Of a stretch of DNA of 64,000 nucleotides, positions 1 through 64,000 are shown piece after piece. Origin of the DNA: Ferruginibacter albus (GTDB lineage Bacteria; Bacteroidota; Bacteroidia; Chitinophagales; Chitinophagaceae). The stretch spans positions 3,684,001 to 3,748,000 of the forward strand of contig NZ_CP083388.1 of assembly GCF_020042285.1 (NCBI RefSeq), in the 5' to 3' direction. The translations under genes and the position numbers were made by a program. The notes below the pieces were generated by a model. The model ran no database searches. It had not been told where the DNA came from and worked only from the letters and a program-made list of their open reading frames with translations. Position 1 is the first letter of the stretch; the number at the start of each line of letters is the position of its first letter.

Positions 1-1119
1 TGTTTTTTGCCATTGTACTTTCCCTGTGTCACTTATTTTTACCACCCAATAATCAGGGATAACCCCACTGGTATTACTATAAGCCCCGGCTGTACCATGA
101 TAACCACTCGCATCTCCATCGTTTGAATTAGTGATACCTGCAATGATATAACCACCGTCAGTAGTTTGTTCAATACTATTTGCCTGATCTACATAGGAAC
201 CTCCTAATGCTTTATTCCATTGCAGCTCACCCATACTGTCTAATTTTATTACCCATGCATCAGAGCTGCCTCCATGGTACCCTGTAACATCGCCGGATTG
301 CGTATAGCCTGCAACGATATAGCCGCCATCACGGGTTTGTTTAACACTATTGGCAACATCGGGTCCGCTGCCCCCATAAAACTTCCACCATTGTTGATAG
401 CCAAGGCTATCTATTTTTAAAATACTAAACTGGCCCAACAAGGCACCTGCAATAATATACCCGCCATCGGAGGCTTGTTGCACGCTGTAATTGAAATTGC
501 CTCCCTGGTAATGGTGCCATTGTATTTCGCCGGTGGAAGATAGCTTTACAATATTGCCGCCATTTACAAAATCACCATCACCCGAATTGCTAACCCCAGC
601 AACAATGTACCCACCATCCAAGGTTTGCGCTACGCTATAGGCTTCATCAAATCCTGTTCCCCCCAATGTTTTCTGCCATTGCAGCTCACCGATGCTGTCT
701 ATTTTTACAACCCAATAATCTTCCCATAGCGGATTCTGTAGATTACGGTGAAACCCGGTTACCTGTCCATCGCTAGAAAGTGTAGAGCCTGCAATAATAT
801 AACCACCATCGGTTGTTTGTTGAATGCTGTAGGCTATATCATCATAACTGCCGCCATAGCATTGTTGCCATTGAATTACACCTGCAAACGATAATTTTAC
901 TACCCAGAAATCGTCGCCGCCATGATTGCCTGTTACATCGTCTTCATTATAATTGGCGTAACCGGCTACTATACATCCGCCGTCTTTTGTTGGTTGGGTG
1001 GAGTATGCCCTTTCCGCCCAGCTGCTTCCGAATGTTTTTTTCCATTGTATGGCAGGAGCTTGACTATTAGCAAAATCAAAACAAAGAGATGTGAAAAAAA
1101 GCAGTAGTAGGTTTTTCAT
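1..1119 (-). CDS. Secreted WD/propeller-like repeat protein, 3' end outside window
   Basis: The minus strand is open without a stop from an ATG at 1119 to the window edge (373 codons seen). The product starts with a signal peptide (MKNLLLLFFTSL..., cleavage likely after N-S-Q-A) followed by repeats of about 50-60 residues of the form W-x-V-K-L-D-x-x-G-E-L-Q-W ... S-x-Q-Q-T-x-D-G-G-Y-I-x-A-G. At least six copies are visible, separated by Asp/Gly/Asn-rich loops. Such repeats are common in secreted Bacteroidota proteins that often end in a type IX secretion sorting domain, which would lie beyond the edge. The biological role is not known; a beta-propeller or beta-solenoid fold is inferred. Confidence 0.8.
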   Translation of the reverse strand, partial: MKNLLLLFFTSLCFDFANSQAPAIQWKKTFGSSWAERAYSTQPTKDGGCIVAGYANYNEDDVTGNHGGDDFWVVKLSFAGVIQWQQCYGGSYDDIAYSIQQTTDGGYIIAGSTLSSDGQVTGFHRNLQNPLWEDYWVVKIDSIGELQWQKTLGGTGFDEAYSVAQTLDGGYIVAGVSNSGDGDFVNGGNIVKLSSTGEIQWHHYQGGNFNYSVQQASDGGYIIAGALLGQFSILKIDSLGYQQWWKFYGGSGPDVANSVKQTRDGGYIVAGYTQSGDVTGYHGGSSDAWVIKLDSMGELQWNKALGGSYVDQANSIEQTTDGGYIIAGITNSNDGDASGYHGTAGAYSNTSGVIPDYWVVKISDTGKVQWQKT

Positions 1120-1141
1120 GTTAGATTTATATATGGATTAA

Positions 1142-1393
1142 CTATTCTTCATCAAGAATATTCCAAACAGTATTGATAGATGGGCTATTGGGGTCTTTGG
1201 ATGAAATTTTTTCTTTAGTGGTTTCAGAGGGTTTAATTTCCTCTATTTCAAAATGATCTATTTTGGCGTTCTTTAAATCATCATCAGAAATTATATCATT
1301 CTGATTTTTCAAATGCTCATGTACTCTTTGTGTAGTACCCTCATCGAGTGAGTCGCTTTTGCTTTCTTCGTCTTTTTTGTTTTTTGGATCCAT
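1142..1393 (-). CDS. Small acidic hypothetical protein
   Basis: An 83-residue ORF that I do not recognise. It is highly charged (runs of Lys/Glu/Asp), has no hydrophobic segment or cysteines, and is probably disordered; the C-terminus N-T-V-W-N-I-L-D-E-E is the only ordered-looking part. I chose the ATG at 1393 over a GTG one codon upstream. It follows the next upstream minus-strand gene by about 20 bp and may be co-transcribed with it. Coding status is likely but not certain. Confidence 0.45.
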   Translation of the reverse strand: MDPKNKKDEESKSDSLDEGTTQRVHEHLKNQNDIISDDDLKNAKIDHFEIEEIKPSETTKEKISSKDPNSPSINTVWNILDEE

Positions 1394-1415
1394 CACTAAT
1401 TATTTATTTGTAACA

Positions 1416-1679
1416 CTAATTCAGGCTTGAGTTTTTATCTCTTACAACGTAAAATGAGAATTTTTTTCCTGTTCTCCCAATTGCCTTTAGAATTTCAGCA
1501 TTGATCTCCTGAAGCGAAACATTCCCTGATTTGCTCAATACTATTTTGGATGGGTGTTTCAATTTATCAGCATTGATATTTTCATTTTTAAAAGAGGACC
1601 TTAAAAGTTCTTTATTTAAGCTGGAAAAGTCTTCCAGGTTTCCGTTTTCCATTTCAATGTGAGTAATATACTTTGGCAT
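1416..1679 (-). CDS. Small hypothetical protein
   Basis: An 87-residue protein I do not recognise (starts MPKYITHIEMENGN). It has no signal peptide, membrane segment or metal motif and is predicted soluble with a basic middle. It lies directly upstream of the acidic small protein at 1142-1393 in the same orientation. The pair could be a two-gene operon behind the TATATTTG element at 1717-1724. No function assigned. Confidence 0.5.
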   Translation of the reverse strand: MPKYITHIEMENGNLEDFSSLNKELLRSSFKNENINADKLKHPSKIVLSKSGNVSLQEINAEILKAIGRTGKKFSFYVVRDKNSSLN

Positions 1680-1716
1680 CTTTAATACGTTGTTTAGATA
1701 TTCATTTCAATAGCCG

Positions 1717-1724
1717 CAAATATA
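1717..1724 (-). promoter_or_regulatory. Candidate -7 promoter element TATATTTG
   Basis: On the minus strand the sequence TATATTTG matches the Bacteroidota TAnnTTTG element 37 bp upstream of the 87-residue ORF. No good TTTG -33 box stands 19 bp further up, so this is a weak call. Confidence 0.3.
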
Positions 1725-1911
1725 GAGCCCATATTTAGCGAAGGCTGTTAATTTGATTGTGATAAACATTAATTAATATGTGATCTCTATTTCAGCCTGC
1801 ATTTGAAGAAATAAGTGAGTAGAAGATGAGCAATTTAAGTCTCCTCCTCATGATGTATCCTTTATTAAGAAAAAGAAAACTTAAGAGTTCGAAGTTATTT
1901 GAGGTGCAAAT

Positions 1912-1950
1912 AAAAAAGCAGCTACAACTTAATTCGTTATAACTGCTTTA
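1912..1950 (-). terminator. Terminator downstream of tRNA-Asn
   Basis: The stem AAAGCAG/CTGCTTT, with further pairing inside (TAxAAC/GTTxTA), is followed on the minus strand by a run of T. It sits 10 bp past the tRNA 3' end. Confidence 0.65.
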
Positions 1951-1959
1951 TTTTTTCCG

Positions 1960-2033
1960 CTCCCCCTGTTGGACTTGAACCAACGACCCTCTGATTAACA
2001 GTCAGATGCTCTAACCAACTGAGCTAAGGAGGA
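1960..2033 (-). tRNA. tRNA-Asn (GTT)
   Basis: A 74-nt cloverleaf: the acceptor stem TCCTCCT/AGGGGGA is fully paired with discriminator G, the D-arm reads AGCTCAGTTGGTTAGAGC, the anticodon loop CTGTTAA gives GTT, and the T-arm contains GTTCAAGTC. The CCA tail is not encoded. Confidence 0.95.
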
Positions 2034-2098
2034 ATTTCCCTTTTTGAAAGGAGTGCAAAAATAAGGGGTTTTTAGTTTTTTTTAAAAATAAAAGCAAA

Positions 2099-2452
2099 CT
2101 ATTTCAGCCAGCTAAATAAACCCTCCTGTTCCAATCCTATATAGATGCCATCGGCACGTGTTTCTATCGGGAAAGTCTTTAAAAAATATCCTTCTCCGCT
2201 GGTATTTCTACCGTTTTGCAGGCTGAATTTGTAGCGGTGTATCGGGCAAACAATATTGCCTAATGCATCAATATACCCTTCCTCCATATAAGCGCCGGCA
2301 TGCGGGCATTTTTGCGAGCAGGCATGTAACACATCATTGTGTTTTGCCATGCAAACTATTTTTCCGGCAACTTCTACTTCCAATAAATTATTTTCATTGA
2401 AAGGAAGCTCTTCTACCGAGTCTGCAATTTTATGCCACTTGTATCTTTTCAT
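2099..2452 (-). CDS. Rieske [2Fe-2S] domain ferredoxin-like protein
   Basis: A 117-residue stand-alone Rieske domain. The two cluster-binding motifs are visible: C49-P-H51 and C69-P-I-H72, with the usual spacing of 17 residues between them, so the [2Fe-2S] site is intact. There is no signal peptide or transmembrane helix, which fits a soluble electron carrier of the NirD/ferredoxin-component type rather than a cytochrome bc subunit. There is no oxygenase or nitrite reductase partner next to it, so its redox partner cannot be named. It is separated from hflX by a palindromic repeat at 2465-2523 and from the tRNA by 65 bp. Confidence 0.85.
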   Translation of the reverse strand: MKRYKWHKIADSVEELPFNENNLLEVEVAGKIVCMAKHNDVLHACSQKCPHAGAYMEEGYIDALGNIVCPIHRYKFSLQNGRNTSGEGYFLKTFPIETRADGIYIGLEQEGLFSWLK

Positions 2453-2464
2453 AAGAAATGCTTT

Positions 2465-2523
2465 GCCGGTAAGATAGTAAGACGTAAAGTTTAAAATTTT
2501 CTCGCCTTCCCGACTTTACGGTA
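2465..2523. repeat. REP-like imperfect palindrome, copy 1
   Basis: An intergenic element with left arm GCCGGTAAGATAGTAAGACG and right arm starting CTCGCCTTCCCGACTTTACG around an A/T-rich centre. A related element lies at 45939-45990. It reads as a small dispersed palindromic repeat, possibly doubling as a transcript end. Confidence 0.45.
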
Positions 2524-3720
2524 TCAATAAAAGAATTCAGCTTTATAAGGATAACGAATGCGATATAGTTCACGTACTTTATTTAAGATTGTTTGTCGCA
2601 GTTCGGCGATATTCATTTTTTCAGTAGCCGAAACAAATACACAATTGTCTTTTGTTTCGTTCTGCCAACGTTGTTTTAGATCTTGCAGAATTTCTTTTTT
2701 TACATCATCTTCCAACCATTGATCAAACGTCTCTGCCTCGTATTTGTCCATCTTATTAAAAATGGTAACGGTTGGTTTTTCGGCAGCACCTAATTCTGCC
2801 AATGTTTTATTTACTACGTTCAGCTGATCTTCGTATTGCGGATGCGATACATCTACCACATGCAATAAAATATCTGCTTCTCTTACTTCATCCAACGTGC
2901 TTTTAAAGCTCTCAACCAAATGATGCGGAAGCTTACGAATAAATCCAACGGTATCGCTTAATAAAAAAGGAGTTTGTTCAAATACTACTTTACGGGTGGT
3001 AGTATCCAGCGTAGCAAATAATTTATTTTCTGCAAATACTTCACTCTTGCTCAATAAGCTCATTAAGGTTGATTTACCAACATTGGTATAACCTACCAAT
3101 GATACGCGTATGAATTCTCCTCTTTCTTTACGTTGTGTGAAAGCCTGCTTATCAATTTCGGCCAAGCGTTTCCGTAAGAGACTGATCTTATCTTTTACAA
3201 TACGACGATCGGTTTCAATTTCCGTTTCACCGGGGCCACGTGTTCCAACGCCACCACCTTGTCTCTCCAAGTGCTTCCACATTCCTTTTAAGCGAGGTAA
3301 AATGTATTGGTATTGTGCCAGCTCCACCTGTGTTTTGGCTTGTGCTGTTTTTGCACGACTGGCAAATATGTCGAGGATAAGATCGCTACGGTCTATGGTT
3401 TTAACCTTCAGCTCTTTTTCTATATTCTGAATTTGAGAACCTGTTAGCTCATCATCAAATATTACCAATTGAACATCATTGTTCTTATGCTGAATGAAGT
3501 TTTTAATTTCTTCCAGCTTTCCTTTACCAACAAATGTTCTTGTATCGGGATGAAGTAATTTTTGAGAGAATGTCTTGATGGTTTTAGCGCCGGCGGTTTC
3601 TGCCAAAAAAGCCAACTCAGATAAATATTCATTGAGTTGTGCTTCTGTTTGCTCTTTAGTTACCAAACCAACTAAAATTGCTTTTTCCTCTTTCTTGATT
3701 TTTGATTGTTTCTCTATCAA
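2524..3720 (-). CDS. hflX: GTPase HflX
   Basis: A 398-residue ribosome-associated GTPase. The N-terminal HflX domain (about 1-195) carries the glycine-rich linker G-G-G-V-G-T-R-G-P-G-E-T-E. The G domain follows: G1 G-Y-T-N-V-G-K-S-T at about 210-218, G3 D-T-V-G-F, G4 N-K-M-D and a C-terminal S-A-T G5. Family members split stalled or hibernating 70S ribosomes and are often stress-induced. The start is a TTG: an in-frame stop lies three codons upstream and no ATG serves. It is 30 bp upstream of the end of the SurA-like gene, in the same direction. Confidence 0.95.
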   Translation of the reverse strand: MIEKQSKIKKEEKAILVGLVTKEQTEAQLNEYLSELAFLAETAGAKTIKTFSQKLLHPDTRTFVGKGKLEEIKNFIQHKNNDVQLVIFDDELTGSQIQNIEKELKVKTIDRSDLILDIFASRAKTAQAKTQVELAQYQYILPRLKGMWKHLERQGGGVGTRGPGETEIETDRRIVKDKISLLRKRLAEIDKQAFTQRKERGEFIRVSLVGYTNVGKSTLMSLLSKSEVFAENKLFATLDTTTRKVVFEQTPFLLSDTVGFIRKLPHHLVESFKSTLDEVREADILLHVVDVSHPQYEDQLNVVNKTLAELGAAEKPTVTIFNKMDKYEAETFDQWLEDDVKKEILQDLKQRWQNETKDNCVFVSATEKMNIAELRQTILNKVRELYRIRYPYKAEFFY

Positions 3721-3750
3721 TTTGTTCTAAACGAATTTTGACTGTATGAA

Positions 3751-5100
3751 TTACTTTATCCACTTTTTCATTTCTTCACAGCTCTTGTATTCATCATCTA
3801 TTTTGATATAATAGGTAGGGATTTGTTCAACAAACCATTTATCTAAAGCTGCGTTCTTTTTTTCTTCTAAAGCTTGTTGTGCTATTTTACTGTAATCATC
3901 TTTTAAATTTTCACGATGCGGTTCTGTTTTACTTTTCAGATAAATAATACGAATGCCTTGTTTGCTTCTGTCGTCTGTAAATACAGTAGGTTTAGAGTAT
4001 TCACCCACTTTAATATCTTTTAACATCAGCACCATATCCTTATCCAATTGGTCGATGGTTACAATAGAACTACCTTCTCTATTGGTTACCATGCCACCGG
4101 TAAATTTGCTATTGTCATCATCGCTGTATTTAGAAACGGCATCACCAAACTGTAATTTACCGCTTACCAGTTGTTGTTGAACAGAATCCATTTTGTCTCT
4201 TGCTGCATTTAATTCTGTTGGAGTTATCTGCGGAATGATCAATATATGACGCACCAATGCATCATCGCCATTACGTGTTTCCATCTGCACAATATGATAA
4301 CCGAATTTAGATTTAAAAGGACTCGAGATCTGTCCTTCTTTTAAGCTAAACGCCTTTGCTAAAAAGGTAGGGTCCCATTGGCGTTCATTCCGGTTGATCT
4401 GGTATTCGCCGCCTTTATCTTTACTGCCCGGATCGTTTGAATAAATGCTTGCCAACGTTTCAAATTTTTTAGCGCCGCTTTCTATTTGCTGCTTAAATTC
4501 TTTCAATTGGTCGACGGCATATTCCTCTGCCTCCCTGCTGGCTTTAGGATATTCTACAATTTGTCCTATTTGTAATTCGCTTTCAAAAAAAGGCAAACTG
4601 TCTGTCGGTATCTTATCAAAAAACTGCTTTACTTCATATGGAGTGATCTTAATATCGCCTATGATCTTATCACGCATTGCTGCCGCTAATTTTCTTTCAC
4701 GAAAGCTTTGCTTGTAATCTTCTTTCATTTGATAAACCGTTTTACCGGCTATTCTTTCCAGCTCTTCTTTAGAACCGTAAGCGCTGATGAAATAACGTAT
4801 TTGGTTATCCAGGTCAGCATCTATTTCTTCATCAGAAACTGGCAAAGAGTCTTTTTCTGCCTGCAATACCAGGGCTTTTATGCCCATGGTTTGCTCTAAT
4901 GATGCACATCTGGCATTTGCCGGAACAGGCATATTCTGCCGCTGCATATCAATAATGCTATTATCAATATCGCTTTTTAAAATTACTTTGTCACCAACAA
5001 CAGCGATCACTTTATCAGCCAGCACTTTTTGCGTTTGTGCAAAACCGTTAGTAATAAATAATGCCGAAATAAAAACTGCAAGAAGAAATTTCTTTTTCAT
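3751..5100 (-). CDS. SurA-like periplasmic peptidyl-prolyl isomerase
   Basis: 449 residues with a signal peptide (MKKKFLLAVFISALFITNGFA-Q). After a helical SurA N-terminal-like region (about 25-170) there are two parvulin-type PPIase domains, recognisable by F-x-x-L-A-x-x-Y-S-x-D-P-G-S-x-x-x-G-G and by G-D-A-V-S-K-Y-S-D-D. The protein would chaperone outer-membrane proteins in the periplasm. Bacteroidota often carry several SurA paralogues, so a one-to-one surA assignment is not claimed. It lies 172 bp downstream of infB, beyond a strong terminator, so it probably has its own promoter. Confidence 0.88.
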   Translation of the reverse strand: MKKKFLLAVFISALFITNGFAQTQKVLADKVIAVVGDKVILKSDIDNSIIDMQRQNMPVPANARCASLEQTMGIKALVLQAEKDSLPVSDEEIDADLDNQIRYFISAYGSKEELERIAGKTVYQMKEDYKQSFRERKLAAAMRDKIIGDIKITPYEVKQFFDKIPTDSLPFFESELQIGQIVEYPKASREAEEYAVDQLKEFKQQIESGAKKFETLASIYSNDPGSKDKGGEYQINRNERQWDPTFLAKAFSLKEGQISSPFKSKFGYHIVQMETRNGDDALVRHILIIPQITPTELNAARDKMDSVQQQLVSGKLQFGDAVSKYSDDDNSKFTGGMVTNREGSSIVTIDQLDKDMVLMLKDIKVGEYSKPTVFTDDRSKQGIRIIYLKSKTEPHRENLKDDYSKIAQQALEEKKNAALDKWFVEQIPTYYIKIDDEYKSCEEMKKWIK

Positions 5101-5206
5101 GTTACCAGCGTATGTTCTTTTCTCAACATGGTTGTGTCACTCTCTGCAACTGCATACCAATATTGAACTTTGTTTTATGTAGTATAACTACCTGATTCTA
5201 TTTAAT

Positions 5207-5247
5207 TAAAAAAAGCCAAAAGTAAGTTGCTGTTCATTCTTTTGGCT
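5207..5247 (-). terminator. Terminator of the rimP-nusA-infB operon
   Basis: The minus strand has the perfect 9-bp stem AGCCAAAAG/CTTTTGGCT followed immediately by TTTTTT, about 26 bp after the infB stop. Confidence 0.85.
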
Positions 5248-5272
5248 ATTCAACATTCGTATTAACAAAATA

Positions 5273-8131
5273 TTACAGCGTTCTTTTTACTTCCACTTCT
5301 TCAAAAGCCTCCACAATGTCGCTCACTTTAATATCATTATAATTCCTGATGCTCAATCCGCATTCCATGCTCGATGTTACTTCCTTAACGTCATCTTTAA
5401 AGCGTTTCAGACTTCCCAATTCACCGGTAAAGATCACAATACCATCTCTTACTAAACGAATCCGGTTATTACGAGCCAGTTTTCCATCTAACACAAAACA
5501 TCCGGCAACCGTTACTTTATCAAACTTGTACACTTCTCTTATCTCTACGTTGCCCAATATTTTTTCTTCCACGCCAGGTTCCAACATACCTTCCATCGCA
5601 CTCTTAATTTCTTCAATAGCATTGTAGATAATAGAGTATAGCTTGATCTGTATCGATTCATTTTCGGCTAAACGTCCGGCTTGTAATGAAGGACGAACAT
5701 TAAAACCAATAATGATCGCATCCGATGCTGTTGCTAACGTAACATCGCTTTCGGTGATCGCACCTACGGCTTTATGAATTACCTTAACAACAATTTCCTG
5801 CGTGCTTAATTTTTGTAATGAGTCGCTCAATGCTTCCACAGATCCATCCACATCACCTTTAATAATTACGTTCAATTCTTTAAAGTTACCCAATGCCAAA
5901 CGGCGACCGATCTCATCCAATGTAATATGCTTACGGGCACGCATACCCTGTTCACGCAAAATTTGTCCGCGTTTGTAAGCCACTTCTTTTGCCTCGCTTT
6001 CATCGTGGTAAACTTTAAATGTTTCACCTGCCTGTGGCGCACCATTTAAACCTAATATTAATACAGGAGTTGATGGTGGCGCTTCATCCATTCGGGCATT
6101 ACGTTCGTTGTACATGGCTTTTACCTTACCGAAGAATTGACCCGATACGATCATATCGCCTTGTTTCAACGTACCGTTTTGCACTAAAATAGTAGCAACA
6201 TATCCACGACCTTTATCTAAGGACGCTTCAATAATTGTTCCTGATGCCGGGCGATGAGCATTTGCTTTCAGCTCTAGCAGATCAGCTTCCAGCAATATTT
6301 TTTCCATCAATAGATCTACGTGTAATCCTTTCTTAGCACTTATTTCCTGGCTTTGAAATTTACCGCCCCAACTTTCTACTAAGATGTTCATGGTAGAAAG
6401 CTGTTCTTTTATCTTTTCAGGATTTGCTCCGTCTTTATCAATTTTATTCAAAGCAAAGATCATTGGTACTTCTGCCGCCTGTGCATGCGAGATGGCTTCC
6501 TTTGTTTGAGGCATCACCGCATCGTCCGCTGCAACAACAATTACTGCAATATCCGTAACCTTGGCACCACGGGCACGCATAGCTGTAAACGCTTCGTGAC
6601 CCGGTGTATCCAAAAATGTAATATTTCGTCCATCCGCCAACGTTACTTCATATGCACCTATATGTTGCGTAATACCTCCGGCTTCGCCGGCAATTACATT
6701 GGTTTGACGTATATAATCCAGCAATGAGGTTTTACCATGGTCAACGTGACCCATGATCGTTACAATAGGCGGTCTTGGTGTTTGATTTTCCGGGCTGTCG
6801 TCTTCATCCTCTTCTTCCATTTCGGCAGCGTCATCCACACCAATAAATTCTACTTCATATCCAAATTCGCTTGCTACCAGCTCAATCACATCTGCTTCCA
6901 AACGTTGATTAATAGACACCATTATACCAAGCCCCATACACTTGCCGATAACTTCAGCAAAGCTTACATCCATCAAGTTCGCCAATTCACTTACAGAAAT
7001 AAATTCTGTAACCTGCAGCTTATTGTTTTCATCTGCTCCACCTTCGGCTTGTTCTGCCAATTCTTCTCTTCTTGCTTTCCTGTATTTTGCTTTTAAGCTC
7101 TTACCGCGACCACTGCCGCCTGTAAGTTTGGCTTGTGTTTCCTTGATTTTATCCTGAATTTCTTTGGCATCAATCTCTCTGTCTTCTCTACGTTGAAAAG
7201 GAGGTTTGTTGCCAAAACGTGCAGCAGGTCTTTGTTGACCACCATGATGACCGCCGCCCCCGGGACCATGTGGCCTGTTTCGGTTTGGATCATGTGGTTG
7301 TCCGCCTCTTCCTTGCTGACCGCCTTGATGTTGTCCCTGTCCTTGTTGTTGACCGGGAGGAAAATCATTTTTACGCTCAATAGGAATACGCTTGCGTTTA
7401 CGCTTATCTTCTGTATCTCTTTTAGGTCTTGTGTCGCTGTTAACCGGCAACTCTATCTTTCCTAATATCTTAGGACCTTCTAATTTTTCCGCACGAATAT
7501 TTTCGATAATCGGCTCAGTAGGTTCAGGAGCTGCAGGTGGTGCTGTTTCTGCAACAGGAGCAGGGGCTGTCGCTGCCGGAGCTTCTTCAGTTTCCTCTGT
7601 TTTCTTCTTGCCTTTTTTAGGTGCTTCTTTCTCTACAGGTTTTGCGGCTGCTTTTTTTGGACGGGTAGAAGAATCTATCGCATCCAGATCTATCTTATTA
7701 ATGATCTTCGGCGCTTCTAATTCAGGCGCTTCTATGTTGGTAACCGCTTGTGGTTGTGCCGCTTCTTCAACCGGTGCTGCCGGCGGCGGAGTTGTTGTTT
7801 CTGCCTCTACCGGTTTTGGCGTTTCTACTACCGGCGCTGCCGCTTCTTTCTTTTTAAAAGAAAGATCTTCTTCGTCTTTTTTCTTTTTAGGCTCAGTATT
7901 ACCAGAGCCTTTTATTAATTCAACCTGCTCGGCTTTCTGCTTAGCTACTTTATCCTGTTGAAATTCTGCCTGCAACACACGGTACATTTGTTCCGTGAGC
8001 TTTGCAGTGGGCTTCAGATCATCAGCACTGAAGCCTTTGCCGGTAAGGAATTCAATCAAGGTGTCTTTACCAATGTTGAACTCTTTGGCGGCTGCCATTA
8101 ATCGTGGTGTATTACTTGCTGTTTCTGACAT
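5273..8131 (-). CDS. infB: Translation initiation factor IF-2
   Basis: 952 residues. The first ~380 residues hold an IF2 N-terminal subdomain followed by long low-complexity Ala/Pro/Glu stretches and a Gly/Gln/His-rich patch, as in other Bacteroidota IF-2. The G domain carries G1 [10 protein letters not shown]3 D-T-P-G-H-E and G4 N-K-I-D; domains II-IV complete the C-terminus. The protein delivers initiator tRNA to the 30S subunit. It is the last gene of rimP-nusA-infB and ends at a canonical terminator. Confidence 0.98.
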
Positions 8132-8181
8132 TCTTTCTTTTTAGTTAAGTATGCGTGCATGACCAGTCCATGGTTGATAGC

Positions 8182-8217
8182 CCATAATATCATTCTGTTT
8201 GAATCCCGATATTATGG
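8182..8217 (-). other. Inverted repeat between nusA and infB
   Basis: The perfect 10-bp arms CCATAATATC and GATATTATGG are separated by 16 nt, in the 121-bp gap between nusA and infB. No T-run follows, so it is not an obvious terminator; it may be an RNA processing or stability element. Confidence 0.4.
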
Positions 8218-8252
8218 TCTATTAGACTATAAAACTAAAACCCCATGCACTT

Positions 8253-9503
8253 TTATTCTTTCTCGAACTCTTCCTGTAATATTCTTCTTACTTCTGTAAT
8301 CGTTTCTTTTTCCAGGTCTGTTCTTCTTTCCAATTCTTCAGGAGTAAGATCCAATACTGAACGGGCAGTATCGCAACCTACTCTCTTCAACTCATCAATT
8401 ATCCATGATTCAATTTCATCTGCAAATTCTTCCAGGTCAATATCAAATGATTCTTCTTCGCCTTCATTATCGCGGAACACATCTATTTCGTATCCTGTTA
8501 ACTCACATGCCAATTTAATATTAACACCACGGCGACCGATGGCCAATGAAACCTGGTCTGGCTTTAAGTATACGGTTGCATGCTTACTTTCGTCGTTCAA
8601 TGCAATGTTAGTGATCTTTGCCGGAGTTAATGAACGTTGGATCAATAATTGATTATTAGCTGTCCAGTTGATAACATCAATATTCTCGTTTTTCAACTCA
8701 CGAACGATACCGTGAATACGGCTACCTTTCATACCGACACAAGCGCCCACCGGGTCAATTCTGTCATCAAAACTTTCTACTGCAATTTTTGCTCTTTCTC
8801 CCGGGTCACGAACGATCTTTTTAACAACAATCAAGCCATCGAATATTTCAGGAACCTCAATTTCCAATAGTTTTTCGAGGAACATCGGACTTGTTCTTGA
8901 TACTATAATTACTGCCTGGTTATTTTTTAATTCTACTTTCTTTACAACACCGCGGATGTTTTCACCTTTTTTGAAATAATCCGATGGAATCTGTTCTGAC
9001 TTAGGTAAGATCATTTCATTCCCTTCTTCGTCCAGCATCAACACTTCTTTTTTCCAAACCTGGTAAACTTCCCCGCTAACGATCTCGCCTACACGGTCCT
9101 CGTATTTTTTAATTAATAAGCTCTTTTTCAGGTCATTGATACGGCTTGCCAATGTTTGTTTACCGGCAAGTATAGCACGGCGACCAAATTCCTTTTGAAT
9201 ATCAACTTCTTCGTATAACTCTTCCCCTACCTGGTAATCGGGCTCAATTTTAATAGCATCACTGTACTCAATTTCCGTAAGGGTATTATATATATCACCA
9301 TCATCCACAATGGTACGACGACGGAAAATTTCCAAATCACCCTTCTGGTCATTAACAATTACGTCAAACTGCTCGTCGCTTCCGTACTTTTTGCGGATCA
9401 ATGTTTTAAAAACATCTTCCATTACTTTCATTAATGTAGGACGATCGATATTTTCGGCGTCTTTAAATTCCTGGAAAGAATCAATTAAATTAATACGTGC
9501 CAT
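8253..9503 (-). CDS. nusA: Transcription termination/antitermination protein NusA
   Basis: 416 residues: NusA N-terminal RNA-polymerase-binding domain (1-~125), S1 domain (~130-200), then KH1 with G-A-C-V-G-M-K-G-S-R-I and KH2 with L-A-I-G-R-R-G-V-N-I-K-L-A. A short acidic helix-hairpin segment ends the protein; the long acidic repeats of the E. coli protein are absent, which is usual for the phylum. The gene sits between rimP and infB in the conserved order, 52 bp after rimP. Confidence 0.97.
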   Translation of the reverse strand: MARINLIDSFQEFKDAENIDRPTLMKVMEDVFKTLIRKKYGSDEQFDVIVNDQKGDLEIFRRRTIVDDGDIYNTLTEIEYSDAIKIEPDYQVGEELYEEVDIQKEFGRRAILAGKQTLASRINDLKKSLLIKKYEDRVGEIVSGEVYQVWKKEVLMLDEEGNEMILPKSEQIPSDYFKKGENIRGVVKKVELKNNQAVIIVSRTSPMFLEKLLEIEVPEIFDGLIVVKKIVRDPGERAKIAVESFDDRIDPVGACVGMKGSRIHGIVRELKNENIDVINWTANNQLLIQRSLTPAKITNIALNDESKHATVYLKPDQVSLAIGRRGVNIKLACELTGYEIDVFRDNEGEEESFDIDLEEFADEIESWIIDELKRVGCDTARSVLDLTPEELERRTDLEKETITEVRRILQEEFEKE

Positions 9504-9555
9504 AAACTGCCGGCCTCACTTTTGTTTCCCCGCCGGTAGGGTGTTTTATTGTTAA

Positions 9556-10026
9556 TTAAAATACTATCTGAATTTTTGTTTGCCTGATATCTGCAAACGG
9601 AATACCTGTAATTTTTGTTATTGCCTTTTTTCCTTTACCCTCGTGCTGTTCCAGCGTTACGGTCTCTTCATTTACTGCCAACAGCTTACCCTCTTGTTTT
9701 TTGTCGTCGTTGAGCGTAACTTCTACATTTCTACCGATGTTTTTTTTGTACTGACGTAACAATTTCAACGGCTCATCCAGCCCCGGGCTCGATACTTCTA
9801 ATGAAAAATCGCCGTCAGGATACCAGCCTTTTTCCTCAATGACCTTATAAAGGGCCCTGTTTATCTTGATGCATTTTTCAATGCTTAACCCACTATCTGC
9901 ATCTAAAAAAATTTTAATATTATTAGTAGGTTTGATTTTTACAGACACCAGAAAAATGTCTTCATTTTCCGGTAAAAGCTCCTTTACTAAACTCTCTATT
10001 GCTGTTATGGAATTGTCCTGAGTCAT
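9556..10026 (-). CDS. rimP: Ribosome maturation factor RimP
   Basis: 156 residues with the RimP N-terminal domain (D-x-D-S-G-L-S-I-E-K-C near residue 38, and the family signature S-L-E-V-S-S-P-G-L-D-E-P-L) and a C-terminal SH3-like domain. It is required for 30S maturation. As first gene of the operon it follows an exact TTTG-N19-TAnnTTTG promoter. Its whole ~48-nt leader is occupied by a perfect hairpin at 10033-10064, which is a likely control point for the operon. Confidence 0.95.
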   Translation of the reverse strand: MTQDNSITAIESLVKELLPENEDIFLVSVKIKPTNNIKIFLDADSGLSIEKCIKINRALYKVIEEKGWYPDGDFSLEVSSPGLDEPLKLLRQYKKNIGRNVEVTLNDDKKQEGKLLAVNEETVTLEQHEGKGKKAITKITGIPFADIRQTKIQIVF

Positions 10027-10032
10027 ATCAAA

Positions 10033-10064
10033 AGAAGAAGGGAACGGCTCCGTTCCCTTCTTTT
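10033..10064 (-). promoter_or_regulatory. Leader hairpin of the rimP operon
   Basis: The perfect stem GAAGGGAACG/CGTTCCCTTC, extended by A-T pairs to about 14 bp, lies between the predicted start site and the rimP ATG only 7 nt downstream. On the minus strand it is followed by TTCTTTTGATATG, a broken T-run. It could act as an attenuator or mask ribosome entry. Confidence 0.65.
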
Positions 10065-10081
10065 GTATCGTTTTTCCAATG

Positions 10082-10112
10082 CAAATGTAGGTAAGATTTT
10101 TGAATTAGCAAA
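10082..10112 (-). promoter_or_regulatory. Promoter of rimP-nusA-infB
   Basis: On the minus strand TTTG, a 19-nt spacer and TACATTTG match the Bacteroidota primary sigma consensus exactly. The predicted start is near 10075. Confidence 0.75.
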
Positions 10113-10163
10113 CATGCATTGTATTTGGTTTAATTTTTAACAGCTTACTATTTTTCAACACCA

Positions 10164-10171
10164 TAACTTTG
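10164..10171 (+). promoter_or_regulatory. -7 element TAACTTTG before DUF4834 gene
   Basis: An exact TAnnTTTG match ending 5 nt before the ATG, so the transcript would be nearly leaderless. The -33 box is poor. Confidence 0.45.
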
Positions 10172-10175
10172 CCAT

Positions 10176-10421
10176 ATGTTTAAAGTTATTGAGGACATAA
10201 TTCTTCTTTACCTGGCTTATAAAGTGATATTCGACTTTATCATTCCTGCCGCTACCACCACCAAACAGGTAAAAAAGCAGTTTTCGGAAATGCAGACAAA
10301 AATGCAGGAACAGGCAGATAAATTTAATCAACAACAACAGCAGCAACAGCGACATACTTCAACTACTTACTCTGCGCCCACAGATAAAGATGATTATATT
10401 GAGTTTGAAGAAGTAAAATAA
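10176..10421 (+). CDS. DUF4834 family small membrane protein
   Basis: 81 residues. An N-terminal hydrophobic helix (IEDIILLYLAYKVIFDFII) is followed by T-T-T-K-Q-V-K-K-Q-F, a coiled coil with a Gln run, and an acidic tail containing D-D-Y-I-E-F-E-E-V. This layout is that of the DUF4834 family, widespread in Bacteroidota and of unknown function. It is divergent from rimP and converges on the HAD gene. Confidence 0.7.
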   Translation: MFKVIEDIILLYLAYKVIFDFIIPAATTTKQVKKQFSEMQTKMQEQADKFNQQQQQQQRHTSTTYSAPTDKDDYIEFEEVK

Positions 10422-10430
10422 AAAGCTTTA

Positions 10431-11045
10431 TTATAACCCGAGCGTTTCTATCCTTTCTTCTTTTAGCAACAAATGTGTATTTATTCCTAATTGCCTTGCT
10501 GTTTCTATATTATTAAAGGAATCATCAATAAATAAAGTTTCTTCTGCCACTAAAGCTGCATCGTTTAAAACATACTGATATGCTTGCGGATAAGGCTTTC
10601 GTAAATGTATAAGATGGGAATAATATGCTTTTATAAAATAACCATTGATAGAATCTTTACCCGTTTGCTTCTGTAATATTTTTTTAAACGCTTCGTAATG
10701 GATACTGTTGGTATTACTTAGCAGGTAAATGTTGTATTTATCTTTAATAGAATTTAAAAAGTTTAAACTTTCTAGCCGAAAATCCAGCAGCATAGCATTC
10801 CAGGCTGTTTCAATTTGTTTATTGGTTAACCTTTTTCCACTGTAATCATGCATAGTTTCATAAAAAAAAATTTCAGAAATTCTGCCCGTTTCCAATTTTT
10901 CAAACAGATCATTTGCTTTGAATTGAGAAAAGAGCTCATCAAAATTTTCAACGCCTAATCGCTTGAATGCATTGGTTGTTTTGTCGTAATCGAGGTTTAA
11001 TAAAACCCCGCCCAGATCGAATATAATGTTTTTAACAGGTGTCAT
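10431..11045 (-). CDS. HAD superfamily hydrolase (YihX/YjjG-like)
   Basis: 204 residues from the ATG at 11045; a TTG ten codons upstream is less likely. Motif I is F-D-L-G-G-V-L-L-N-L-D, motif II is L-L-S-N-T-N, and the C-terminal motif F-I-D-D-S-F-N-N-I-E-T-A follows. The four-helix cap between motifs I and II marks subclass IA. Relatives dephosphorylate small sugar or nucleotide phosphates; the substrate cannot be read here. It converges with DUF4834 with 9 bp between the stops. Confidence 0.85.
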   Translation of the reverse strand: MTPVKNIIFDLGGVLLNLDYDKTTNAFKRLGVENFDELFSQFKANDLFEKLETGRISEIFFYETMHDYSGKRLTNKQIETAWNAMLLDFRLESLNFLNSIKDKYNIYLLSNTNSIHYEAFKKILQKQTGKDSINGYFIKAYYSHLIHLRKPYPQAYQYVLNDAALVAEETLFIDDSFNNIETARQLGINTHLLLKEERIETLGL

Positions 11046-11139
11046 AAGTTTGAAATGATCTGTGAGAATATACAAATCATCTTGTTTGTTTGGTGTAACA
11101 TCTACAAAAAGGGAAAGTTGAAAAAATTTATACTGCTAA

Positions 11140-11898
11140 TTAAGCAAAGAGGCTGATTTTTTTATTAATGCCAATAATATCCAATTTATCAGAAAACAAC
11201 TCAAAGCCATTCTTCTTTAAAAGCTTAAGAGATTTGCGGAAATCTCCTATTGCTAAATGTACATATTCATAGATCACTATATCCACTTTTATTTTACTCC
11301 AGTTGATTAATTTCAATATCTCAAAATCGTATCCCTCTGTATCAATATGAACAAGATTAATGTCTTTTAATTGGTATTTGCTAAGCAAAGAATCAAAAGT
11401 GATGGTATTTATTTGTTCTTCAATAAGCAACTCATTAAAACCGGGAATATTGCTATGTGACAATATCACATCTTTATTGAATGATCCTATTTGATCATAC
11501 CAAACGGGCAAAGCCGGATTATCACTTTCCTTCAATCGGTAAAATGGCTGTGTTCCTTCAAATTTAGAAATAGCAGAGTTTTCAAAAAATAACTCATTTT
11601 GACATGAGGCATAATTCTTTTTTAGTTTTTCAAACAAATACGGAACCGGCTCTACCAGCACGCCTTTCCAAAGCTTATTTTTTTTTATATATTCCGTTAA
11701 AGGATCGTTTGTAACGCCATCATTAGCGCCAATTTCTATAAATGTTACTGCTTTGTTACGATTAGCGTATTGATCTAAAATTTCTATGAGAGTTTTTTTA
11801 TTAGGAAGCCATATTTTAAAGCTATATCTGTACGTTTTGGAAAGAAATTTAAAAAGTGAACTGTTTGATGGAAGCAGGGCCTTTATAAACCTTTTCAT
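11140..11898 (-). CDS. FkbM family methyltransferase
   Basis: 252 residues. The SAM-binding motif I is F-I-E-I-G-A-N-D-G near residue 54, and the FkbM signature L-V-H-I-D-T-E-G-Y-D-F-E-I-L-K-L lies at about 185-200. Family members O-methylate glycans or polyketides. Here the gene stands alone among housekeeping genes, so the target is unknown; surface polysaccharide modification is an inference. The basic hydrophobic N-terminus may contact membrane. Confidence 0.85.
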   Translation of the reverse strand: MKRFIKALLPSNSSLFKFLSKTYRYSFKIWLPNKKTLIEILDQYANRNKAVTFIEIGANDGVTNDPLTEYIKKNKLWKGVLVEPVPYLFEKLKKNYASCQNELFFENSAISKFEGTQPFYRLKESDNPALPVWYDQIGSFNKDVILSHSNIPGFNELLIEEQINTITFDSLLSKYQLKDINLVHIDTEGYDFEILKLINWSKIKVDIVIYEYVHLAIGDFRKSLKLLKKNGFELFSDKLDIIGINKKISLFA

Positions 11899-11984
11899 CG
11901 AAAAAATATTTGGGCATGAAAGTAGGGATTTTATTTTGTTCAGGAATTTCTCGAAAAAAATATTTGCTATATGTTAAGTAGTTG

Positions 11985-12056
11985 ACGTCACGGATGGATT
12001 CGAACCATCGTAAAAAGTTTTGCAGACTTTAGCCTAAACCACTCGGCCACGTGACT
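11985..12056 (-). tRNA. tRNA-Cys (GCA)
   Basis: The anticodon arm AAAGT-CTGCAAA-ACTTT gives GCA. D-arm GGCCGAGTGGTTTAGGC, T-arm GATGG-TTCGAAT-CCATC. The acceptor stem pairs over six positions (GTCACG/CGTGAC) with U73, the cysteine discriminator; with a seven-pair stem the first pair would be A-G. It lies 78 bp beyond the last gene of the sulfatase operon, in the same orientation. Confidence 0.88.
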
Positions 12057-12072
12057 ATTTAGATCGTTTTTT

Positions 12073-12101
12073 AAAATAAGGCCCGCCCTAAAGCAGGCCT
12101 T
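12073..12101 (-). terminator. Terminator of the sulfatase operon
   Basis: On the minus strand the stem AAGGCCTGC/GCGGGCCTT (one mismatch) with loop TTTAGG is followed by ATTTT, 34 bp past the FGE stop and before tRNA-Cys. Confidence 0.65.
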
Positions 12102-12134
12102 CCTCTAATAGAAACTAAAAAACAAAGACAATGT

Positions 12135-13367
12135 CTATTTATCCGCTACACATCTGAATCCTACATGTTCCATCCCGCTATCTTCAGTACTCTTCATACG
12201 CCGTGCAACCCTGTAACCCGAGCAATAAGAATCATTACATAAAAAAGAGCCGCCACGTATCACACGTTTAATTGCATAAGGCTCTTCCGGATCAAAGCTT
12301 TTATTGGGGCCTTGCGGGTTAATTACTCCGTCTGCTTTATTGACGGTGCTGTAATAGGTATTGTTATAATAATCACCGCACCATTCCCATACATTGCCTG
12401 CCATATCATACAAACCATAATGGTTAGGATCAAACGATCTTACAGGCGCTGCATAATAAAACTTATCCCACTGCGTATTCTTGTTAGGAAAACTTCCCTG
12501 CCAGGTATTGGCTTTTGGTTTTCCTGTTTCAACAGGTTCATTTCCCCATGGATAAATATTATTTTTCAATCCACCTCTTGCAGCATATTCCCACTCTGCT
12601 TCTGTTGGCAAACGTTTGCCTGCCCATTTGCAATAAGCCACGGCATCGTACCACGAAACATGCACTACGGGATAATTTTCTTTTCCTTTAATAGTACTAC
12701 CCGGGCCATGTGGATGTTTCCAATCTGCATCTTTCTTCCATTCCCACCACTGACTGTAATCATTTAATGAAACAGGCTGATCAGATGCATGAAAAACTAA
12801 TGAAGCAGGAACTAACTCACTTTCATCCGGCTTTTCTGTTCCCGGTGGCAATTGCTTTTTTAATTGTTCCCAATCTGGTTTTTGCTCTGCTGTTGTGATG
12901 TAACCTGTTGCCTTTACAAATTTTTCAAATGCTGCATTGGTTACTTCTGTTGCATCGATCCAATAACCGCTTACCGTTACTTTATGCTTTGGATATTCAT
13001 CCGGTGATGCCTGCTTATTATCTGCTCCCATTTCAAAACTTCCTCCTTCTACCCAAACCATTCCTTCATGCGAAGCTTTTGCTACTGTTGCCGATGAATC
13101 TTTGGTTGAATCGCTTGTATTATTATATCCAACGGTACTGAATCGCTTTGGTAAATTCGATTCGCAGCACAACGCATTTTTTTGTTTTGCAGTTGTAACA
13201 CTGTCTACTGTAACTGTTCCGCTATTATTTTTTGAATTGCAGGAAACAGCTGCCAAAAGGTATACCGTTGAAAGAAATGTGACACAACGATGTTGCCATG
13301 AAAAACCAATGCCTGTATCAAAATTTAATCGAAATGATTTTTTAGTCGTGGTAATACTTTTCATCAT
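12135..13367 (-). CDS. Formylglycine-generating enzyme (FGE), probable lipoprotein
   Basis: 410 residues. The FGE-sulfatase domain runs from G-M-V-W-V-E-G-G-S-F-E-M-G to the end. It contains R-L-P-T-E-A-E-W-E-Y-A-A-R-G-G, G-N-V-W-E-W-C and R-G-G-S-F-L-C-N-D-S-Y-C, the last matching the catalytic cysteine pair of true FGEs. This suggests an active enzyme that oxidises the Cys of C-x-P-x-R sulfatases to formylglycine, rather than a non-catalytic SUMF1-like protein. The N-terminus has a hydrophobic stretch ending L-L-A-A-V-S-C, a plausible lipobox, so it would sit in the periplasm where the two sulfatases of the operon are exported. It is the last gene, 3 bp after the fusion sulfatase. Confidence 0.9.
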   Translation of the reverse strand: MMKSITTTKKSFRLNFDTGIGFSWQHRCVTFLSTVYLLAAVSCNSKNNSGTVTVDSVTTAKQKNALCCESNLPKRFSTVGYNNTSDSTKDSSATVAKASHEGMVWVEGGSFEMGADNKQASPDEYPKHKVTVSGYWIDATEVTNAAFEKFVKATGYITTAEQKPDWEQLKKQLPPGTEKPDESELVPASLVFHASDQPVSLNDYSQWWEWKKDADWKHPHGPGSTIKGKENYPVVHVSWYDAVAYCKWAGKRLPTEAEWEYAARGGLKNNIYPWGNEPVETGKPKANTWQGSFPNKNTQWDKFYYAAPVRSFDPNHYGLYDMAGNVWEWCGDYYNNTYYSTVNKADGVINPQGPNKSFDPEEPYAIKRVIRGGSFLCNDSYCSGYRVARRMKSTEDSGMEHVGFRCVADK

Positions 13368-13370
13368 TTA

Positions 13371-16283
13371 TTATTTTAAAACTAAACCTGTAATAATTTT
13401 TTCTACATCCCCTTTTTGTGTATCTGCTCCCGTTCTTCGCCAGATAATTTTATCATCATTGTATACGATCAATGTGGGAACAGCATTCGCTTTAAAGGTT
13501 CCTGCAATAGCAGGATTATCGTACACATCTATCTTTACTACCTTCAACGTAATGCCGTATTCTTTCGATAAAGAATCAACCGTTGGTTGCAATTTTCTAC
13601 AGCCGGGACAATACCTCGTGTGCAGATCCAACAACACCAATTTGTTTGTTGAAGTGATCTTTTTAAAATCAGCAATGGTAAAATTATCTTTTGATGTAGA
13701 ATAGATAGGCTTGGCATTTCCGATCCATCCGCCGATGCCGCCATCCAACACATATACCTGCGTAAATCCTTTTTCAGTTAATTCATTGGCGAGCTGCACG
13801 CTTCTTCCATTGCCGATCGCATACGTAAATACCGGCTTTGTTTTATCAAGCTTACTTAACTGTTCTGCATAATTGCTTTGCAGCGAATTAATATTTATTG
13901 CATTGCTAAGATGATTGATAGCAAACTCTTCCGGCAAACGCGTATCTATAATTTGTGCAGCAGTTGCTTGATTCAATTTTGCTTCGAAAGAATCTACCGG
14001 CAATACAATTGCATTTTCTTTTGTTGTTGCTGAAGGTTGTTCAACAGTTAGCAACTGTACCCTTCCATTAAAAGGAAATGTGCCAGGATATTTCTTGGTA
14101 ACAGGAGAATTTAAATCTCTGCCTACACTTACACCTTCTGAACCAAATGTGTTTAGATATTTATTCTTTGCTGTGATGGTTGCTTGCGCTTGCTGTTCTC
14201 CATTTACTGATAGTATTACAGTTGAGTCGATGAATTGAACGTTGATCGTGTATGTTCCTTCAGTAATAACTTTTGAGGATGACAAAACAGTTTCACTTAA
14301 TCCATCACTTAAGAGATAAATTAATTTTCCGTTTTGTATATACAAAGATGTTCCGCCAAACAAACCACCGTTTGCAAAAATTACTCCCTGTGGGTCTTTG
14401 CCTGCAATAACGTTAGCAGTTATACTAACATTTCCTTTACCAATATTTATTTTTGTACGAACAGTTGTTCCTTCATAAATAACACGCTTCGGTTTTATTT
14501 CAGGCTGCGGCAACCCTTCCGTATAACTTTTTAAAGGATAGACATTGTTCTGTATTGCCAATGAATCAAACAAAGCTTTTAGCTCTTCCAGCTTTTGAGG
14601 TTCTTTAGCTGCAAGATCTGTCGTCTCTGTCCAGTCTTTATTAATGTTATATAATTCCCATTTATCCTGGCTAAATGGACGTGGATTGAAATTGATGTCT
14701 CCATTCTTTTCGCCGAATGTATTTCTTGGATGATACACTGCTGCTTTCCAACCATCTTTATAAACAGCACGTCCGCCATGCAATTCATAATACTGAATAG
14801 TATGTTGAGATGCCGCAGAAGCATTATTAAATGAATATGCTAAACTTGTTCCCTGTATTGGGTCTTGCTTATAGCCGTTGATGGTATCAGGAACTTTTAA
14901 TCCTGTTAACTCAATAGTAGTTGGCAGAATATCTATCACATGCCCGTATTGAAAACGAATGCCACCTTTTTCTTTTATTCCTTTAGGATAATAAACGATC
15001 AACGGATTGTGTGTGCCGCCTTCTGAATTGGCATCACTCTTCCAATAGCGGAAAGGCGTATTCGCAGCTTGTGACCAACCCAATGGATAATTAGGTGATG
15101 AAAATTCTGTTCCTATCTTATCGTATTGGCTCAATAAAAATTTAATGTCTTCGCCTTGAGATTTTGTACTAAAGCCTGAAGTGCCTGTGTACGTACCTTC
15201 TTTACTGGCACCATTATCACCGATCATTAGGAAGATAACCGTGTTATCAATAATGCCTGTTTGTTTTAAATAATTTATAACTCTTCCCACTTCATAATCT
15301 GTATAAGACAAATAAGCCGCATACACTTCCATAAAATGCGCATACACTTTTTTCTCATCTGCACTTAATGAATCCCATGCTTTAACACCTAATTGTCGTG
15401 GAGGCAATACTGTACCTGCAGGTAATAAGCCTAATGCCTGCTGCCGTTTGAATACTTTTGTACGATAAGCATCCCAGCCATTATCAAACTTACCTTTGTA
15501 TTTATCTATCCATTCTTTTGCTACCTGGTGCGGTGCATGTGTAGCGCCGGGAGCAAAGTATAAGAAGAAAGGTTTATCTGCATCTGCCGATTTTTGATTT
15601 GCGATGTATTCAATTGCTTTATCAGCAAGCAACTTATTTAAGTGCGTAGTATTGGGCTCGATATTTACCGGATTGGTTTCATCTATCAATAACGGATGCC
15701 ATTGATCCGTAGCGCCGCCCATAAAACCAAAGAAATGTTCAAAACCTCTGCCTGTTGGCCAACGATTGTAAGGTCCTGCTGCAGAAACATCTTCAGGACG
15801 TGTAGAATGCCATTTACCTAAAGCAAATGTATTGTAACCATTCTCTTTAAAAATCTCTGCCGCTGTTCCTGCTTCAAAAGGAATATCTCCGTCATAACCA
15901 GGGAAACCTGTTGCTAATTCAGGATGATGGCCCATTGCCACATGATGTGCATTACGACCCGTTAGTAACGCTGCTCTTGTAGGGCTGCATAATGAGGTTG
16001 TATGAAAATTCGTGTAACGTAAACCGTTAGCTGCCAATGTATCGAAGTTAGGCGTTGCTACCAAGCCTCCAAAAGTAGAGCTGGCACCAAATCCGACATC
16101 ATCGATCAATATCCAAACTACGTTAGGAGCGCCATCTGCTGCTTTTATCTTTTCCGGCCAGGACTGCTTGCTGTCTGCCAATGTCTTTCCTATTACACCT
16201 TTAAATGGTTGCCGTGCATCTCTTTGAGCATAGACACTTAGGTTAATTACTGCAGCTAATACTATTATTACAAACTTTTTCAT
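13371..16283 (-). CDS. Arylsulfatase fused to LamG-like, rhodanese-like and thioredoxin domains
   Basis: 970 residues with a signal peptide (MKKFVIIVLAAVINLSVYA-Q). The sulfatase domain (~50-590) has the metal pair D61-D62, the modified-Cys motif C99-S-P-T-R, and G-D-N-G-A-S. A concanavalin/LamG-like beta-sandwich follows (~610-755). Then comes a rhodanese-like domain (~765-850) whose active-site Cys is replaced (Y-A822-I-G-N-G-R-S), so sulfur transfer is unlikely. A thioredoxin domain with C892-P-G-C ends the protein. The tail fusion is unusual: most arylsulfatases are 450-600 residues. It lies between the sterol-desaturase-type gene and FGE, with gaps of 6 and 3 bp. A redox role for the thioredoxin in reducing FGE or the substrate Cys is a hypothesis only. 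Confidence 0.92.
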   Translation of the reverse strand: MKKFVIIVLAAVINLSVYAQRDARQPFKGVIGKTLADSKQSWPEKIKAADGAPNVVWILIDDVGFGASSTFGGLVATPNFDTLAANGLRYTNFHTTSLCSPTRAALLTGRNAHHVAMGHHPELATGFPGYDGDIPFEAGTAAEIFKENGYNTFALGKWHSTRPEDVSAAGPYNRWPTGRGFEHFFGFMGGATDQWHPLLIDETNPVNIEPNTTHLNKLLADKAIEYIANQKSADADKPFFLYFAPGATHAPHQVAKEWIDKYKGKFDNGWDAYRTKVFKRQQALGLLPAGTVLPPRQLGVKAWDSLSADEKKVYAHFMEVYAAYLSYTDYEVGRVINYLKQTGIIDNTVIFLMIGDNGASKEGTYTGTSGFSTKSQGEDIKFLLSQYDKIGTEFSSPNYPLGWSQAANTPFRYWKSDANSEGGTHNPLIVYYPKGIKEKGGIRFQYGHVIDILPTTIELTGLKVPDTINGYKQDPIQGTSLAYSFNNASAASQHTIQYYELHGGRAVYKDGWKAAVYHPRNTFGEKNGDINFNPRPFSQDKWELYNINKDWTETTDLAAKEPQKLEELKALFDSLAIQNNVYPLKSYTEGLPQPEIKPKRVIYEGTTVRTKINIGKGNVSITANVIAGKDPQGVIFANGGLFGGTSLYIQNGKLIYLLSDGLSETVLSSSKVITEGTYTINVQFIDSTVILSVNGEQQAQATITAKNKYLNTFGSEGVSVGRDLNSPVTKKYPGTFPFNGRVQLLTVEQPSATTKENAIVLPVDSFEAKLNQATAAQIIDTRLPEEFAINHLSNAININSLQSNYAEQLSKLDKTKPVFTYAIGNGRSVQLANELTEKGFTQVYVLDGGIGGWIGNAKPIYSTSKDNFTIADFKKITSTNKLVLLDLHTRYCPGCRKLQPTVDSLSKEYGITLKVVKIDVYDNPAIAGTFKANAVPTLIVYNDDKIIWRRTGADTQKGDVEKIITGLVLK

Positions 16284-16289
16284 TACTGC

Positions 16290-17396
16290 TTATTGAATAT
16301 TAAATGCAAAATCGGGTTGTGATTGTTTTCTGAAAGAATCAGCGATGGGATGTTCCTGAATAATCGTTGGAACTTCATCTCCTACTTCAGGTCCGTTCTT
16401 AGACAATTCACTTCCTTCTTTTTTAGATTTGAAAATTGGCCATAAAAATTGCGCCTGCCATTCTTCTGCTTTATAAAAACTAATGCCATATGATGAAGGG
16501 TACTTTCTTGTGATAAGTCCGGTTCCGAATATTACATCCCAGATAAAAAACATATTACCGAAGTTGCCTTTGTAATAACCAACGCCATCATCAAACGTAT
16601 CTGCGTGATGTGCATGATGCGTAGCAGGCGTAGAGATCAATCTTTCTAAAACCCAAGCAAACGGATGTAAAATCTTATACTTGTAAAAAGGCTTGTCCCA
16701 TGCAATGCTTGAATGAGCAGACAAGGTTATCACTGATTTTATAACAGTAACGAATAAGGCTTGCGGTCCTAATCCTAAATACACCAATGTTGCCGTAAGA
16801 TATATTTGTGAAAAGAAAACAGTGTACAAAAAGTTCTGTCTGCTTGCCATTGCCATACCCATGTACGGTGCCGAGTGATGTGTACGATGAAAGCGCCACA
16901 TAAAAGGAACCTGGTGATGCAAACGGTGATACCAATATTGTGTAAGGTCGTCAGCAACTGCAATGATCAATGATCCACCCCAAAAAGGCACCCACCAAAA
17001 ATGATTTGCCAATCCCGGTAAAACAAAGGGTAATAATTTCAACCCGAAGAAAGCTGTTACCGGTACTAACAAAATTTTAGGTGCAATAAAGCAAACGATG
17101 TCTATTGCTCTTTCCGTTTTTGTCCATTTATTATCATACAGTCCTAATGCAAATTCTGCAATACCTAATACCAACGCGATTGCGATAAAGCCCCAGGATT
17201 GAAGGTTTGTAAATACAGGTTTAATAAAACTGAATACAGCCGGCACATTTATTTGAGCTGAAGCTTCATTAAGCCACGGCGTTTCACCTTTTATAGCAAA
17301 ATAAAGATAAACTGCTACTACCGGTAACGCGTAAATGAAAAGACTTATAGTTCCATCTTTCAATATTTTTCTTCTTAATGTTTTATCGATTGCCAT
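16290..17396 (-). CDS. Sterol desaturase / fatty acid hydroxylase family di-iron enzyme
   Basis: 368 residues with four to six membrane helices and the three histidine boxes of the family: Y-H-R-L-H-H, F-H-R-T-H-H, and T-H-H-A-H-H. These ligate a di-iron centre that inserts oxygen into or desaturates lipid-like substrates. Its place inside a sulfatase operon suggests that the natural substrate is a sulfated lipid, sterol or other hydrophobic sulfate ester; that is inference. It starts 10 bp after a 40-residue membrane peptide and ends 6 bp before the fusion sulfatase. Confidence 0.88.
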   Translation of the reverse strand: MAIDKTLRRKILKDGTISLFIYALPVVAVYLYFAIKGETPWLNEASAQINVPAVFSFIKPVFTNLQSWGFIAIALVLGIAEFALGLYDNKWTKTERAIDIVCFIAPKILLVPVTAFFGLKLLPFVLPGLANHFWWVPFWGGSLIIAVADDLTQYWYHRLHHQVPFMWRFHRTHHSAPYMGMAMASRQNFLYTVFFSQIYLTATLVYLGLGPQALFVTVIKSVITLSAHSSIAWDKPFYKYKILHPFAWVLERLISTPATHHAHHADTFDDGVGYYKGNFGNMFFIWDVIFGTGLITRKYPSSYGISFYKAEEWQAQFLWPIFKSKKEGSELSKNGPEVGDEVPTIIQEHPIADSFRKQSQPDFAFNIQ

Positions 17397-17406
17397 AACA
17401 ATAAGT

Positions 17407-17529
17407 TTATTTGGTTAAGATGATCTTTGTGAGCCATAGTCCACCGCCGATGATCAGCAGTGGAACTATGTAGATCACAAATCCTACAATAATTTTTTTA
17501 GTAAGGATCTTACTATCTAATATATTCAT
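17407..17529 (-). CDS. 40-residue single-span membrane peptide
   Basis: A short ORF between sulfatase 1 and the desaturase, with 10 bp to each neighbour. The product starts M-N-I-L-D-S-K and has one hydrophobic helix (IIVGFVIYIVPLLIIGGGLW) followed by L-T-K-I-I-L-T-K. Tight spacing on both sides and an N-out or N-in single-span design favour a real gene. Its role is unknown; a partner of the neighbouring di-iron membrane enzyme is a reasonable guess. Confidence 0.6.
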   Translation of the reverse strand: MNILDSKILTKKIIVGFVIYIVPLLIIGGGLWLTKIILTK

Positions 17530-17539
17530 AACAATAATT

Positions 17540-19405
17540 TTATTTTACTATTGGCGCCTGTGTATCACTGTCGTTCGGGTGATGTATTCTTTTATTATAC
17601 ACATCATACCAATCGATCAATGGATATAAATGATTCTTTTGAGCCTGCTCATCAAACACCTTTTTTAATTCTGCTAATTTTTCAGGATATTTTTTTGCCA
17701 GATCAACACGCTCGTTGAAGTCTTCGTTCAGGTTATACAATTCCCATACATCTTCATCAAAACTTTTATCAGCGATCTTTTCTCCCGGTTTAAAATCAAA
17801 ATCGATATTGTATGGATGATGCGCTGCTTCTGCTTTCCATCCATCTTTATAAATAGAACGTGAACCAAAGATGTAATAATGCTGAATAGTATGTTTGGAC
17901 GCAGCTTTTGCATCATCAATAGAATAAGCTAATGAGGTTCCTTGTATTACATCCTGCTTAACGCTTTTAATATATTCCGGCGCTTTAATTCCTGTAAGAT
18001 CCAACGTAGTAGGTAAGATATCTATCACATGCCCATATTGATTGCGGATACCACCTTTGTCTTTAATTCCTTTTGGATAAAAAACGATCAGTGGATTATG
18101 TGTGCCACCTTCTGCATTGGCATCTTGCTTCCACTCACGGAAAGGCGTATTCGCTGCTTGTGCCCAGCCCAATGGATAATTGGTGAATGCAGCGGCAGTA
18201 CCTATCGAATCAATATCTTCCAGGTTTGCTTTTAAATATTCTGCTTCTGTTTTAGTGCGGGCAGAATTTGTTTTAGGTTCGATCACGCCTTCATTGGTAC
18301 CTTCTTTACTGGCGCCATTGTCACCGATAATTACATACACCAATGTATTATCTAAAAGGTTATTTTCTTTAAGATAGTTGATCAATCTTCCGATCTGGTA
18401 GTCGGTGTAAGTAAGGTAGCCGGCATATACTTCAAAAAAACGTTCGAATAATTTCTTTTGATCTTCCGTCAAAGAATTCCATGCAGGCACACGAGAATTA
18501 CGTGGAGGTAATTGTGCATAAGAAGGAACAACACCTAATTTCTTTTGGTTCGCCAATACTTTTTCACGGAATACATCCCAGCCTTCATCAAATTTTCCTT
18601 TATATTGATCGCTCCAATACTTATCTACCTGGTGCGGTGCATGTGTTGCGCCGGGTGCATAATATAAAAAGAAAGGTTTGCCGGGAGCTGCTTTTTGCTG
18701 ACGATTGATATAGAAGATAGCCTTGTCAGTTATCTGTTCATTCAAATGCCTTCCATCAGGTGTTGCGTGTGCATCGTCTTCTACTAAATCAGGTTTATAC
18801 TGATCTGTTTGAGAACCTAAGAAACCAAAAAAATGTTCAAAACCTTTACCGCTTGGCCAACGATCAAATGGACCAGCATCTGTAGCATCTTCATCAGGTG
18901 TTAAACCATATTTACCTACTGCAAATGTATTGTAGCCATTGTCTTTTAATATCTCTGCAATGGTTCCATCTGTAGAAGGAATCCTTCCGTCATAGCCGGG
19001 GAAGCCCGCTGACATGGAGATATGAGAGAAACCTCCTTCATGAACAAAGTGACTGTTACGTCCTGTCAACAATGCTGAACGTGTAGGTGCGCAAATAGCT
19101 GTAGTATGAAAATTCGTGTAACGTAGACCGTTATTAGCCAAGCTATCCAACGTTGGAGTTCGTATCACTCCGCCAAAAGCAGAAGAAGCGCCATAACCAA
19201 CGTCATCTAATATAATGAGTACTACATTGGGTGCACCGGCCGGTGCTTTTGCTACAGGCGCCCACCACTCTTTTGAATCATCTAATGTTTTGCCAACTTT
19301 GCCCTGGTAAGTTTGTTCAGGAGCTTGTGCCTGTGCATTTGTTACAAGCAATAGGCCTGCAATTGCTGTTGCTATCAATAAAGCAATATTGTTTTGTTTT
19401 TTCAT
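17540..19405 (-). CDS. Secreted arylsulfatase
   Basis: 621 residues with a signal peptide (cleavage near A-Q-A-Q). A Cys-type sulfatase: D-D at 67-68, the formylglycine motif C105-A-P-T-R-S-A-L-L-T-G-R, and G-D-N-G-A-S with the downstream metal Asp/Asn. It is clearly paralogous to the sulfatase half of the 970-residue protein (shared stretches such as T-H-A-P-H-Q-V and G-H-V-I-D-I-L-P-T-T) and probably arose by duplication inside the operon. It hydrolyses an organic sulfate ester in the periplasm or outside, after activation by the FGE encoded four genes downstream. Confidence 0.94.
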   Translation of the reverse strand: MKKQNNIALLIATAIAGLLLVTNAQAQAPEQTYQGKVGKTLDDSKEWWAPVAKAPAGAPNVVLIILDDVGYGASSAFGGVIRTPTLDSLANNGLRYTNFHTTAICAPTRSALLTGRNSHFVHEGGFSHISMSAGFPGYDGRIPSTDGTIAEILKDNGYNTFAVGKYGLTPDEDATDAGPFDRWPSGKGFEHFFGFLGSQTDQYKPDLVEDDAHATPDGRHLNEQITDKAIFYINRQQKAAPGKPFFLYYAPGATHAPHQVDKYWSDQYKGKFDEGWDVFREKVLANQKKLGVVPSYAQLPPRNSRVPAWNSLTEDQKKLFERFFEVYAGYLTYTDYQIGRLINYLKENNLLDNTLVYVIIGDNGASKEGTNEGVIEPKTNSARTKTEAEYLKANLEDIDSIGTAAAFTNYPLGWAQAANTPFREWKQDANAEGGTHNPLIVFYPKGIKDKGGIRNQYGHVIDILPTTLDLTGIKAPEYIKSVKQDVIQGTSLAYSIDDAKAASKHTIQHYYIFGSRSIYKDGWKAEAAHHPYNIDFDFKPGEKIADKSFDEDVWELYNLNEDFNERVDLAKKYPEKLAELKKVFDEQAQKNHLYPLIDWYDVYNKRIHHPNDSDTQAPIVK

Positions 19406-19435
19406 TTTTATTTTATTTAGAAAGAATTGTAAGTA

Positions 19436-21025
19436 TTATTCCCAACCCGGGTTTTGTTTAAAGTTTGGATTACGTCCCTGGTACAGATCGATCTCTGATT
19501 GAGGAATAGGGAACAGTGTATCTTTTAATGTTGCTGCCGCTTTTGGATTACCGGGCATAGCATATACTGATTGCAGGTAATATTGTCCGGGTCCTTTATC
19601 TGTTCTTCTTACCAGATCAAACCAACGCTGACTTTCCTGTATGAACTCTCTTCTTCTTTCAGTAAAGACAGTATCCCTAAATGATGATTGATTCAAAGCA
19701 GATACATCATATGTATGATCTGTATAACTTCCATTAGAAGTGTAAGAATTAAATGCTCTTGCCCTGATAATATTTATTGCCACATATGCATCAGGAGTTG
19801 GTCCACCGTTTAATTCGTTCAACGCTTCGGCATATAACAACAATACATCTGCATAACGAATTACAGGAAAGTTGATCTTGCTGTTAGCTCCCTGGTTACC
19901 TTGTAAAGCAGTAACAAAGCCAGTACTTTGATCAACAAACTTTAAGAAATTATAGTACGGCCATTTAACCCATTTGCCTGTTTGGGTATTGTATAATGAA
20001 TCGTAAAAAGAAACACTTCTTCTTTGATCATTTACATTGAATACATTTTCAATAACTGTTTTGTCTGCAGGAATATCACTGGTATAGGCAGAAGTGCTCC
20101 AGGTAAATGAGCTGATATTTTGTGTACTGGTAAAGCCTCCGGTAGTTCCATTGAACTGTGCAGAGAAAATATGTTCTTTACCATTTTTTGTTGCCGCCTG
20201 GAATGCATCGACAAATTTCGGGAACAGGTCATACCCATAATTACCCGTTGTAGCCTCGGTAAGGTTAGCTGTCCCGGCAGTGATCACTTGCTTAAGTTCT
20301 TTAACTGCATTTGCCCAGTCCTGTCTTGTCACATATACTTTACCTAACAAAGCATGTGCAGCGCCGCTTGTTACTCTTCCTACATCAACACCTGAATATT
20401 TTGCAGGCAATGAAGTAGCAGAATCCAGGTCTTCAATTATCTGGCGATACACAGAATCCTTAGGAGTACGACCTACCAGGATATTTGCATTCGCCACTGT
20501 TCCTGCATCATGCAATACCAATGGCACATCACCAAATAAGCGAACCAGGTTAAAATATAACAATGCTCTTATAAATCTTGCTTCTCTTACCAGGTTAAGG
20601 GCAGAGTGTGTTGCATCATAAAATTTATCAGCAGGTATCGTCGGAATTTTATCGATCGCAACATTTGCTTTGTCAATTCCCCAATATAATTGTGCATATA
20701 TTTTATGTACTCTGTCGTTGGTACTTACATACGTTGCAGTGCCTAATGCACGCACATCCGGGTTTGTATTGGATGGACTGTACACCTGGTTATCACTTGG
20801 ATTGTCTACTAATAAATTCAGGTTACGACCATAGACAGGAAAGTCATTATTTATATCTGTTGTTAGAGTGCTGTACACCGCTGTTACAGCAGCAATTGCA
20901 TCATTCTGTGTTTTATAAAAATTGTCTGTAGTGATGGTGCCCTGCGGGTTTTCATCCAGCTTGTTGCACGATGCGATCGTAACAAGGGTTATTATGATGG
21001 GTAGTATTATAGATATCTTTTTCAT
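19436..21025 (-). CDS. SusD/RagB family outer-membrane lipoprotein
   Basis: 529 residues. The lipoprotein signal ends V-T-I-A-S-C-N. TPR-like helices and the SusD C-terminal signature R-R-R-E-F-I-Q-E-S-Q-R-W-F-D-L-V-R are visible. It forms the surface lid of a SusCD nutrient importer with the preceding susC, 20 bp away. Here the ligand is presumably the sulfated compound attacked by the two sulfatases. Confidence 0.95.
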   Translation of the reverse strand: MKKISIILPIIITLVTIASCNKLDENPQGTITTDNFYKTQNDAIAAVTAVYSTLTTDINNDFPVYGRNLNLLVDNPSDNQVYSPSNTNPDVRALGTATYVSTNDRVHKIYAQLYWGIDKANVAIDKIPTIPADKFYDATHSALNLVREARFIRALLYFNLVRLFGDVPLVLHDAGTVANANILVGRTPKDSVYRQIIEDLDSATSLPAKYSGVDVGRVTSGAAHALLGKVYVTRQDWANAVKELKQVITAGTANLTEATTGNYGYDLFPKFVDAFQAATKNGKEHIFSAQFNGTTGGFTSTQNISSFTWSTSAYTSDIPADKTVIENVFNVNDQRRSVSFYDSLYNTQTGKWVKWPYYNFLKFVDQSTGFVTALQGNQGANSKINFPVIRYADVLLLYAEALNELNGGPTPDAYVAINIIRARAFNSYTSNGSYTDHTYDVSALNQSSFRDTVFTERRREFIQESQRWFDLVRRTDKGPGQYYLQSVYAMPGNPKAAATLKDTLFPIPQSEIDLYQGRNPNFKQNPGWE

Positions 21026-21045
21026 TGCTATTCTTGTTTAATAAA

Positions 21046-24000
21046 TTAAAATGTTACGTTAAGCCCGATCGTATATGTTCTTGCATTGGGATACACTCCA
21101 TAATCAATTCCCGGTTGAAGATTATTTTGATCGTAGAAATTTGCTTCGGGATCTAATCCTGAATAATTTGTTATAGTCAACAGGTTTTGTGCTGATACAT
21201 ATAAGCGTAATTGTTTTGCCAGAATTTTATGTGCAACACTTTTTGGAAAGTTGTAGCCAAAGGTGATATTCTTTAAACGTAAGTAAGAACCATCTTCAAT
21301 GTAAACATCTGAAACCTGCACTACCGGTGCATTCGTAACTTTTGGCGTTTTGCCATTTGGATTGTTTACCGAATCCCAACGATCTAACAATGTTGCTGAC
21401 ACATTACCTGTAGTAGTAGTTTTTTCTAATTGCTGTTGTATCAGGTTAAACAACTTACCACCAACAGATGCCTGGAAGAAAAATGACAGGTCGAAATTTT
21501 TATACGTAAGTGTATTATTAAAGCTTGCTGTAAAATCAGGCTGTGCACTTCCTAAATTTTGCTTATCAGCAGTTGTGATAGTAGCGCCCGTCACTCCAGG
21601 CGCATGCAAATATTTTCGATCTCCCGTTTGTTGTGATACGCCTGATAATTTTGCTGCAGGGTTTGCTCCATACACATCATCAGTAGTCAATAAGCCGTCT
21701 GTTTTGTAACCCCAGAAAGTACCAACCGGTAATCCAACTTTTACTATAACCGGCGACACCTGACCGGTTGGTGCTACAGGAAATATTGCGGGATTAGGGC
21801 CAAGGCTTAGAACTTTATTTGAATTAGATGCATAGATCAATGTTGATTTCCATGAGAAGTCTTTTGTCTTGATATTTTCTGTGCTCAATGATAACTCTAA
21901 CCCTTTATTTTCAAGGCTTCCAATGTTCTCAGATACAGAAGCATAACCTGTTGATAATGGAACCAATCCTGAGCCGCTGATGTATAGGTTGGTTGTTTTT
22001 TTATAATAGTAATCTGCTGTTAATGTAATTCGATTGTTTAAAAACCCGATGTCAACACCTGCATCATATTGCGCAGTAGTTTCCCAGGTAAGATCAGGAT
22101 TAGACAATTGCGTAGGAGCTAAACCGATATTGGCACTAAGCGGACTTCCATAATAATACCCGTTAAATCCTTCCAAACCTAAAGAGCTGTATGCAGGGAA
22201 GTTTGCATTACCTACGCTACCGGCAGTTAATCTAACTTTTAAATTATTAATTGTTTTAGATAATGGTTTAAAGAAATCTTCATCCGATGCATTCCATGAA
22301 AAACCTGCTGAGGGGAAGAAGCCCCATTTTTTATTAAGCCCTGCAACCGAAGCGCCATCTGCTCTTCCTGTTAAGGTAAGATTGTATTTATGTTTGAATG
22401 AATAAGAAACCCTACCCAACCATGAATTAATTATTGACTTGCTTTCTCCACTTGCAGCGCCTGGATTAGAAGCGAGATTGAGGTTATTATACGCTGTAAT
22501 ATCATTAGGGAAATTATAACCACCTGCAAATGCGTATACTGATCTTAAATATTGTGTAGTATACCCTGCCAACACATCAAAGAAATGTTTGTCGTTGATC
22601 GAATGATTATAAGAGAAAGTGTTTTCATTCAACCACGTTAATGTATTAATATTTGTTACTGAACCAACGCCTTTATAAGTTCCGCCATTACTACCCAATG
22701 AAGTATAAGAAGGTGTATAGTAATTTAATTTGGTATTTAACTGATCTGCACCAAACGTCGTTTTGAAAGTAAGATCTTTTGTGATCTTATATTCGCCGGA
22801 AAGATTGCCTAATACACGTCCAAGATTTACCTGGTTCGTAATTGAGTTAATATCCTGCAACGGATTAACAGAAAACTGTTGACCGTTTACGGTATAAAGA
22901 GTGGGTGCAATAGAAGGTTGATAGCTTACATTATAGCTGCCGTCTTTATTAGTAACAGCCTGTAATGGATTAAACAAGTATAGGCCTGGAAAAGCTGCTG
23001 TATTAAAGTTAATACTGTTGTATGCAGTACCTACTAATTTATCTTCAATAGAATTACTTCCTAAAATGCTAACATTCACTTTAAAATCCTTTGAGTAATT
23101 CTTTTCATAGTTCACCTTTGCTGAATAGCGTTTGAAATCTGTTGCCGTTACAATACCTTTTTGATCAAAGTAATTACCTGAAATAGAATACCTTGATTTC
23201 TCATCTCCTCCGTATAATGTAAGCTGATGGTTTTGTGTAGCACCTTGTCGTAATGCAGAACCTACCCAGTCGCCGTTAACACCTGCATTACCTAAAGAAT
23301 CTATCAACAATTTTGATACAGAAAGTCCGGGTCCTGAATTACTTGGCTGAAGACTTGGTGTAGCCGCATATAGGTCATCAAAATACTTTGCCCACTGCGG
23401 ACCATTTAATAAGGATAATGTTTTAGTTGCATCTTGTATACCATACGATGCACTGTAATTGATATTGTTGCTTCCTTTTGTTCCTCTTTTTGTTGTAATG
23501 ATCACTACACCATTCGCACCACGTGAACCATAGATAGCTGTTGCAGATGCATCTTTCAATATATCGATCGATTCTATATCATAAGGATTGATAGTGGAGA
23601 TACCATTTGTTGAAACCCCTGTAACAGAAGGTATCACAGCAGAAGGTGAAGCAAAGTTCACCAGGCTGTTATCGTTGTAATAAATAAATCCATCAATTAC
23701 ATACAAAGGATCGTTACCAAAGCTCAGTGAGTTACCACCGCGTATGCGTATGCTGGAGGTTGCGCCGGGCTGCCCGGAACTTTGTGTTACCACTACACCC
23801 GCAACAGATCCTTGTAATAAATTATCAAAGGAAGTTACAGGACGGGTAAGCAGGTCTTTAGAAACAGTAGCAACAGAGCCGGTTACATCTTTTCTTTTTT
23901 GTGTACCGTAACCCAATACTACTACATCTGCCAGCTGATTGCTTTGTTCAACCAATTCTATGTTGACGAAACTATTATCACTAATAGTGATCTCTTGTGC

Positions 24001-24270
24001 CTGGTAACCAACAAAACTAACGGTAAGGTATACCGGTAGTTTTTTATACGTCTCTAATTTAAACTCTCCTTTATTGTCTGTTGTAACAGCGTTGGTAGAA
24101 CCCTTAAGACTTATAGAAGCGCCGGTTAAAGGTGTCTTGGTTCTAGATTCAATTACTTTCCCTTTTAGTATCGTTGGTTCCTGCGCTTGTGCGGAAGAAA
24201 CCAACAAAAGAAATAGTGATAAAAATATTATTGTGTGTTTATAAATAAAACTGCGATTAGTTTGGTTCAT
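21046..24270 (-). CDS. SusC/RagA family TonB-dependent receptor
   Basis: 1074 residues from the ATG at 24270, which gives a clean signal peptide (...IIFLSLFLLLVSSAQAQ); an upstream in-frame ATG at 24348 would put a hairpin arm into the coding region and lacks a signal. A carboxypeptidase-regulatory-like domain (~35-115) is followed by the plug (V-V-V-L-G-Y-G-T-Q-K-R-K-D-V-T-G-S) and the 22-strand barrel ending in an aromatic-rich strand. First structural gene of the sulfatase operon; it follows a Cys3 leader ORF and hairpins. Confidence 0.95.
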   Translation of the reverse strand: MNQTNRSFIYKHTIIFLSLFLLLVSSAQAQEPTILKGKVIESRTKTPLTGASISLKGSTNAVTTDNKGEFKLETYKKLPVYLTVSFVGYQAQEITISDNSFVNIELVEQSNQLADVVVLGYGTQKRKDVTGSVATVSKDLLTRPVTSFDNLLQGSVAGVVVTQSSGQPGATSSIRIRGGNSLSFGNDPLYVIDGFIYYNDNSLVNFASPSAVIPSVTGVSTNGISTINPYDIESIDILKDASATAIYGSRGANGVVIITTKRGTKGSNNINYSASYGIQDATKTLSLLNGPQWAKYFDDLYAATPSLQPSNSGPGLSVSKLLIDSLGNAGVNGDWVGSALRQGATQNHQLTLYGGDEKSRYSISGNYFDQKGIVTATDFKRYSAKVNYEKNYSKDFKVNVSILGSNSIEDKLVGTAYNSINFNTAAFPGLYLFNPLQAVTNKDGSYNVSYQPSIAPTLYTVNGQQFSVNPLQDINSITNQVNLGRVLGNLSGEYKITKDLTFKTTFGADQLNTKLNYYTPSYTSLGSNGGTYKGVGSVTNINTLTWLNENTFSYNHSINDKHFFDVLAGYTTQYLRSVYAFAGGYNFPNDITAYNNLNLASNPGAASGESKSIINSWLGRVSYSFKHKYNLTLTGRADGASVAGLNKKWGFFPSAGFSWNASDEDFFKPLSKTINNLKVRLTAGSVGNANFPAYSSLGLEGFNGYYYGSPLSANIGLAPTQLSNPDLTWETTAQYDAGVDIGFLNNRITLTADYYYKKTTNLYISGSGLVPLSTGYASVSENIGSLENKGLELSLSTENIKTKDFSWKSTLIYASNSNKVLSLGPNPAIFPVAPTGQVSPVIVKVGLPVGTFWGYKTDGLLTTDDVYGANPAAKLSGVSQQTGDRKYLHAPGVTGATITTADKQNLGSAQPDFTASFNNTLTYKNFDLSFFFQASVGGKLFNLIQQQLEKTTTTGNVSATLLDRWDSVNNPNGKTPKVTNAPVVQVSDVYIEDGSYLRLKNITFGYNFPKSVAHKILAKQLRLYVSAQNLLTITNYSGLDPEANFYDQNNLQPGIDYGVYPNARTYTIGLNVTF

Positions 24271-24318
24271 TGTATTTTTTATAAGCTGATAATGATTAAT
24301 GGAAAGGACAAACCTCTT

Positions 24319-24403
24319 CCGGCACACAGACAAAAGCCTGTGGCACATGAATATGTTACCACCACATAAGCCTATGCTCTACAGGCTAATGTCTGTGTGC
24401 CGG
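24319..24403 (-). promoter_or_regulatory. Long leader hairpin upstream of susC, with two competing small hairpins
   Basis: Arms of 14 bp (CCGGCACACAGACA / TGTCTGTGTGCCGG) plus an inner 7 bp (AGCCTGT / ACAGGCT), separated by a 2-nt mismatch and enclosing a 39-nt loop. On the RNA (minus) side the 5' arm also can form CCGGCTTTGCCGG (24400-24412), and its inner part AGCCT...AGGCT (24370-24388 region). These exclude the long hairpin. It sits between the leader ORF and susC. No T-run follows, so it is not a classic terminator. Confidence 0.6.
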
Positions 24404-24437
24404 CAAAGCCGGAATTAAATGAATAAGTAAAGGATGA

Positions 24438-24530
24438 TTAACAACAACAATAAATGCTGGAAAAGAAAATGGAAAGAATCAGTAACTCTTTTTGTTTACC
24501 GTACCCCGCGTGAGAATGTAGTGTCTGCAT
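24438..24530 (-). CDS. Putative cysteine leader peptide (30 residues, ends Cys-Cys-Cys)
   Basis: A short ORF on the operon strand, 167 nt upstream of susC. It starts ATG CAG ACA CTA, runs 30 codons through a hydrophobic stretch L-L-I-L-S-I-F-F-S-S-I-Y and ends TGT TGT TGT TAA. Three Cys codons just before the stop, ahead of alternative RNA hairpins and a sulfate-ester operon, fit a ribosome-stalling leader that senses charged tRNA-Cys. Cysteine-responsive attenuation by polycysteine short ORFs is known in mycobacteria; extension to this locus is inference. Confidence 0.6.
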   Translation of the reverse strand: MQTLHSHAGYGKQKELLILSIFFSSIYCCC

Positions 24531-24577
24531 GTTAATTAAGTTTTTAACTTACTAAATGACACTTGTCGGTGGTAAAA

Positions 24578-24611
24578 CAAGTATATTTTTATTAGTCTAG
24601 TAATTTGGTAG
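24578..24611 (-). promoter_or_regulatory. Candidate promoter and operator of the sulfatase operon
   Basis: TATACTTG (24578-24585, minus strand) differs from TAnnTTTG by one base and lies about 48 bp before the leader ORF start. Where the -33 box should be there is none; instead the dyad CTACCAAATTACTAG (24597-24611, imperfect) and ATTA-N6-TAAT (24591-24604) overlap the region. A weak promoter with a regulator site is plausible. Confidence 0.35.
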
Positions 24612-24826
24612 GGTAAAAGTAGAACGTTTTTTTGAATTGAAAAAATTTTTTTTGATTTTTTTGGAAACTACTTTCTTGACTGCTTTTTTAAGCCTTGATA
24701 AATTTTTATTCAGGGTTTGTTTTGTAAAAATAATTAGCTGTATTAGCAGATATGATTTTTAATTAAACCGTTATGAATTATTGGCTTAATAAAATCCGAG
24801 CTTCGAAATTTATATTATCTCATAAA

Positions 24827-24866
24827 ATAAAAAAGCTTCAACGAAATTCGTTGAAGCTTTTTTATT
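24827..24866 (-). terminator. Terminator downstream of tRNA-Met
   Basis: The perfect stem AAAAGCTTCAACG/CGTTGAAGCTTTT with a 5-nt loop and T-runs on both sides ends the tRNA transcript on the minus strand. Confidence 0.8.
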
Positions 24867-24870
24867 ACTG

Positions 24871-24944
24871 TGGGCCCACCAGGGCACGATCCTGGGACCC
24901 CCTGATTATGAGTCAGGTGCTCTAACCAACTGAGCTATGGGCCC
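24871..24944 (-). tRNA. tRNA with CAT anticodon, probably elongator tRNA-Met
   Basis: Acceptor GGGCCCA/TGGGCCC with A73 is fully paired; the anticodon arm CTGAC-TCATAAT-CAG gives CAT. A C-A or mismatched first pair typical of initiator tRNA is absent, so it is elongator Met or the lysidine-modified tRNA-Ile2. The T-loop reads ATCGTGC instead of TTCRANN: positions 54 and 58 are swapped (A54, T58). Confidence 0.85.
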
Positions 24945-25044
24945 TTCTTCAAATCTTGAAGAATGAGGCTGCAAATATAGTAAACTGTTCAATTTAACGC
25001 TTCATTAAATTATTTGCCGTTATTTTGCAAACTCAATTACTAAT

Positions 25045-25779
25045 ATGAAGAAAATTTTTTCCGTTGTATTGCTGACTTTCATTGTGTACGGAACCTTTGC
25101 ACAAACAACCACAATAACCAAAAAAACCAAACCAAAGATTGATATTGCTGACCGTGCTGCCGATCATTTAATGATCGATCTTACTACAGACCATTGGACC
25201 AATATGCCGGATACCATCAGCAATCATCAAAAAGGATTTTCCAGAGGATTCAGCATTTACTATATGTTTGATAAACCTTTTAAAACCAGTCCTAACTGGA
25301 GTGTTGCTTTTGGTTTGGGTATTAGCAACAGTAATATTTTCTTTGATAAAATGAGTGTTGGATTAAATGCAACCGGAGCTGTTCTTCCTTTTCAAAATTT
25401 AGATTCAAGCAATCATTTTGATAAATATAAACTATCTACAACCTTTGTGGAAGTTCCTGTTGAATTACGTTTCACCAAACATCCTGAAAACAATAAAAAA
25501 AGCTTTAAGGCTGCCCTGGGTGCAAAAGTTGGCCTAATGCTGAATGCACACACAAAAGGCGTGACCGAAGTAGATAAATACGGTAACCTGGTAAATGATT
25601 TTACGGAAAAAATAAGCAATACTGCTTTTTTTAATGGAACCAGGTTAACAGCAACGGCAAGAGTAGGGTATGGCAGCTTTTCTTTATATGGAAGCTATCA
25701 AATAACCTCTTTATTGAAAGATGGTGCAGGTCCCGATATAAAATTTTTCCAGATAGGAGTTTGTTTAAGCGGTTTATAA
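25045..25779 (+). CDS. Outer-membrane beta-barrel protein (PorT-like fold)
   Basis: 244 residues with signal peptide MKKIFSVVLLTFIVYGTFA-Q. The mature protein has alternating amphipathic strands (F-S-I-Y-Y-M-F-D-K, W-S-V-A-F-G-L-G-I, F-V-E-V-P-V-E-L-R-F) and ends in a strand with aromatic/leucine pattern, as in the small OmpA/PorT-like barrels of Bacteroidota. Monocistronic: a tRNA upstream on the other strand, a terminator 24 bp downstream. The function is unknown. Confidence 0.75.
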   Translation: MKKIFSVVLLTFIVYGTFAQTTTITKKTKPKIDIADRAADHLMIDLTTDHWTNMPDTISNHQKGFSRGFSIYYMFDKPFKTSPNWSVAFGLGISNSNIFFDKMSVGLNATGAVLPFQNLDSSNHFDKYKLSTTFVEVPVELRFTKHPENNKKSFKAALGAKVGLMLNAHTKGVTEVDKYGNLVNDFTEKISNTAFFNGTRLTATARVGYGSFSLYGSYQITSLLKDGAGPDIKFFQIGVCLSGL

Positions 25780-25802
25780 ACTATTCTTCTTTAAAATTGT
25801 TG

Positions 25803-25831
25803 AATCCTCCGATGTTCGGAGGATTTTTTGT
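25803..25831 (+). terminator. Terminator after the beta-barrel gene
   Basis: The stem AATCCTCCGA/TCGGAGGATT with a short loop is followed by TTTTTG. The T-run overlaps the promoter of the next gene. Confidence 0.85.
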
Positions 25832-25861
25832 TTGAAGCTATTTTTCAAAATTGTAACTTTG
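25831..25861 (+). promoter_or_regulatory. Promoter of the PurF-like gene
   Basis: TTTG, 19 nt, TAACTTTG: an exact match to the Bacteroidota consensus. The -7 box ends 10 nt before the ATG, so the leader is only a few nucleotides. Confidence 0.75.
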
Positions 25862-25871
25862 CCGCACCAAC

Positions 25872-27719
25872 ATGAGCGATGAAATAAAACACGAATGTGG
25901 CGTTGCCTTCATTCGTTTGCGCAAACCTTTTAGTTATTACCAACAAAAATATGGTTCAGTACTGTACGGGCTTAATAAGCTGTACCTGCTGATGGAAAAA
26001 CAGCACAACCGTGGCCAGGATGGCGCCGGTATTGCGGCTGTAAAACTGAATGTGGAGCCGGGCTATCCCTTTTTACAACGCCTTAGAAGCAGCGCTCCAC
26101 AGCCTATTGCAGATATTTTTGCCAAAGTAGGAAAAGAAGTTGCCGAGCTGGAAAAAAGCCAGCCTGACATTAAGAATCACCCTGGTTTAATGAAAGGGCA
26201 TTTACGCTTTTTAGGTGAGCTATTGTTGGGGCATCTTCGTTATGGCACACAGGGGAAAAATAATGTAGAATATTGCCATCCGTTCTTTAAGCGAAACACT
26301 ATTCCTGCAAGAAACCTGGCATTGGCTGGTAATTTTAATCTGGTAAATGTGGATGAATTGTTCCGCATGCTGAATATAAATCCGGGTGATTTTGAAAAGA
26401 CGAGCGATCTGGCGGCAATGATGGAAGTGATACATCATTTTTTAGTAAAGGCCGATGAAGCATCTCCTGATAAATTAGATATCGCAAAAGTTTTAAAAAA
26501 AGCAGTTCCGTTATTTGACGGCGGTTTTAATTTTTGTGGCCTTGTTGGCAACGGAAGCTCCTTTGTAATGCGTGATGCACACGGTATTCGTCCTTCCTAT
26601 TATTATATTAGCGATGAGGTAATTGTTGCAGCAAGCGAGCGCTCAACTATACGTACTGTTTTCAACGTGGGAGAAAATGAAGTGTTGGAATTAATGCCGG
26701 GAAATGCGCTGATAACAGAGCCGGACGGTAGCTACAAGATCGAACAAATTGTAGAGCCGAAGGAAAGAAGAGCATGCAGTTTTGAACGCATTTATTTCAG
26801 TCGTGGTAGCGATGAAAAGATCTACCGTGAAAGAATTTCACTGGGTCATCATTTAAGCGAGCCTATTTTAAAAGCCATTGATCACGATCTGAAGAATACC
26901 ATTTTCTCTTTCATTCCCAATACAGCAGAAACAGCGTTTTATGGTTTGTTGAAAGGAGCACAGGAATACCTGGATAAAACAAAAATAGAAAAGATATTAA
27001 GTTGGGGTAAAGATTACGACGAATCGAAGCTAACGGAAGTAATTACCCGAAATGTACGCATTGAAAAGATTGCGATCAAGGATGTGAAGATGCGTACGTT
27101 CATTACGGAAGATATTAATCGTAATGAAATGGTACAGCACGTGTATGATATTACTTATGGTACTGTTCGCAAAGGTGTTGATACATTGGTGGTAATTGAT
27201 GACTCCATCGTAAGGGGAACTACATTGAAAGAAAGTATTGTGCGCATGTTGGCCCGTTTGGAACCCAAGCGTATCATTATTGTTTCTTCAGCACCGCAAA
27301 TACGTTATCCTGATTGCTACGGAATTGACATGAGCAAGATGGGTGATTTTATTGCATTTAAAGCCGCAACAGAATTATTAAAAGAAAGAGGTAATGAAAC
27401 ATTGCTGAACGATCTGTTGGAAAAATGCAAAGAGTTGGAACGTAATAATCAATTACATACAGAAAACATTGTTCGTCAGGTTTACAAACCATTTACTACA
27501 ATAGAATTATCTAAGAAAATAGCACAGCTTATTACACCAACTGATATTAATATCCCGGTTGATGTTATTTTCCAAACTATAGAATCTTTACACGAAGCAT
27601 GCCCTACTAATACAGGCGATTGGTATTTCACCGGTAACTATCCGACTCCGGGCGGAAATCGTGTTGTAAATAAAGCTTTCATGAATTATATGTCCGGCAA
27701 AAATGTAAGAGGCTATTAA
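25872..27719 (+). CDS. purF: Amidophosphoribosyltransferase-like enzyme (long PurF form)
   Basis: 615 residues, longer than the usual ~470-500. The N-terminal glutamine amidotransferase starts H-E-C9-G-V-A-F with the nucleophile Cys after an eight-residue leader, followed by N-R-G-Q-D-G-A-G and H-L-R-Y-G-T. The phosphoribosyltransferase half has the PRPP loop V-V-I-D-D-S-I-V-R-G-T-T. The enzyme makes phosphoribosylamine, first step of purine synthesis. Many Bacteroidota carry this long form as well as a standard PurF, so it may be the second copy. It is preceded by a strong promoter. Confidence 0.88.
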   Translation: MSDEIKHECGVAFIRLRKPFSYYQQKYGSVLYGLNKLYLLMEKQHNRGQDGAGIAAVKLNVEPGYPFLQRLRSSAPQPIADIFAKVGKEVAELEKSQPDIKNHPGLMKGHLRFLGELLLGHLRYGTQGKNNVEYCHPFFKRNTIPARNLALAGNFNLVNVDELFRMLNINPGDFEKTSDLAAMMEVIHHFLVKADEASPDKLDIAKVLKKAVPLFDGGFNFCGLVGNGSSFVMRDAHGIRPSYYYISDEVIVAASERSTIRTVFNVGENEVLELMPGNALITEPDGSYKIEQIVEPKERRACSFERIYFSRGSDEKIYRERISLGHHLSEPILKAIDHDLKNTIFSFIPNTAETAFYGLLKGAQEYLDKTKIEKILSWGKDYDESKLTEVITRNVRIEKIAIKDVKMRTFITEDINRNEMVQHVYDITYGTVRKGVDTLVVIDDSIVRGTTLKESIVRMLARLEPKRIIIVSSAPQIRYPDCYGIDMSKMGDFIAFKAATELLKERGNETLLNDLLEKCKELERNNQLHTENIVRQVYKPFTTIELSKKIAQLITPTDINIPVDVIFQTIESLHEACPTNTGDWYFTGNYPTPGGNRVVNKAFMNYMSGKNVRGY

Positions 27720-27757
27720 TTTTGAATTGCCAATTTTGAATTTTACTTTTATTGGCA

Positions 27758-28252
27758 ATGAAACAACTCTTAATAGTTCGTCATGCAAAAAGCAGTTGGG
27801 ATATTGGTACGCTCAACGATTTTGAACGTCCTTTAAATGACAGAGGTAAAAAAGATGCCCCCGAAATGGCACAACGACTGATCGATAAAAAAATAAACAT
27901 CGATGCCTTTGTTTCTAGTCCTGCTAAGCGTGCGAAAAAAACCTGTGAATTGTTTTGTAGCGTTTACAAACAAAAAGAAGAAGATATAATTTTTGTTTCA
28001 GCCCTTTATCATGCAGATGTAGCAACATTTTATCAAGCAATAGAAACTATTGATGATTCATTTAATACAGTTGCCATCTTCTCTCACAATCCCGGAATAA
28101 CACAATTTGTAAACGAATTGGTAGAATCAGTACATATTGATAATATGCCAACCTGCGGCATTTTTTCGATAAAAATTAATGCTGATAAATGGAAAGATTT
28201 TAAGAAGTCTAAGAAGGAGTTTTTGTTTTTCGATTATCCTAAAGCTGTTTAA
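27758..28252 (+). CDS. SixA-like histidine phosphatase
   Basis: 164 residues from the ATG at 27758 (a TTG two codons upstream is less likely). A phosphoglycerate-mutase-like fold with the phospho-His motif L-I-V-R-H-A-K-S-S-W at the N-terminus, the S-S-P-A-K-R-A motif and the second catalytic His in I-F-S-H-N-P-G. SixA homologues dephosphorylate histidine phosphotransfer proteins, or small molecules. The 3' end overlaps the convergent glycosyltransferase gene by 14 bp. Confidence 0.88.
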   Translation: MKQLLIVRHAKSSWDIGTLNDFERPLNDRGKKDAPEMAQRLIDKKINIDAFVSSPAKRAKKTCELFCSVYKQKEEDIIFVSALYHADVATFYQAIETIDDSFNTVAIFSHNPGITQFVNELVESVHIDNMPTCGIFSIKINADKWKDFKKSKKEFLFFDYPKAV

Positions 28253-29342
28253 TAAAATCCTTCAGTACATGTTTATACTCATACATATTCATTGCAGGAA
28301 TATCTGCGGCAAAGCTTTTTGCTTCGTCTAATGCTTCTAGCAACCCAAATGCATCCTGTTGTTTAGAAAGAAAGATATTTTCTTCTTGTAGATGTTTAGC
28401 TAAATATTCCTGTTCTGTTTGTCCGGGCGTTGCTACAAAAACAGCTTTTTTATTTAGTTTGATAAGATCCATTACGGTGGTATATCCGCTTCTGCTGATC
28501 ACAGATCCAGATTGCTGAATAGCAATATTCAACTCTTCTGAAGAAAGATGATTTACAATGACAACATTGGTATTTGTGCTTTGTATTTTGTTATTTCCCC
28601 CCGGCAATCCTCTTACAAATAATACCGGTTCTTTACGTTCTTTTAATTGAGTTAAAAGAATATTCTCAAAGATCGTTCGCTGCGGTTCAGGGCCAGATAA
28701 AATTATAGCTAAAGAATATTTTTGTTCCACATTGGTTAGCTTTTCAAATCTAGAAAGTGCGCCAATATATTTCACATGCGCAGGAATTATTTTGGGATGC
28801 GATAATTCTCCACCAATGTTTTTCTCGCCTTTAAAATCTGGAACCCAGCATTGGTTATATTTTTTAATGAACCAATAATGCAATTGCTGTGCGATCTTTT
28901 CTGTAAACCTATTGCCCGTCTTTATTTGCAGCTGATGCGTTATGTAAACGCAAGGAATTTTTGAATGATATAAACCCAATCGATTATCAGAAATAATTGC
29001 ATCTATTTTATATTGATCAACGATATTCTTTAGCCATTGATGTTCTTTGTAAATTCTCAAGATCAGCTTTGGAAATTGTACTATCAATTTCAGCATTAAC
29101 CCAAATTTGCGCCTGCTGTATTTTATGTTGTATCCTTTTAATGAAATAAAATGCAGCTCTGGAAACTCTTTTTGAAGCAAAGCACGTGTGGCGCCTTCGG
29201 CGCCAATAAAAACATCGCAATCGTTCCCGACAAGTTCATGAATGATCGGTATACAGCGGGAAGCATGGCCCAGCCCCCAATCCAAAGGAGCCAGCAGCAC
29301 ACGCAATTTTCTTTCCGGTATGTTAAATTTCACATCTGCCAT
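28239..29342 (-). CDS. MurG-like (GT-B) glycosyltransferase
   Basis: 367 residues from the ATG at 29342; a GTG three codons earlier is possible. The N-terminal domain has L-D-W-G-L-G-H-A-S-R-C-I-P, the typical GT28-like G-x-G-H motif; the C-terminal half has S-R-S-G-Y-T-T-V-M-D and F-V-A-T-P-G-Q-T-E-Q-E-Y-L-A, the UDP-sugar binding region. Related proteins transfer hexosamines to lipids or polysaccharides. The acceptor cannot be told; no neighbouring cell-envelope operon helps. Confidence 0.8.
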   Translation of the reverse strand: MADVKFNIPERKLRVLLAPLDWGLGHASRCIPIIHELVGNDCDVFIGAEGATRALLQKEFPELHFISLKGYNIKYSRRKFGLMLKLIVQFPKLILRIYKEHQWLKNIVDQYKIDAIISDNRLGLYHSKIPCVYITHQLQIKTGNRFTEKIAQQLHYWFIKKYNQCWVPDFKGEKNIGGELSHPKIIPAHVKYIGALSRFEKLTNVEQKYSLAIILSGPEPQRTIFENILLTQLKERKEPVLFVRGLPGGNNKIQSTNTNVVIVNHLSSEELNIAIQQSGSVISRSGYTTVMDLIKLNKKAVFVATPGQTEQEYLAKHLQEENIFLSKQQDAFGLLEALDEAKSFAADIPAMNMYEYKHVLKDFIKQL

Positions 29343-29397
29343 TGGCGGCACAATAAATATTTGTGAAAATAGTTTAATTTAGTAATCTCATTATACT

Positions 29398-29517
29398 ATG
29401 ATACGATATTTCGTCATTGCACTATTAATTACGCTTACTGTAGCATCAACAAGCTGTTCTTCTTCTAAAAAAGGACAATGCAGTTGTGCAGCCAAGCAAG
29501 GCATGGTAGGGTATTGA
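29398..29517 (+). CDS. 39-residue lipoprotein of the C-x-C...GMVGY type
   Basis: A short ORF starting M-I-R-Y-F-V-I-A-L-L with a lipobox V-A-S-T-S-C at Cys20 and a mature peptide of only 20 residues: S-S-S-K-K-G-Q-C-S-C-A-A-K-Q-G-M-V-G-Y. Small lipoproteins ending in a G-M-[VI]-G-Y-like tail recur in Bacteroidota genomes. It is 22 bp upstream of the next plus-strand ORF, with which it is probably co-transcribed. Role unknown. Confidence 0.7.
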   Translation: MIRYFVIALLITLTVASTSCSSSKKGQCSCAAKQGMVGY

Positions 29518-29539
29518 TTGCATAAAGCCAATTCGAAAA

Positions 29540-29785
29540 ATGAACAAACCTAACCGTAATCTATTGGTGTTGTTCAGCCAAAAACTGAACCCGGAAGCAA
29601 TGGAGCATGAAGTAGATATGCTACATGAACTTCTCTACGTGGTAGAGCATTCCGAAAATATATTTCTCTCTCACGAAATCATCGACCTAAACAAATATAA
29701 TATCAGCAGTAATGTATTGTCATTACGTAAGCTCTTTCGTCAAAGAGATCTAAAGCCTTTCATCTTTTTAAATAACAAGAACTGA
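29540..29785 (+). CDS. Hypothetical protein
   Basis: 81 residues, not recognised. Soluble, with mixed helix/strand pattern: N-R-N-L-L-V-L-F-S-Q-K, then an acidic helix M-E-H-E-V-D-M-L-H-E-L-L-Y, then V-L-S-L-R-K-L-F-R-Q-R and P-F-I-F-L-N-N-K-N. Its position right behind the small lipoprotein and before a strong terminator supports a two-gene unit. Confidence 0.6.
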   Translation: MNKPNRNLLVLFSQKLNPEAMEHEVDMLHELLYVVEHSENIFLSHEIIDLNKYNISSNVLSLRKLFRQRDLKPFIFLNNKN

Positions 29786-29795
29786 TATAAATGCG

Positions 29796-29843
29796 AAGCG
29801 TGAGACGTGAAATAAAAGTCTATCTATTTCACGTCTCACGCTT
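29796..29843. terminator. Strong bidirectional terminator-like hairpin
   Basis: A perfect 19-bp inverted repeat (arms AAGCGTGAGACGTGAAATA and its complement, 10-nt loop) between the 81-residue ORF and the convergent msrB gene. Confidence 0.75.
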
Positions 29844-29860
29844 TTCGTTTCACGAAGTTT

Positions 29861-30415
29861 CTATTGTTTCTCGTTGAATTTCTTCTCTGCTTCCTGTGCT
29901 TTTCTAAAATCAAGTATTACAGAGTTTATGCAATAACGTAAGCCTGTTGGTGGTGGACCGTCTTCAAAAACGTGGCCCAGGTGGGCTTTACAGCGGCCGC
30001 ACATTACTTCCGTTCTGCTCATTCCATAAGTATTATCGGGTGCATAAATGATACTGCCTTTACTGATCGGTTCAAAAAAGCTTGGCCATCCGCAACTGCT
30101 TTCAAACTTTGCATTGCTTTTAAACAACGGATTGCCACAGGCCGCACAATAATAAGTGCCCGTATCAAACGTATCCCAATACTTTCCGGTAAATGCTCTT
30201 TCGGTTCCCTTTTCACGGGCAATATTATATACGTCGCTAGGCAAAATAGATTTCCATTCGCTGTCGCTGATAGTCACTTTTGATGTATCGGTATTTGAAT
30301 AAACCTTGTTTTTGTTAGTTGTATCCATATTTGTAATTGTTTTATTGCTGGTCGATTGACTGCATCCTGCCAAAGAAATAAATAATACGGCAGAAAAAAT
30401 AATTGTACGCATCAT
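29861..30415 (-). CDS. msrB: Peptide-methionine (R)-S-oxide reductase, lipoprotein form
   Basis: 184 residues. The lipobox L-A-G-C18 gives a membrane-anchored periplasmic enzyme. The MsrB domain (~48-175) has the zinc cysteines C90-A-A-C93 and C139-G-R-C142, the substrate motif C-G-W-P-S-F-F, and the catalytic Cys162 in R-Y-C-I-N-S. It repairs oxidised methionine in exported proteins. No MsrA neighbour. It converges with two small plus-strand genes across a hairpin. Confidence 0.93.
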   Translation of the reverse strand: MMRTIIFSAVLFISLAGCSQSTSNKTITNMDTTNKNKVYSNTDTSKVTISDSEWKSILPSDVYNIAREKGTERAFTGKYWDTFDTGTYYCAACGNPLFKSNAKFESSCGWPSFFEPISKGSIIYAPDNTYGMSRTEVMCGRCKAHLGHVFEDGPPPTGLRYCINSVILDFRKAQEAEKKFNEKQ

Positions 30416-30706
30416 TTTATAACAAGTTTATTGAAAAATGGTTTTTATGGCGTGCCCAGGGGTCGGGCTTTACGCTGCAATCTTTTTGATCCATGCTCAT
30501 AACCTTCTCACGCAAAAAGTATTTCCGCTTCAATCCCTCACGCACTGTGCGATGCAGTTTGCCTTATTCGTATCCTATTTTAAATCGCACAAACAATATA
30601 CGATAACAGCTTTCCGATAGTTTTTGCATAATTTGCTTCTCCTGTTAAAGGAAATAAAAAATCATCCAGTATATTTGTTACTTACTCTGGCTAACAGCTT
30701 CAAATT
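30416..30706 (+). promoter_or_regulatory. Intergenic region with -7 element TATATTTG before adk
   Basis: 291 bp between the divergent msrB and adk genes. TATATTTG at 30670-30677 is an exact -7 match 29 bp before the adk ATG; the -33 box is poor. A 60-codon plus-strand ORF inside shows no domain and is not called. Confidence 0.4.
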
Positions 30707-31285
30707 ATGTTTAATTTAATACTATTTGGCCCTCCCGGCAGCGGAAAAGGTACACAAAGCGAAAAGTTAATTGCAAAATATGGTTTCCAACATTTAAGCA
30801 CCGGCGACCTGCTTCGTTCTGAAATTGCGAATCAAACTCCATTAGGTCTTGAAGCAAAAAATTTTATGGATAAAGGAGAGCTGGTTCCCGATGCAGTAGT
30901 TATCGGGATGATAAGCTCAGCGCTGGACAATCATCCGGAAGCAAAAGGCTTTTTATTTGATGGCTTTCCGCGTACAGCTGCACAGGCAGAAGCGCTGGAT
31001 AAATTATTAGAGCTAAAAAAATCTGCCATTAATTTAATGCTGGCTTTAGAGGTAAGTGAAGAAGAACTGGTAAAACGTTTATTAAAACGCGGCGAAACCA
31101 GCGGCAGAAGCGATGATACCAATGAAAAAATAATAAGGGCACGTATTGCAGAATATCACCGCAAAACCACAGCAGTGGCGGATTATTACAAGCAATTTAA
31201 TAAAGTAGATTCTGTGCCCGGCGAAGGAACAATCGATACGATCTTTACTGCTCTTGGGGCAGCTATTGATAAAAGAATAAAATAA
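30707..31285 (+). CDS. adk: Adenylate kinase
   Basis: 192 residues. P-loop G-P-P-G-S-G-K-G-T at 8-16, the NMP-binding motif L-S-T-G-D-L-L-R, F-L-F-D-G-F-P-R-T, and a short LID (R-G-E-T-S-G-R-S-D-D) without zinc cysteines, the short form common in Bacteroidota. Interconverts ATP + AMP and 2 ADP. Followed by a clear terminator 30 bp downstream. Confidence 0.97.
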   Translation: MFNLILFGPPGSGKGTQSEKLIAKYGFQHLSTGDLLRSEIANQTPLGLEAKNFMDKGELVPDAVVIGMISSALDNHPEAKGFLFDGFPRTAAQAEALDKLLELKKSAINLMLALEVSEEELVKRLLKRGETSGRSDDTNEKIIRARIAEYHRKTTAVADYYKQFNKVDSVPGEGTIDTIFTALGAAIDKRIK

Positions 31286-31314
31286 TTAATACTCTATTTC
31301 GTTTCTATAATATC

Positions 31315-31343
31315 AGCAGGTTATTGTAACCTGCTTTTTTATT
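31315..31343 (+). terminator. Terminator of adk
   Basis: The stem AGCAGGTTA/TAACCTGCT with a 3-nt loop is followed by TTTTTATTTTTT. Confidence 0.9.
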
Positions 31344-31447
31344 TTTTATAACTATCAGATATTTTATTAATCTTGTTTTTAAATTAACTTAGTACCAAGA
31401 GATACATCAATTACCTTGAACCAATTGAAAACCTAAAATCGCTTAAT

Positions 31448-32215
31448 ATGTCAGAAGCATATGTAAAATCTGAAACACACCAGGGAATAACAACTATTGA
31501 ATTTTATCACCCGCAAGGCAATTCATTACCGGGAAAATTATTGGAAGAGATCGCCAAAGAAATTCATTTTGCGGGCACACATTCCGAAACAAAAGTGATC
31601 GTATTAAAAAGTGCAGGCGATAAAGCTTTTTGCGCCGGTGCTTCTTTTCATGAATTAAGTAATATAAAAACAGATGCTGAAGGAATACGATTTTTCAGCG
31701 GTTTTGCAAATGTTATCAACGCTATTCGTAAATGCCCCAAATTTGTTATTGGCCGCATACAAGGAAAGGCTGTTGGCGGCGGCGTTGGCCTGATTGCAGC
31801 CGTAGACTATGCTATTGCAGTAGAAAAAGCAGAGATACGATTGAGCGAGTTAACTTTTGGCATTGGTCCTTTTGTAATTGGCCCTGCGGTAGAAAGAAAG
31901 ATCGGAACTTCTGCATTTAGCGCATTGGCAATTGATGCTGCCGGCTGGCGTACCAGCGAATGGGCAAAGCGCAAAGGCTTATTTGCAGAAGTACATTCCA
32001 ACATTGAAAATATGGATGAATCCATTCGTCGTTTAGCACATAATCTTTCACACAGCAGTGCTGCTGCCGCTGCAGAATTAAAAAAAGTGTTATGGAAAGG
32101 AACGGAACATTGGGATGAGTTGCTTAAAGAAAGAGCAGCCATTAGCGGAAGACTGGTTTTAACACCCGTTGCAAAAGAAGCAATTGAAAAATTGAGAATG
32201 GAAAAAGTTGCATAA
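31448..32215 (+). CDS. Enoyl-CoA hydratase/isomerase family protein
   Basis: 255 residues of the crotonase fold. The oxyanion-hole motifs are A-F-C-A-G-A-S-F and G-K-A-V-G-G-G-V-G-L, with the catalytic-side Glu probably in L-S-E-L-T-F-G-I. It most resembles methylglutaconyl-CoA or phenylacetate-type hydratases of Bacteroidota, but the substrate is not decided by sequence. It is followed after 24 bp by a membrane protein, probably unrelated in function. Confidence 0.85.
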   Translation: MSEAYVKSETHQGITTIEFYHPQGNSLPGKLLEEIAKEIHFAGTHSETKVIVLKSAGDKAFCAGASFHELSNIKTDAEGIRFFSGFANVINAIRKCPKFVIGRIQGKAVGGGVGLIAAVDYAIAVEKAEIRLSELTFGIGPFVIGPAVERKIGTSAFSALAIDAAGWRTSEWAKRKGLFAEVHSNIENMDESIRRLAHNLSHSSAAAAAELKKVLWKGTEHWDELLKERAAISGRLVLTPVAKEAIEKLRMEKVA

Positions 32216-32239
32216 GTAAACTTACGTCAGCACTTCCTT

Positions 32240-32800
32240 ATGAAACAAAAACCAAAGAAAGATCGTTTTGTCTTTAAACTTTTAAATTCTAGGAAGTTTT
32301 ATTTAGTTGTTTTAGTTTTTATTCTTTGGTATTTATTTCAAAGCTGCAGGGTTTTAAATGAGCCGGCTTATTTTTTTGTAAGCAGGTTAGGGATAGCATT
32401 GGTATTGATCATTAGTTTTTGCTTAAATAGATATAGAAAATTTGAAACATACTATGCCAGGAAGATAAAGGATAAGGTGTATGTAGCTGCTTTAATTATT
32501 GAAATTGCATTTTATTCTCTTTTGTTTTCATTTATTCTCGATATCCCCTTCAACATCCTTGTAAAAACATTTGCAAAAGAAAATAAGATTGAGTCATTTG
32601 ATTGCAGGATAACCAATGTAGAACAAGGAAAATACGATTATATACATTTTGTTTTTTTAGACAGAAAATATTCTAGGCCCTTCGATTTTGGCTCACAGGA
32701 CAGAAAAGAAATTTTAGCGAATGATTACCTGCATATTGAGGCAAGAAGAAGTTTATTAAATACTTACTATATAGAATCAATGGAACTTGTAGAAAAATAA
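32240..32800 (+). CDS. Membrane protein of unknown function
   Basis: 186 residues. Three hydrophobic helices: Y-L-V-V-L-V-F-I-L-W-Y-L (~22-33), L-G-I-A-L-V-L-I-I-S-F (~50-60) and V-A-A-L-I-I-E-I-A-F-Y-S-L-L-F-S (~80-95). A soluble C-terminal domain of about 75 residues with beta-strand pattern (F-D-C-R-I-T-N-V-E-Q-G) follows. No known family recognised. It ends at a terminator shared with the convergent carbonic anhydrase gene. Confidence 0.65.
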   Translation: MKQKPKKDRFVFKLLNSRKFYLVVLVFILWYLFQSCRVLNEPAYFFVSRLGIALVLIISFCLNRYRKFETYYARKIKDKVYVAALIIEIAFYSLLFSFILDIPFNILVKTFAKENKIESFDCRITNVEQGKYDYIHFVFLDRKYSRPFDFGSQDRKEILANDYLHIEARRSLLNTYYIESMELVEK

Positions 32801-32801
32801 A

Positions 32802-32831
32802 ACTCCCCGAAAATTTCGGGGAGTAATTTTT
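32802..32831. terminator. Bidirectional terminator
   Basis: The stem ACTCCCCGAAA/TTTCGGGGAGT followed by AATTTTTT on the plus strand and A/T-rich sequence on the other, between convergent genes. Confidence 0.85.
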
Positions 32832-33466
32832 TAAAGATCGTCATATCTGTACAGTGGATCAATTTCAGCACCGGGCTGCACTTCCATCACCGGTTTTATA
32901 AGGCCATCTTTTAAGCCATATACCCAGCCATGTAAATAAGGGCGGTTATCATTTTTCCATGCACGTTGAATAATGGATGTTTGCGCCAGGTGCGACACTT
33001 GTTCTTTTACATTCAACTCTACCAATCTATCTGTTTTATCATCTTCGTTTGCAATGGCATCCAATTCTGTTTTATGAACATGATATACATCTTTAATATT
33101 GCGCAGCCACATATTTAATACAGGTTTAAAATCCTGGTTACCCATGGCTGCTTTAACACCGCCGCAACCATAATGTCCGCAAACAATTACATGGCGAACT
33201 TTTAAATGATTAACCGCATAATCCAATACGCTTAATAAGTTAACATCGGTATGCACTACCATATTGGCAATATTACGGTGTACAAAAATTTCACCGGGTT
33301 GCGTGCCGGTAATTTTATCCGCAGGCACACGGCTGTCACTACATCCTATCCATAAAAATTCAGGGGTTTGCAAGGCCGATAAACGCTTAAAAAATGTGGG
33401 GTCTTCCTGCTCTACTTCTTTAGCCCACGCTTTATTCTCTAATAATAATTTTTCGTATGATGTCAT
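32831..33466 (-). CDS. can: Beta-class carbonic anhydrase
   Basis: 211 residues. Zinc ligands C42-x-D44-S-R46 and H98-Y-G-C101 are all present, with the dyad Asp/Arg pair intact, so it should interconvert CO2 and bicarbonate. No signal peptide: cytoplasmic. The SulP transporter gene lies 98 bp upstream on the same strand, a pairing that suggests that the transporter moves bicarbonate and the enzyme balances it. Confidence 0.95.
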   Translation of the reverse strand: MTSYEKLLLENKAWAKEVEQEDPTFFKRLSALQTPEFLWIGCSDSRVPADKITGTQPGEIFVHRNIANMVVHTDVNLLSVLDYAVNHLKVRHVIVCGHYGCGGVKAAMGNQDFKPVLNMWLRNIKDVYHVHKTELDAIANEDDKTDRLVELNVKEQVSHLAQTSIIQRAWKNDNRPYLHGWVYGLKDGLIKPVMEVQPGAEIDPLYRYDDL

Positions 33467-33564
33467 AAAGTTTTTCTTTTTAGTAAGTAAATGTAATTAA
33501 AGTTTCATAATAGCGCAGTCGTTGCGATGAGCGATTCCTGCTGCCGTAGCACAAATTCATATGC

Positions 33565-35223
33565 TTAATGAGTGTTGCTAAAGTCCATAACATAAGAATT
33601 AGTTGTTTCAAAACCATTTACAGGTTCGTTAAACAATGCATGCACTTCTTTATATTGGCTTCGCTTAATTTCTACCTTAATATTTTTAAGATGTGCATGC
33701 TTCATAAAATTATTTATTTCTTCAATAACATCTTTATCAATAAAATCCGCACGGGTAGCATCTATAAGTACAAAAGCATTTTCCGGCACCTGTTCCAGTT
33801 TGCGTTTAATAATGGGCTTGTTTAAAAACGAAACGTCTTTTCTTAATCTAAACAAAAACCGGTTATCATCATTCACTACAAAAACCGATGACCGGAAATT
33901 GCTACGTATCATATAAAATAATCCTACGGCAATACCTATTAAAATTCCTTTTAAAAGATCTGTCATCAAAATTGCAACAATGGTTACTACAAACGGCACA
34001 AACTGATCCCATCCTTTTTGATAAAAATCTTTGAACAAAGGAATTTTTGCCAGCTTATAGCCAGTAAAAATCAAAATTGCCGCCAAAGATGCTAATGGAA
34101 TCTTATTTAGTATAGATGGAATAAAATAAACACACAGCAACATTAATACGCCATGCAGAATAGCAGACAGCTTTGTTTTAGCGCCCGCATTTACATTAGC
34201 AGAACTGCGAACTATAACAGATGTTAATGGCAATCCTCTTAACATTCCCGAAATAATATTTCCGGCTCCTTGTGCTACTAATTCACGATTAGGGGGCGAT
34301 ACTCTTTTCAATGAATCAAGCTTGTCAACCGCTTCAATACCCAATAATGTTTCTAAGCTTGCAACGATAGCGATGGTTACAGCTACCGTCCATACTTCGT
34401 AATTCTTTAAATATTCCAAACCGGGAAAAGTAAAGAATGATAAAAAATTCTTTCCATCTGTTGAAATAGGTAACGCTACCAAATGCTTTGTTTCTAACGC
34501 ATAAGCCGGGTTGTTTGTCTTAAACCATTCGCTGATCAATGTAGCAATAATTACAACCATTAACGGCGCAGGAACTATCTGTATCCATTTTTTAGATTTG
34601 AAAAGCTTTTGCTCCCACATTATCAAAATAAATAAGGAAACAGCGCCGATAATTACCGCTGCAGGAGTTATAAAGCCAACCGCATGCGATAACCCCGAAA
34701 ATGTATTCTCATTGTTGTTTTGACTGAAGCTTTCATCACCTGAAAAATCTGCATCATACCCTACCAAATGCGGGAACTGTTTTAGGATCAAGATCAACCC
34801 TATAGCCGCCAACATTCCTTTAATTACAGCGTTGGGAATATAATCACCAATAACACCGGCTTTTATAAAGCCTAATATTATTTGAATAACGCCGGCAATA
34901 ACCACTGCCAATAAAAAGGCTTCAAATGCCTGTAATTTTAAAATAGCTGCTGCAACAATTACAGTTAAACCCGCAGCTGGTCCGCTAACGCTTAATTGAG
35001 AACCACTAACTATTCCTACTACAATTCCCCCAACAACACCCGCTATAATACCGGAAAACAAAGGAGCTCCGGAGCCTAATGCAATCCCCAAACAAAGAGG
35101 GATGGCCACCAATAATACTACTATCGACGCTGAAAGATCAGCGGTTACATTTTGAAATAATTTTTTCACTGTAAATATTTTATGCAGAATTGTACAGATC
35201 TTATTATGTATAACAAGACCCAT
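33565..35223 (-). CDS. SulP family anion transporter
   Basis: 552 residues from the ATG at 35223 (two codons inside a longer TTG-initiated frame). About 12-14 membrane helices in the SulP/SLC26 fold (G-L-T-V-I-V-A-A-A-I, G-N-I-I-S-G-M-L-R-G-L-P-L-T), and a C-terminal STAS domain (F-V-L-I-D-A-T-R-A-D-F-I-D). Substrate among sulfate, bicarbonate, chloride or dicarboxylate is not certain. The neighbouring carbonic anhydrase favours bicarbonate. Confidence 0.9.
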   Translation of the reverse strand: MGLVIHNKICTILHKIFTVKKLFQNVTADLSASIVVLLVAIPLCLGIALGSGAPLFSGIIAGVVGGIVVGIVSGSQLSVSGPAAGLTVIVAAAILKLQAFEAFLLAVVIAGVIQIILGFIKAGVIGDYIPNAVIKGMLAAIGLILILKQFPHLVGYDADFSGDESFSQNNNENTFSGLSHAVGFITPAAVIIGAVSLFILIMWEQKLFKSKKWIQIVPAPLMVVIIATLISEWFKTNNPAYALETKHLVALPISTDGKNFLSFFTFPGLEYLKNYEVWTVAVTIAIVASLETLLGIEAVDKLDSLKRVSPPNRELVAQGAGNIISGMLRGLPLTSVIVRSSANVNAGAKTKLSAILHGVLMLLCVYFIPSILNKIPLASLAAILIFTGYKLAKIPLFKDFYQKGWDQFVPFVVTIVAILMTDLLKGILIGIAVGLFYMIRSNFRSSVFVVNDDNRFLFRLRKDVSFLNKPIIKRKLEQVPENAFVLIDATRADFIDKDVIEEINNFMKHAHLKNIKVEIKRSQYKEVHALFNEPVNGFETTNSYVMDFSNTH

Positions 35224-35270
35224 TATCAATTCCTGATAATTAAAAAAATAATTGAATAAATCGGAAAGAA

Positions 35271-35576
35271 TTATGCCTTGTTGGGCGGAGGAGTTTGAAT
35301 TTCGGCTGAATGTGTCAGCGGAATTTTTTCATCGTAAGAATGAAGGGGATTATTTATAAAGCAAATAAAGTGATTTACCTGGTAATGATGCTCCATTAAC
35401 CATTTTCCGTCTTCACCTAACAATTTAAAGCAAGGAACTGTGTTTTTGTGCGAATGAGCCAATTCTTCTGTTGCCGCACTGTTATCATAAAAATAATTGA
35501 TCACCTGCTTTACCGGTAACAATTGTAATGATAGCAATACTAATAAAAATCCAGCTATGAAAAGTTTCAGCTTCAT
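35271..35576 (-). CDS. Small exported or membrane-anchored hypothetical protein
   Basis: 101 residues. An N-terminal signal-anchor (LFIAGFLLVLLSLQLLPV) and a mature part with several histidines (A-H-S-H, E-H-H-Y-Q-V-N-H-F, L-H-S-Y) and two cysteines. Not recognised. It is 47 bp upstream of the SulP gene and may be in the same transcript. Confidence 0.55.
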   Translation of the reverse strand: MKLKLFIAGFLLVLLSLQLLPVKQVINYFYDNSAATEELAHSHKNTVPCFKLLGEDGKWLMEHHYQVNHFICFINNPLHSYDEKIPLTHSAEIQTPPPNKA

Positions 35577-35729
35577 TAGAGTTGCGAAAATACTTAATGG
35601 CGTCTAAGCTGCAAAAGAAGCTGTTCAGTATTAACAATTTTATGACGGAAGCATGAGAAAAGAAACGGGTATCATTTAATAAACAAACCTGCATGTTATT
35701 TATATTGATTATTTTTGCAGCGTCGAATT

Positions 35730-36410
35730 ATGAAATTTGAGAAGATACATAATAAAGGTCAGGCACAATTATTCAGGAATCAATACCTCGAATACCTTAC
35801 AAAAACACATCCTTTGGTAATTTGGGGAATGTATATTCCTATTATTGCTTTTATGTTATACTACAGTGCTGCTGTTTTAACATTGGATGCATGGCAAATT
35901 GTTATGGCTTTTTTTGCCGGCATGTTCTTTTGGACTTTTTTTGAATATATTATGCATCGTTTTACTTTTCATATGGTGGCGGAAAGCGAACGTGCTAAAA
36001 AAATTGTGTATGTAATGCATGGTAATCATCACGAATATCCTCGTGACAAAGAACGTTTGTTTATGCCTCCGGTGCCAAGCATTATTATTGCTTCCGCTAT
36101 TTTTTCTTTGATGTATCTTATTGCTTCGCTTTTCAACGGAAGCAATTATGTATTTCCCTTTTTCCCGGGATTTATGCTTGGGTACTTAATGTACGGCACC
36201 ATGCACTATGCTATTCATGCGTGGAACCCTCCGTATAAATGGATGAAACCTTTATGGCGCAACCATCATCTTCATCATTATAAAAATGATCACCAGGGTT
36301 TTGGTGTAAGCACAACATTGTGGGACCGTGTATTTGGTACCATGTTCGATCTTTCTAAAGAAAAGGAAGATAAAGAGAAAGTGAGAGAACTAATGTACGA
36401 ACGAAAATAA
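35730..36410 (+). CDS. Fatty acid hydroxylase / sphingolipid 2-hydroxylase-like protein
   Basis: 226 residues from the ATG at 35730 (an upstream TTG is less likely). Four hydrophobic helices and the histidine boxes E-Y-I-M-H-R-F-T-F-H, H-G-N-H-H, H-Y-A-I-H and H-H-L-H-H-Y of the FA2H/ScS7 type, which bind a di-iron centre. Bacteroidota make sphingolipids and hydroxy-fatty acids, so a lipid hydroxylase fits; the exact substrate is unknown. A TATTTTTG -7 element precedes it. Confidence 0.85.
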   Translation: MKFEKIHNKGQAQLFRNQYLEYLTKTHPLVIWGMYIPIIAFMLYYSAAVLTLDAWQIVMAFFAGMFFWTFFEYIMHRFTFHMVAESERAKKIVYVMHGNHHEYPRDKERLFMPPVPSIIIASAIFSLMYLIASLFNGSNYVFPFFPGFMLGYLMYGTMHYAIHAWNPPYKWMKPLWRNHHLHHYKNDHQGFGVSTTLWDRVFGTMFDLSKEKEDKEKVRELMYERK

Positions 36411-36412
36411 GC

Positions 36413-36730
36413 TCACCATTTTTCCTCTTCGCTTATATTGTCATTCTGCTTAAAATTTTTGCGGCTTTCTATTTTTTGTATTTGTCTTTCTATTATTAGG
36501 TCAGCTATAATATTGCCGGCATTAGCATTGGAATTTTGTTGCAAAAGTTGTTTAAGCCTCGCTTCACTTACATCTATCCTGTATAATAATGTTACCAGCT
36601 TTTCAAAATTGTGCTGAATCAGGTAATTAACATGTTCTGTCAATATCTGTTTAAGCGCTTCAAAAGAAGTATTCTCCGAAACATTTATTTCGGCGTATGT
36701 ATTGATGGTCTTTATCAGATCGTTATTCAT
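36413..36730 (-). CDS. Hypothetical protein downstream of TIGR02757
   Basis: 105 residues, helical and charged, no membrane segment. I recognise no domain. The ATG overlaps the stop of the upstream TIGR02757 gene by one base (translational coupling), and it converges with the hydroxylase gene 2 bp away. Confidence 0.6.
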   Translation of the reverse strand: MNNDLIKTINTYAEINVSENTSFEALKQILTEHVNYLIQHNFEKLVTLLYRIDVSEARLKQLLQQNSNANAGNIIADLIIERQIQKIESRKNFKQNDNISEEEKW

Positions 36731-37506
36731 TAATTAAATTTTCCCATAACGCCCAAACTGAATAAGGCAAAATCGTATTTAACAGGATCGTTTTTATCGA
36801 ATGTACGCAGATGTTGAGTTAATTCCAATGCGGCCTGCCAATCTGTTTGCTTTCGTTGTAACAATTTAAAATAACGGGCCACTCTTGCCACATGCACATC
36901 TACCGGGCAAATTAATTGCGTTGGTGAAATATCTTTCCATATACCAAAGTCAACCCCTTTTTTATCATTACGCACCATCCAACGCAAATACATATTTAAA
37001 CGTTTACAGGTTGAATTTTTTTGCGGCGATGCTATGTGCTTTTGTGTTCTTAGCGGATGATCTTCTAAGGAAAAAAAATAATTATAAAATCCGTTAAGCG
37101 CATTTTTTGTGTCTGCATCATCCTTATTCATCCATTTACTGAATGCAGTCTCTAAAGAATCGTGATTAGAATAATGATGTTGCAAAAATTCAATAAAGTA
37201 TAAAAGATCCGTGCTATTGAAAGTGCGATGTTTAAAAGTAAGGAGATGTTGCAATCGCTTTAGATCATTATTCATGCAAAACTCATAGGGGGCATTATTC
37301 ATTAAGCTCATGAGCTCTTTGCTTTTATTAATAATGATGGTTCGGTTGCCCCATGCAAAAAGCGCTGCAAAGAAACCTGCAATTTCTATGTCTTGTTTTT
37401 TTGTAAAAAGATGTGGAATAGAAACCGGGTCGTTCTTAATAAAAAAAGGTTGATTGTATTCATCAACCTTTTTATTTAGAAACTCTATGAGTTCTTTTTG
37501 TTTCAT
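36730..37506 (-). CDS. TIGR02757 (DUF2400) family protein
   Basis: 258 residues. The family signatures F-A-W-G-N-R-T-I-I-I-N, R-W-M-V-R-N-D-K-K-G-V-D-F-G-I-W and P-V-D-V-H-V-A-R-V-A-R are visible. The helical repeats resemble those of DNA glycosylases (a helix-hairpin-like P-V-D-V-H). Function is not established. Overlaps the flanking genes by one base on each side, so the three genes from the PLP enzyme on form one operon. Confidence 0.85.
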   Translation of the reverse strand: MKQKELIEFLNKKVDEYNQPFFIKNDPVSIPHLFTKKQDIEIAGFFAALFAWGNRTIIINKSKELMSLMNNAPYEFCMNNDLKRLQHLLTFKHRTFNSTDLLYFIEFLQHHYSNHDSLETAFSKWMNKDDADTKNALNGFYNYFFSLEDHPLRTQKHIASPQKNSTCKRLNMYLRWMVRNDKKGVDFGIWKDISPTQLICPVDVHVARVARYFKLLQRKQTDWQAALELTQHLRTFDKNDPVKYDFALFSLGVMGKFN

Positions 37507-38645
37507 TATCCAATTGCCTGTTTTAGATCTTCTATCAGGTCATCTGCATCTTCCACGCCCACACTTAATCTTATTAAGCTGTCTGATAAACCGTTCTTAA
37601 TTCTTTCTTCTCTCGGAATAGAAGCATGGGTCATTGTTGCAGGATGATTGATCAATGATTCTACACCCCCTAAGCTTTCGGCTAATGAAAAAAGCTTAGT
37701 AGATGATAAGACTTTATTGGCGGCTTCTATACTTTCATCTTTTAAAACAAAACTTATCATGCCACCAAAGCCACGCATTTGTTTTGTTGCAATGGCATAA
37801 TTAGGATGATCCTCAAATCCGCACCAGTAAACTTTTGCGATCTTAGGATGCTTGCGTAAATAGTTTGCGATCTTTTCTCCATTCTCACAATGACGTTGCA
37901 TACGTAAATGCAATGTTTTAATACCACGTAAAGCTAAAAAGCAATCCATCGGGCCGGGAACAGCACCGCTGCTTTTTTGAATAAAATATAATTTTTCTCT
38001 CAACGTCGCATCATTCATCACTAAACAACCTTGTATAACATCGCTATGTCCGGCAATGTATTTAGTAACAGAATGCATTACGATATCCGCACCCATATCT
38101 AAAGGGTTTTGTAAATAGGGCGATGCAAACGTATTGTCTACAACTACTATTACCTTATTCTCTTTTGCAATGTTTACAACTGCTTCAATATCGATTATGC
38201 TTAATAAAGGATTGGTGGGTGTTTCAATCCATATCATTTTTGTTTTAGAGGATATTGCTTTTTTTATATTATTTGCATCGGAAGCATCTACATATTTAAA
38301 GGAGATCCCAAAGTTCTCATACAATTTTGTAAATAAGCGATAAGTGCCGCCATACAGATCGTTGCCCGTTACCACTTCATCTCCGACAGATAATAATTTT
38401 AAAACAGCATCCGTTGCTGCAACCCCGCTACTGAAAGCCAATCCAAACTTTCCGTTTTCAATTACAGCAAAAGCATCTTCCAATGCTTTACGTGTTGGGT
38501 TTTGCGATCGTGCATATTCATACCCTTTGTTTTTCCCCGGTGCTTCCTGTACATAAGTAGAGGTTTGATATATCGGCGTCATTATTGCGCCGGTTGATGG
38601 ATCGGGTTCTGCACCGGCATGAATGAATTTTGTAGCGAGTTTCAT
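37506..38645 (-). CDS. Cystathionine gamma-synthase/beta-lyase type PLP enzyme
   Basis: 379 residues of the Cys/Met-metabolism PLP family. The Schiff-base lysine is K195 in H-S-V-T-K-Y-I-A-G-H-S-D-V; Y-E-Y-A-R-S-Q-N-P-T-R and S-S-G-V-A-A-T are the cofactor and phosphate-binding motifs. The family includes cystathionine gamma-synthase, gamma-lyase and beta-lyase, which sequence alone does not separate; no Met or Cys pathway neighbour decides. It heads a small operon with TIGR02757. Confidence 0.88.
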   Translation of the reverse strand: MKLATKFIHAGAEPDPSTGAIMTPIYQTSTYVQEAPGKNKGYEYARSQNPTRKALEDAFAVIENGKFGLAFSSGVAATDAVLKLLSVGDEVVTGNDLYGGTYRLFTKLYENFGISFKYVDASDANNIKKAISSKTKMIWIETPTNPLLSIIDIEAVVNIAKENKVIVVVDNTFASPYLQNPLDMGADIVMHSVTKYIAGHSDVIQGCLVMNDATLREKLYFIQKSSGAVPGPMDCFLALRGIKTLHLRMQRHCENGEKIANYLRKHPKIAKVYWCGFEDHPNYAIATKQMRGFGGMISFVLKDESIEAANKVLSSTKLFSLAESLGGVESLINHPATMTHASIPREERIKNGLSDSLIRLSVGVEDADDLIEDLKQAIG

Positions 38646-38707
38646 TTAAATAATTTGTATGGCAAAGTTGAGGCTTTTAAAGCATTAAGACAAAGGAGCA
38701 ACAAGTT

Positions 38708-40573
38708 TTATGATAACAATTCTGCAGCGCATAAATAACGCCAATCATAGTTTTCTTCTTTATAAGCGGGTAGGGGAGTTATTTTTTTGTTCAGCGTTTC
38801 GGGACGTAAGATATTTTTGTCGACCAGTTTTTTTCTTGCTTCATGAATATAATCCTGGAGATGAGGGTCGGTCATCCATTGCTCTTGCGGAGGCTCGTAC
38901 CCAATTTTGTTTTTGCGCCAAACAATATCGTCAGGCAATCTTTTGTCCATGGATTTGCGTAGAATCCATTTTGTCCATCCATCATGTATTTTAAAATTAG
39001 CAGGCAAAGAAAAAATAAACTCTATCAACTCATGGCTCAAAAAAGGCAACCGTACTTCACGGCCATGTGCCATGCTGTTTCTGTCTGCAAATCGAAGCAG
39101 TTCTTCTAAACCAAATTGTATCGTATTGAAATATAAAATATCATTCAGGTTGGTAACAATGGGCTTAAAAATACCGCCCCATTCCATTCCTTTAAAAGAG
39201 TTTATGAAGTCATTGGTCAGGTCTGTATGACCGGTGATTTTCTTGTAGGCCTTTTTTTCTAAAAACACTGCGACATGTGGCGGGAAAAAAGTAGCTAAAA
39301 CATTTTTAACGCTCCATTGAATGGGGACTTGATTCCTTCTTAAGGCTTTCATTTCTTTCCCCGCCAACTGCAATTTGCGATGTCCTATTATTTCCTGCAA
39401 ATACCAATGAATATATTTAGAATATCCTGCTAAAGATTCATCTGCTCCCTGTCCATCCAGTAACACTTTTACATTATTTTGTGTTGCCAATTCAAATACC
39501 TTGTACTGTGCATAAACACTGGATGAATGAAACGGCTCTTCCTGGTGATAGCAGATCTTTTTAAATGTTGTTATCAATTCATCTGCCGAAGGCCTAACAG
39601 TAAAGCTGTTCAAACGAAATTTATTTATAACGGAATTGATATAAGGTGTTTCATCTTTTTCAAAGCCCGGAAACACGGCAGAAAAACAAGCCGGCTTATA
39701 ATCTGCACATCCTGTTGCATAGAGCTGATTGATAATAGTAACGATGGAAGAGCTATCCAGTCCACCGCTAAGACTTGTTCCCACTGGCACATCGCTTCGT
39801 AATCTTCTTTTAATAGAGGTAGTAAATAACTCTGTAAATTTTTCGATGGCTTCCTTATCTGAAATTTTTACACCGTATTCTTTATTTAATCGCCAATACG
39901 TTTTTATTTCAAAGTTTTTACTACTGATATTTAGTTTGAGATAATGTGCAGGTGTTAATGATGAAATGCTTTTAAAAAACGTTTCTTTTTTATCTACTGT
40001 ATTCTGAACATAACCGATGGTTAGATAATTCAGCAACATTTTAGGATTTACTTCTTTATTGATGCCCAATGCCCACAAGGCTTTCATTTCGCTGGCAAAA
40101 AAAAGATGATCATCATCTTTGTAATAATAAAAAGGTTTTTCGCCGAAACGGTCTCTTGCTGCAAACAATGTATCTTCTATAGCATCGTAAATAGCAAAGG
40201 CAAACATTCCATCAAAACGGAACAAACATTCTTCTTTCCAATAATCATAAGCGGCTAAAATAACTTCTGTATCTGTTTTGCTTTTAAAATGATAGCCTTG
40301 TTTCTGTAGTATCTCTTTTAACTCAATGTAATTATATATCTCACCGTTATAAATAATAGTATAGCGGTCTAAATAATGCATTGGTTGTGCTGCTGAAGCG
40401 CTTAGATCGATGATGGACAGGCGTCGGTGTCCAAAACCAACAGTACTATTGACGTTCATCCAAAATCCTTCACCATCCGGGCCACGATGCGATAATGCAT
40501 CTGTCATTCTTTGAAGGTTGTCCCGGTTCAGCAATCGTTTATCTGTAGATATAATTCCCGCAATGCCACACAT
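38708..40573 (-). CDS. asnB: Asparagine synthase (glutamine-hydrolysing)
   Basis: 621 residues. I start at the ATG at 40573 because the product then begins M-C-G-I-A-G, exposing the nucleophile Cys; an earlier in-frame start would bury it. N-terminal class II glutaminase (R-G-P-D-G-E-G-F, R-L-S-I-I-D-L) and C-terminal synthetase with the PPi loop S-G-G-L-D-S-S. It could be the biosynthetic AsnB or one of the many paralogues used in capsule or peptide pathways. The TPR operon terminator lies just upstream. Confidence 0.9.
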   Translation of the reverse strand: MCGIAGIISTDKRLLNRDNLQRMTDALSHRGPDGEGFWMNVNSTVGFGHRRLSIIDLSASAAQPMHYLDRYTIIYNGEIYNYIELKEILQKQGYHFKSKTDTEVILAAYDYWKEECLFRFDGMFAFAIYDAIEDTLFAARDRFGEKPFYYYKDDDHLFFASEMKALWALGINKEVNPKMLLNYLTIGYVQNTVDKKETFFKSISSLTPAHYLKLNISSKNFEIKTYWRLNKEYGVKISDKEAIEKFTELFTTSIKRRLRSDVPVGTSLSGGLDSSSIVTIINQLYATGCADYKPACFSAVFPGFEKDETPYINSVINKFRLNSFTVRPSADELITTFKKICYHQEEPFHSSSVYAQYKVFELATQNNVKVLLDGQGADESLAGYSKYIHWYLQEIIGHRKLQLAGKEMKALRRNQVPIQWSVKNVLATFFPPHVAVFLEKKAYKKITGHTDLTNDFINSFKGMEWGGIFKPIVTNLNDILYFNTIQFGLEELLRFADRNSMAHGREVRLPFLSHELIEFIFSLPANFKIHDGWTKWILRKSMDKRLPDDIVWRKNKIGYEPPQEQWMTDPHLQDYIHEARKKLVDKNILRPETLNKKITPLPAYKEENYDWRYLCAAELLS

Positions 40574-40587
40574 GTTGTAAATATCAC

Positions 40588-40612
40588 AAAAAAAATCCGG
40601 CAATAAGCCGGA
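40588..40612 (-). terminator. Terminator after the TPR gene
   Basis: The minus-strand stem TCCGGC-TTATT-GCCGGA is followed by eight T. It ends 15 bp upstream of the asnB start, so asnB needs its own promoter. Confidence 0.88.
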
Positions 40613-40633
40613 AATAAATAAATAATTTAGAAA

Positions 40634-41767
40634 TTACATGGCGCTGATCTTCTTCTGCAAATTATCAGCATCATCAAAAGAATGACTTTTCATTTCTTCG
40701 TATGTCGCTTGTGCGCTGCTCTTTTGTCCTAATCCAACATAACATAATCCTATATAATACAAGCTCAGGTTGGTAGGCTTTATTGCTTTTGCTTTTTTTA
40801 AGATATCTAAACCATCGGAATATTTTTTTAGCTGATAATAAGAATACCCCAATTCCGTCATTGCCGATGTATATTGGTTGTTTATCTCGATTACTTTTTT
40901 TAGATATGGAATTGCTTTTTCATAATCGCCCTTGTCGTTATAACACCAACCTGCACCGTAGTTTGCATTGGCGCTTTGCGCATTGAGGTCTATCGCTTTT
41001 AAATAATTCGGTAATGCTGAGGAAGCGCTACCTTTTAAAACCCTATAAACATCGCCCAAGCCGGTAAAAGAGGTTGCATTTTGTGCATTGTATCGTTGTG
41101 CCTGCATATAAGCATCTATTGCATCTTCCGCTTTTTCTTTTTGATAATAGGCATATCCCAGTTCATTATAAGCATCATAATCATCCGACTTTTTTTCTAT
41201 TGCCTGCTTAAGCGTTGTAATGGCATCATCATAATTTTCCAATTGATTATAGCACCAGCCTAAATTATAAATAGATGTTTCATCGGGTTGTGTTGCATAT
41301 AAAAGGTAATTTTTATAATTATCTCTTGCGCTTTCATAGTCATACTTAGTGTTCAAGTATATAATGCCTAGATATTTATAAGCAGAAGCATACAGATTAT
41401 CCAATTCCAATACTTTTTTGTAAGTCGTAATAGCATCGTCATAATTTTTTGAATATTGTTGTGCATAACCAAGCTCAAAGTAAACTTTGGCGGCGGAAGA
41501 ACCTTGCGTCGCTTTTTTTAATACCGGCATTGCATCGGAATACTTGCCCTGCTCGTTATAGCACCAGCCTAATTCATATAACGCATCCGTATAATTCGCA
41601 TTTAATGAAACAGCCTTTTTAAAAGAAGTAATGGCGTCATCAATTTTGTTGTCGTCTTCTAACGTTACAGCTGCGTTATAATATTCTTCTGCTGTTGTTT
41701 GCGACTTTGCGGTTGTAAATACTGATATTGACAGTATAAGTAAGAAAGAACTTAAGGACTTTGACAT
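40634..41767 (-). CDS. Exported TPR-repeat protein
   Basis: 377 residues with a signal peptide (cleavage near T-T-A-K-S-Q). At least nine tetratricopeptide repeats cover the rest (e.g. A-L-Y-E-L-G-W-C-Y-N-E-Q-G-K-Y, S-A-M-T-E-L-G-Y-S-Y-Y-Q-L-K-K-Y). TPR solenoids are scaffolds for protein-protein contact in the periplasm. It follows the sigma/anti-sigma-like pair by 65 bp, in the same direction, and might belong to their transcript. Confidence 0.85.
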   Translation of the reverse strand: MSKSLSSFLLILSISVFTTAKSQTTAEEYYNAAVTLEDDNKIDDAITSFKKAVSLNANYTDALYELGWCYNEQGKYSDAMPVLKKATQGSSAAKVYFELGYAQQYSKNYDDAITTYKKVLELDNLYASAYKYLGIIYLNTKYDYESARDNYKNYLLYATQPDETSIYNLGWCYNQLENYDDAITTLKQAIEKKSDDYDAYNELGYAYYQKEKAEDAIDAYMQAQRYNAQNATSFTGLGDVYRVLKGSASSALPNYLKAIDLNAQSANANYGAGWCYNDKGDYEKAIPYLKKVIEINNQYTSAMTELGYSYYQLKKYSDGLDILKKAKAIKPTNLSLYYIGLCYVGLGQKSSAQATYEEMKSHSFDDADNLQKKISAM

Positions 41768-41832
41768 TGCAGTAATTTTTTACCAAATTACAGTAATGGC
41801 GAAAAAAATGCAATACCCAACAAAAGGTATTT

Positions 41833-43170
41833 TTATTTAAAAGGCTTAAACACTGCAGTAAACAATAATCCGCCGCTATTTAATTTAATGTTACCAAATC
41901 CTATTCCGTTTAGCGGAAGCTCTATAAATGGTTCTGCCATTAAAGAGAACCGTTTGGTAAAGTTATATTGGTAACCTCCTGACAGGGATAAAACCGAAAA
42001 CAGGTTTTTATTTTGATTGTTTATTACAGCGGTATATGTTGATTGCCCCCCTTGTGCATCCTGGGAATTATATTGATAGGTTTCGTTTTTCATTAAATAA
42101 GACAACAACCCTGCAGCGCCAAACCATTCATGCTTTTTAGACAAGCCGAAATTATAGCTAAGCGTTAACGGAATCTCATACACCTGGCAATTGGCGTTTA
42201 TTTGCTTTAAGTCAGGATAGTATGTCCAGAATTGTTTGGGCGGATGATAATCAGAGGGCGACGCTGAGTATATTTTTTTAGAAACATAAAAACCTGTTCT
42301 TACAGCAAAATGTTTATTAAATGCATATCGAACGCCGGCACCATACGTAATGGTTGTTTTGCCTGCATCATTCAAATCAATATAGCTTAAACCCGGGCCA
42401 ACAGATGCTGTAATGGCAAAACTGCTTTTGAATTTATTGGTCTTTTCTTCTTTCTTTTTTGTGTTAGATGCTATTGGCTCTTTGTTGTTAGCAGTATCGG
42501 CTGTTACTATTTTTTTAAGTGAAGAGTCTGTGCTTTTTGCAATGGTATTTTCAGTTACATCATTGGGCTGTTGAACAGGCGTTGCCAATGTTGATTCTGC
42601 AAAAATAGTTTCTTCTTTATCCGTGTTGTTATTATTTTGATTGTCTACAATTCCATCTGCAGCACCAGTAGATACTTTGGTTTTATATCTTGATTTCGTT
42701 TTTCTTTTTTGCTGAATGCTTTTTCCGGTCAATGAATTATCATTAGGTGTAGCAGCATGTATGTTTGCTATAAAGCCGGATCTTGAAGCACTTTTAATAA
42801 CAATATTATTAGTGATTGAAGCGCCTGTTGAGTTGTTTACAATATTTGTTTTTTCTTCTTTATCAACTCTTTGGTTAGATGCTGTTATTGGTGGTGTATT
42901 GTTTGTTTGTACCTCAATTGTTTTAACTGAGCCGGCAGCTTGTGTTTGTGCAATCTCGTTTTTATCTTTTGCAGAATGCAAAGCAAAATATAATCCTGCT
43001 CCTGTTAATAAGAACAGCAGCAGCAATAAAAGATATCTTCTGTTATCTTTTTTCTGAGGAAGATGCTTATCCAACAAGCTTTCCATTTTACCCCAGGCCT
43101 GGTCATCGTAGGTGGGGTAATGTTGGTCGGAAGCCCTCTTTATAATATCATCCATTTCTTCATCCAGCAT
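41833..43170 (-). CDS. Membrane-anchored protein with C-terminal beta-barrel, partner of the ECF sigma
   Basis: 445 residues from the ATG at 43170. The first ~65 residues form a helical cytoplasmic region (Y-D-D-Q-A-W-G-K-M-E-S-L-L-D-K). A single membrane helix L-L-L-L-L-L-F-L-L-T-G-A-G-L-Y follows, then ~160 residues of Ser/Thr/Asn-rich linker, and a C-terminal ~190-residue outer-membrane-type beta domain (P-G-L-S-Y-I-D-L ... G-V-R-Y-A-F-N-K-H-F). The layout suggests an anti-sigma-like sensor spanning the envelope. The start overlaps the sigma gene by 11 bp, so both are translationally coupled. Confidence 0.7.
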   Translation of the reverse strand: MLDEEMDDIIKRASDQHYPTYDDQAWGKMESLLDKHLPQKKDNRRYLLLLLLFLLTGAGLYFALHSAKDKNEIAQTQAAGSVKTIEVQTNNTPPITASNQRVDKEEKTNIVNNSTGASITNNIVIKSASRSGFIANIHAATPNDNSLTGKSIQQKRKTKSRYKTKVSTGAADGIVDNQNNNNTDKEETIFAESTLATPVQQPNDVTENTIAKSTDSSLKKIVTADTANNKEPIASNTKKKEEKTNKFKSSFAITASVGPGLSYIDLNDAGKTTITYGAGVRYAFNKHFAVRTGFYVSKKIYSASPSDYHPPKQFWTYYPDLKQINANCQVYEIPLTLSYNFGLSKKHEWFGAAGLLSYLMKNETYQYNSQDAQGGQSTYTAVINNQNKNLFSVLSLSGGYQYNFTKRFSLMAEPFIELPLNGIGFGNIKLNSGGLLFTAVFKPFK

Positions 43171-43744
43171 TTTTTGCAATTAATATTTTGTTTTGACGAA
43201 ATAAGATCTTTTGTAATTGTTTTCTTGCCTTAGCAAGATTTGATTTTGATGTTCCTACAGAAATTCCCAATTGCTCAGCAATTTCCTCATGACTTAATCC
43301 TTCTACAATAAAAAGATTGAGCACAATTCTATAGCCCGGGGATAGATCCTGTATAAACTTTATTATTTCATGATAAGAAACTTTGTCTAAAGCTCCTTCC
43401 ACATCGGCTTGTAAATGATAAACGGCTGAATCCAGTTCTCCTACCAGTTGGTGCTTACGGTTTTTTCTGAAATGGTCGATGGCGGTATAAATCATTATTT
43501 TTCTCAACCAGCCTTTAAAAGAGCCGATCTCATCGGAATAAGCCGGCTTAAACCGATGTATCTCTTTAAATATCTTCAAAAAACCGTCGTTTAATATTTC
43601 AACAGAATCGTCGTGATTATTGGTATAGCGGTCGCAAATAGCCATAGCATACCCATAGAAAGAGTTGTATATCATTTTTTGACTCTCCCTCGCATTCAGG
43701 GTACAACCCCTGATATGTATGCTTAATTCATCGGCCGATAACAA
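43160..43744 (-). CDS. ECF-type RNA polymerase sigma factor
   Basis: 194 residues. Region 2 (D-D-S-V-E-I-L-N-D-G-F-L-K-I-F-K-E-I) and region 4 (L-S-H-E-E-I-A-E-Q-L-G-I-S-V-G-T-S-K-S-N-L-A-K-A-R) are intact. A TTG is the only useful start: no ATG precedes region 2 and a stop lies seven codons upstream. Co-transcribed with an envelope-spanning partner that probably controls it. Confidence 0.9.
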   Translation of the reverse strand: MLSADELSIHIRGCTLNARESQKMIYNSFYGYAMAICDRYTNNHDDSVEILNDGFLKIFKEIHRFKPAYSDEIGSFKGWLRKIMIYTAIDHFRKNRKHQLVGELDSAVYHLQADVEGALDKVSYHEIIKFIQDLSPGYRIVLNLFIVEGLSHEEIAEQLGISVGTSKSNLAKARKQLQKILFRQNKILIAKNAG

Positions 43745-44277
43745 AGTATGTTGGTTTGTTGCTTAATAATCGGGAAAAGAATATAACGGGTTGCCTGCTG
43801 AGGTTAGTATTTGAGGCTTATTAAATGTACTGCTTTTCGGGCTGATTTTTAGATTTAAACTTAATCATCTTTGCTTCTTGTCGCTTTGCGTGAAATATCT
43901 ACGCTTTAATAAAAGTCTAATAACAGTAATGCCGATGAACGTAATGAGTATCTCACTTCTTTCGCTGAAAGAAATGGACAAGAGAACAAGTTCACACGAT
44001 GTTTAATTAAAATTCAAATGTTAGGCTCAAAAAATCAGAACACTTTTATTGAATTTGCTTTAACATAATCCAATGTTAATGACCTTTCATTAATTGATGT
44101 TTATACATTATTGCAGTAATTTAGGTTATCAACATTATTAAGCATTTAATCCACTATTGCAATAATTAAACTATAAATGTTTCTTTATAATAAAATGTTT
44201 TATAAATTTACTTTATCCAATTACTAACAAATAAATTAACCATTAAATTTCTCACCTCTTTATTCTCCAATTAAAAC
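43745..44277. other. 533-bp A+T-rich intergenic region with a duplicated 12-mer
   Basis: It separates the divergent sigma gene and the SET/ATP-grasp cluster. TATTGCAGTAAT (44109-44120) and TATTGCAATAAT (44155-44166) are near-palindromic copies 46 bp apart, about 110-170 bp before the SET gene, and could be operators. I see no RNA gene, convincing ORF or consensus promoter here. Confidence 0.3.
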
Positions 44278-44778
44278 ATGATAGCACAAACAACTAACCC
44301 AGCCGTTCAGGTGCTAAGCAACCATGCCATTGCAGAAGTATGGCAAAATGCTTCAACCAACCAAAAGTCATTACATGCATTACGCCAATTCAAACCGGGC
44401 GATGTTATCAGTCGCTTTCATGCAGGTACACTTTCTACCACTGCAACATACCTAACAGTGCAGGTGGGCATTGACAGACACATTACACTACAACCTGAGT
44501 TTTTACAATACATTAATCACAGTTGCGAGCCCAATGTTTTCTTTAATACTACTACCATGCAGGTAGTTTGTTTAAGAGAAATAAATGTTGGTGAAGAATT
44601 GACCTTCTTTTATCCTTCAACAGAATGGGATATGGTGCAGCCATTTGTTTGCAATTGCGGCAGCAAAGATTGTTTACAGTTGATCAACGGTGCTTCGCAT
44701 CTTTCTATGCAAACCATAAAGAAGTATCGGGTAACGGATTTTATTCAACAGCAATGTAACCTAAAACGAAAGCTGTAA
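44278..44778 (+). CDS. Stand-alone SET-domain protein
   Basis: 166 residues. The SET core has N80-H-S-C83-E-P-N-V, G-E-E-L-T-F-F-Y112, and a post-SET zinc motif C125-N-C127-G-S-K-D-C132, which with C83 gives the four-Cys zinc site. These are the residues of an active lysine methyltransferase fold. It starts a plus-strand cluster with two ATP-grasp genes, one of which carries its own SET domain. The substrate is unknown; a lysine in a ribosomal or cluster-encoded peptide is possible. Confidence 0.88.
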   Translation: MIAQTTNPAVQVLSNHAIAEVWQNASTNQKSLHALRQFKPGDVISRFHAGTLSTTATYLTVQVGIDRHITLQPEFLQYINHSCEPNVFFNTTTMQVVCLREINVGEELTFFYPSTEWDMVQPFVCNCGSKDCLQLINGASHLSMQTIKKYRVTDFIQQQCNLKRKL

Positions 44779-44791
44779 GTGTAGCAGCATT

Positions 44792-45928
44792 ATGTTTTTA
44801 AATTCTATACCATTAAATAAATTAAAGGTTTGGGTGCTGGCACCTCAAATAGAAACCGCCGACCCTAATATCGACTACTACTACGATTTTTCTCAAAGCA
44901 TTGCCGAATACACAAAAACTTTTGCTGAATTAAAAATTGATTGGCAATGGCAACCGGTTACGTTAAGCAATTATGCTTCAACCATTGAAGCAATAGAAGA
45001 AGAAAAGAAATCTAAAAAAATATTTCCTGTTATTTTTAATATTTGTGATGGCGATGAAATAAACGGAGCGCCGGGCATTTCTGTGATCAAGTTATTAGAA
45101 GAAAAGGGATTGGTTTATACAGGTTCTGATGAATACTTTTACAATATCACTACTTCTAAAATACCGATGAAACGGGCGTTTGACGAAGCTGCTGTTCCAA
45201 CTGCAGCCTGGGAAGTAATCGATAAAAAAGTAAAAAGCCTGTATGGCATTTTTAAAAAACTAGGAAAGCCCGTTATTGTTAAGCCTGCTGTTTCCGGCGG
45301 AAGTATGGGCGTTGGCGTTGGCAATGTTGTTTCACAAAAGAAAGACCTGGAAGCACAGGTACAAAAAATGTTTGATGGTTATCGTGGATGGAATTTAGCA
45401 GCAGATGGATTGGTTGCAGAAAGTTTTATTAATGGTCCGGAGTTTACTACGTTAATTGTGGGCTCTTACGATAATCCTGAACAGGCAATTGTTTATAATC
45501 CGGTTGAACGCATCTTTCATGAATCATTACCTGACAATGAAAAATTTTTAAGCTTTGATCGTTTGTGGGAAATTTATGAAGATGAAACGCCGATGCCGAA
45601 TGAAGGAAACTTTTACGAGTATCAAACGCCCGATGCATCTTTAATTGAATCTATTAAAAAAATCAGTTGGGATGCGTATTGCGCTACTAAAGGCAAAGGC
45701 TATACAAGAGTGGATCTGCGCATGGATAAAGCTACCGGTAAAATTTATGTGCTGGAAGTAAATGCGCAATGCGGAATTAGTGAAGATGAAGATTTTACTT
45801 CTATCGGCGCCATCTTAAGATTATGTGGTAAAACATTTACTCAATTGGTTGTTGAAATAATTAATGATGCCGTTGCAAGAAAAGCAAGCATTCCTAAGGT
45901 TGAAACTAAAAAGCAAGTAGCCGCTTAA
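44792..45928 (+). CDS. ATP-grasp ligase (D-Ala-D-Ala ligase-like)
   Basis: 378 residues. Pre-ATP-grasp N-domain (~10-100), ATP-binding K-P-V-I-V-K-P-A-V-S-G-G-S-M-G-V, and the Mg ligands in T-R-V-D-L-R-M-D and Y-V-L-E-V-N-A-Q. This fold joins a carboxylate to an amine with ATP. It is not the cell-wall Ddl by context: it stands 13 bp behind a SET gene and is followed by a second, SET-fused ATP-grasp gene. The joined substrates are not known. Confidence 0.87.
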   Translation: MFLNSIPLNKLKVWVLAPQIETADPNIDYYYDFSQSIAEYTKTFAELKIDWQWQPVTLSNYASTIEAIEEEKKSKKIFPVIFNICDGDEINGAPGISVIKLLEEKGLVYTGSDEYFYNITTSKIPMKRAFDEAAVPTAAWEVIDKKVKSLYGIFKKLGKPVIVKPAVSGGSMGVGVGNVVSQKKDLEAQVQKMFDGYRGWNLAADGLVAESFINGPEFTTLIVGSYDNPEQAIVYNPVERIFHESLPDNEKFLSFDRLWEIYEDETPMPNEGNFYEYQTPDASLIESIKKISWDAYCATKGKGYTRVDLRMDKATGKIYVLEVNAQCGISEDEDFTSIGAILRLCGKTFTQLVVEIINDAVARKASIPKVETKKQVAA

Positions 45929-45938
45929 ATATAAAAAT

Positions 45939-45990
45939 GCCAGTAAGACGATAAGGTATAAATTTTTTTTCGTCTTCCCGCCTTACCGGC
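45939..45990. repeat. REP-like imperfect palindrome, copy 2
   Basis: Arms GCCAGTAAGACGATAAGG and CGTCTTCCCGCCTTACCGGC around an A/T core, in the 88-bp gap between the two ATP-grasp genes. Related to the element at 2465-2523. Confidence 0.45.
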
Positions 45991-46016
45991 AAACAAAATA
46001 ATAGAAATAAGACTAC

Positions 46017-47444
46017 ATGAAGGTTTGTGTGCTTCAGCCCGATTATTCTACCTCTGCCGTAGATTACCAATATTATGACCCTCCCCGGGACTTAAGCCAT
46101 TTAATGCCCGAAGCGCAGTTCACACACATCTCTCTTAATAAGCTCACTACCTACAAACAACTTAAAGAGCTTAAAAAAAATAATTACGACATCTTCGTAA
46201 ATCTATGCGAAGGTTATTTGGAATGGGAGGTTCCTTCTATCGATGTTATTTATACATTGGAAAATTTGAATCTTCCTTTCACCGGACCAACATCTTTATT
46301 ATACGACCCGCCAAAAGAGTTAATGAAGTATGTTGCTTATTGCGCTGATGTAAAAACACCTCCTTATGTTTTGGTGGAAAGCATGGATGATGTAGAAAGA
46401 GCCGCTGAGCAGTTACGATTTCCCTTGTTTGTAAAACCTGCTAAAGCCGGCGATAGTTTAGGAGTAGATGAAAGATCAGAAGTTCATAATAAAGAAGAGC
46501 TAAAACAAAAAGTAGCTTCTATCCTTGGCGAATACGGTTCGTTATTAGTAGAAGAATATATTAAAGGAAGAGAATTTACGGTAATGCTTGCCGGTGGAAT
46601 TGACAAAGACAAAACACCCATCATCTTTAAACCAATTGAATACATTTTTCCCGAAGGGTTTAGTTTTAAAACCTACGCATTAAAAACTTCGGAACTGCAT
46701 CCTTACGCCAATATTCCTCTAACGGATACCGCAATTGAAAAACAATTGAAGGAAGCAGCACAAAATATCTTCAAAGGTTTTAACGGTGCCGGTTATGCCA
46801 GGATGGATTTTAGAATGGATGATAAAGGCGATCTTTATTTTCTCGAGATCAATTTTACCTGTTCTGTTTTTTATAAAGATGGCTACGAAGGTTCTGCAGA
46901 TTATATCTTAAAGCACGATGGCTTCGGGCAATCAAATTTTCTTCGTCATATTATCGCCGAAGGAATTTTACGACATGACGAAAAGCAAAAAAAATATATT
47001 TTAAGAGGCAATTCCACTGCTGGTTACGGCATTTATGCCAATCGGGATATTGCCGCTAACGAGCTCATTTTCAAGGGCGAAGAGCGACCGCAACGCCTTG
47101 TTACTCATAGACATATAGAAGAAAACTGGAATGTTAAGGAAAAGGAAACTTTCCGACGCTACGCTTATCCTGTAAGTAAAAGTGTATTTTTGCTGTGGGA
47201 TGATGATCCGTCGGGCTGGGCTCCTCAAAACCATAGTTGCGATCCAAATACAAGGTATATAGGTTTAAATGTAGTCGCCATACGCAACATTAAAAAAGGC
47301 GAAGAACTAACCCTCAACTACGCATCCTTTCTGGATGAAACAATGGAGCCATTTCAATGCCAATGCGGCTCACCCAATTGCCGAGGCTTAATTACCGGAG
47401 TTGCTAACAACTCAATAACGTTAAGAGAAGAGCAAGGCATTTAA
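46017..47444 (+). CDS. ATP-grasp ligase fused to a SET domain
   Basis: 475 residues. Residues 1-~315 are a D-Ala-D-Ala-ligase-like ATP-grasp (F-V-K-P-A-K-A-G-D-S-L-G-V; Mg ligands D264, E277, N279). Residues ~325-470 are a complete SET domain with N405-H-S-C408-D-P-N, G-E-E-L-T-L-N-Y435 and the post-SET C448-Q-C450-G-S-P-N-C455. The fusion of a peptide-bond-type ligase with a lysine methyltransferase fold implies sequential action on the same small peptide or protein tail. Third gene of the cluster. Confidence 0.9.
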   Translation: MKVCVLQPDYSTSAVDYQYYDPPRDLSHLMPEAQFTHISLNKLTTYKQLKELKKNNYDIFVNLCEGYLEWEVPSIDVIYTLENLNLPFTGPTSLLYDPPKELMKYVAYCADVKTPPYVLVESMDDVERAAEQLRFPLFVKPAKAGDSLGVDERSEVHNKEELKQKVASILGEYGSLLVEEYIKGREFTVMLAGGIDKDKTPIIFKPIEYIFPEGFSFKTYALKTSELHPYANIPLTDTAIEKQLKEAAQNIFKGFNGAGYARMDFRMDDKGDLYFLEINFTCSVFYKDGYEGSADYILKHDGFGQSNFLRHIIAEGILRHDEKQKKYILRGNSTAGYGIYANRDIAANELIFKGEERPQRLVTHRHIEENWNVKEKETFRRYAYPVSKSVFLLWDDDPSGWAPQNHSCDPNTRYIGLNVVAIRNIKKGEELTLNYASFLDETMEPFQCQCGSPNCRGLITGVANNSITLREEQGI

Positions 47445-47530
47445 ACGGAAATTTGATTTTCCCGTCTCAAAACTCACTCATTAAATTCTGGAACAGCCAA
47501 TATTGGCTAATTGTTGATGATTTAGATTAA

Positions 47531-47536
47531 AGGAGG
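47531..47536 (+). promoter_or_regulatory. Canonical Shine-Dalgarno AGGAGG
   Basis: AAAGGAGGAATT-ATG: a perfect anti-16S match 4 nt before the ATG of the ABC membrane protein. I see nothing comparable before the other genes here, as expected for Bacteroidota, so this one stands out. Confidence 0.7.
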
Positions 47537-47540
47537 AATT

Positions 47541-48479
47541 ATGTCACGTTTCGAAATTTTGCGGAGCCTTATGAAAAAACACAGGTATCAATTGATACTT
47601 ACGTACATTTTGTTTTCACTGGAAATGATCGGCTCTTTATTGCGCCCCTTCTTTTTGGGCGAAGCGGTGAATGATCTGATGCATGGAAGTTATCATGGAT
47701 TAATTATGCTTTCCATCGTTCACATGGGTTATTTGATAGCCGGAACCATTCGCCACATGTATGATACAAGAACGTATTCTGCTATTTACACTTCTTTGGT
47801 TACAAAATTTATCAGTAGAAGAATTGCTAAAACACAGATATCTAAAATGAGCGCCCACTCTACATTAGCAAAAGAGTTTGTCGATTTTTTAGAGTTTGAC
47901 CTGGTATATGTAATGGAAGCTGTGTATAATATTTTCGGTTCATTGATATTATTGTACTTCTATAATCATTCAGTAGTATTGGTTTGTTTGGCGATATTAT
48001 TACCGGTTGTTGGTATTAGTTATTTCTATGGAAGAAAAATGAAACGTCTTACTAAAATGAAGAATGATGAACTGGAAACCCAGGTAGATATTATTTCTTC
48101 GGGCAATCGTGAAACTATTTTTAAGCATTACGATAATTTACGCAAATGGCAGATCCGCATTAGTGACCAGGAAGCTTGGAATTTTGGCTTTATGGAATTG
48201 ATGGTAGTGGTGGTAATTGCTGCTGCGTTGTTTGTAACCAATAATGTGATCGGTACAACTATTTTAGCCGGTAACTTAATTGGTATTTACAATTACATCT
48301 TAAAATTTGTTTCGGGCTTAGATACCATTCCATATACTGTTCAGCGCTTAACTTCATTAAGCGATATCACTCGTCGTATTGAATTGCAAGAAGAAGATAT
48401 TCCGGAAGAAGCGAAAGGAAAACTAAAATACATTGAACCGATCTATTCTAAAACAAAGGTTGCGGAACTTTTTGCATAG
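47541..48479 (+). CDS. ABC transporter six-helix membrane domain protein without ATPase
   Basis: 312 residues: six membrane helices arranged like an ABC type 1 exporter membrane domain (e.g. L-I-L-T-Y-I-L-F-S-L-E-M-I-G-S-L-L-R-P-F-F, G-S-L-I-L-L-Y-F-Y-N-H-S-V-V-L-V). No Walker motifs or nucleotide-binding domain follow; the chain ends 40 residues after the last helix. Its ATPase would have to be elsewhere, or the protein works without one. It is the fourth gene of the SET/ATP-grasp cluster, 96 bp after the fusion, suggesting export or import of the cluster product. Confidence 0.8.
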   Translation: MSRFEILRSLMKKHRYQLILTYILFSLEMIGSLLRPFFLGEAVNDLMHGSYHGLIMLSIVHMGYLIAGTIRHMYDTRTYSAIYTSLVTKFISRRIAKTQISKMSAHSTLAKEFVDFLEFDLVYVMEAVYNIFGSLILLYFYNHSVVLVCLAILLPVVGISYFYGRKMKRLTKMKNDELETQVDIISSGNRETIFKHYDNLRKWQIRISDQEAWNFGFMELMVVVVIAAALFVTNNVIGTTILAGNLIGIYNYILKFVSGLDTIPYTVQRLTSLSDITRRIELQEEDIPEEAKGKLKYIEPIYSKTKVAELFA

Positions 48480-48495
48480 ATTTTATTTCAAACCA

Positions 48496-50889
48496 TTAAA
48501 GCAAGCTAAGTTTATTTCCGGCTGTAACAATAAAGATTGCGGAATCTGAAACAGAAATGCTTCTTGCGGAAGTGTTGGAATTTAAAATTGCTCCGCCGGA
48601 ATTAATGATCACATCTGTATTTGCATCCGGCACTACGCCACAGCTCCAGTTAGCTCCATTTTCCCAGGCAGTGGTACCGCCAGCACCAGTCCACGTATCA
48701 GTAAACTTCAAGGTAAATGTATTGCTGGCATATATTCCGCCATTTATCAAACAACGGTATTGATATCCATACCAGGAAGAAGAAATATTATTTAATAAAA
48801 GAACGGAAGATTGCGAACCGGCATAGTTTGCTCCATCTGCTACATTTACAAAATCTCCACCGGCATTTACCTGCCATTGATAACTACTACCCGAAACATC
48901 AGAGCCTATAGAAGAACTAATGGTTCCCGGACAAAGCATATAATTAAATCCTGATTTTGTTACGATCGTTCCTGTTGAATTGGTTACGGAAACAGTACCA
49001 AAAGAACCGTTTCCTACAATTGCATTGATTACAGAATTAGAAACCACTGTAAAAGAAGAGGCTGCAACACCACCAAATGAAACGCTGGTTGCTCCTGTAA
49101 AATTAGAACCATTAATAGTTATAACAGACCCTGTAATAGCATTGGTTGGAGTAAAAGAAGTTATTTGTGAACAACCTGTAGAAGCAGTCCATGAAAAAGC
49201 ACCAATACCGCTTTTGTCTTCATCAACAACAGCATTGCCGCCACGACCGGAGTAATTCATTCCGCAATACGTACCATTGCCGCCCGGAGAGCCGGCGAAG
49301 CGAACAAACATTCCTCTTTTTGCAGTAGAATTATTTTGATTATTATAAGGATATTCTTTTCCGGTATTGGCGATAGTAATATTTTCAAAAATAAAATTAT
49401 AAAAGCCATCGCCGGTGCTTTTATTAAAATAGATGCCGTCATTCCTGGAATCAATAACATCAATATTATAAAACTTAATGTTCTTTACTTGCGTGCCGCA
49501 AATGTTAGTACAATAAAGATCGATGGCGCCAACAGGGTTATTATATAAATCATTAAAAGTTCCACACCCAATTACTGTTATATCATGAAATACATGCTGA
49601 CCGGATGCATCAAACTGGTAACCAGAAAAAGCATTGTTGGCTCTAAGTCCGGCTTCAAGGTTATCTTTAATTAAGAGATTGTATGCCTGGTTATTTTTAC
49701 CGCCGTAAATAGCAGCACCGGAAGCCCTCCACGTGTTTTCGGAAGTATTGTAACGAAACGTATTATTAATACATTCCTGGTTGTTAGCGCTCCATATCGC
49801 CATATCATCATCTCCATTATTCCTGAAACTACAATGTTCTACAATTGTATTAGAAGTGCCTTTGCAAAGATTAATTCCATCTGCATAGTTATCTCTGAAA
49901 CGACAATTGGATACTAAGAATCCATCAGCATAAGCAGGACCGGTACTAAGATAATTCCCAATCCATGCACCACATTCAAAATGTTCGGCCCATACATTAG
50001 TAATAGTTGAACCGGAAGTGTAAACACCATTTATGGCTTTATATGAGTTACTTCTTGAAGCATTGTTCGTTGTTAAAAAAAGATCTGCATAGCTTACGTT
50101 AGCAACATTTGCACAAAGACCCCCTTTATTAGTTGTTCCGCTGGTGAAATTAATATGACTATACCACATGCCTGCCCCCTGAAGTTTGGTATTTGTATTA
50201 TTAAACTGAAGTTGGACACTTACATTATAGTCTCCTGTTGGTAAAAAAATGGTTTTGCCTCCATTATTAGTAATGAACGTTTGTAAAGTACTTCCATCGC
50301 CTGAATAAACAGCGGCGCCACTTGGTGCTGTTATTGCTTCAGGTACAGGTTCCAGTTCCACAAAATCAAGGTGAATGTTTCCGCTTTCTGTAACCAGTTT
50401 TAATTTACTTGCCACCGGAATTTTATTGGGCAATTTATATCGGATCTCATCAAATCTTTTTTTAGGATTTTTATTGCTAACGCCGTTATTGTTAGGATTC
50501 CCATTGTTCCAAAGCGATTCCCAAGACCAGGTTGATGTTAATGTAATTCCTGTTATTCTAACGTTGTCAACATAAACACCAACAACCGCTGTCTCTCCTT
50601 TTGGAATACAATATCTCATAACAAGTCCGTCAGCAGCTTCTATTATTGTCCATTCAACAGAAGCGTTTGCTGTGGTCATATCCACACAAACCTGCCCAGA
50701 AGCTTCAGATTGAAGATCGGGTTGCGAATAAGACCTCGGCATAACAAATGCGCCACTTGATAATGTTCCTAAATCCGCCTCATATCTTTTATAAGGCGCA
50801 TCGTAATAACCACGTTGTGCAAAGAGATTAATAAAATTACCCACTAATAACAGGCTGATGATGGATGCTTTTCGTAAAGTCTTATTCAT
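48496..50889 (-). CDS. Secreted parallel beta-helix protein (GH87-like) with IPT/TIG domain
   Basis: 797 residues from the ATG at 50889, which gives a signal peptide ending N-L-F-A-Q. A carbohydrate-binding-like beta-sandwich (~30-185) is followed by a right-handed beta-helix (~195-560; G-D-G-S-T-L-Q-T-F-I-T-N-N-G-G-K-T-I-F-L-P-T-G-D-Y, D-G-I-N-L-C, D-D-D-M-A-I-W). This arrangement is that of alpha-1,3-glucanase/mycodextranase-like enzymes. An IPT/TIG domain (~575-650) and a C-terminal cell-surface module with T-W-T-G...W-E-N-G-A-N-W end the protein. No recognisable type IX sorting tail: it might be truncated or surface-held otherwise. Polysaccharide degradation is inferred. Confidence 0.75.
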   Translation of the reverse strand: MNKTLRKASIISLLLVGNFINLFAQRGYYDAPYKRYEADLGTLSSGAFVMPRSYSQPDLQSEASGQVCVDMTTANASVEWTIIEAADGLVMRYCIPKGETAVVGVYVDNVRITGITLTSTWSWESLWNNGNPNNNGVSNKNPKKRFDEIRYKLPNKIPVASKLKLVTESGNIHLDFVELEPVPEAITAPSGAAVYSGDGSTLQTFITNNGGKTIFLPTGDYNVSVQLQFNNTNTKLQGAGMWYSHINFTSGTTNKGGLCANVANVSYADLFLTTNNASRSNSYKAINGVYTSGSTITNVWAEHFECGAWIGNYLSTGPAYADGFLVSNCRFRDNYADGINLCKGTSNTIVEHCSFRNNGDDDMAIWSANNQECINNTFRYNTSENTWRASGAAIYGGKNNQAYNLLIKDNLEAGLRANNAFSGYQFDASGQHVFHDITVIGCGTFNDLYNNPVGAIDLYCTNICGTQVKNIKFYNIDVIDSRNDGIYFNKSTGDGFYNFIFENITIANTGKEYPYNNQNNSTAKRGMFVRFAGSPGGNGTYCGMNYSGRGGNAVVDEDKSGIGAFSWTASTGCSQITSFTPTNAITGSVITINGSNFTGATSVSFGGVAASSFTVVSNSVINAIVGNGSFGTVSVTNSTGTIVTKSGFNYMLCPGTISSSIGSDVSGSSYQWQVNAGGDFVNVADGANYAGSQSSVLLLNNISSSWYGYQYRCLINGGIYASNTFTLKFTDTWTGAGGTTAWENGANWSCGVVPDANTDVIINSGGAILNSNTSARSISVSDSAIFIVTAGNKLSLL

Positions 50890-50988
50890 GTTTGGCAAAT
50901 TACTGGTTCAGAGATCAGACAACTAAATAAAGCGATGCTTTATCTTAGGATTTGTCTAAAATATTTTTAGAAGATTAAGTTAGCGGCA

Positions 50989-50996
50989 CAAAGGTA
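50989..50996 (-). promoter_or_regulatory. Candidate -7 element TACCTTTG for the beta-helix gene
   Basis: An exact TAnnTTTG match 100 bp before the ATG. No clear -33 box at 19 bp. The rest of the 299-bp gap (50890-51188) is very A+T-rich, with no ORF or RNA gene seen. Confidence 0.35.
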
Positions 50997-51188
50997 TCAA
51001 GAAGTAAAGGCCAATAAAGCTTTTATTAGATTCATATAACTAATATTTATCTAATTTTTTACTTTATGTTTTTTATTTTATTGACAATCAAACACATATA
51101 AATAAATAAAAAATATTTATATATAGTGGAATAACCTTGCTGATTTATTGATTTAAGATCGGAAGAGAAGGGCTAAGACCCTGTAGTT

Positions 51189-52097
51189 TTAAAATAGATC
51201 CTGTTGCTTATTTATAAATACTGGCTTTTTTAATTTCACATCAAGCTCTTTATTAATTTTATCGACCAAATAAATGGTTAGTTCCGGAGAAGTTGCCTCG
51301 TTATGCATATGCATAAAATAATACAATTCTTCCAAACCATGGTCCATCCAATATTTGAGGCGTTTGATCCAGGCATCTGTTCTTGTATAATCTGTTTTGT
51401 GTAAGCTATTCCCAACATATCGAATGAATGTTTTGGGGACAGTTAATTCCATATGAGCACAATCTCTTCTTCCGGCAGTATCTGTAATAACTGCACCGAT
51501 ATTTAACGAGCGAAGCGTATCAAATAACTCTTTGCGAATGATTTTATCTGTAAACCAATCCGGGTGTCTGACCTCTAAAAAGAATTGCAGATCTACCGGA
51601 AGTGATCTTAGGTAGTTAAATAATTTATCTCTTTGGTTGGGAGAAAAGCGTTCACTGACTTGTAAAAATACAGGACCTAAATGTTCTTTAAAAGCTAGTA
51701 TCCCTTCTAAAAAAGAATCGGTTATAGCATCAACATTATTGAATCCGCTGTAATGACTTATTGCTTGTGGAACTTTTGGACAAAATTTAAAATCAATTCC
51801 TTTTGCTTTTGCCGCCCATTTTGCGATCGCCGCAGCATCATATATTTTGTAGTGCGTAGCATTCAATTCGATAGAGTTGTAATGCTTCACATAGTGTTCT
51901 AAAAAGTTAGCATCTTTAGTTCCCTTCGGATAAATTTTTCCTATCCATTCTTTTCTACCCCACTTGGCGCAACCAATATAAATTTCAGGGTGCTTTGTTT
52001 TTATTCCGGATAATACCAATTTATTAGCCGCCGGTTCTTTAGGCAATGAAAAATCAACAGACTCCAATTCTTTTGGTGATACTTTTCCGAAATCCAT
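51189..52097 (-). CDS. DUF72 domain protein (YecE-like)
   Basis: 302 residues. DUF72 signatures: I-Y-I-G-C-A-K-W-G (usually G-T-S-G-W), Y-V-K-H-Y-N-S-I-E-L-N-A-T-H-Y, F-C-P-K-V-P-Q-A-I-S-H and F-L-E-V-R-H-P-D-W-F. A TIM-barrel family of unknown biochemical role, often near nucleic-acid or cofactor enzymes. No informative neighbour. Confidence 0.88.
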   Translation of the reverse strand: MDFGKVSPKELESVDFSLPKEPAANKLVLSGIKTKHPEIYIGCAKWGRKEWIGKIYPKGTKDANFLEHYVKHYNSIELNATHYKIYDAAAIAKWAAKAKGIDFKFCPKVPQAISHYSGFNNVDAITDSFLEGILAFKEHLGPVFLQVSERFSPNQRDKLFNYLRSLPVDLQFFLEVRHPDWFTDKIIRKELFDTLRSLNIGAVITDTAGRRDCAHMELTVPKTFIRYVGNSLHKTDYTRTDAWIKRLKYWMDHGLEELYYFMHMHNEATSPELTIYLVDKINKELDVKLKKPVFINKQQDLF

Positions 52098-52189
52098 AAA
52101 TATGAATTGTCTTATATAGAAAAAGTATAGAGCTAATAACAGCGCTATAAATTTTTTGTTTCTATAACAAAATTTTATCCTTAAGATCT

Positions 52190-52705
52190 TTATCTCCCAA
52201 AGTCATCCTGCACACGAACAATATCCTCTTCATTAGAAGGATTTTTTGCATCCGTATGTTGCCAGATCTCAGCAACAATTCCCCATTGCTGTGTACCGAT
52301 CAAACGATGGCGTTCTCCTTGTTTTAATTGCACGATATCGCCGGGGTGCAAAATTCTTTTTTCTTTTTCTTCATCCGTATCACTAGTGATAACAGCCGCT
52401 TCGCCACCAATTAATTTCCATATTTCTGCACGACGATGATGGTACTGCCAGCTTAATCTTTTTTCAGGAGCAACAATTAAAATCTTAGGACTTAGTTTAT
52501 CTGCTATCAGCAGATCTTCTTTTTTCAGATGCGGAAAATAAGTAGCAATAAAGGTTTCCGCCTGCGATTCATCAATTACAAAAAACCCACCCCATGGGCG
52601 TGAGCTATCTTGTTTATCAATGTTGAAGTTTTTCGTTTGCAAATACTTTTCAACTTCCTGAAAAACTTTTTCTTTGGTTGTGTCAGCGATAAAAGAAAGG
52701 TTCAT
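52190..52705 (-). CDS. Cupin protein, mannose-6-phosphate isomerase type II-like
   Basis: 171 residues. The C-terminal half is a cupin: W-Q-Y-H-H-R-R-A-E-I-W metal motif 1 and G-D-I-V-Q-L-K-Q-G-E-R-H-R-L-I-G motif 2, as in the isomerase half of ManC-type proteins. The N-terminal ~70 residues are of unknown fold. A phosphomannose isomerase or sugar-related binding role is possible. It lies 9 bp after mnmG in the same direction. Confidence 0.7.
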   Translation of the reverse strand: MNLSFIADTTKEKVFQEVEKYLQTKNFNIDKQDSSRPWGGFFVIDESQAETFIATYFPHLKKEDLLIADKLSPKILIVAPEKRLSWQYHHRRAEIWKLIGGEAAVITSDTDEEKEKRILHPGDIVQLKQGERHRLIGTQQWGIVAEIWQHTDAKNPSNEEDIVRVQDDFGR

Positions 52706-52714
52706 AGTAAGAAT

Positions 52715-54583
52715 TTATCTCCCCATGTAAACCATCAGGATCTGTACATCGCTTGGGTTTACACCCGAAATGCGTGACGCCTGACCTAGCGTACGGGGTT
52801 TTATTTTAGTGAATTTTTGTCTTGCTTCGGTTGATAACGAAACTAATTTATCGTAATTAAAATTATCAGGTATTATCAGGTTTTCTAACTGGCTCATTTT
52901 AGCAACCAGTTCTTTTTCTTTTTCAATGTACACATCATACTTCGTTTGTATCTCTACTTGCTCTAATGTCTCTTTATTAAAATTGCTTAATGCATCTGCC
53001 AATTTTGGAACAGCGTTTATTAACTCAATAATATTTACCATTGGCCGCAACAATAGCTGAGCTGCTTTTTGTTTTGATATTAACGGCGACGAATAAACGC
53101 TTTCTAAATAATCATTTGTTTCCTCCGGCTCAAGCGTTACTTTATTTAATATATCTTTTACCTTTTCTACAGACTCTCTTTTACTTATCACTTTTTCCAT
53201 TCTTTCTTGCGATGCCAATCCCAAACGGTAACTCATTTCAGTTAATCTCAAATCAGCATTATCCTGTCGTAATAAAGTTCTGAACTCTGCCCTGCTGGTA
53301 AACATTCTGTAAGGTTCATCGGTTCCTTTATTAATCAGGTCATCGATCAATACCCCAATGTATGCTTCACTACGCTTCAAGATCACAGCATCCAATTCGC
53401 TCGCTTTTTGATGGGCGTTGATTCCTGCCATTAAACCCTGGCAGGCCGCCTCTTCATAACCAGTAGTTCCATTTATTTGCCCGGCAAAAAACAGGTTTTG
53501 TACCAGCTTTGTTTCCAGGCTAAATTTTAACTGTGTAGGTGGGAAATAATCATATTCAATGGCATATCCAGGACGAAACATTCTGCAGTTTTCAAACCCT
53601 GGAACCATTTTAAGTGCTTGATATTGAACATCTTCTGGTAAGGAGGTGCTGAAACCATTAACATATATTTCTACGGTATTCCAACCTTCAGGCTCTACGA
53701 ACAGCTGATGACGCTCTTTATCTGCAAATCGATTGATCTTGTCTTCTATGCTTGGACAGTATCTTGGACCTCTTCCTTGTATCCTTCCCTGGAACATAGG
53801 ACTTTTTTCAAACCCCGTCTTTAAAATATCATGGACAACATCGCTCGTATAGGTTATCCAGCAGCTTCTTTGCTGTTGGGGCTTTATTCTTTCAATATCC
53901 AAAAAGCTGAATCCTACGATCTCATCGTCCCCTTTTTGTTCTTCCATCTTAGAATAATCCAAGCTTCTTCCATCAATCCTTGGTGGAGTTCCTGTTTTTA
54001 GGCGATCGCTTTCAAACCCTAAAGAAATTAATTGCTCTGTAATTCCTGTGGCTGCTTTCTCTGCTACTCTTCCGCCGCCAAATCTTTTTTCTCCAATATG
54101 AATTACTCCGTTTAAGAATGTGCCATTGGTTAAAACCACCGACTTCGCTTTGATCTCATGACCTAAACCGGTAATCACTCCGCAAGCTCTGCCATCTTTC
54201 ACCAATAGTCCATTTACCATATCCTGGTAAAAATCTACGTTAAGTGTGTTTTCCAACATTTCTCTCCATGTAGCAGCAAACAACATTCTATCGTTTTGTG
54301 CTCTTGGGCTCCACATAGCAGGTCCTTTGGAACGATTTAGCATCCTGAATTGGATCATGCTTTTATCTGTGACAATTCCGCTGTAACCTCCCATCGCATC
54401 AATTTCACGCACAATTTGTCCTTTGGCTATTCCCCCCATAGCAGGGTTACAGCTCATTTGGGCAATTGTCTGCATATTCATGGTTATCAGAAGCACCTTG
54501 CTGCCCAAATTGGCGGCTGAAGCTGCGGCTTCGCATCCGGCATGACCGGCGCCTACTACTATAATATCATACTCTGGAAACAT
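52715..54583 (-). CDS. mnmG: tRNA uridine 5-carboxymethylaminomethyl modification enzyme MnmG
   Basis: 622 residues from the ATG at 54583, giving the standard N-terminus M-F-P-E-Y-D-I-I-V-V-G-A-G-H-A-G-C-E-A-A; earlier in-frame codons reach into a parS-like site and add no domain. FAD-binding Rossmann motif, the family signature A-A-C-Q-G-L-M-A-G-I-N-A near the redox Cys, and the C-terminal tRNA-binding helices are present. Works with MnmE on U34 of several tRNAs. It is preceded by a TATCTTTG promoter element. Confidence 0.96.
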   Translation of the reverse strand: MFPEYDIIVVGAGHAGCEAAASAANLGSKVLLITMNMQTIAQMSCNPAMGGIAKGQIVREIDAMGGYSGIVTDKSMIQFRMLNRSKGPAMWSPRAQNDRMLFAATWREMLENTLNVDFYQDMVNGLLVKDGRACGVITGLGHEIKAKSVVLTNGTFLNGVIHIGEKRFGGGRVAEKAATGITEQLISLGFESDRLKTGTPPRIDGRSLDYSKMEEQKGDDEIVGFSFLDIERIKPQQQRSCWITYTSDVVHDILKTGFEKSPMFQGRIQGRGPRYCPSIEDKINRFADKERHQLFVEPEGWNTVEIYVNGFSTSLPEDVQYQALKMVPGFENCRMFRPGYAIEYDYFPPTQLKFSLETKLVQNLFFAGQINGTTGYEEAACQGLMAGINAHQKASELDAVILKRSEAYIGVLIDDLINKGTDEPYRMFTSRAEFRTLLRQDNADLRLTEMSYRLGLASQERMEKVISKRESVEKVKDILNKVTLEPEETNDYLESVYSSPLISKQKAAQLLLRPMVNIIELINAVPKLADALSNFNKETLEQVEIQTKYDVYIEKEKELVAKMSQLENLIIPDNFNYDKLVSLSTEARQKFTKIKPRTLGQASRISGVNPSDVQILMVYMGR

Positions 54584-54589
54584 GAGGTG

Positions 54590-54597
54590 CAAAGATA
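54590..54597 (-). promoter_or_regulatory. -7 element TATCTTTG of mnmG
   Basis: An exact TAnnTTTG match whose end is 6 nt before the mnmG ATG; the transcript would be nearly leaderless. The -33 region is TTTT. Confidence 0.45.
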
Positions 54598-54629
54598 CAA
54601 TTTGAAAAGGCTTTCTAAAAAAGACGATA

Positions 54630-54645
54630 TGTTTCCCGTGAAACA
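54630..54645. promoter_or_regulatory. parS-like ParB binding site 1
   Basis: The 16-mer TGTTTCCCGTGAAACA differs by one base from the palindrome TGTTTCACGTGAAACA, the widely conserved centromere consensus. It lies just upstream of mnmG. Confidence 0.55.
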
Positions 54646-54661
54646 TATTGAATGATGAAAA

Positions 54662-55096
54662 TCAATGTTTCATGTGGAACCTTTTAAAGTAAGATTTGAG
54701 ATACTGGTTCTCTCTTTTTCTCATAGCGGCAATCTCGGCTTTGGACTTATCCTTGTATCCGCACAAATGCAATGCACCATGAAAAATTACCCTATGAAGC
54801 TCTTCTATAAAGGACGTGTTATGATTTTGAGCATTTTCTTTAACCCGATCGATACTAATATATACTTCTCCAGAAATTGAATTGGAAGAAGACAGGTCGA
54901 AGGTTAAAATATCTGTATAATAATTATGGTTAAGGAAGTTTTTATTCATTTCAAGAACCTCTTTATCTGAAGTAAAAATATATACCAGGGATTCCAGTTT
55001 ATGGTTTTCCTTCCTGAACAATTGTTCAACAAAGAGCTTCAATTTATTCCTGTCTTTTAAATTTGTCTTTTGCGGAAAAAAGAATTTAATCTTCAT
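54662..55096 (-). CDS. ybeY: Endoribonuclease YbeY (rRNA maturation)
   Basis: 144 residues. The metal motif is H-G-A-L-H-L-C-G-Y-K-D; the third ligand, usually His in G-Y-D-H, is Asp here. Also D-I-L-T-F-D-L-S and M-R-x-R-E-N. Processes 16S rRNA 3' ends and takes part in ribosome quality control. The last codons overlap a parS-like site. Upstream is the divergent FeoA gene. Confidence 0.9.
   Translation of the reverse strand: MKIKFFFPQKTNLKDRNKLKLFVEQLFRKENHKLESLVYIFTSDKEVLEMNKNFLNHNYYTDILTFDLSSSNSISGEVYISIDRVKENAQNHNTSFIEELHRVIFHGALHLCGYKDKSKAEIAAMRKRENQYLKSYFKRFHMKH
54666..54681. promoter_or_regulatory. parS-like ParB binding site 2
   Basis: TGTTTCATGTGGAACC has two or three differences from the parS palindrome and lies 20 bp after site 1, inside the last codons of ybeY. 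It is called mainly because of its closeness to site 1. Confidence 0.4.
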
Positions 55097-55139
55097 TGTA
55101 TTTTTCGTAAATCGAAATTATAGAACAAAAGCGAATGAA

Positions 55140-55147
55140 TAAATTTG
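55140..55147 (+). promoter_or_regulatory. -7 element TAAATTTG before FeoA
   Basis: An exact TAnnTTTG match 16 bp before the FeoA ATG. The -33 box is not evident. Confidence 0.4.
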
Positions 55148-55163
55148 CAGATTAATAGATGAC

Positions 55164-55415
55164 ATGCAAAAAAGGCTATCGGAAATAGAAGTGGGCAAAA
55201 CTGTTATAATTACCTCTTTTGAAAAAGATGATATTTTTCTCAAATTAATGGAGATGGGATGTGTTCCCGGCGAAACAATTCTCGTTGATCAAAAAGCTCC
55301 GCTAGGAGACCCGATTTCAATATTAGTCGCGGGCTATAATTTAAGTCTTCGCATCAGCGAAGCCGATAATATCTGGGTAGAAGAAGTAAGCATTGCATCT
55401 AATTCTAATAAATAA
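55164..55415 (+). CDS. feoA: FeoA domain protein
   Basis: 83 residues: an SH3-like FeoA domain (L-S-E-I-E-V-G-K-T-V-I-I, L-M-E-M-G-C-V-P-G-E, I-L-V-A-G-Y-N-L-S-L-R). In other species it assists FeoB in ferrous iron uptake. There is no FeoB gene nearby: it is followed 17 bp later by nadD, so a distant FeoB or a different regulatory role is possible. Confidence 0.88.
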   Translation: MQKRLSEIEVGKTVIITSFEKDDIFLKLMEMGCVPGETILVDQKAPLGDPISILVAGYNLSLRISEADNIWVEEVSIASNSNK

Positions 55416-55432
55416 TTGATTATCAATTTATT

Positions 55433-56002
55433 ATGAAAATAGGATTGTATTTTGGCTCTTTTAACCCTATTCATATTGGTCACCTTATTATTGCAAGCCA
55501 TATTACCAATTTTACGTCTTTAGACCAGGTTTGGTTTGTGGTATCCCCTCAAAATCCGTTAAAGCCCTCCTCCTCTTTATTAAATGAATATCATCGATTG
55601 CATTTTGTACAATTAGCCATTGAGGGTGAAAGTAAATTAAAAGCAAGTGATGTAGAGTTTCATTTACCTAAGCCATCTTATACGGTAGATACCCTGGCTT
55701 ATTTAAAAGAAAAATATCCTCAACACGAATTTGCTGTGATAATGGGTGCTGATAGCTTCAGCAATATCAGCAACTGGAAAAATTATGAGGTGTTGTTAAA
55801 AAACAATTCCATCTATATTTATAAAAGGAAAGGATTTGAAATTACAGATGCTTTAGGGGCTGATATTATTTTATTGGAAGCTCCCATCTTAGATATATCA
55901 TCTACACATATTCGCAATCTTATTAAAACCGGAAAATCTACAAGATATTTATTACCTGATGTTGTAAATAATGAAATAGAAAAAAACAACTATTATAAAT
56001 AG
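55433..56002 (+). CDS. nadD: Nicotinate-nucleotide adenylyltransferase
   Basis: 189 residues. Nucleotidyltransferase motif F-G-S-F-N-P-I-H-I-G-H at the N-terminus and the late motif D-I-S-S-T-H-I-R-N. Makes deamido-NAD from nicotinate mononucleotide and ATP. It is the second gene after feoA and converges with chrA 10 bp away. Confidence 0.95.
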   Translation: MKIGLYFGSFNPIHIGHLIIASHITNFTSLDQVWFVVSPQNPLKPSSSLLNEYHRLHFVQLAIEGESKLKASDVEFHLPKPSYTVDTLAYLKEKYPQHEFAVIMGADSFSNISNWKNYEVLLKNNSIYIYKRKGFEITDALGADIILLEAPILDISSTHIRNLIKTGKSTRYLLPDVVNNEIEKNNYYK

Positions 56003-56012
56003 AGGGCTGCTG

Positions 56013-57269
56013 TTACATTGAAAATATCCAACCAATAAATAAGCAGAATAAAACAATTACCGGGGCGGGTAATTTTTTAATATGTAGTGTTCCAAATGTT
56101 CCTACAATAACCATTACATTAATTATGCTTAAACTATTCAAGTGGTTCACCGATACGCCTCGTAATAAGTATAAAGTAGCTGCCCACATTAAGCCCACTA
56201 CTACTGCATTTATTCCTTCCAATGCACGATACACTACCACAAACTTTTTAAGATTATGCCATACAGGATAAAAAAACAAAACCAGTAAGGCGCTTGGTAA
56301 AAAAATTGCAATTGAACCAATTACACAACCCAGAATGTGCATTTCTGTTCCATCGTTTTTTAATGCCAGCCCTCCTGTATATGAGGCTATAGAAAAAACA
56401 GGTCCGGGTATGGCTCTTACCATCCCTGCACCGGTCATAAGCTCATTCTTATCAATGATGATTCTGTTCTCTTTTTTTTCTGCCACCGTCATTGATGCAG
56501 GACGTGCAACATACTGATCCAGCATCATTGGAATTAATACATCGCCGCCACCAAAAACAAAACTTCCAAAGCGATAAAAGTTTTCAAATAAATTGTACGC
56601 TTTTCTTTCCGGCCAATCCTGTTTGCGTGCTGTTTCTGAAAGAACTCCGGCAATGATAAATATCAGCACAAACAACCAAATATTTGTCCAGCGAATATGT
56701 TTAGGCCGAACTATTTCCTTTTCCGGAATACGCTTATCACTGAAATTAGTAGCAACACCACCTACAACTATTAATATCGGGAATACCCAGGGCGTTTTAA
56801 AATATAAATATGTTATCGACATTGAAACCATCATGATTATTTGCGTGATGGTGTTGTGGATAGAGATCTTAAATGTTTTTACTGCTGCATAAGCTAAAAA
56901 GCCGATCGCCATTGGTTGTATAAATTGGAAAACACTGCCTTGTAATTTTGTGGTACCCACTCCTGCTACTAAAAAAGAAATAACGCCCATTAAAATACAT
57001 GCCGGCAACATCCATATAATTAAAGTAAGCACGGCAAGCGGAACGCCGCCTCGTTTATATCCAATCAGTGTTAATGTTTGTGTAGAAGAAGCCCCCGGAA
57101 GCATTTGGCAAAAAGAAACATACTCCATCAATTCCTCTTTCGTTACATCTCGTCTTTTGTCTACAAAGGTTTTCATCATCATACCGAGATGCCCCTGCGG
57201 ACCGCCAAATGCAGTAATGCTGTGTAAAAAAACAGCTCGTAAAAATGGTATGTGTCTAAGCAAACGCAA
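56013..57269 (-). CDS. chrA: ChrA family chromate transporter (two-domain)
   Basis: 418 residues with the long-chain arrangement of two CHR domains, about 10-12 membrane helices. The first CHR motif reads [11 protein letters not shown], the second [10 protein letters not shown]. Start TTG in the sequence TTG CGT TTG CTT, no ATG being available. In known members it exports chromate; many Bacteroidota ChrA-like proteins have untested substrates, so chromate is not certain. Confidence 0.85.
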
Positions 57270-57293
57270 GGTTAAACTCTTGCAAAGATGTGC

Positions 57294-58235
57294 TTATTTT
57301 TTTAATCCGATTTCTCTTAATCTTTCATCCAAATATTCTCCTGCAGTTGCATCATCATACGCTTTTGGGTGTTCTGCATTGATACAAGTATCCAAACACT
57401 GTAAGCTCATGCTGGATTTGGGATGAAGAAAGAATGGAATAGAAAACCTTGAGGTGTGCCATAATTCCCTTGGAGGATTTACGACCCTATGCGTTGTACT
57501 TCTTAATTTATTATTGGTAAGCCGTTGCAACATATCGCCCACATTCACCACTATTTGTTCCGGCAACGAGGTTACGCCCACCCATTCATTTTGCTTAGTA
57601 AGAATCTGCAAGCCATCTGCAGATGCGCCAACCAATAAAGTGATCAAATTTATGTCTTCGTGTTGCTCTGCCCTGATAGCACTTTTGGGTTCATGCGTAA
57701 TTGGTGGATAATGTATAGAACGCAATATAGAGTTACCATTATAAACATACTCATCAAAATAATGCTCAGGAAGATCTAAATACAATGCTATTGCCTGTAA
57801 TAATGCTGTACCCGATTTTTCGAAAGCCCTGTATGCATTGGCAAATGTTTCATTGAATTCTGGAACCTCTTTTATTGGTACGTTTGGAGGATATTCTTCT
57901 TCTTTATAATTGTCTCTCGGGTTTTGTCCATATTGAAAAAATTCTTTCAGATCCGGTGCATCACTTCCCTTGGCGTGTTCCTTACCAAAGCTTGTATAAC
58001 CACGCTGACCGGCCAACTCCGGTATCTCATATTTTCTTTTTTGCTCTGATGGCAATGAAAAGAATTGCTGTACATAATTATACAGGTCTGCTATTAATTC
58101 ATCCGGCACACCGTGATTTTTTACTGCAACAAAGCCAACATCTTCATACGCTTTGCCCAACTCTTGTACAAATGCCGCTTTTCTTTTAGGATCGCCACTT
58201 AAAAATTCTGCCAGATCAACTGAAGGAATTGCCAT
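57294..58235 (-). CDS. Isopenicillin-N-synthase-family 2OG-Fe(II) oxygenase
   Basis: 313 residues of the double-stranded beta-helix fold. Iron ligands H-x-D in E-Q-H-E-D-I-N and the distal His in S-T-T-H-R-V-V; the 2-oxoglutarate-binding Arg in S-R-F-S-I-P. N-terminal DIOX_N domain. Relatives act on lipids, hormones and amino acids; the substrate is not known. It is 24 bp upstream of the ChrA start and may share its transcript. Confidence 0.87.
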   Translation of the reverse strand: MAIPSVDLAEFLSGDPKRKAAFVQELGKAYEDVGFVAVKNHGVPDELIADLYNYVQQFFSLPSEQKRKYEIPELAGQRGYTSFGKEHAKGSDAPDLKEFFQYGQNPRDNYKEEEYPPNVPIKEVPEFNETFANAYRAFEKSGTALLQAIALYLDLPEHYFDEYVYNGNSILRSIHYPPITHEPKSAIRAEQHEDINLITLLVGASADGLQILTKQNEWVGVTSLPEQIVVNVGDMLQRLTNNKLRSTTHRVVNPPRELWHTSRFSIPFFLHPKSSMSLQCLDTCINAEHPKAYDDATAGEYLDERLREIGLKK

Positions 58236-58468
58236 AACTCAATGTTTTAATTAAAAAATAAAGGGGAAATAAATTTAGTGAATATTTTATTACTACCAGA
58301 ATAAGTTGTTATTAAAAGCTTGCCTGGGTTGTTTTATTATAGAATTACAATGATAAAAAGCAAAAAATGTACAAAAGGCTAGAAAGGGCTATTTTTTATT
58401 TACCTGATTTTTTCAGCTTTACTATGCAATGAACATGTAAGCATTGATTTTACATAGTTGAAAATTTA

Positions 58469-58741
58469 CTTTACGACATTGATTTTTGCCTTAATAGTAT
58501 TGGGGCGCTACTTTACGGCATTGTTCGACTACTTAATGACGATGCCGTACAACTTAATGCTATTGCCTGCTTACTTGGTTTCATTGCCTGTTAACTTAAT
58601 GCTGTTATGATTATACTTAATGACGATGCCGTACAACTTAATGCTATTGCCGATGTACTTTATGCTGTTGCCTGCTTACTTGGTTGCCCCGTTGCATTAC
58701 TTAGTACCATTGGTTATTTACCAAGTGCCATTGCCGTAAAC
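58469..58741. repeat. 21-bp tandem repeat array, 13 units
   Basis: Thirteen consecutive units of exactly 21 bp with consensus near CTTAATGCTATTGCCTGCTTA, each starting CTT or C; a 38-nt stretch is identical at 58530-58567 and 58614-58651, a four-unit shift. A fainter unit precedes (58448-58468). It ends 29 bp before the start codon of the next gene. In one frame it reads as Y-L-M-x-L-P-x repeats, but a TGA and lack of a start argue against coding. The rest of the gap (58236-58447) shows no gene or motif. Confidence 0.85.
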
Positions 58742-58770
58742 TTTTTTATTAATTATAAAAACTAAAACAA

Positions 58771-59670
58771 ATGAATAACGAACAAAGATCCAAGCTTGAC
58801 AGCTACAACCGCATTACGAGTTTTAATACTACTCATTCGGCAGATACAAGTACTATTTCCGAATATGCGGCTGAAGCAACCGCTTTTAACAATGCACTTG
58901 CCGCCATTAATGCAGCTGCAGGAAAACAAGAAGAAGTAAACGACAGTACCGTAGTGCCTGTTGCAGATTTAAAGGCGAAGATGAGCGCTGTAATTATGCG
59001 CTTTATACAAAGGGGAATGGTTAGAGCAAGGCAAAACGGCAATGCCGAACTTGCCAACGAACTGAATGAGCCTGCCAGCTTTATTCTTTTTGCTACTAAA
59101 ACTGTTGCTGTACAGCGTGCCCAAAACCTCCGCAATTTGCTGAATAATAACCTTGGTACCCTTAGCAATATTGCTGCCTCGGATATAAGCATAATAGATG
59201 ATGCTATTGATGCCTATGATGCAATAAAAGATGTACCAAGAAGTAACGCTCAGCATAAAAAAGCTAACGGCACCGACCTGATACCTACGGGCTTTGCTAC
59301 TGCTGATGTTGCTATCGAAAATATGTACAGCCTTTTACACAGCTATTTTATTGAAAGCAAGCCGGAACTGGTAGATGAATTTACCCTTGCCAAAGAAATT
59401 ATTAATACAGGCATACGACATACATCTATTGATATAAGGATTGCTGCGGCTACAGATAATACACCTGTTGCCAATGCGGTTGTTACCAACACTAAAACCG
59501 GTAGACAATACATTACAGATGCAGCAGGCACTATACATATTAACAGACACCCTAAGGGCTATTTTACTTTTAAAACAAGCGCTGCAGGAAAACAAGACAC
59601 CACGTTAACCGATATCCATATCATCAGCGGTACCAATAATAGCTTTACTGTTATGTTACAGGATGCTTAA
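58771..59670 (+). CDS. Protein with a carboxypeptidase-regulatory-like C-terminal domain
   Basis: 299 residues without signal peptide. The first ~210 residues are helical and Ala/Asn-rich (N-N-A-L-A-A-I-N-A-A-A-G-K; L-R-N-L-L-N-N-N-L-G), the last ~80 form a beta-sandwich of the CarboxypepD_reg type (I-A-A-A-T-D-N-T-P-V-A-N-A-V-V-T-N-T). No known function. It stands directly behind the 21-bp array, which may control it. Codon use is normal for the region, in contrast to the cassette genes that follow. Confidence 0.75.
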   Translation: MNNEQRSKLDSYNRITSFNTTHSADTSTISEYAAEATAFNNALAAINAAAGKQEEVNDSTVVPVADLKAKMSAVIMRFIQRGMVRARQNGNAELANELNEPASFILFATKTVAVQRAQNLRNLLNNNLGTLSNIAASDISIIDDAIDAYDAIKDVPRSNAQHKKANGTDLIPTGFATADVAIENMYSLLHSYFIESKPELVDEFTLAKEIINTGIRHTSIDIRIAAATDNTPVANAVVTNTKTGRQYITDAAGTIHINRHPKGYFTFKTSAAGKQDTTLTDIHIISGTNNSFTVMLQDA

Positions 59671-59682
59671 TGAAAAAATAGC

Positions 59683-59717
59683 AACCCGGCGCAGGACTCT
59701 CTTCTACGCCGGGTGTT
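59683..59717. terminator. Hairpin after the 299-residue gene
   Basis: The stem ACCCGGCG/CGCCGGGT with a 15-nt loop, 13 bp after the stop. The T-run lies on the minus-strand side only, so termination on the plus strand is uncertain. Confidence 0.45.
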
Positions 59718-60054
59718 ACTTACTGACCATAACGAAGGAAACAGAAAAAGAGATTTAGGAGGAATAAACACTTTGCTATCAGACCATTTTTATTATTTTG
59801 GCGACAAACCTCGAGAATTACCACCGCACTTGTTAAAAATTGTTCGTCAAGGACAAGGGCATAAATCTACCGCCAACCAACCTTATTTTCACGACTTTGT
59901 CGATTGGATATTAAAGCAAACGGACGCAAAAAATATATTGTTTTCAGAACCAAACGACAGACATTTATTTACGTTAGACAGTGACTATATAGGCAAGTGT
60001 GCAATTAGAGATAAAGAACTTGACGAGATTGACGAAGAAATTGAAAACGAATAA
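59713..60054 (+). pseudogene. Fragment of a Nmad2-like gene, 5' part missing
   Basis: The frame is open back to the end of the previous gene but has no ATG (a GTG gives 113 residues). It contains L-G-G-I-N-T-L-L-S-D-H-F-Y-Y-F-G and I-V-R-Q-G-Q-G-H-K-S, as in the C-terminal half of nucleotide-modification-associated (Nmad2) proteins, which are about twice as long. Its first codons touch the hairpin at 59683-59717. The left end of the cassette array probably truncated it. Followed by the first attC-like repeat. Confidence 0.5.
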
Positions 60055-60059
60055 AGCGA

Positions 60060-60259
60060 ACGCACAACATTGGGTTTGCTGCAAGTGTGGCTGACGAATA
60101 AACCCTCATCGTCCTGTTCGCTATTCAGCTTCAGTTCCGGCTGAAGTAACACGGATGAACTGTAGAATATGTTTTCAACTTTTGTAACTTTACTCGGCAG
60201 CGGTTCGGGCAGACGGAATACTATTCCCACACCTGCAGCAAGCCCTGGACGTTGGTGGC
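60060..60259 (+). repeat. attC-like site 1
   Basis: Starts ACGCACAAC, then L-type GGGTTTGCTGCA, long variable middle, L' TGCAGCAAGCCC, ends GTTGGTGGC. The matching start GTTGTGCGT is not found upstream: its cassette is truncated on the left. Confidence 0.7.
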
Positions 60260-60281
60260 AAGCTGAACAGCTCTTTTCTGA

Positions 60282-60689
60282 ATGAATACTCTAGACACTA
60301 TAATTTTAGCTTTGGGAATCGGTTTTAGTTTTCTAATCATCTATTGGATTGACAATGGGATGCAAATTAAATTGCAACTATATTTTTTTCTTGCAGCAAT
60401 AATTCCACTTTTAGTTTATGCGTTTTTACCAAATAAATCAAGTTTTGAATACCTCAATTGGGGCTTTTTAAGTTTGCCAGGTATTACCATCGCTTTGTAC
60501 AATTTATTAAACTTAATTTCCTGGAAAGTAAATAAAAGAGAGTTTAGGTTGAAGATTAAAAATTCAAGAAACATATATAATGATAACACAAACTGGACAG
60601 ATCGTCTATTTTCTTTCATTTTAATAATTAATTTTTTTGTCTGTCCAATTTCAATTGCTTTTTTCTTAAAGCAAATAGTGGGGCAGTAG
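60282..60689 (+). CDS. Cassette gene: four-helix membrane protein
   Basis: 135 residues with about four hydrophobic segments (I-I-L-A-L-G-I-G-F-S-F-L-I-I-Y, Y-F-F-L-A-A-I-I-P-L-L-V-Y-A-F, F-S-F-I-L-I-I-N-F-F-V-C-P-I). Not recognised. It starts 31 bp after the attC-like core, typical cassette spacing. Its 3' end abuts a truncated repeat (60694-60721), so the natural C-terminus could have been changed by the deletion. Confidence 0.6.
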   Translation: MNTLDTIILALGIGFSFLIIYWIDNGMQIKLQLYFFLAAIIPLLVYAFLPNKSSFEYLNWGFLSLPGITIALYNLLNLISWKVNKREFRLKIKNSRNIYNDNTNWTDRLFSFILIINFFVCPISIAFFLKQIVGQ

Positions 60690-60693
60690 AAAG

Positions 60694-60721
60694 CCTGCAG
60701 CAATACTGGTTCGTTGGCGGT
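60694..60721 (+). repeat. Truncated attC-like site
   Basis: Only the right end is left: CCTGCAGCAA followed by a core GTTGGCGGT; R'', L'' and the middle are gone. The complement GCCACCAAC, expected for the preceding cassette start GTTGGTGGC, is absent, in agreement with a deletion. Confidence 0.55.
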
Positions 60722-60778
60722 AATTTTTTTCGGGCACCGTATGTAATTTGACAAGCCGTATCATCTTGACAAAAAATC

Positions 60779-61678
60779 ATGATTAAATATTTTTCAGTTT
60801 GCTTCCTTTTGTTGACATTTTGCTCATTCAGACTTTTCGCCAGTCCTCAAATGCCTGACTATATAATTTTCAAAGGCGATACTATTGCGACTTACAACCT
60901 GATTTTAGAACAGTACTTACAAAGACATGACACTACAAAAACTGAACAGTTATTTGGTTTAAGTTTTAGAAATAGTACAGATGGAAGTTTTTCATTCAAT
61001 TGCTGGAGAGGCTATCAGGCAATATATAAAATTGACAATGACAGCCTATTTCTTGTGGGCATAATAAATTGTGGGGAGCGAAGAAATGGAACTATTGATA
61101 AAGTGGCTTCATTTAAAAAAATGAAAGAAGTTTTTGGCAGCAATTTCATTAATGACAGAGTTTACATCAATTGGTTTTCAGGCGACTTAAGTTTTCCATT
61201 GACCAATAAAGTATTAAGGTGGGACGGAGTTTTTTATAAAATTTACGAAAAAGAAACAGTTGTAAATATTTCTTCAGGTAAGATTTTGAAGACAGAAAAT
61301 GTTGAAAATTACGTTGACAATCCAAAAGCCATTGACAGAAAAAATAAGAACAAAGTATCAGGCATTTTGTTCAAGAAAATTAAAAAAGCAAAATGGATTA
61401 GCATTGACAGCATTGATTGCTCTGAAAAATATTTAGTGACAATTGGTAGAGATGGAAAGGTTTCAAAAGTAACAATGCTTGGATACCAATCACAAGACAC
61501 CATTGACAAATACTGGGAAAGGAATGAATATGACTATTGCATCAACACTATTTTCAATTCTTTAAGTAAGTTGCAATTTGACATAATTAAAGACAAAGGA
61601 AAACCGATTTCGGAAGACATTTATATTGAAATTTGGTTTGACGAAAAAAAGGGAAAGATTGAAAATTGGACACACTAA
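60779..61678 (+). CDS. Cassette gene: exported hypothetical protein
   Basis: 299 residues with a signal peptide (V-C-F-L-L-L-T-F-C-S-F-R-L-F-A-S). The mature part is beta-rich and charged, with four or more cysteines, and ends F-D-E-K-K-G-K-I-E-N-W-T-H. No domain recognised. It begins 66 bp after the core GTT and is followed after 7 bp by attC-like site 2. Confidence 0.65.
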   Translation: MIKYFSVCFLLLTFCSFRLFASPQMPDYIIFKGDTIATYNLILEQYLQRHDTTKTEQLFGLSFRNSTDGSFSFNCWRGYQAIYKIDNDSLFLVGIINCGERRNGTIDKVASFKKMKEVFGSNFINDRVYINWFSGDLSFPLTNKVLRWDGVFYKIYEKETVVNISSGKILKTENVENYVDNPKAIDRKNKNKVSGILFKKIKKAKWISIDSIDCSEKYLVTIGRDGKVSKVTMLGYQSQDTIDKYWERNEYDYCINTIFNSLSKLQFDIIKDKGKPISEDIYIEIWFDEKKGKIENWTH

Positions 61679-61685
61679 TAAAACT

Positions 61686-61885
61686 ACCGCCAACATGGGG
61701 TTTGTTGCAAGTGTGGCTGACGAATAAATCCTCATCGTTCTGTTCGCTATTCAGCTTCGGTTTGGGCTGAAGTAACACGGATGAACTGTAGAATATATTT
61801 TCAACTTTTGTAACTTTACTCGGCAGCGGTTCGGGCAGACGAATATAAAATGCCACACCTGCAGCAAGCCCTTGCCGTTGTGCGT
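61686..61885 (+). repeat. attC-like site 2
   Basis: Starts ACCGCCAAC (exact complement of this cassette's GTTGGCGGT at 60713), L'' GGGGTTTGTTGCA, ends TGCAGCAAGCCC-TTGCC-GTTGTGCGT. About 200 nt. Confidence 0.75.
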
Positions 61886-61937
61886 CATTTTACAGACCAT
61901 TACGCTGACAGAAATTTGCAAACAAATCTTATGACAA

Positions 61938-62420
61938 ATGTTGAAACTCTATAAACTGATTGACAACAAACTTCATTACTGGGAAACTTGGGATAAAGAC
62001 GACAAAACGGGAATTGTTCATTGGGGAATAGTTGGCGAACGAGGGCAAGACAAAGAAGTTAAATCTGGACTTTTGACAAACTTTAGAAAATCAATTCAGA
62101 AAGAAATTGACGAAAAAGTTAAAGACGGTTATTCAGAATTCGATGAAGACAATATCGCCTTTTTAGAAATAGAGTATATTATTGACGGTTTTGGTACAGA
62201 CAAAGACTTAGACAAGCGACATAGATTAGAAGAAAAAATGGACGAAGTGCTTGGTTGGACAGGACTTGGACATACAGACGGGGGAAGCATTGGAAGTGGG
62301 ACAATGGAAGTTGGTTGCGTTGTGGTTGACTTTGATATTGCAAAAAAGGTTATAGAACACAGTATAACAAACACTGAATTTTCTGACTACTCACGCATTT
62401 TCAAAATGGACACAGACTAA
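61938..62420 (+). CDS. Cassette gene: WGR-like domain protein
   Basis: 160 residues. The N-terminal region L-Y-K-L-I-D-N-K-L-H-Y-W-E-T-W...V-H-W-G-I-V-G-E-R-G-Q resembles the WGR domain of PARPs and related DNA-binding proteins. The C-terminal half (L-G-W-T-G-L-G-H-T-D-G-G-S-I-G-S-G-T-M-E) is of unknown type. Soluble; a DNA- or nucleotide-related function is only suggested. It starts 61 bp after the core. Confidence 0.6.
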   Translation: MLKLYKLIDNKLHYWETWDKDDKTGIVHWGIVGERGQDKEVKSGLLTNFRKSIQKEIDEKVKDGYSEFDEDNIAFLEIEYIIDGFGTDKDLDKRHRLEEKMDEVLGWTGLGHTDGGSIGSGTMEVGCVVVDFDIAKKVIEHSITNTEFSDYSRIFKMDTD

Positions 62421-62423
62421 AAT

Positions 62424-62453
62424 GTTCGTTTTTGTCGGCGGACAAAAACGAAC
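62424..62453 (+). terminator. Perfect 13-bp hairpin at the end of the WGR-like cassette
   Basis: GTTCGTTTTTGTC and GACAAAAACGAAC pair fully around the loop GGCG. No T-run follows. It touches the R'' core of attC-like site 3. Confidence 0.5.
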
Positions 62454-62651
62454 GCACAACATCAGGTTTGCTGCAAGTCTGGCTGACGAATAAATCCTCT
62501 TCGTTTCGTTCGCTATTCAGCTTCGGTTCGGGCTGAAGTAACACGGATGAACTGTAGAATATATTTTCAACTTTTGTAACTTTACTCGGCAGCGGTTCGG
62601 GCAGACGAATATAAAATGCCACACCTGCAGCAAGCCCTTGCCGTTAGCGGC
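62452..62651 (+). repeat. attC-like site 3
   Basis: Starts ACGCACAAC (complement of this cassette's GTTGTGCGT at 61877), ends TGCAGCAAGCCC-TTGCC-GTTAGCGGC. About 200 nt; very close to sites 1 and 2 in the middle. Confidence 0.75.
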
Positions 62652-62690
62652 TATTTTTAACAAACACTCTGTTATAAAGAAAATCCATAA

Positions 62691-63374
62691 ATGAATAGAC
62701 AGGAAATATTAAAATTCATTGTTGACAATAATGACAATGAGCATTTATTGGACTATTACAATAAGACCTATGACAAGCTAAAAGAAATTAACAAGCGTAT
62801 TGACAAATTAACCGCTTACTTAATTATCGTAGTATTCGTTTTTTTGATTACTTCTAAATCAAGCATACAATCTTTTCAAGTAGGACCAATTTCAATTAAT
62901 GACATAACTATTATTGTCAAACTATTGCCAATACTTTTTTCATATCTGCTGACAGACTTAGTAGTTTCTTCAAGTCATAAGGGCGAACTATTTATGACTG
63001 TAAAATTGATTTCAATGTCACTTTACAAACAAGACATAAACTACAAAGACTTAGACAATCATAAACATAATTTAATCACTCGTCTCGTCATGCCATTTTC
63101 ATATTCAATGGAATTATCAAAACTAAACTCAGATAAAGTTTCAGTGATTCAAGCATTGTTTGGCTTCATCATAATATTACCAGTTCTTTCATTAATTTTT
63201 TTGCCATTTTATTTTGAGTTTTATATGCTTAGAGACATTTACCATAATTACATGACAGACAACTTAGGTAAGATTTCGTTCTATCTTTCAATATGGATAA
63301 CGCTGTTGATGTTATATTATTTAATCAGTACAGCTATCCGAAATTTTAAAGACCAAAAAACAGAAATGCAATAA
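62691..63374 (+). CDS. Cassette gene: membrane protein
   Basis: 227 residues. A charged helical N-terminus (1-40), then about four membrane helices (L-I-I-V-V-F-V-F-L-I, L-L-P-I-L-F-S-Y-L-L, F-G-F-I-I-I-L-P-V-L-S-L-I-F-L-P, I-W-I-T-L-L-M-L-Y-Y-L-I). No family recognised. It begins 48 bp after the core and ends 4 bp before the next site. Confidence 0.65.
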   Translation: MNRQEILKFIVDNNDNEHLLDYYNKTYDKLKEINKRIDKLTAYLIIVVFVFLITSKSSIQSFQVGPISINDITIIVKLLPILFSYLLTDLVVSSSHKGELFMTVKLISMSLYKQDINYKDLDNHKHNLITRLVMPFSYSMELSKLNSDKVSVIQALFGFIIILPVLSLIFLPFYFEFYMLRDIYHNYMTDNLGKISFYLSIWITLLMLYYLISTAIRNFKDQKTEMQ

Positions 63375-63377
63375 AAC

Positions 63378-63578
63378 AGCCGCTAACATAGGGTTTGCTG
63401 CAAGTATGGCTGACGAATAAATCCTCATCGTTCCGTTCGCTATTCGGCTTCGGTTCGGGCTGGACGAATAAAACTCAACTTTAGTTCTTAACTTCAACAA
63501 CAGAATAAAACCGGGCAGCGGTTCGGGCAGACGGAATGCTATTTCCACACCTGCAGCAAGCCCTTGCCGTTAGCGGCT
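63378..63578 (+). repeat. attC-like site 4
   Basis: Starts AGCCGCTAAC (complement of this cassette's GTTAGCGGCT at 62643), ends TGCAGCAAGCCC-TTGCC-GTTAGCGGCT. The outer ~60 nt match the other copies; the middle is replaced by unrelated sequence, as expected for the variable terminal structure of attC. Confidence 0.75.
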
Positions 63579-63631
63579 ATTATTGACGCCCCTAATTTTA
63601 CAGACACTTTTATTTAATACTTACTTCCATA

Positions 63632-64000
63632 ATGTTGACAAATAATATCAGAGAGCATTATCAAATTAAATCTATAAAACCTGGCTGGAAAGAGTTTGAA
63701 TTAAAAAATGGGTATGGAAGCAAGGTTCTTATTGACAAAAAAAATGTTTTGCAAAAGTTCATTATGGACAATTCCGATAAGGACAGCATTTCATACAGAG
63801 AAATAGATTACAATATTCAATTGACCAGTGACTTCAAAATAATTGGCAAAACAGGTAAATCAAAAGGGCTCTCTTATTCTGTATTAGAAAAAATAAAACC
63901 AGCAAATAAATATTTCAGTGTTTCTTCAAATAGTGTTGACTTATACAATTTTGACAATAACATTAATATTTTATTTGACTACAATCTCACGTTGAAAACA
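63632..64000 (+). CDS. Cassette gene, 3' end outside window
   Basis: Open from an ATG at 63632 to the edge (123 codons). The product starts M-L-T-N-N-I-R-E-H-Y-Q-I-K and is soluble, Lys/Asp/Asn-rich, with strand-like pattern. Not recognised. It starts 63 bp after the core of attC-like site 4; the cassette model predicts that its own repeat will begin AGCCGCTAAC. Confidence 0.6.
   Translation, partial: MLTNNIREHYQIKSIKPGWKEFELKNGYGSKVLIDKKNVLQKFIMDNSDKDSISYREIDYNIQLTSDFKIIGKTGKSKGLSYSVLEKIKPANKYFSVSSNSVDLYNFDNNINILFDYNLTLKT

Follow-up and report, generated by a model that had tools for sequence, protein, structure and literature searches.

A conserved leader ORF ending in cysteine codons ahead of a SusCD-sulfatase operon in Chitinophagaceae, a probable cysteinyl-tRNA-sensing attenuator

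In the E. coli tnaC leader, a ribosome held at the stop codon of the upstream ORF (uORF) masks a Rho site, and the nascent peptide senses free tryptophan. Masking of a Rho site at the uORF stop is likewise proposed for the leader described here, but the proposed trigger is a shortage of tRNA. A trp-type attenuator has an intrinsic terminator before its first gene, whereas a terminator scan of the present leader (24250-24700) found none and a looser script reported one weak site.

Leader peptides with Cys codons have been described in several bacterial groups. In mycobacteria, polycysteine leaderless short ORFs are associated with cysteine-dependent attenuation (Canestrari 2020, as cited in the accessible portions of PMC9031893, PMC9094748, and PMC13236596), in agreement with the original prediction, which had named mycobacteria as the known case. 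In the cys/cbs operons of Mycobacterium, P. acnes, and B. longum, leader peptides contain a Cys run, and Rho has been proposed to act there (PMC1262725). In Rhodobacterales, the uORFC-8-2 motif precedes cysS and has tandem Cys codons in its uORF, usually at positions 14-15, and an intrinsic terminator with a U-run (PMC8632094). Within Bacteroidota, there are clues to leader-peptide attenuation at amino-acid biosynthesis operons of Flavobacterium psychrophilum (PMC9723704), and sORFs are present within long 5' UTRs of B. thetaiotaomicron (PMC7366714).

Like the mycobacterial form, the leader of Ferruginibacter albus analyzed here is a short ORF with adjacent Cys codons that precedes a gene. It differs from what the accessible portions of those papers describe in its phylum, its SusCD-sulfatase target, and its structured RNA flanks. 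Many of the uORFs before susC also seem to have a 5' leader, by a rough estimate from predicted promoters, unlike the leaderless mycobacterial form. The Cys run near the stop and the absence of conserved terminator hairpins are shared with the actinobacterial cys/cbs leaders; those belong to biosynthesis operons, and loop-loop pairing is not described for them in the accessible part of the source (PMC1262725). Tandem Cys codons are shared with uORFC-8-2, and cysS is among the Bacteroidota targets too, but the Bacteroidota Cys codons abut the stop, and the terminator scan differs as given above (PMC8632094, accessible part). The F. psychrophilum clues concern the same phylum and leader-peptide attenuation as well; the accessible part of that paper describes no Cys or sulfatase case (PMC9723704).

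Among the matches listed in a search of titles and abstracts of open-licence literature, none describes a poly-Cys leader in Bacteroidota or one before SusC. Because Cys-run leaders are known in actinobacteria and Rhodobacterales and none was found for Bacteroidota, the SusCD form appears to be new, as the original prediction had suspected. The comparative sequence evidence makes it highly probable (about 0.83) that the uORF is a cysteinyl-tRNA-sensing ribosome attenuator of a sulfate-ester scavenging operon.

The leader ORF and its operon

The window, meaning the whole 64,000-nucleotide stretch of F. albus DNA that was analyzed, contains the leader ORF and the following genes.

24438..24530, minus strand: leader ORF ending Cys-Cys-Cys-stop, read from the sequence
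21046..24273, minus strand: susC, TonB-dependent outer-membrane transporter (Pfam Plug, CarbopepD_reg_2)
19436..21025, minus strand: susD (Pfam SusD_RagB)
17540..19405, minus strand: Cys-type sulfatase (closest PDB entries: 4cxk/1hdh arylsulfatase group)
16290..17396, minus strand: fatty-acid-hydroxylase-type membrane enzyme (Pfam FA_hydroxylase)
13371..16283, minus strand: Cys-type sulfatase fused to rhodanese and thioredoxin domains in a single polypeptide (domain search)
12135..13367, minus strand: formylglycine-generating enzyme (FGE), sulfatase activator (Pfam FGE-sulfatase, 281 bits; CX4C pair)

The leader ORF (5' end at 24530) has 30 codons and encodes the peptide MQTLHSHAGYGKQKELLILSIFFSSIYCCC, followed by the stop. 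It ends in TGT TGT TGT TAA, just as predicted, with the Cys codons at 24441-24449. The likely start of susC is the ATG of its signal peptide at 24273. Counted to this ATG, the gap from the uORF stop is 164 nt, which corrects the 167 nt given originally. An alternative in-frame ATG at 24348 falls within a hairpin.

Pfam gives the operon order after the uORF as susC-susD-sulfatase-FA hydroxylase-sulfatase-FGE, so the two sulfatases and the FGE that had been predicted are there, along with SusC/D and the FA hydroxylase. The FGE has only matches below the cut-off to FGE-like families, such as GldK, in NCBIfam. Both sulfatases carry a CxPxR site and the FGE its CX4C pair. The best PDB group for the first sulfatase is the arylsulfatases 4cxk and 1hdh (E about 1e-65 to 1e-64), presumably the P. 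aeruginosa enzyme. In sulfur-starved P. aeruginosa, the arylsulfatase gene atsA is up more than 95-fold, according to the accessible part of PMC12581299. Elsewhere in the window, a Flavo-1 RNA motif (Rfam RF01705) is found at 30457-30555.

TGYTGYTGYTRA is counted 71 times in the F. albus genome. When a start codon was required and overlap with any frame of at least 110 aa on either strand was disallowed, only the leader ORF and one other ORF (L046:1408-1512, ending in YCYCCC) survived. The latter was set aside; the next same-strand ORF is 658 nt away and non-sulfur by eye, no sulfur gene was seen near it, and it is probably a chance occurrence. The uORF peptide matches only itself and one weak hit (E 1.0) in its own genome, thus there are no paralogous leaders at the sequence level.

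Conservation of the cysteine run and its other targets

The first set of relatives came from a SusC scan of genome contigs and comprised 32 loci, 17 at 60% identity or more and 15 at 35% or less. A short ORF with 4 to 6 terminal Cys residues is present in all 14 close loci that have enough upstream DNA and in none of the 15 distant ones. Sulfatases follow in 14 of the 17 orthologous loci versus 0 of the 15 distant loci; the three orthologous loci where none was seen (L008, L012, and L018) are on contigs shorter than 5.4 kb. When 394 genomes of the family were searched in a second round, the gene was present in 31, from 17 of 101 genera, and the Cys run in 24 of 27 loci with upstream DNA other than that of F. 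albus. In total, 34 of 37 non-redundant orthologous leaders, the window included, have the Cys run, and in 31 of these CCC abuts the stop. Loci with too little upstream DNA (L115 with 321 nt, L118 with 210 nt, and L008, L010, and L018 at contig edges) or any locus (G147) were left out, and L113, L114, L116, L117, and L137 were removed as duplicates of leaders in the first set. The near-identical pairs L014/L019, L131/L132, and L135/L136 were retained.

The run is CCCSC in L135 and L136 and CCCCMCC in L129. The uORF of L121 is Cys-rich with scattered Cys codons and a single Cys before the stop. The leaders of the orthologous operons L110 and L112 (2 of 37) have no Cys run, and these two, together with L121, count against a Cys-sensing attenuator.

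The terminal Cys run stays constant across relatives whose SusC is 49-69% identical to that of the window. The uORF varies in length, the RNA downstream of it folds differently, and the peptide body is kept only among close relatives. This comparison of upstream regions came out opposite to the lack of conservation that the original prediction had named as refuting, and it supports the original interpretation of the ORF as a probable cysteine sensor. It also bears on whether the product is a working Cys-rich small protein that binds metals or thiols or has a redox role. The conserved C-terminal Cys cluster would suit such a protein, but neither the body nor the length (12 to 60 codons from the in-frame ATG) is conserved beyond close relatives, only the run at the stop is stable, and poly-Cys uORFs accompany cysS and cysH as well. 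A functional small protein is thus very improbable.

It is even harder to credit that the (UGY)n run is a protein-bound RNA motif whose translation is incidental. TGT and TGC are mixed, and the listed runs have C or U at every third position, as an RNA motif might also demand. However, the stop follows directly after the run in 31 of the 34 non-redundant cases, with all three stop codons in use, and in 34 of 35 non-redundant leaders an in-frame ATG precedes the run and the frame stays open between them (in L129 the sole ATG is inside the run).

Controls point to the residue as well as to the position. Among 40 leaders, five of them duplicates, CCC-stop short ORFs were found in 36, SSS-stop in 1, and LLL-stop in 2. 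The flanks of 27 loci contain 4 CCC-stop short ORFs in a total of 935,844 strand-bases, and three of the four belong to a conserved second poly-Cys leader.

This second leader (L009:5268-5330, L011:2372-2434, and L013:5151-5213) lies just ahead of the susC operon and precedes a short ORF and then an FA-hydroxylase-like gene.

A wider survey for five Cys codons plus a stop covered 79 genomes of the family and 118 of the phylum, with the two known susC sites G060 and G047 excluded. Of 97 site entries examined, 15 are intergenic short ORFs. The genes that follow them are cysS in four cases (by eye in L168 and L208), cysH in two, and, once each, those for a solute-binding protein, an alpha/beta hydrolase (MetX-like by eye), a carbonic anhydrase, a PhyH dioxygenase, a CarbopepD_reg protein, and an unknown protein. 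For three (L173, L177, and L204) there is no downstream ORF in the stretch examined. Starting instead from cysS, a poly-Cys uORF no more than 72 nt away was seen for 5 of the 29 genes inspected, with three of the 29 starts unplaceable (L241, L244, and L258), and one further gene has only CC, 202 nt off. The presence of poly-Cys uORFs ahead of cysS and cysH argues for cysteine sensing. On the other side, the F. albus cysS has no such uORF, nor has any other sulfur gene in the survey of that genome. The susC operon is the steadiest poly-Cys target among the genes examined.

The cysS uORFs in the same family are located about 50-72 nt upstream (L158, L161, L168, L208, L239, L243, L250, L259, and L260). 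Several are apparently near-leaderless by eye, as is one metX-like uORF, and the four cysS leaders that were folded have no strong hairpin. The two cysH uORFs (L159 and L163) lie 42-48 nt upstream, with a GTCTA..TAGAC-like palindrome near the promoter.

Promoter operator, post-stop stretch, and RNA architecture

Upstream and downstream of the Cys codons, the following features were recognized in the window.

24614..24621, minus strand: presumed -7 box TACTTTTA, directly upstream of the operator, inferred from L009, L011, and L119
24591..24611, minus strand: palindromic promoter operator CTACCAAATTACTAGACTAAT, consensus CTACYAAWTTNGTAGACTAAT, one window match with 1 mismatch
24561..24582, minus strand: 5' hairpin P1, apical loop UUUACCACCG, 7-nt core at 24568-24574; beats 500 of 500 flank shuffles
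24495..24509, minus strand: uORF-internal segment GCGGGGTACGGTAAA, a partial complement of the P1 loop; 22 of 500 codon shuffles match its pairing
24398..24437, minus strand: C-over-G pyrimidine-rich stretch (C=11, G=5 of 40), a possible Rho loading site
24319..24403, minus strand: large hairpin P2 in the uORF-susC gap, loop GGUGGUA (24357-24363), stem UAUGU/ACAUA, from folding; 7-bp complementarity to the P1 loop

The operator pattern had no match in 100 shuffles of the window, versus the one real match. Its 22-nt form is found with up to 4 mismatches in 28 of 35 non-redundant leaders, a count that has no shuffle control. In the F. albus genome, 11 sites with up to 3 mismatches compare with 10 for the reversed control, so the operator is not significant by count there, and its weight is the location of the best matches. 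The best other sites are before a TonB receptor and before an unnamed membrane-protein-like gene, and their locus holds the sulfate assimilation genes cysD, cysN, cysE, cysK, cysJ, and cysI. The recurrence in 28 leaders and the presence at the cys locus would also fit an operator that controls the operon alone, with the uORF as a passenger. A passenger is not expected to keep its Cys run over the SusC divergence given above and repeated changes of leader architecture, and there is little chance that this explanation is correct.

The binder of the operator can only be guessed at; it might be an Rrf2-family protein. The genome has one such gene, and the open-licence literature searched gave no paper on Rrf2 control of a cysteine or sulfate assimilation regulon in Bacteroidetes. 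That gene (L266:5078-5488) is divergent from a peroxiredoxin gene and has, by eye, a degenerate operator copy in the preceding 75 nt.

The presumed -7 box is, we assume, of the Bacteroidota TAnnTTTG type. It directly precedes the operator in 3 of 14 type A leaders (L009, L011, and L119; types are defined below). Type B leaders have a TAnnTTTG-like box 31-33 nt past the operator start in 18 of 21 cases. An alternative box in the window, TATACTTG at 24578-24585, would make the transcript begin within P1. From the presumed promoter elements to the uORF ATG, the distance is a few to about 100 nt, a rough estimate from predicted promoters.

The 40 nt after the stop are rich in C and poor in G, both in the 35 susC leaders (C 24.4%, G 13.0%) and in 13 other poly-Cys leaders (C 25.6%, G 10.8%; L173 and L204 were excluded here and from leader folding). 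None of 2000 random placements in the uORF-susC gap of the 35 susC leaders equals this skew. Since the terminator scan found no intrinsic terminator and the post-stop 40 nt are C-rich and G-poor, masking of a Rho site by the stalled ribosome is the first choice for the output. The Cys run abuts the stop, as would be expected if the stalled ribosome masks at the stop. Against Rho masking stand the group of L009, L011, and L013, where G exceeds C after the stop, and the looser script, with which weak terminator-like sites appear in 5 of 35 leaders, one of them inside the P2 arm of the window. The Rho step taken on its own has nearly an even chance of being right.

Leader folding separates several architectures. 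In type A (14 non-redundant leaders, the window included), P1 lies 5' of the uORF and P2 beyond it, with the loop sequences (A/U)ACCACC in P1 and GGUGGU(U/A) at the apex of P2. Complementarity between the two loops extends over 7 bp in 13 of the 14 leaders and over 6 bp in L121; the window and L138 both have a compensating U-A pair in place of A-U. A pattern search found the 5' motif in 15 non-redundant leaders and the 3' motif in 13, all 13 of which carry both; no non-redundant leader has the 3' motif without the 5' motif. In each of the 14 leaders, P1 is better than at least 482 of 500 flank shuffles. P2 beats at least 489 of 500 in 12; it is weak in L009 (445 beaten, 55 as good) and no better than shuffles in L128 (394 beaten, 106 as good).

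The spacing from the start of GGUGG within the uORF to the first Cys codon is exactly 40 nt in 9 of the 14 leaders, 37 nt in L014 and L019, and 34 nt in L138. Variants occur in L121 and in the window, where the segment is more distant from the Cys codons than GGUGG is in other leaders. In the 14 leaders, between 0 and 22 of 500 codon shuffles pair as well with the P1 loop as this segment does. Because GGUGG in the uORF can pair with the P1 loop, this loop has two possible partners.

The same Cys sensor might therefore have an output through RNA structure, instead of or besides the masking of a Rho site. The ACCACC of the P1 loop would pair with either the uORF GGUGG or the GGUGGU of P2, and susC translation or transcription would be altered. 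The loop complementarity and its compensating swap, the uORF pairing and its fixed spacing, and the position of GGUGG, which would be just behind a ribosome stalled at Cys, favor this possibility. In alignment A2, both partners have changed in 9 of 11 stem pairs of P1 and P2, and 1 of 500 shuffles attains the covariation score. However, only 62% of the P1 cells and 76% of the P2 cells pair in the register of A2, where stem registers shift, a slide of the partners by one column still leaves 8 pairs with both partners changed, and 115 of 500 shuffles have at least as many further pair types. L138 is misaligned in the P2 part of alignments A1 and A2, so the covariation test understates it; the loop comparison handled L138 separately. 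The exceptions L121, L009, and L128 also count against an RNA switch, as does a transcription start taken from predicted promoters. Moreover, both loop elements are missing in 21 of 35 leaders that retain the Cys codons, and the cysS and cysH leaders have no such hairpins. An RNA-structure output is quite possible, though short of even odds, and its probability overlaps with that of the preferred reading, the Cys-sensing attenuator with Rho-site masking.

Other hairpins are present in 20 of the 21 leaders without the loop pair, and by eye they fall into two groups, B1 (7 leaders) and B2 (13 leaders). The hairpin of L134 was not viewed; this leader is counted as type B, and as B2 in the tree. 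The B1 leaders (L003, L004, L015, L124, L125, L126, and L133) have a covarying stem with a near-invariant loop, GUAACGCCAAUCACUUAC, near the susC start. A B1 RNA model run with stricter filters against 117 family genomes gave three hits. Two are known poly-Cys susC leaders; the third is weak (E 0.0045), and no Cys-run uORF was seen there. In these 117 genomes, the B1 RNA is found with confidence only at the susC operon.

In the B2 leaders (L020, L111, L122, L123, L127, L129-L132, L135, L136, and others), an A-tract leads into a GGCCGG..ACUG..CAGU..CCGGCC-like hairpin some 100 nt upstream of susC. It has the appearance of an opposite-strand terminator, yet it recurs across leaders.

No Rfam leader family matched at the gathering score in the window or in the loci of seven relatives. 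A T-box-like role of GGUGGU was considered and dropped, as there is no Rfam match and its complement is present in cis.

On the SusC tree, which took in L110 and L112, the three architectures A, B1, and B2 require 11 changes, versus a minimum of 2. These changes indicate that one sensor has persisted through repeated replacement of the leader architecture.

Proposed mechanism and implications

Support is good for the sensor but not for the output. When cysteine is plentiful, ribosomes would pass the Cys codons, terminate, and depart, and the C-rich, G-poor stretch would be exposed. Rho, or an equivalent block, would then halt transcription ahead of susC. When Cys-tRNA is scarce, a ribosome would be held on the Cys codons against the stop and would cover the post-stop stretch, and RNA polymerase would proceed into susC and the sulfatases. 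A promoter layer may be added by the sulfur-linked operator, perhaps with an Rrf2-family regulator. In type A leaders, a kissing-loop switch may serve as an additional or alternative output.

A broader proposal has two parts that must both hold. The Cys-stalled ribosome would choose between P1-P2 kissing and P1-uORF pairing with no intrinsic terminator involved, and the same sensor would be plugged into at least three RNA output modules (A, B1, and B2). Together they would define a new class of riboregulator. We regard this combination as tentative, with the odds leaning against it.

The SusCD nutrient system is usually seen as a means of carbon acquisition. If the Cys-sensing reading is right, this system would be tied to the sulfur state of the cell through the translation machinery. 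The Cys run at a uORF stop would provide a sequence rule for finding sulfur-controlled genes in Bacteroidota. With one sensor behind several natural leader architectures, the sensing and the output of attenuation may be separable by experiment.
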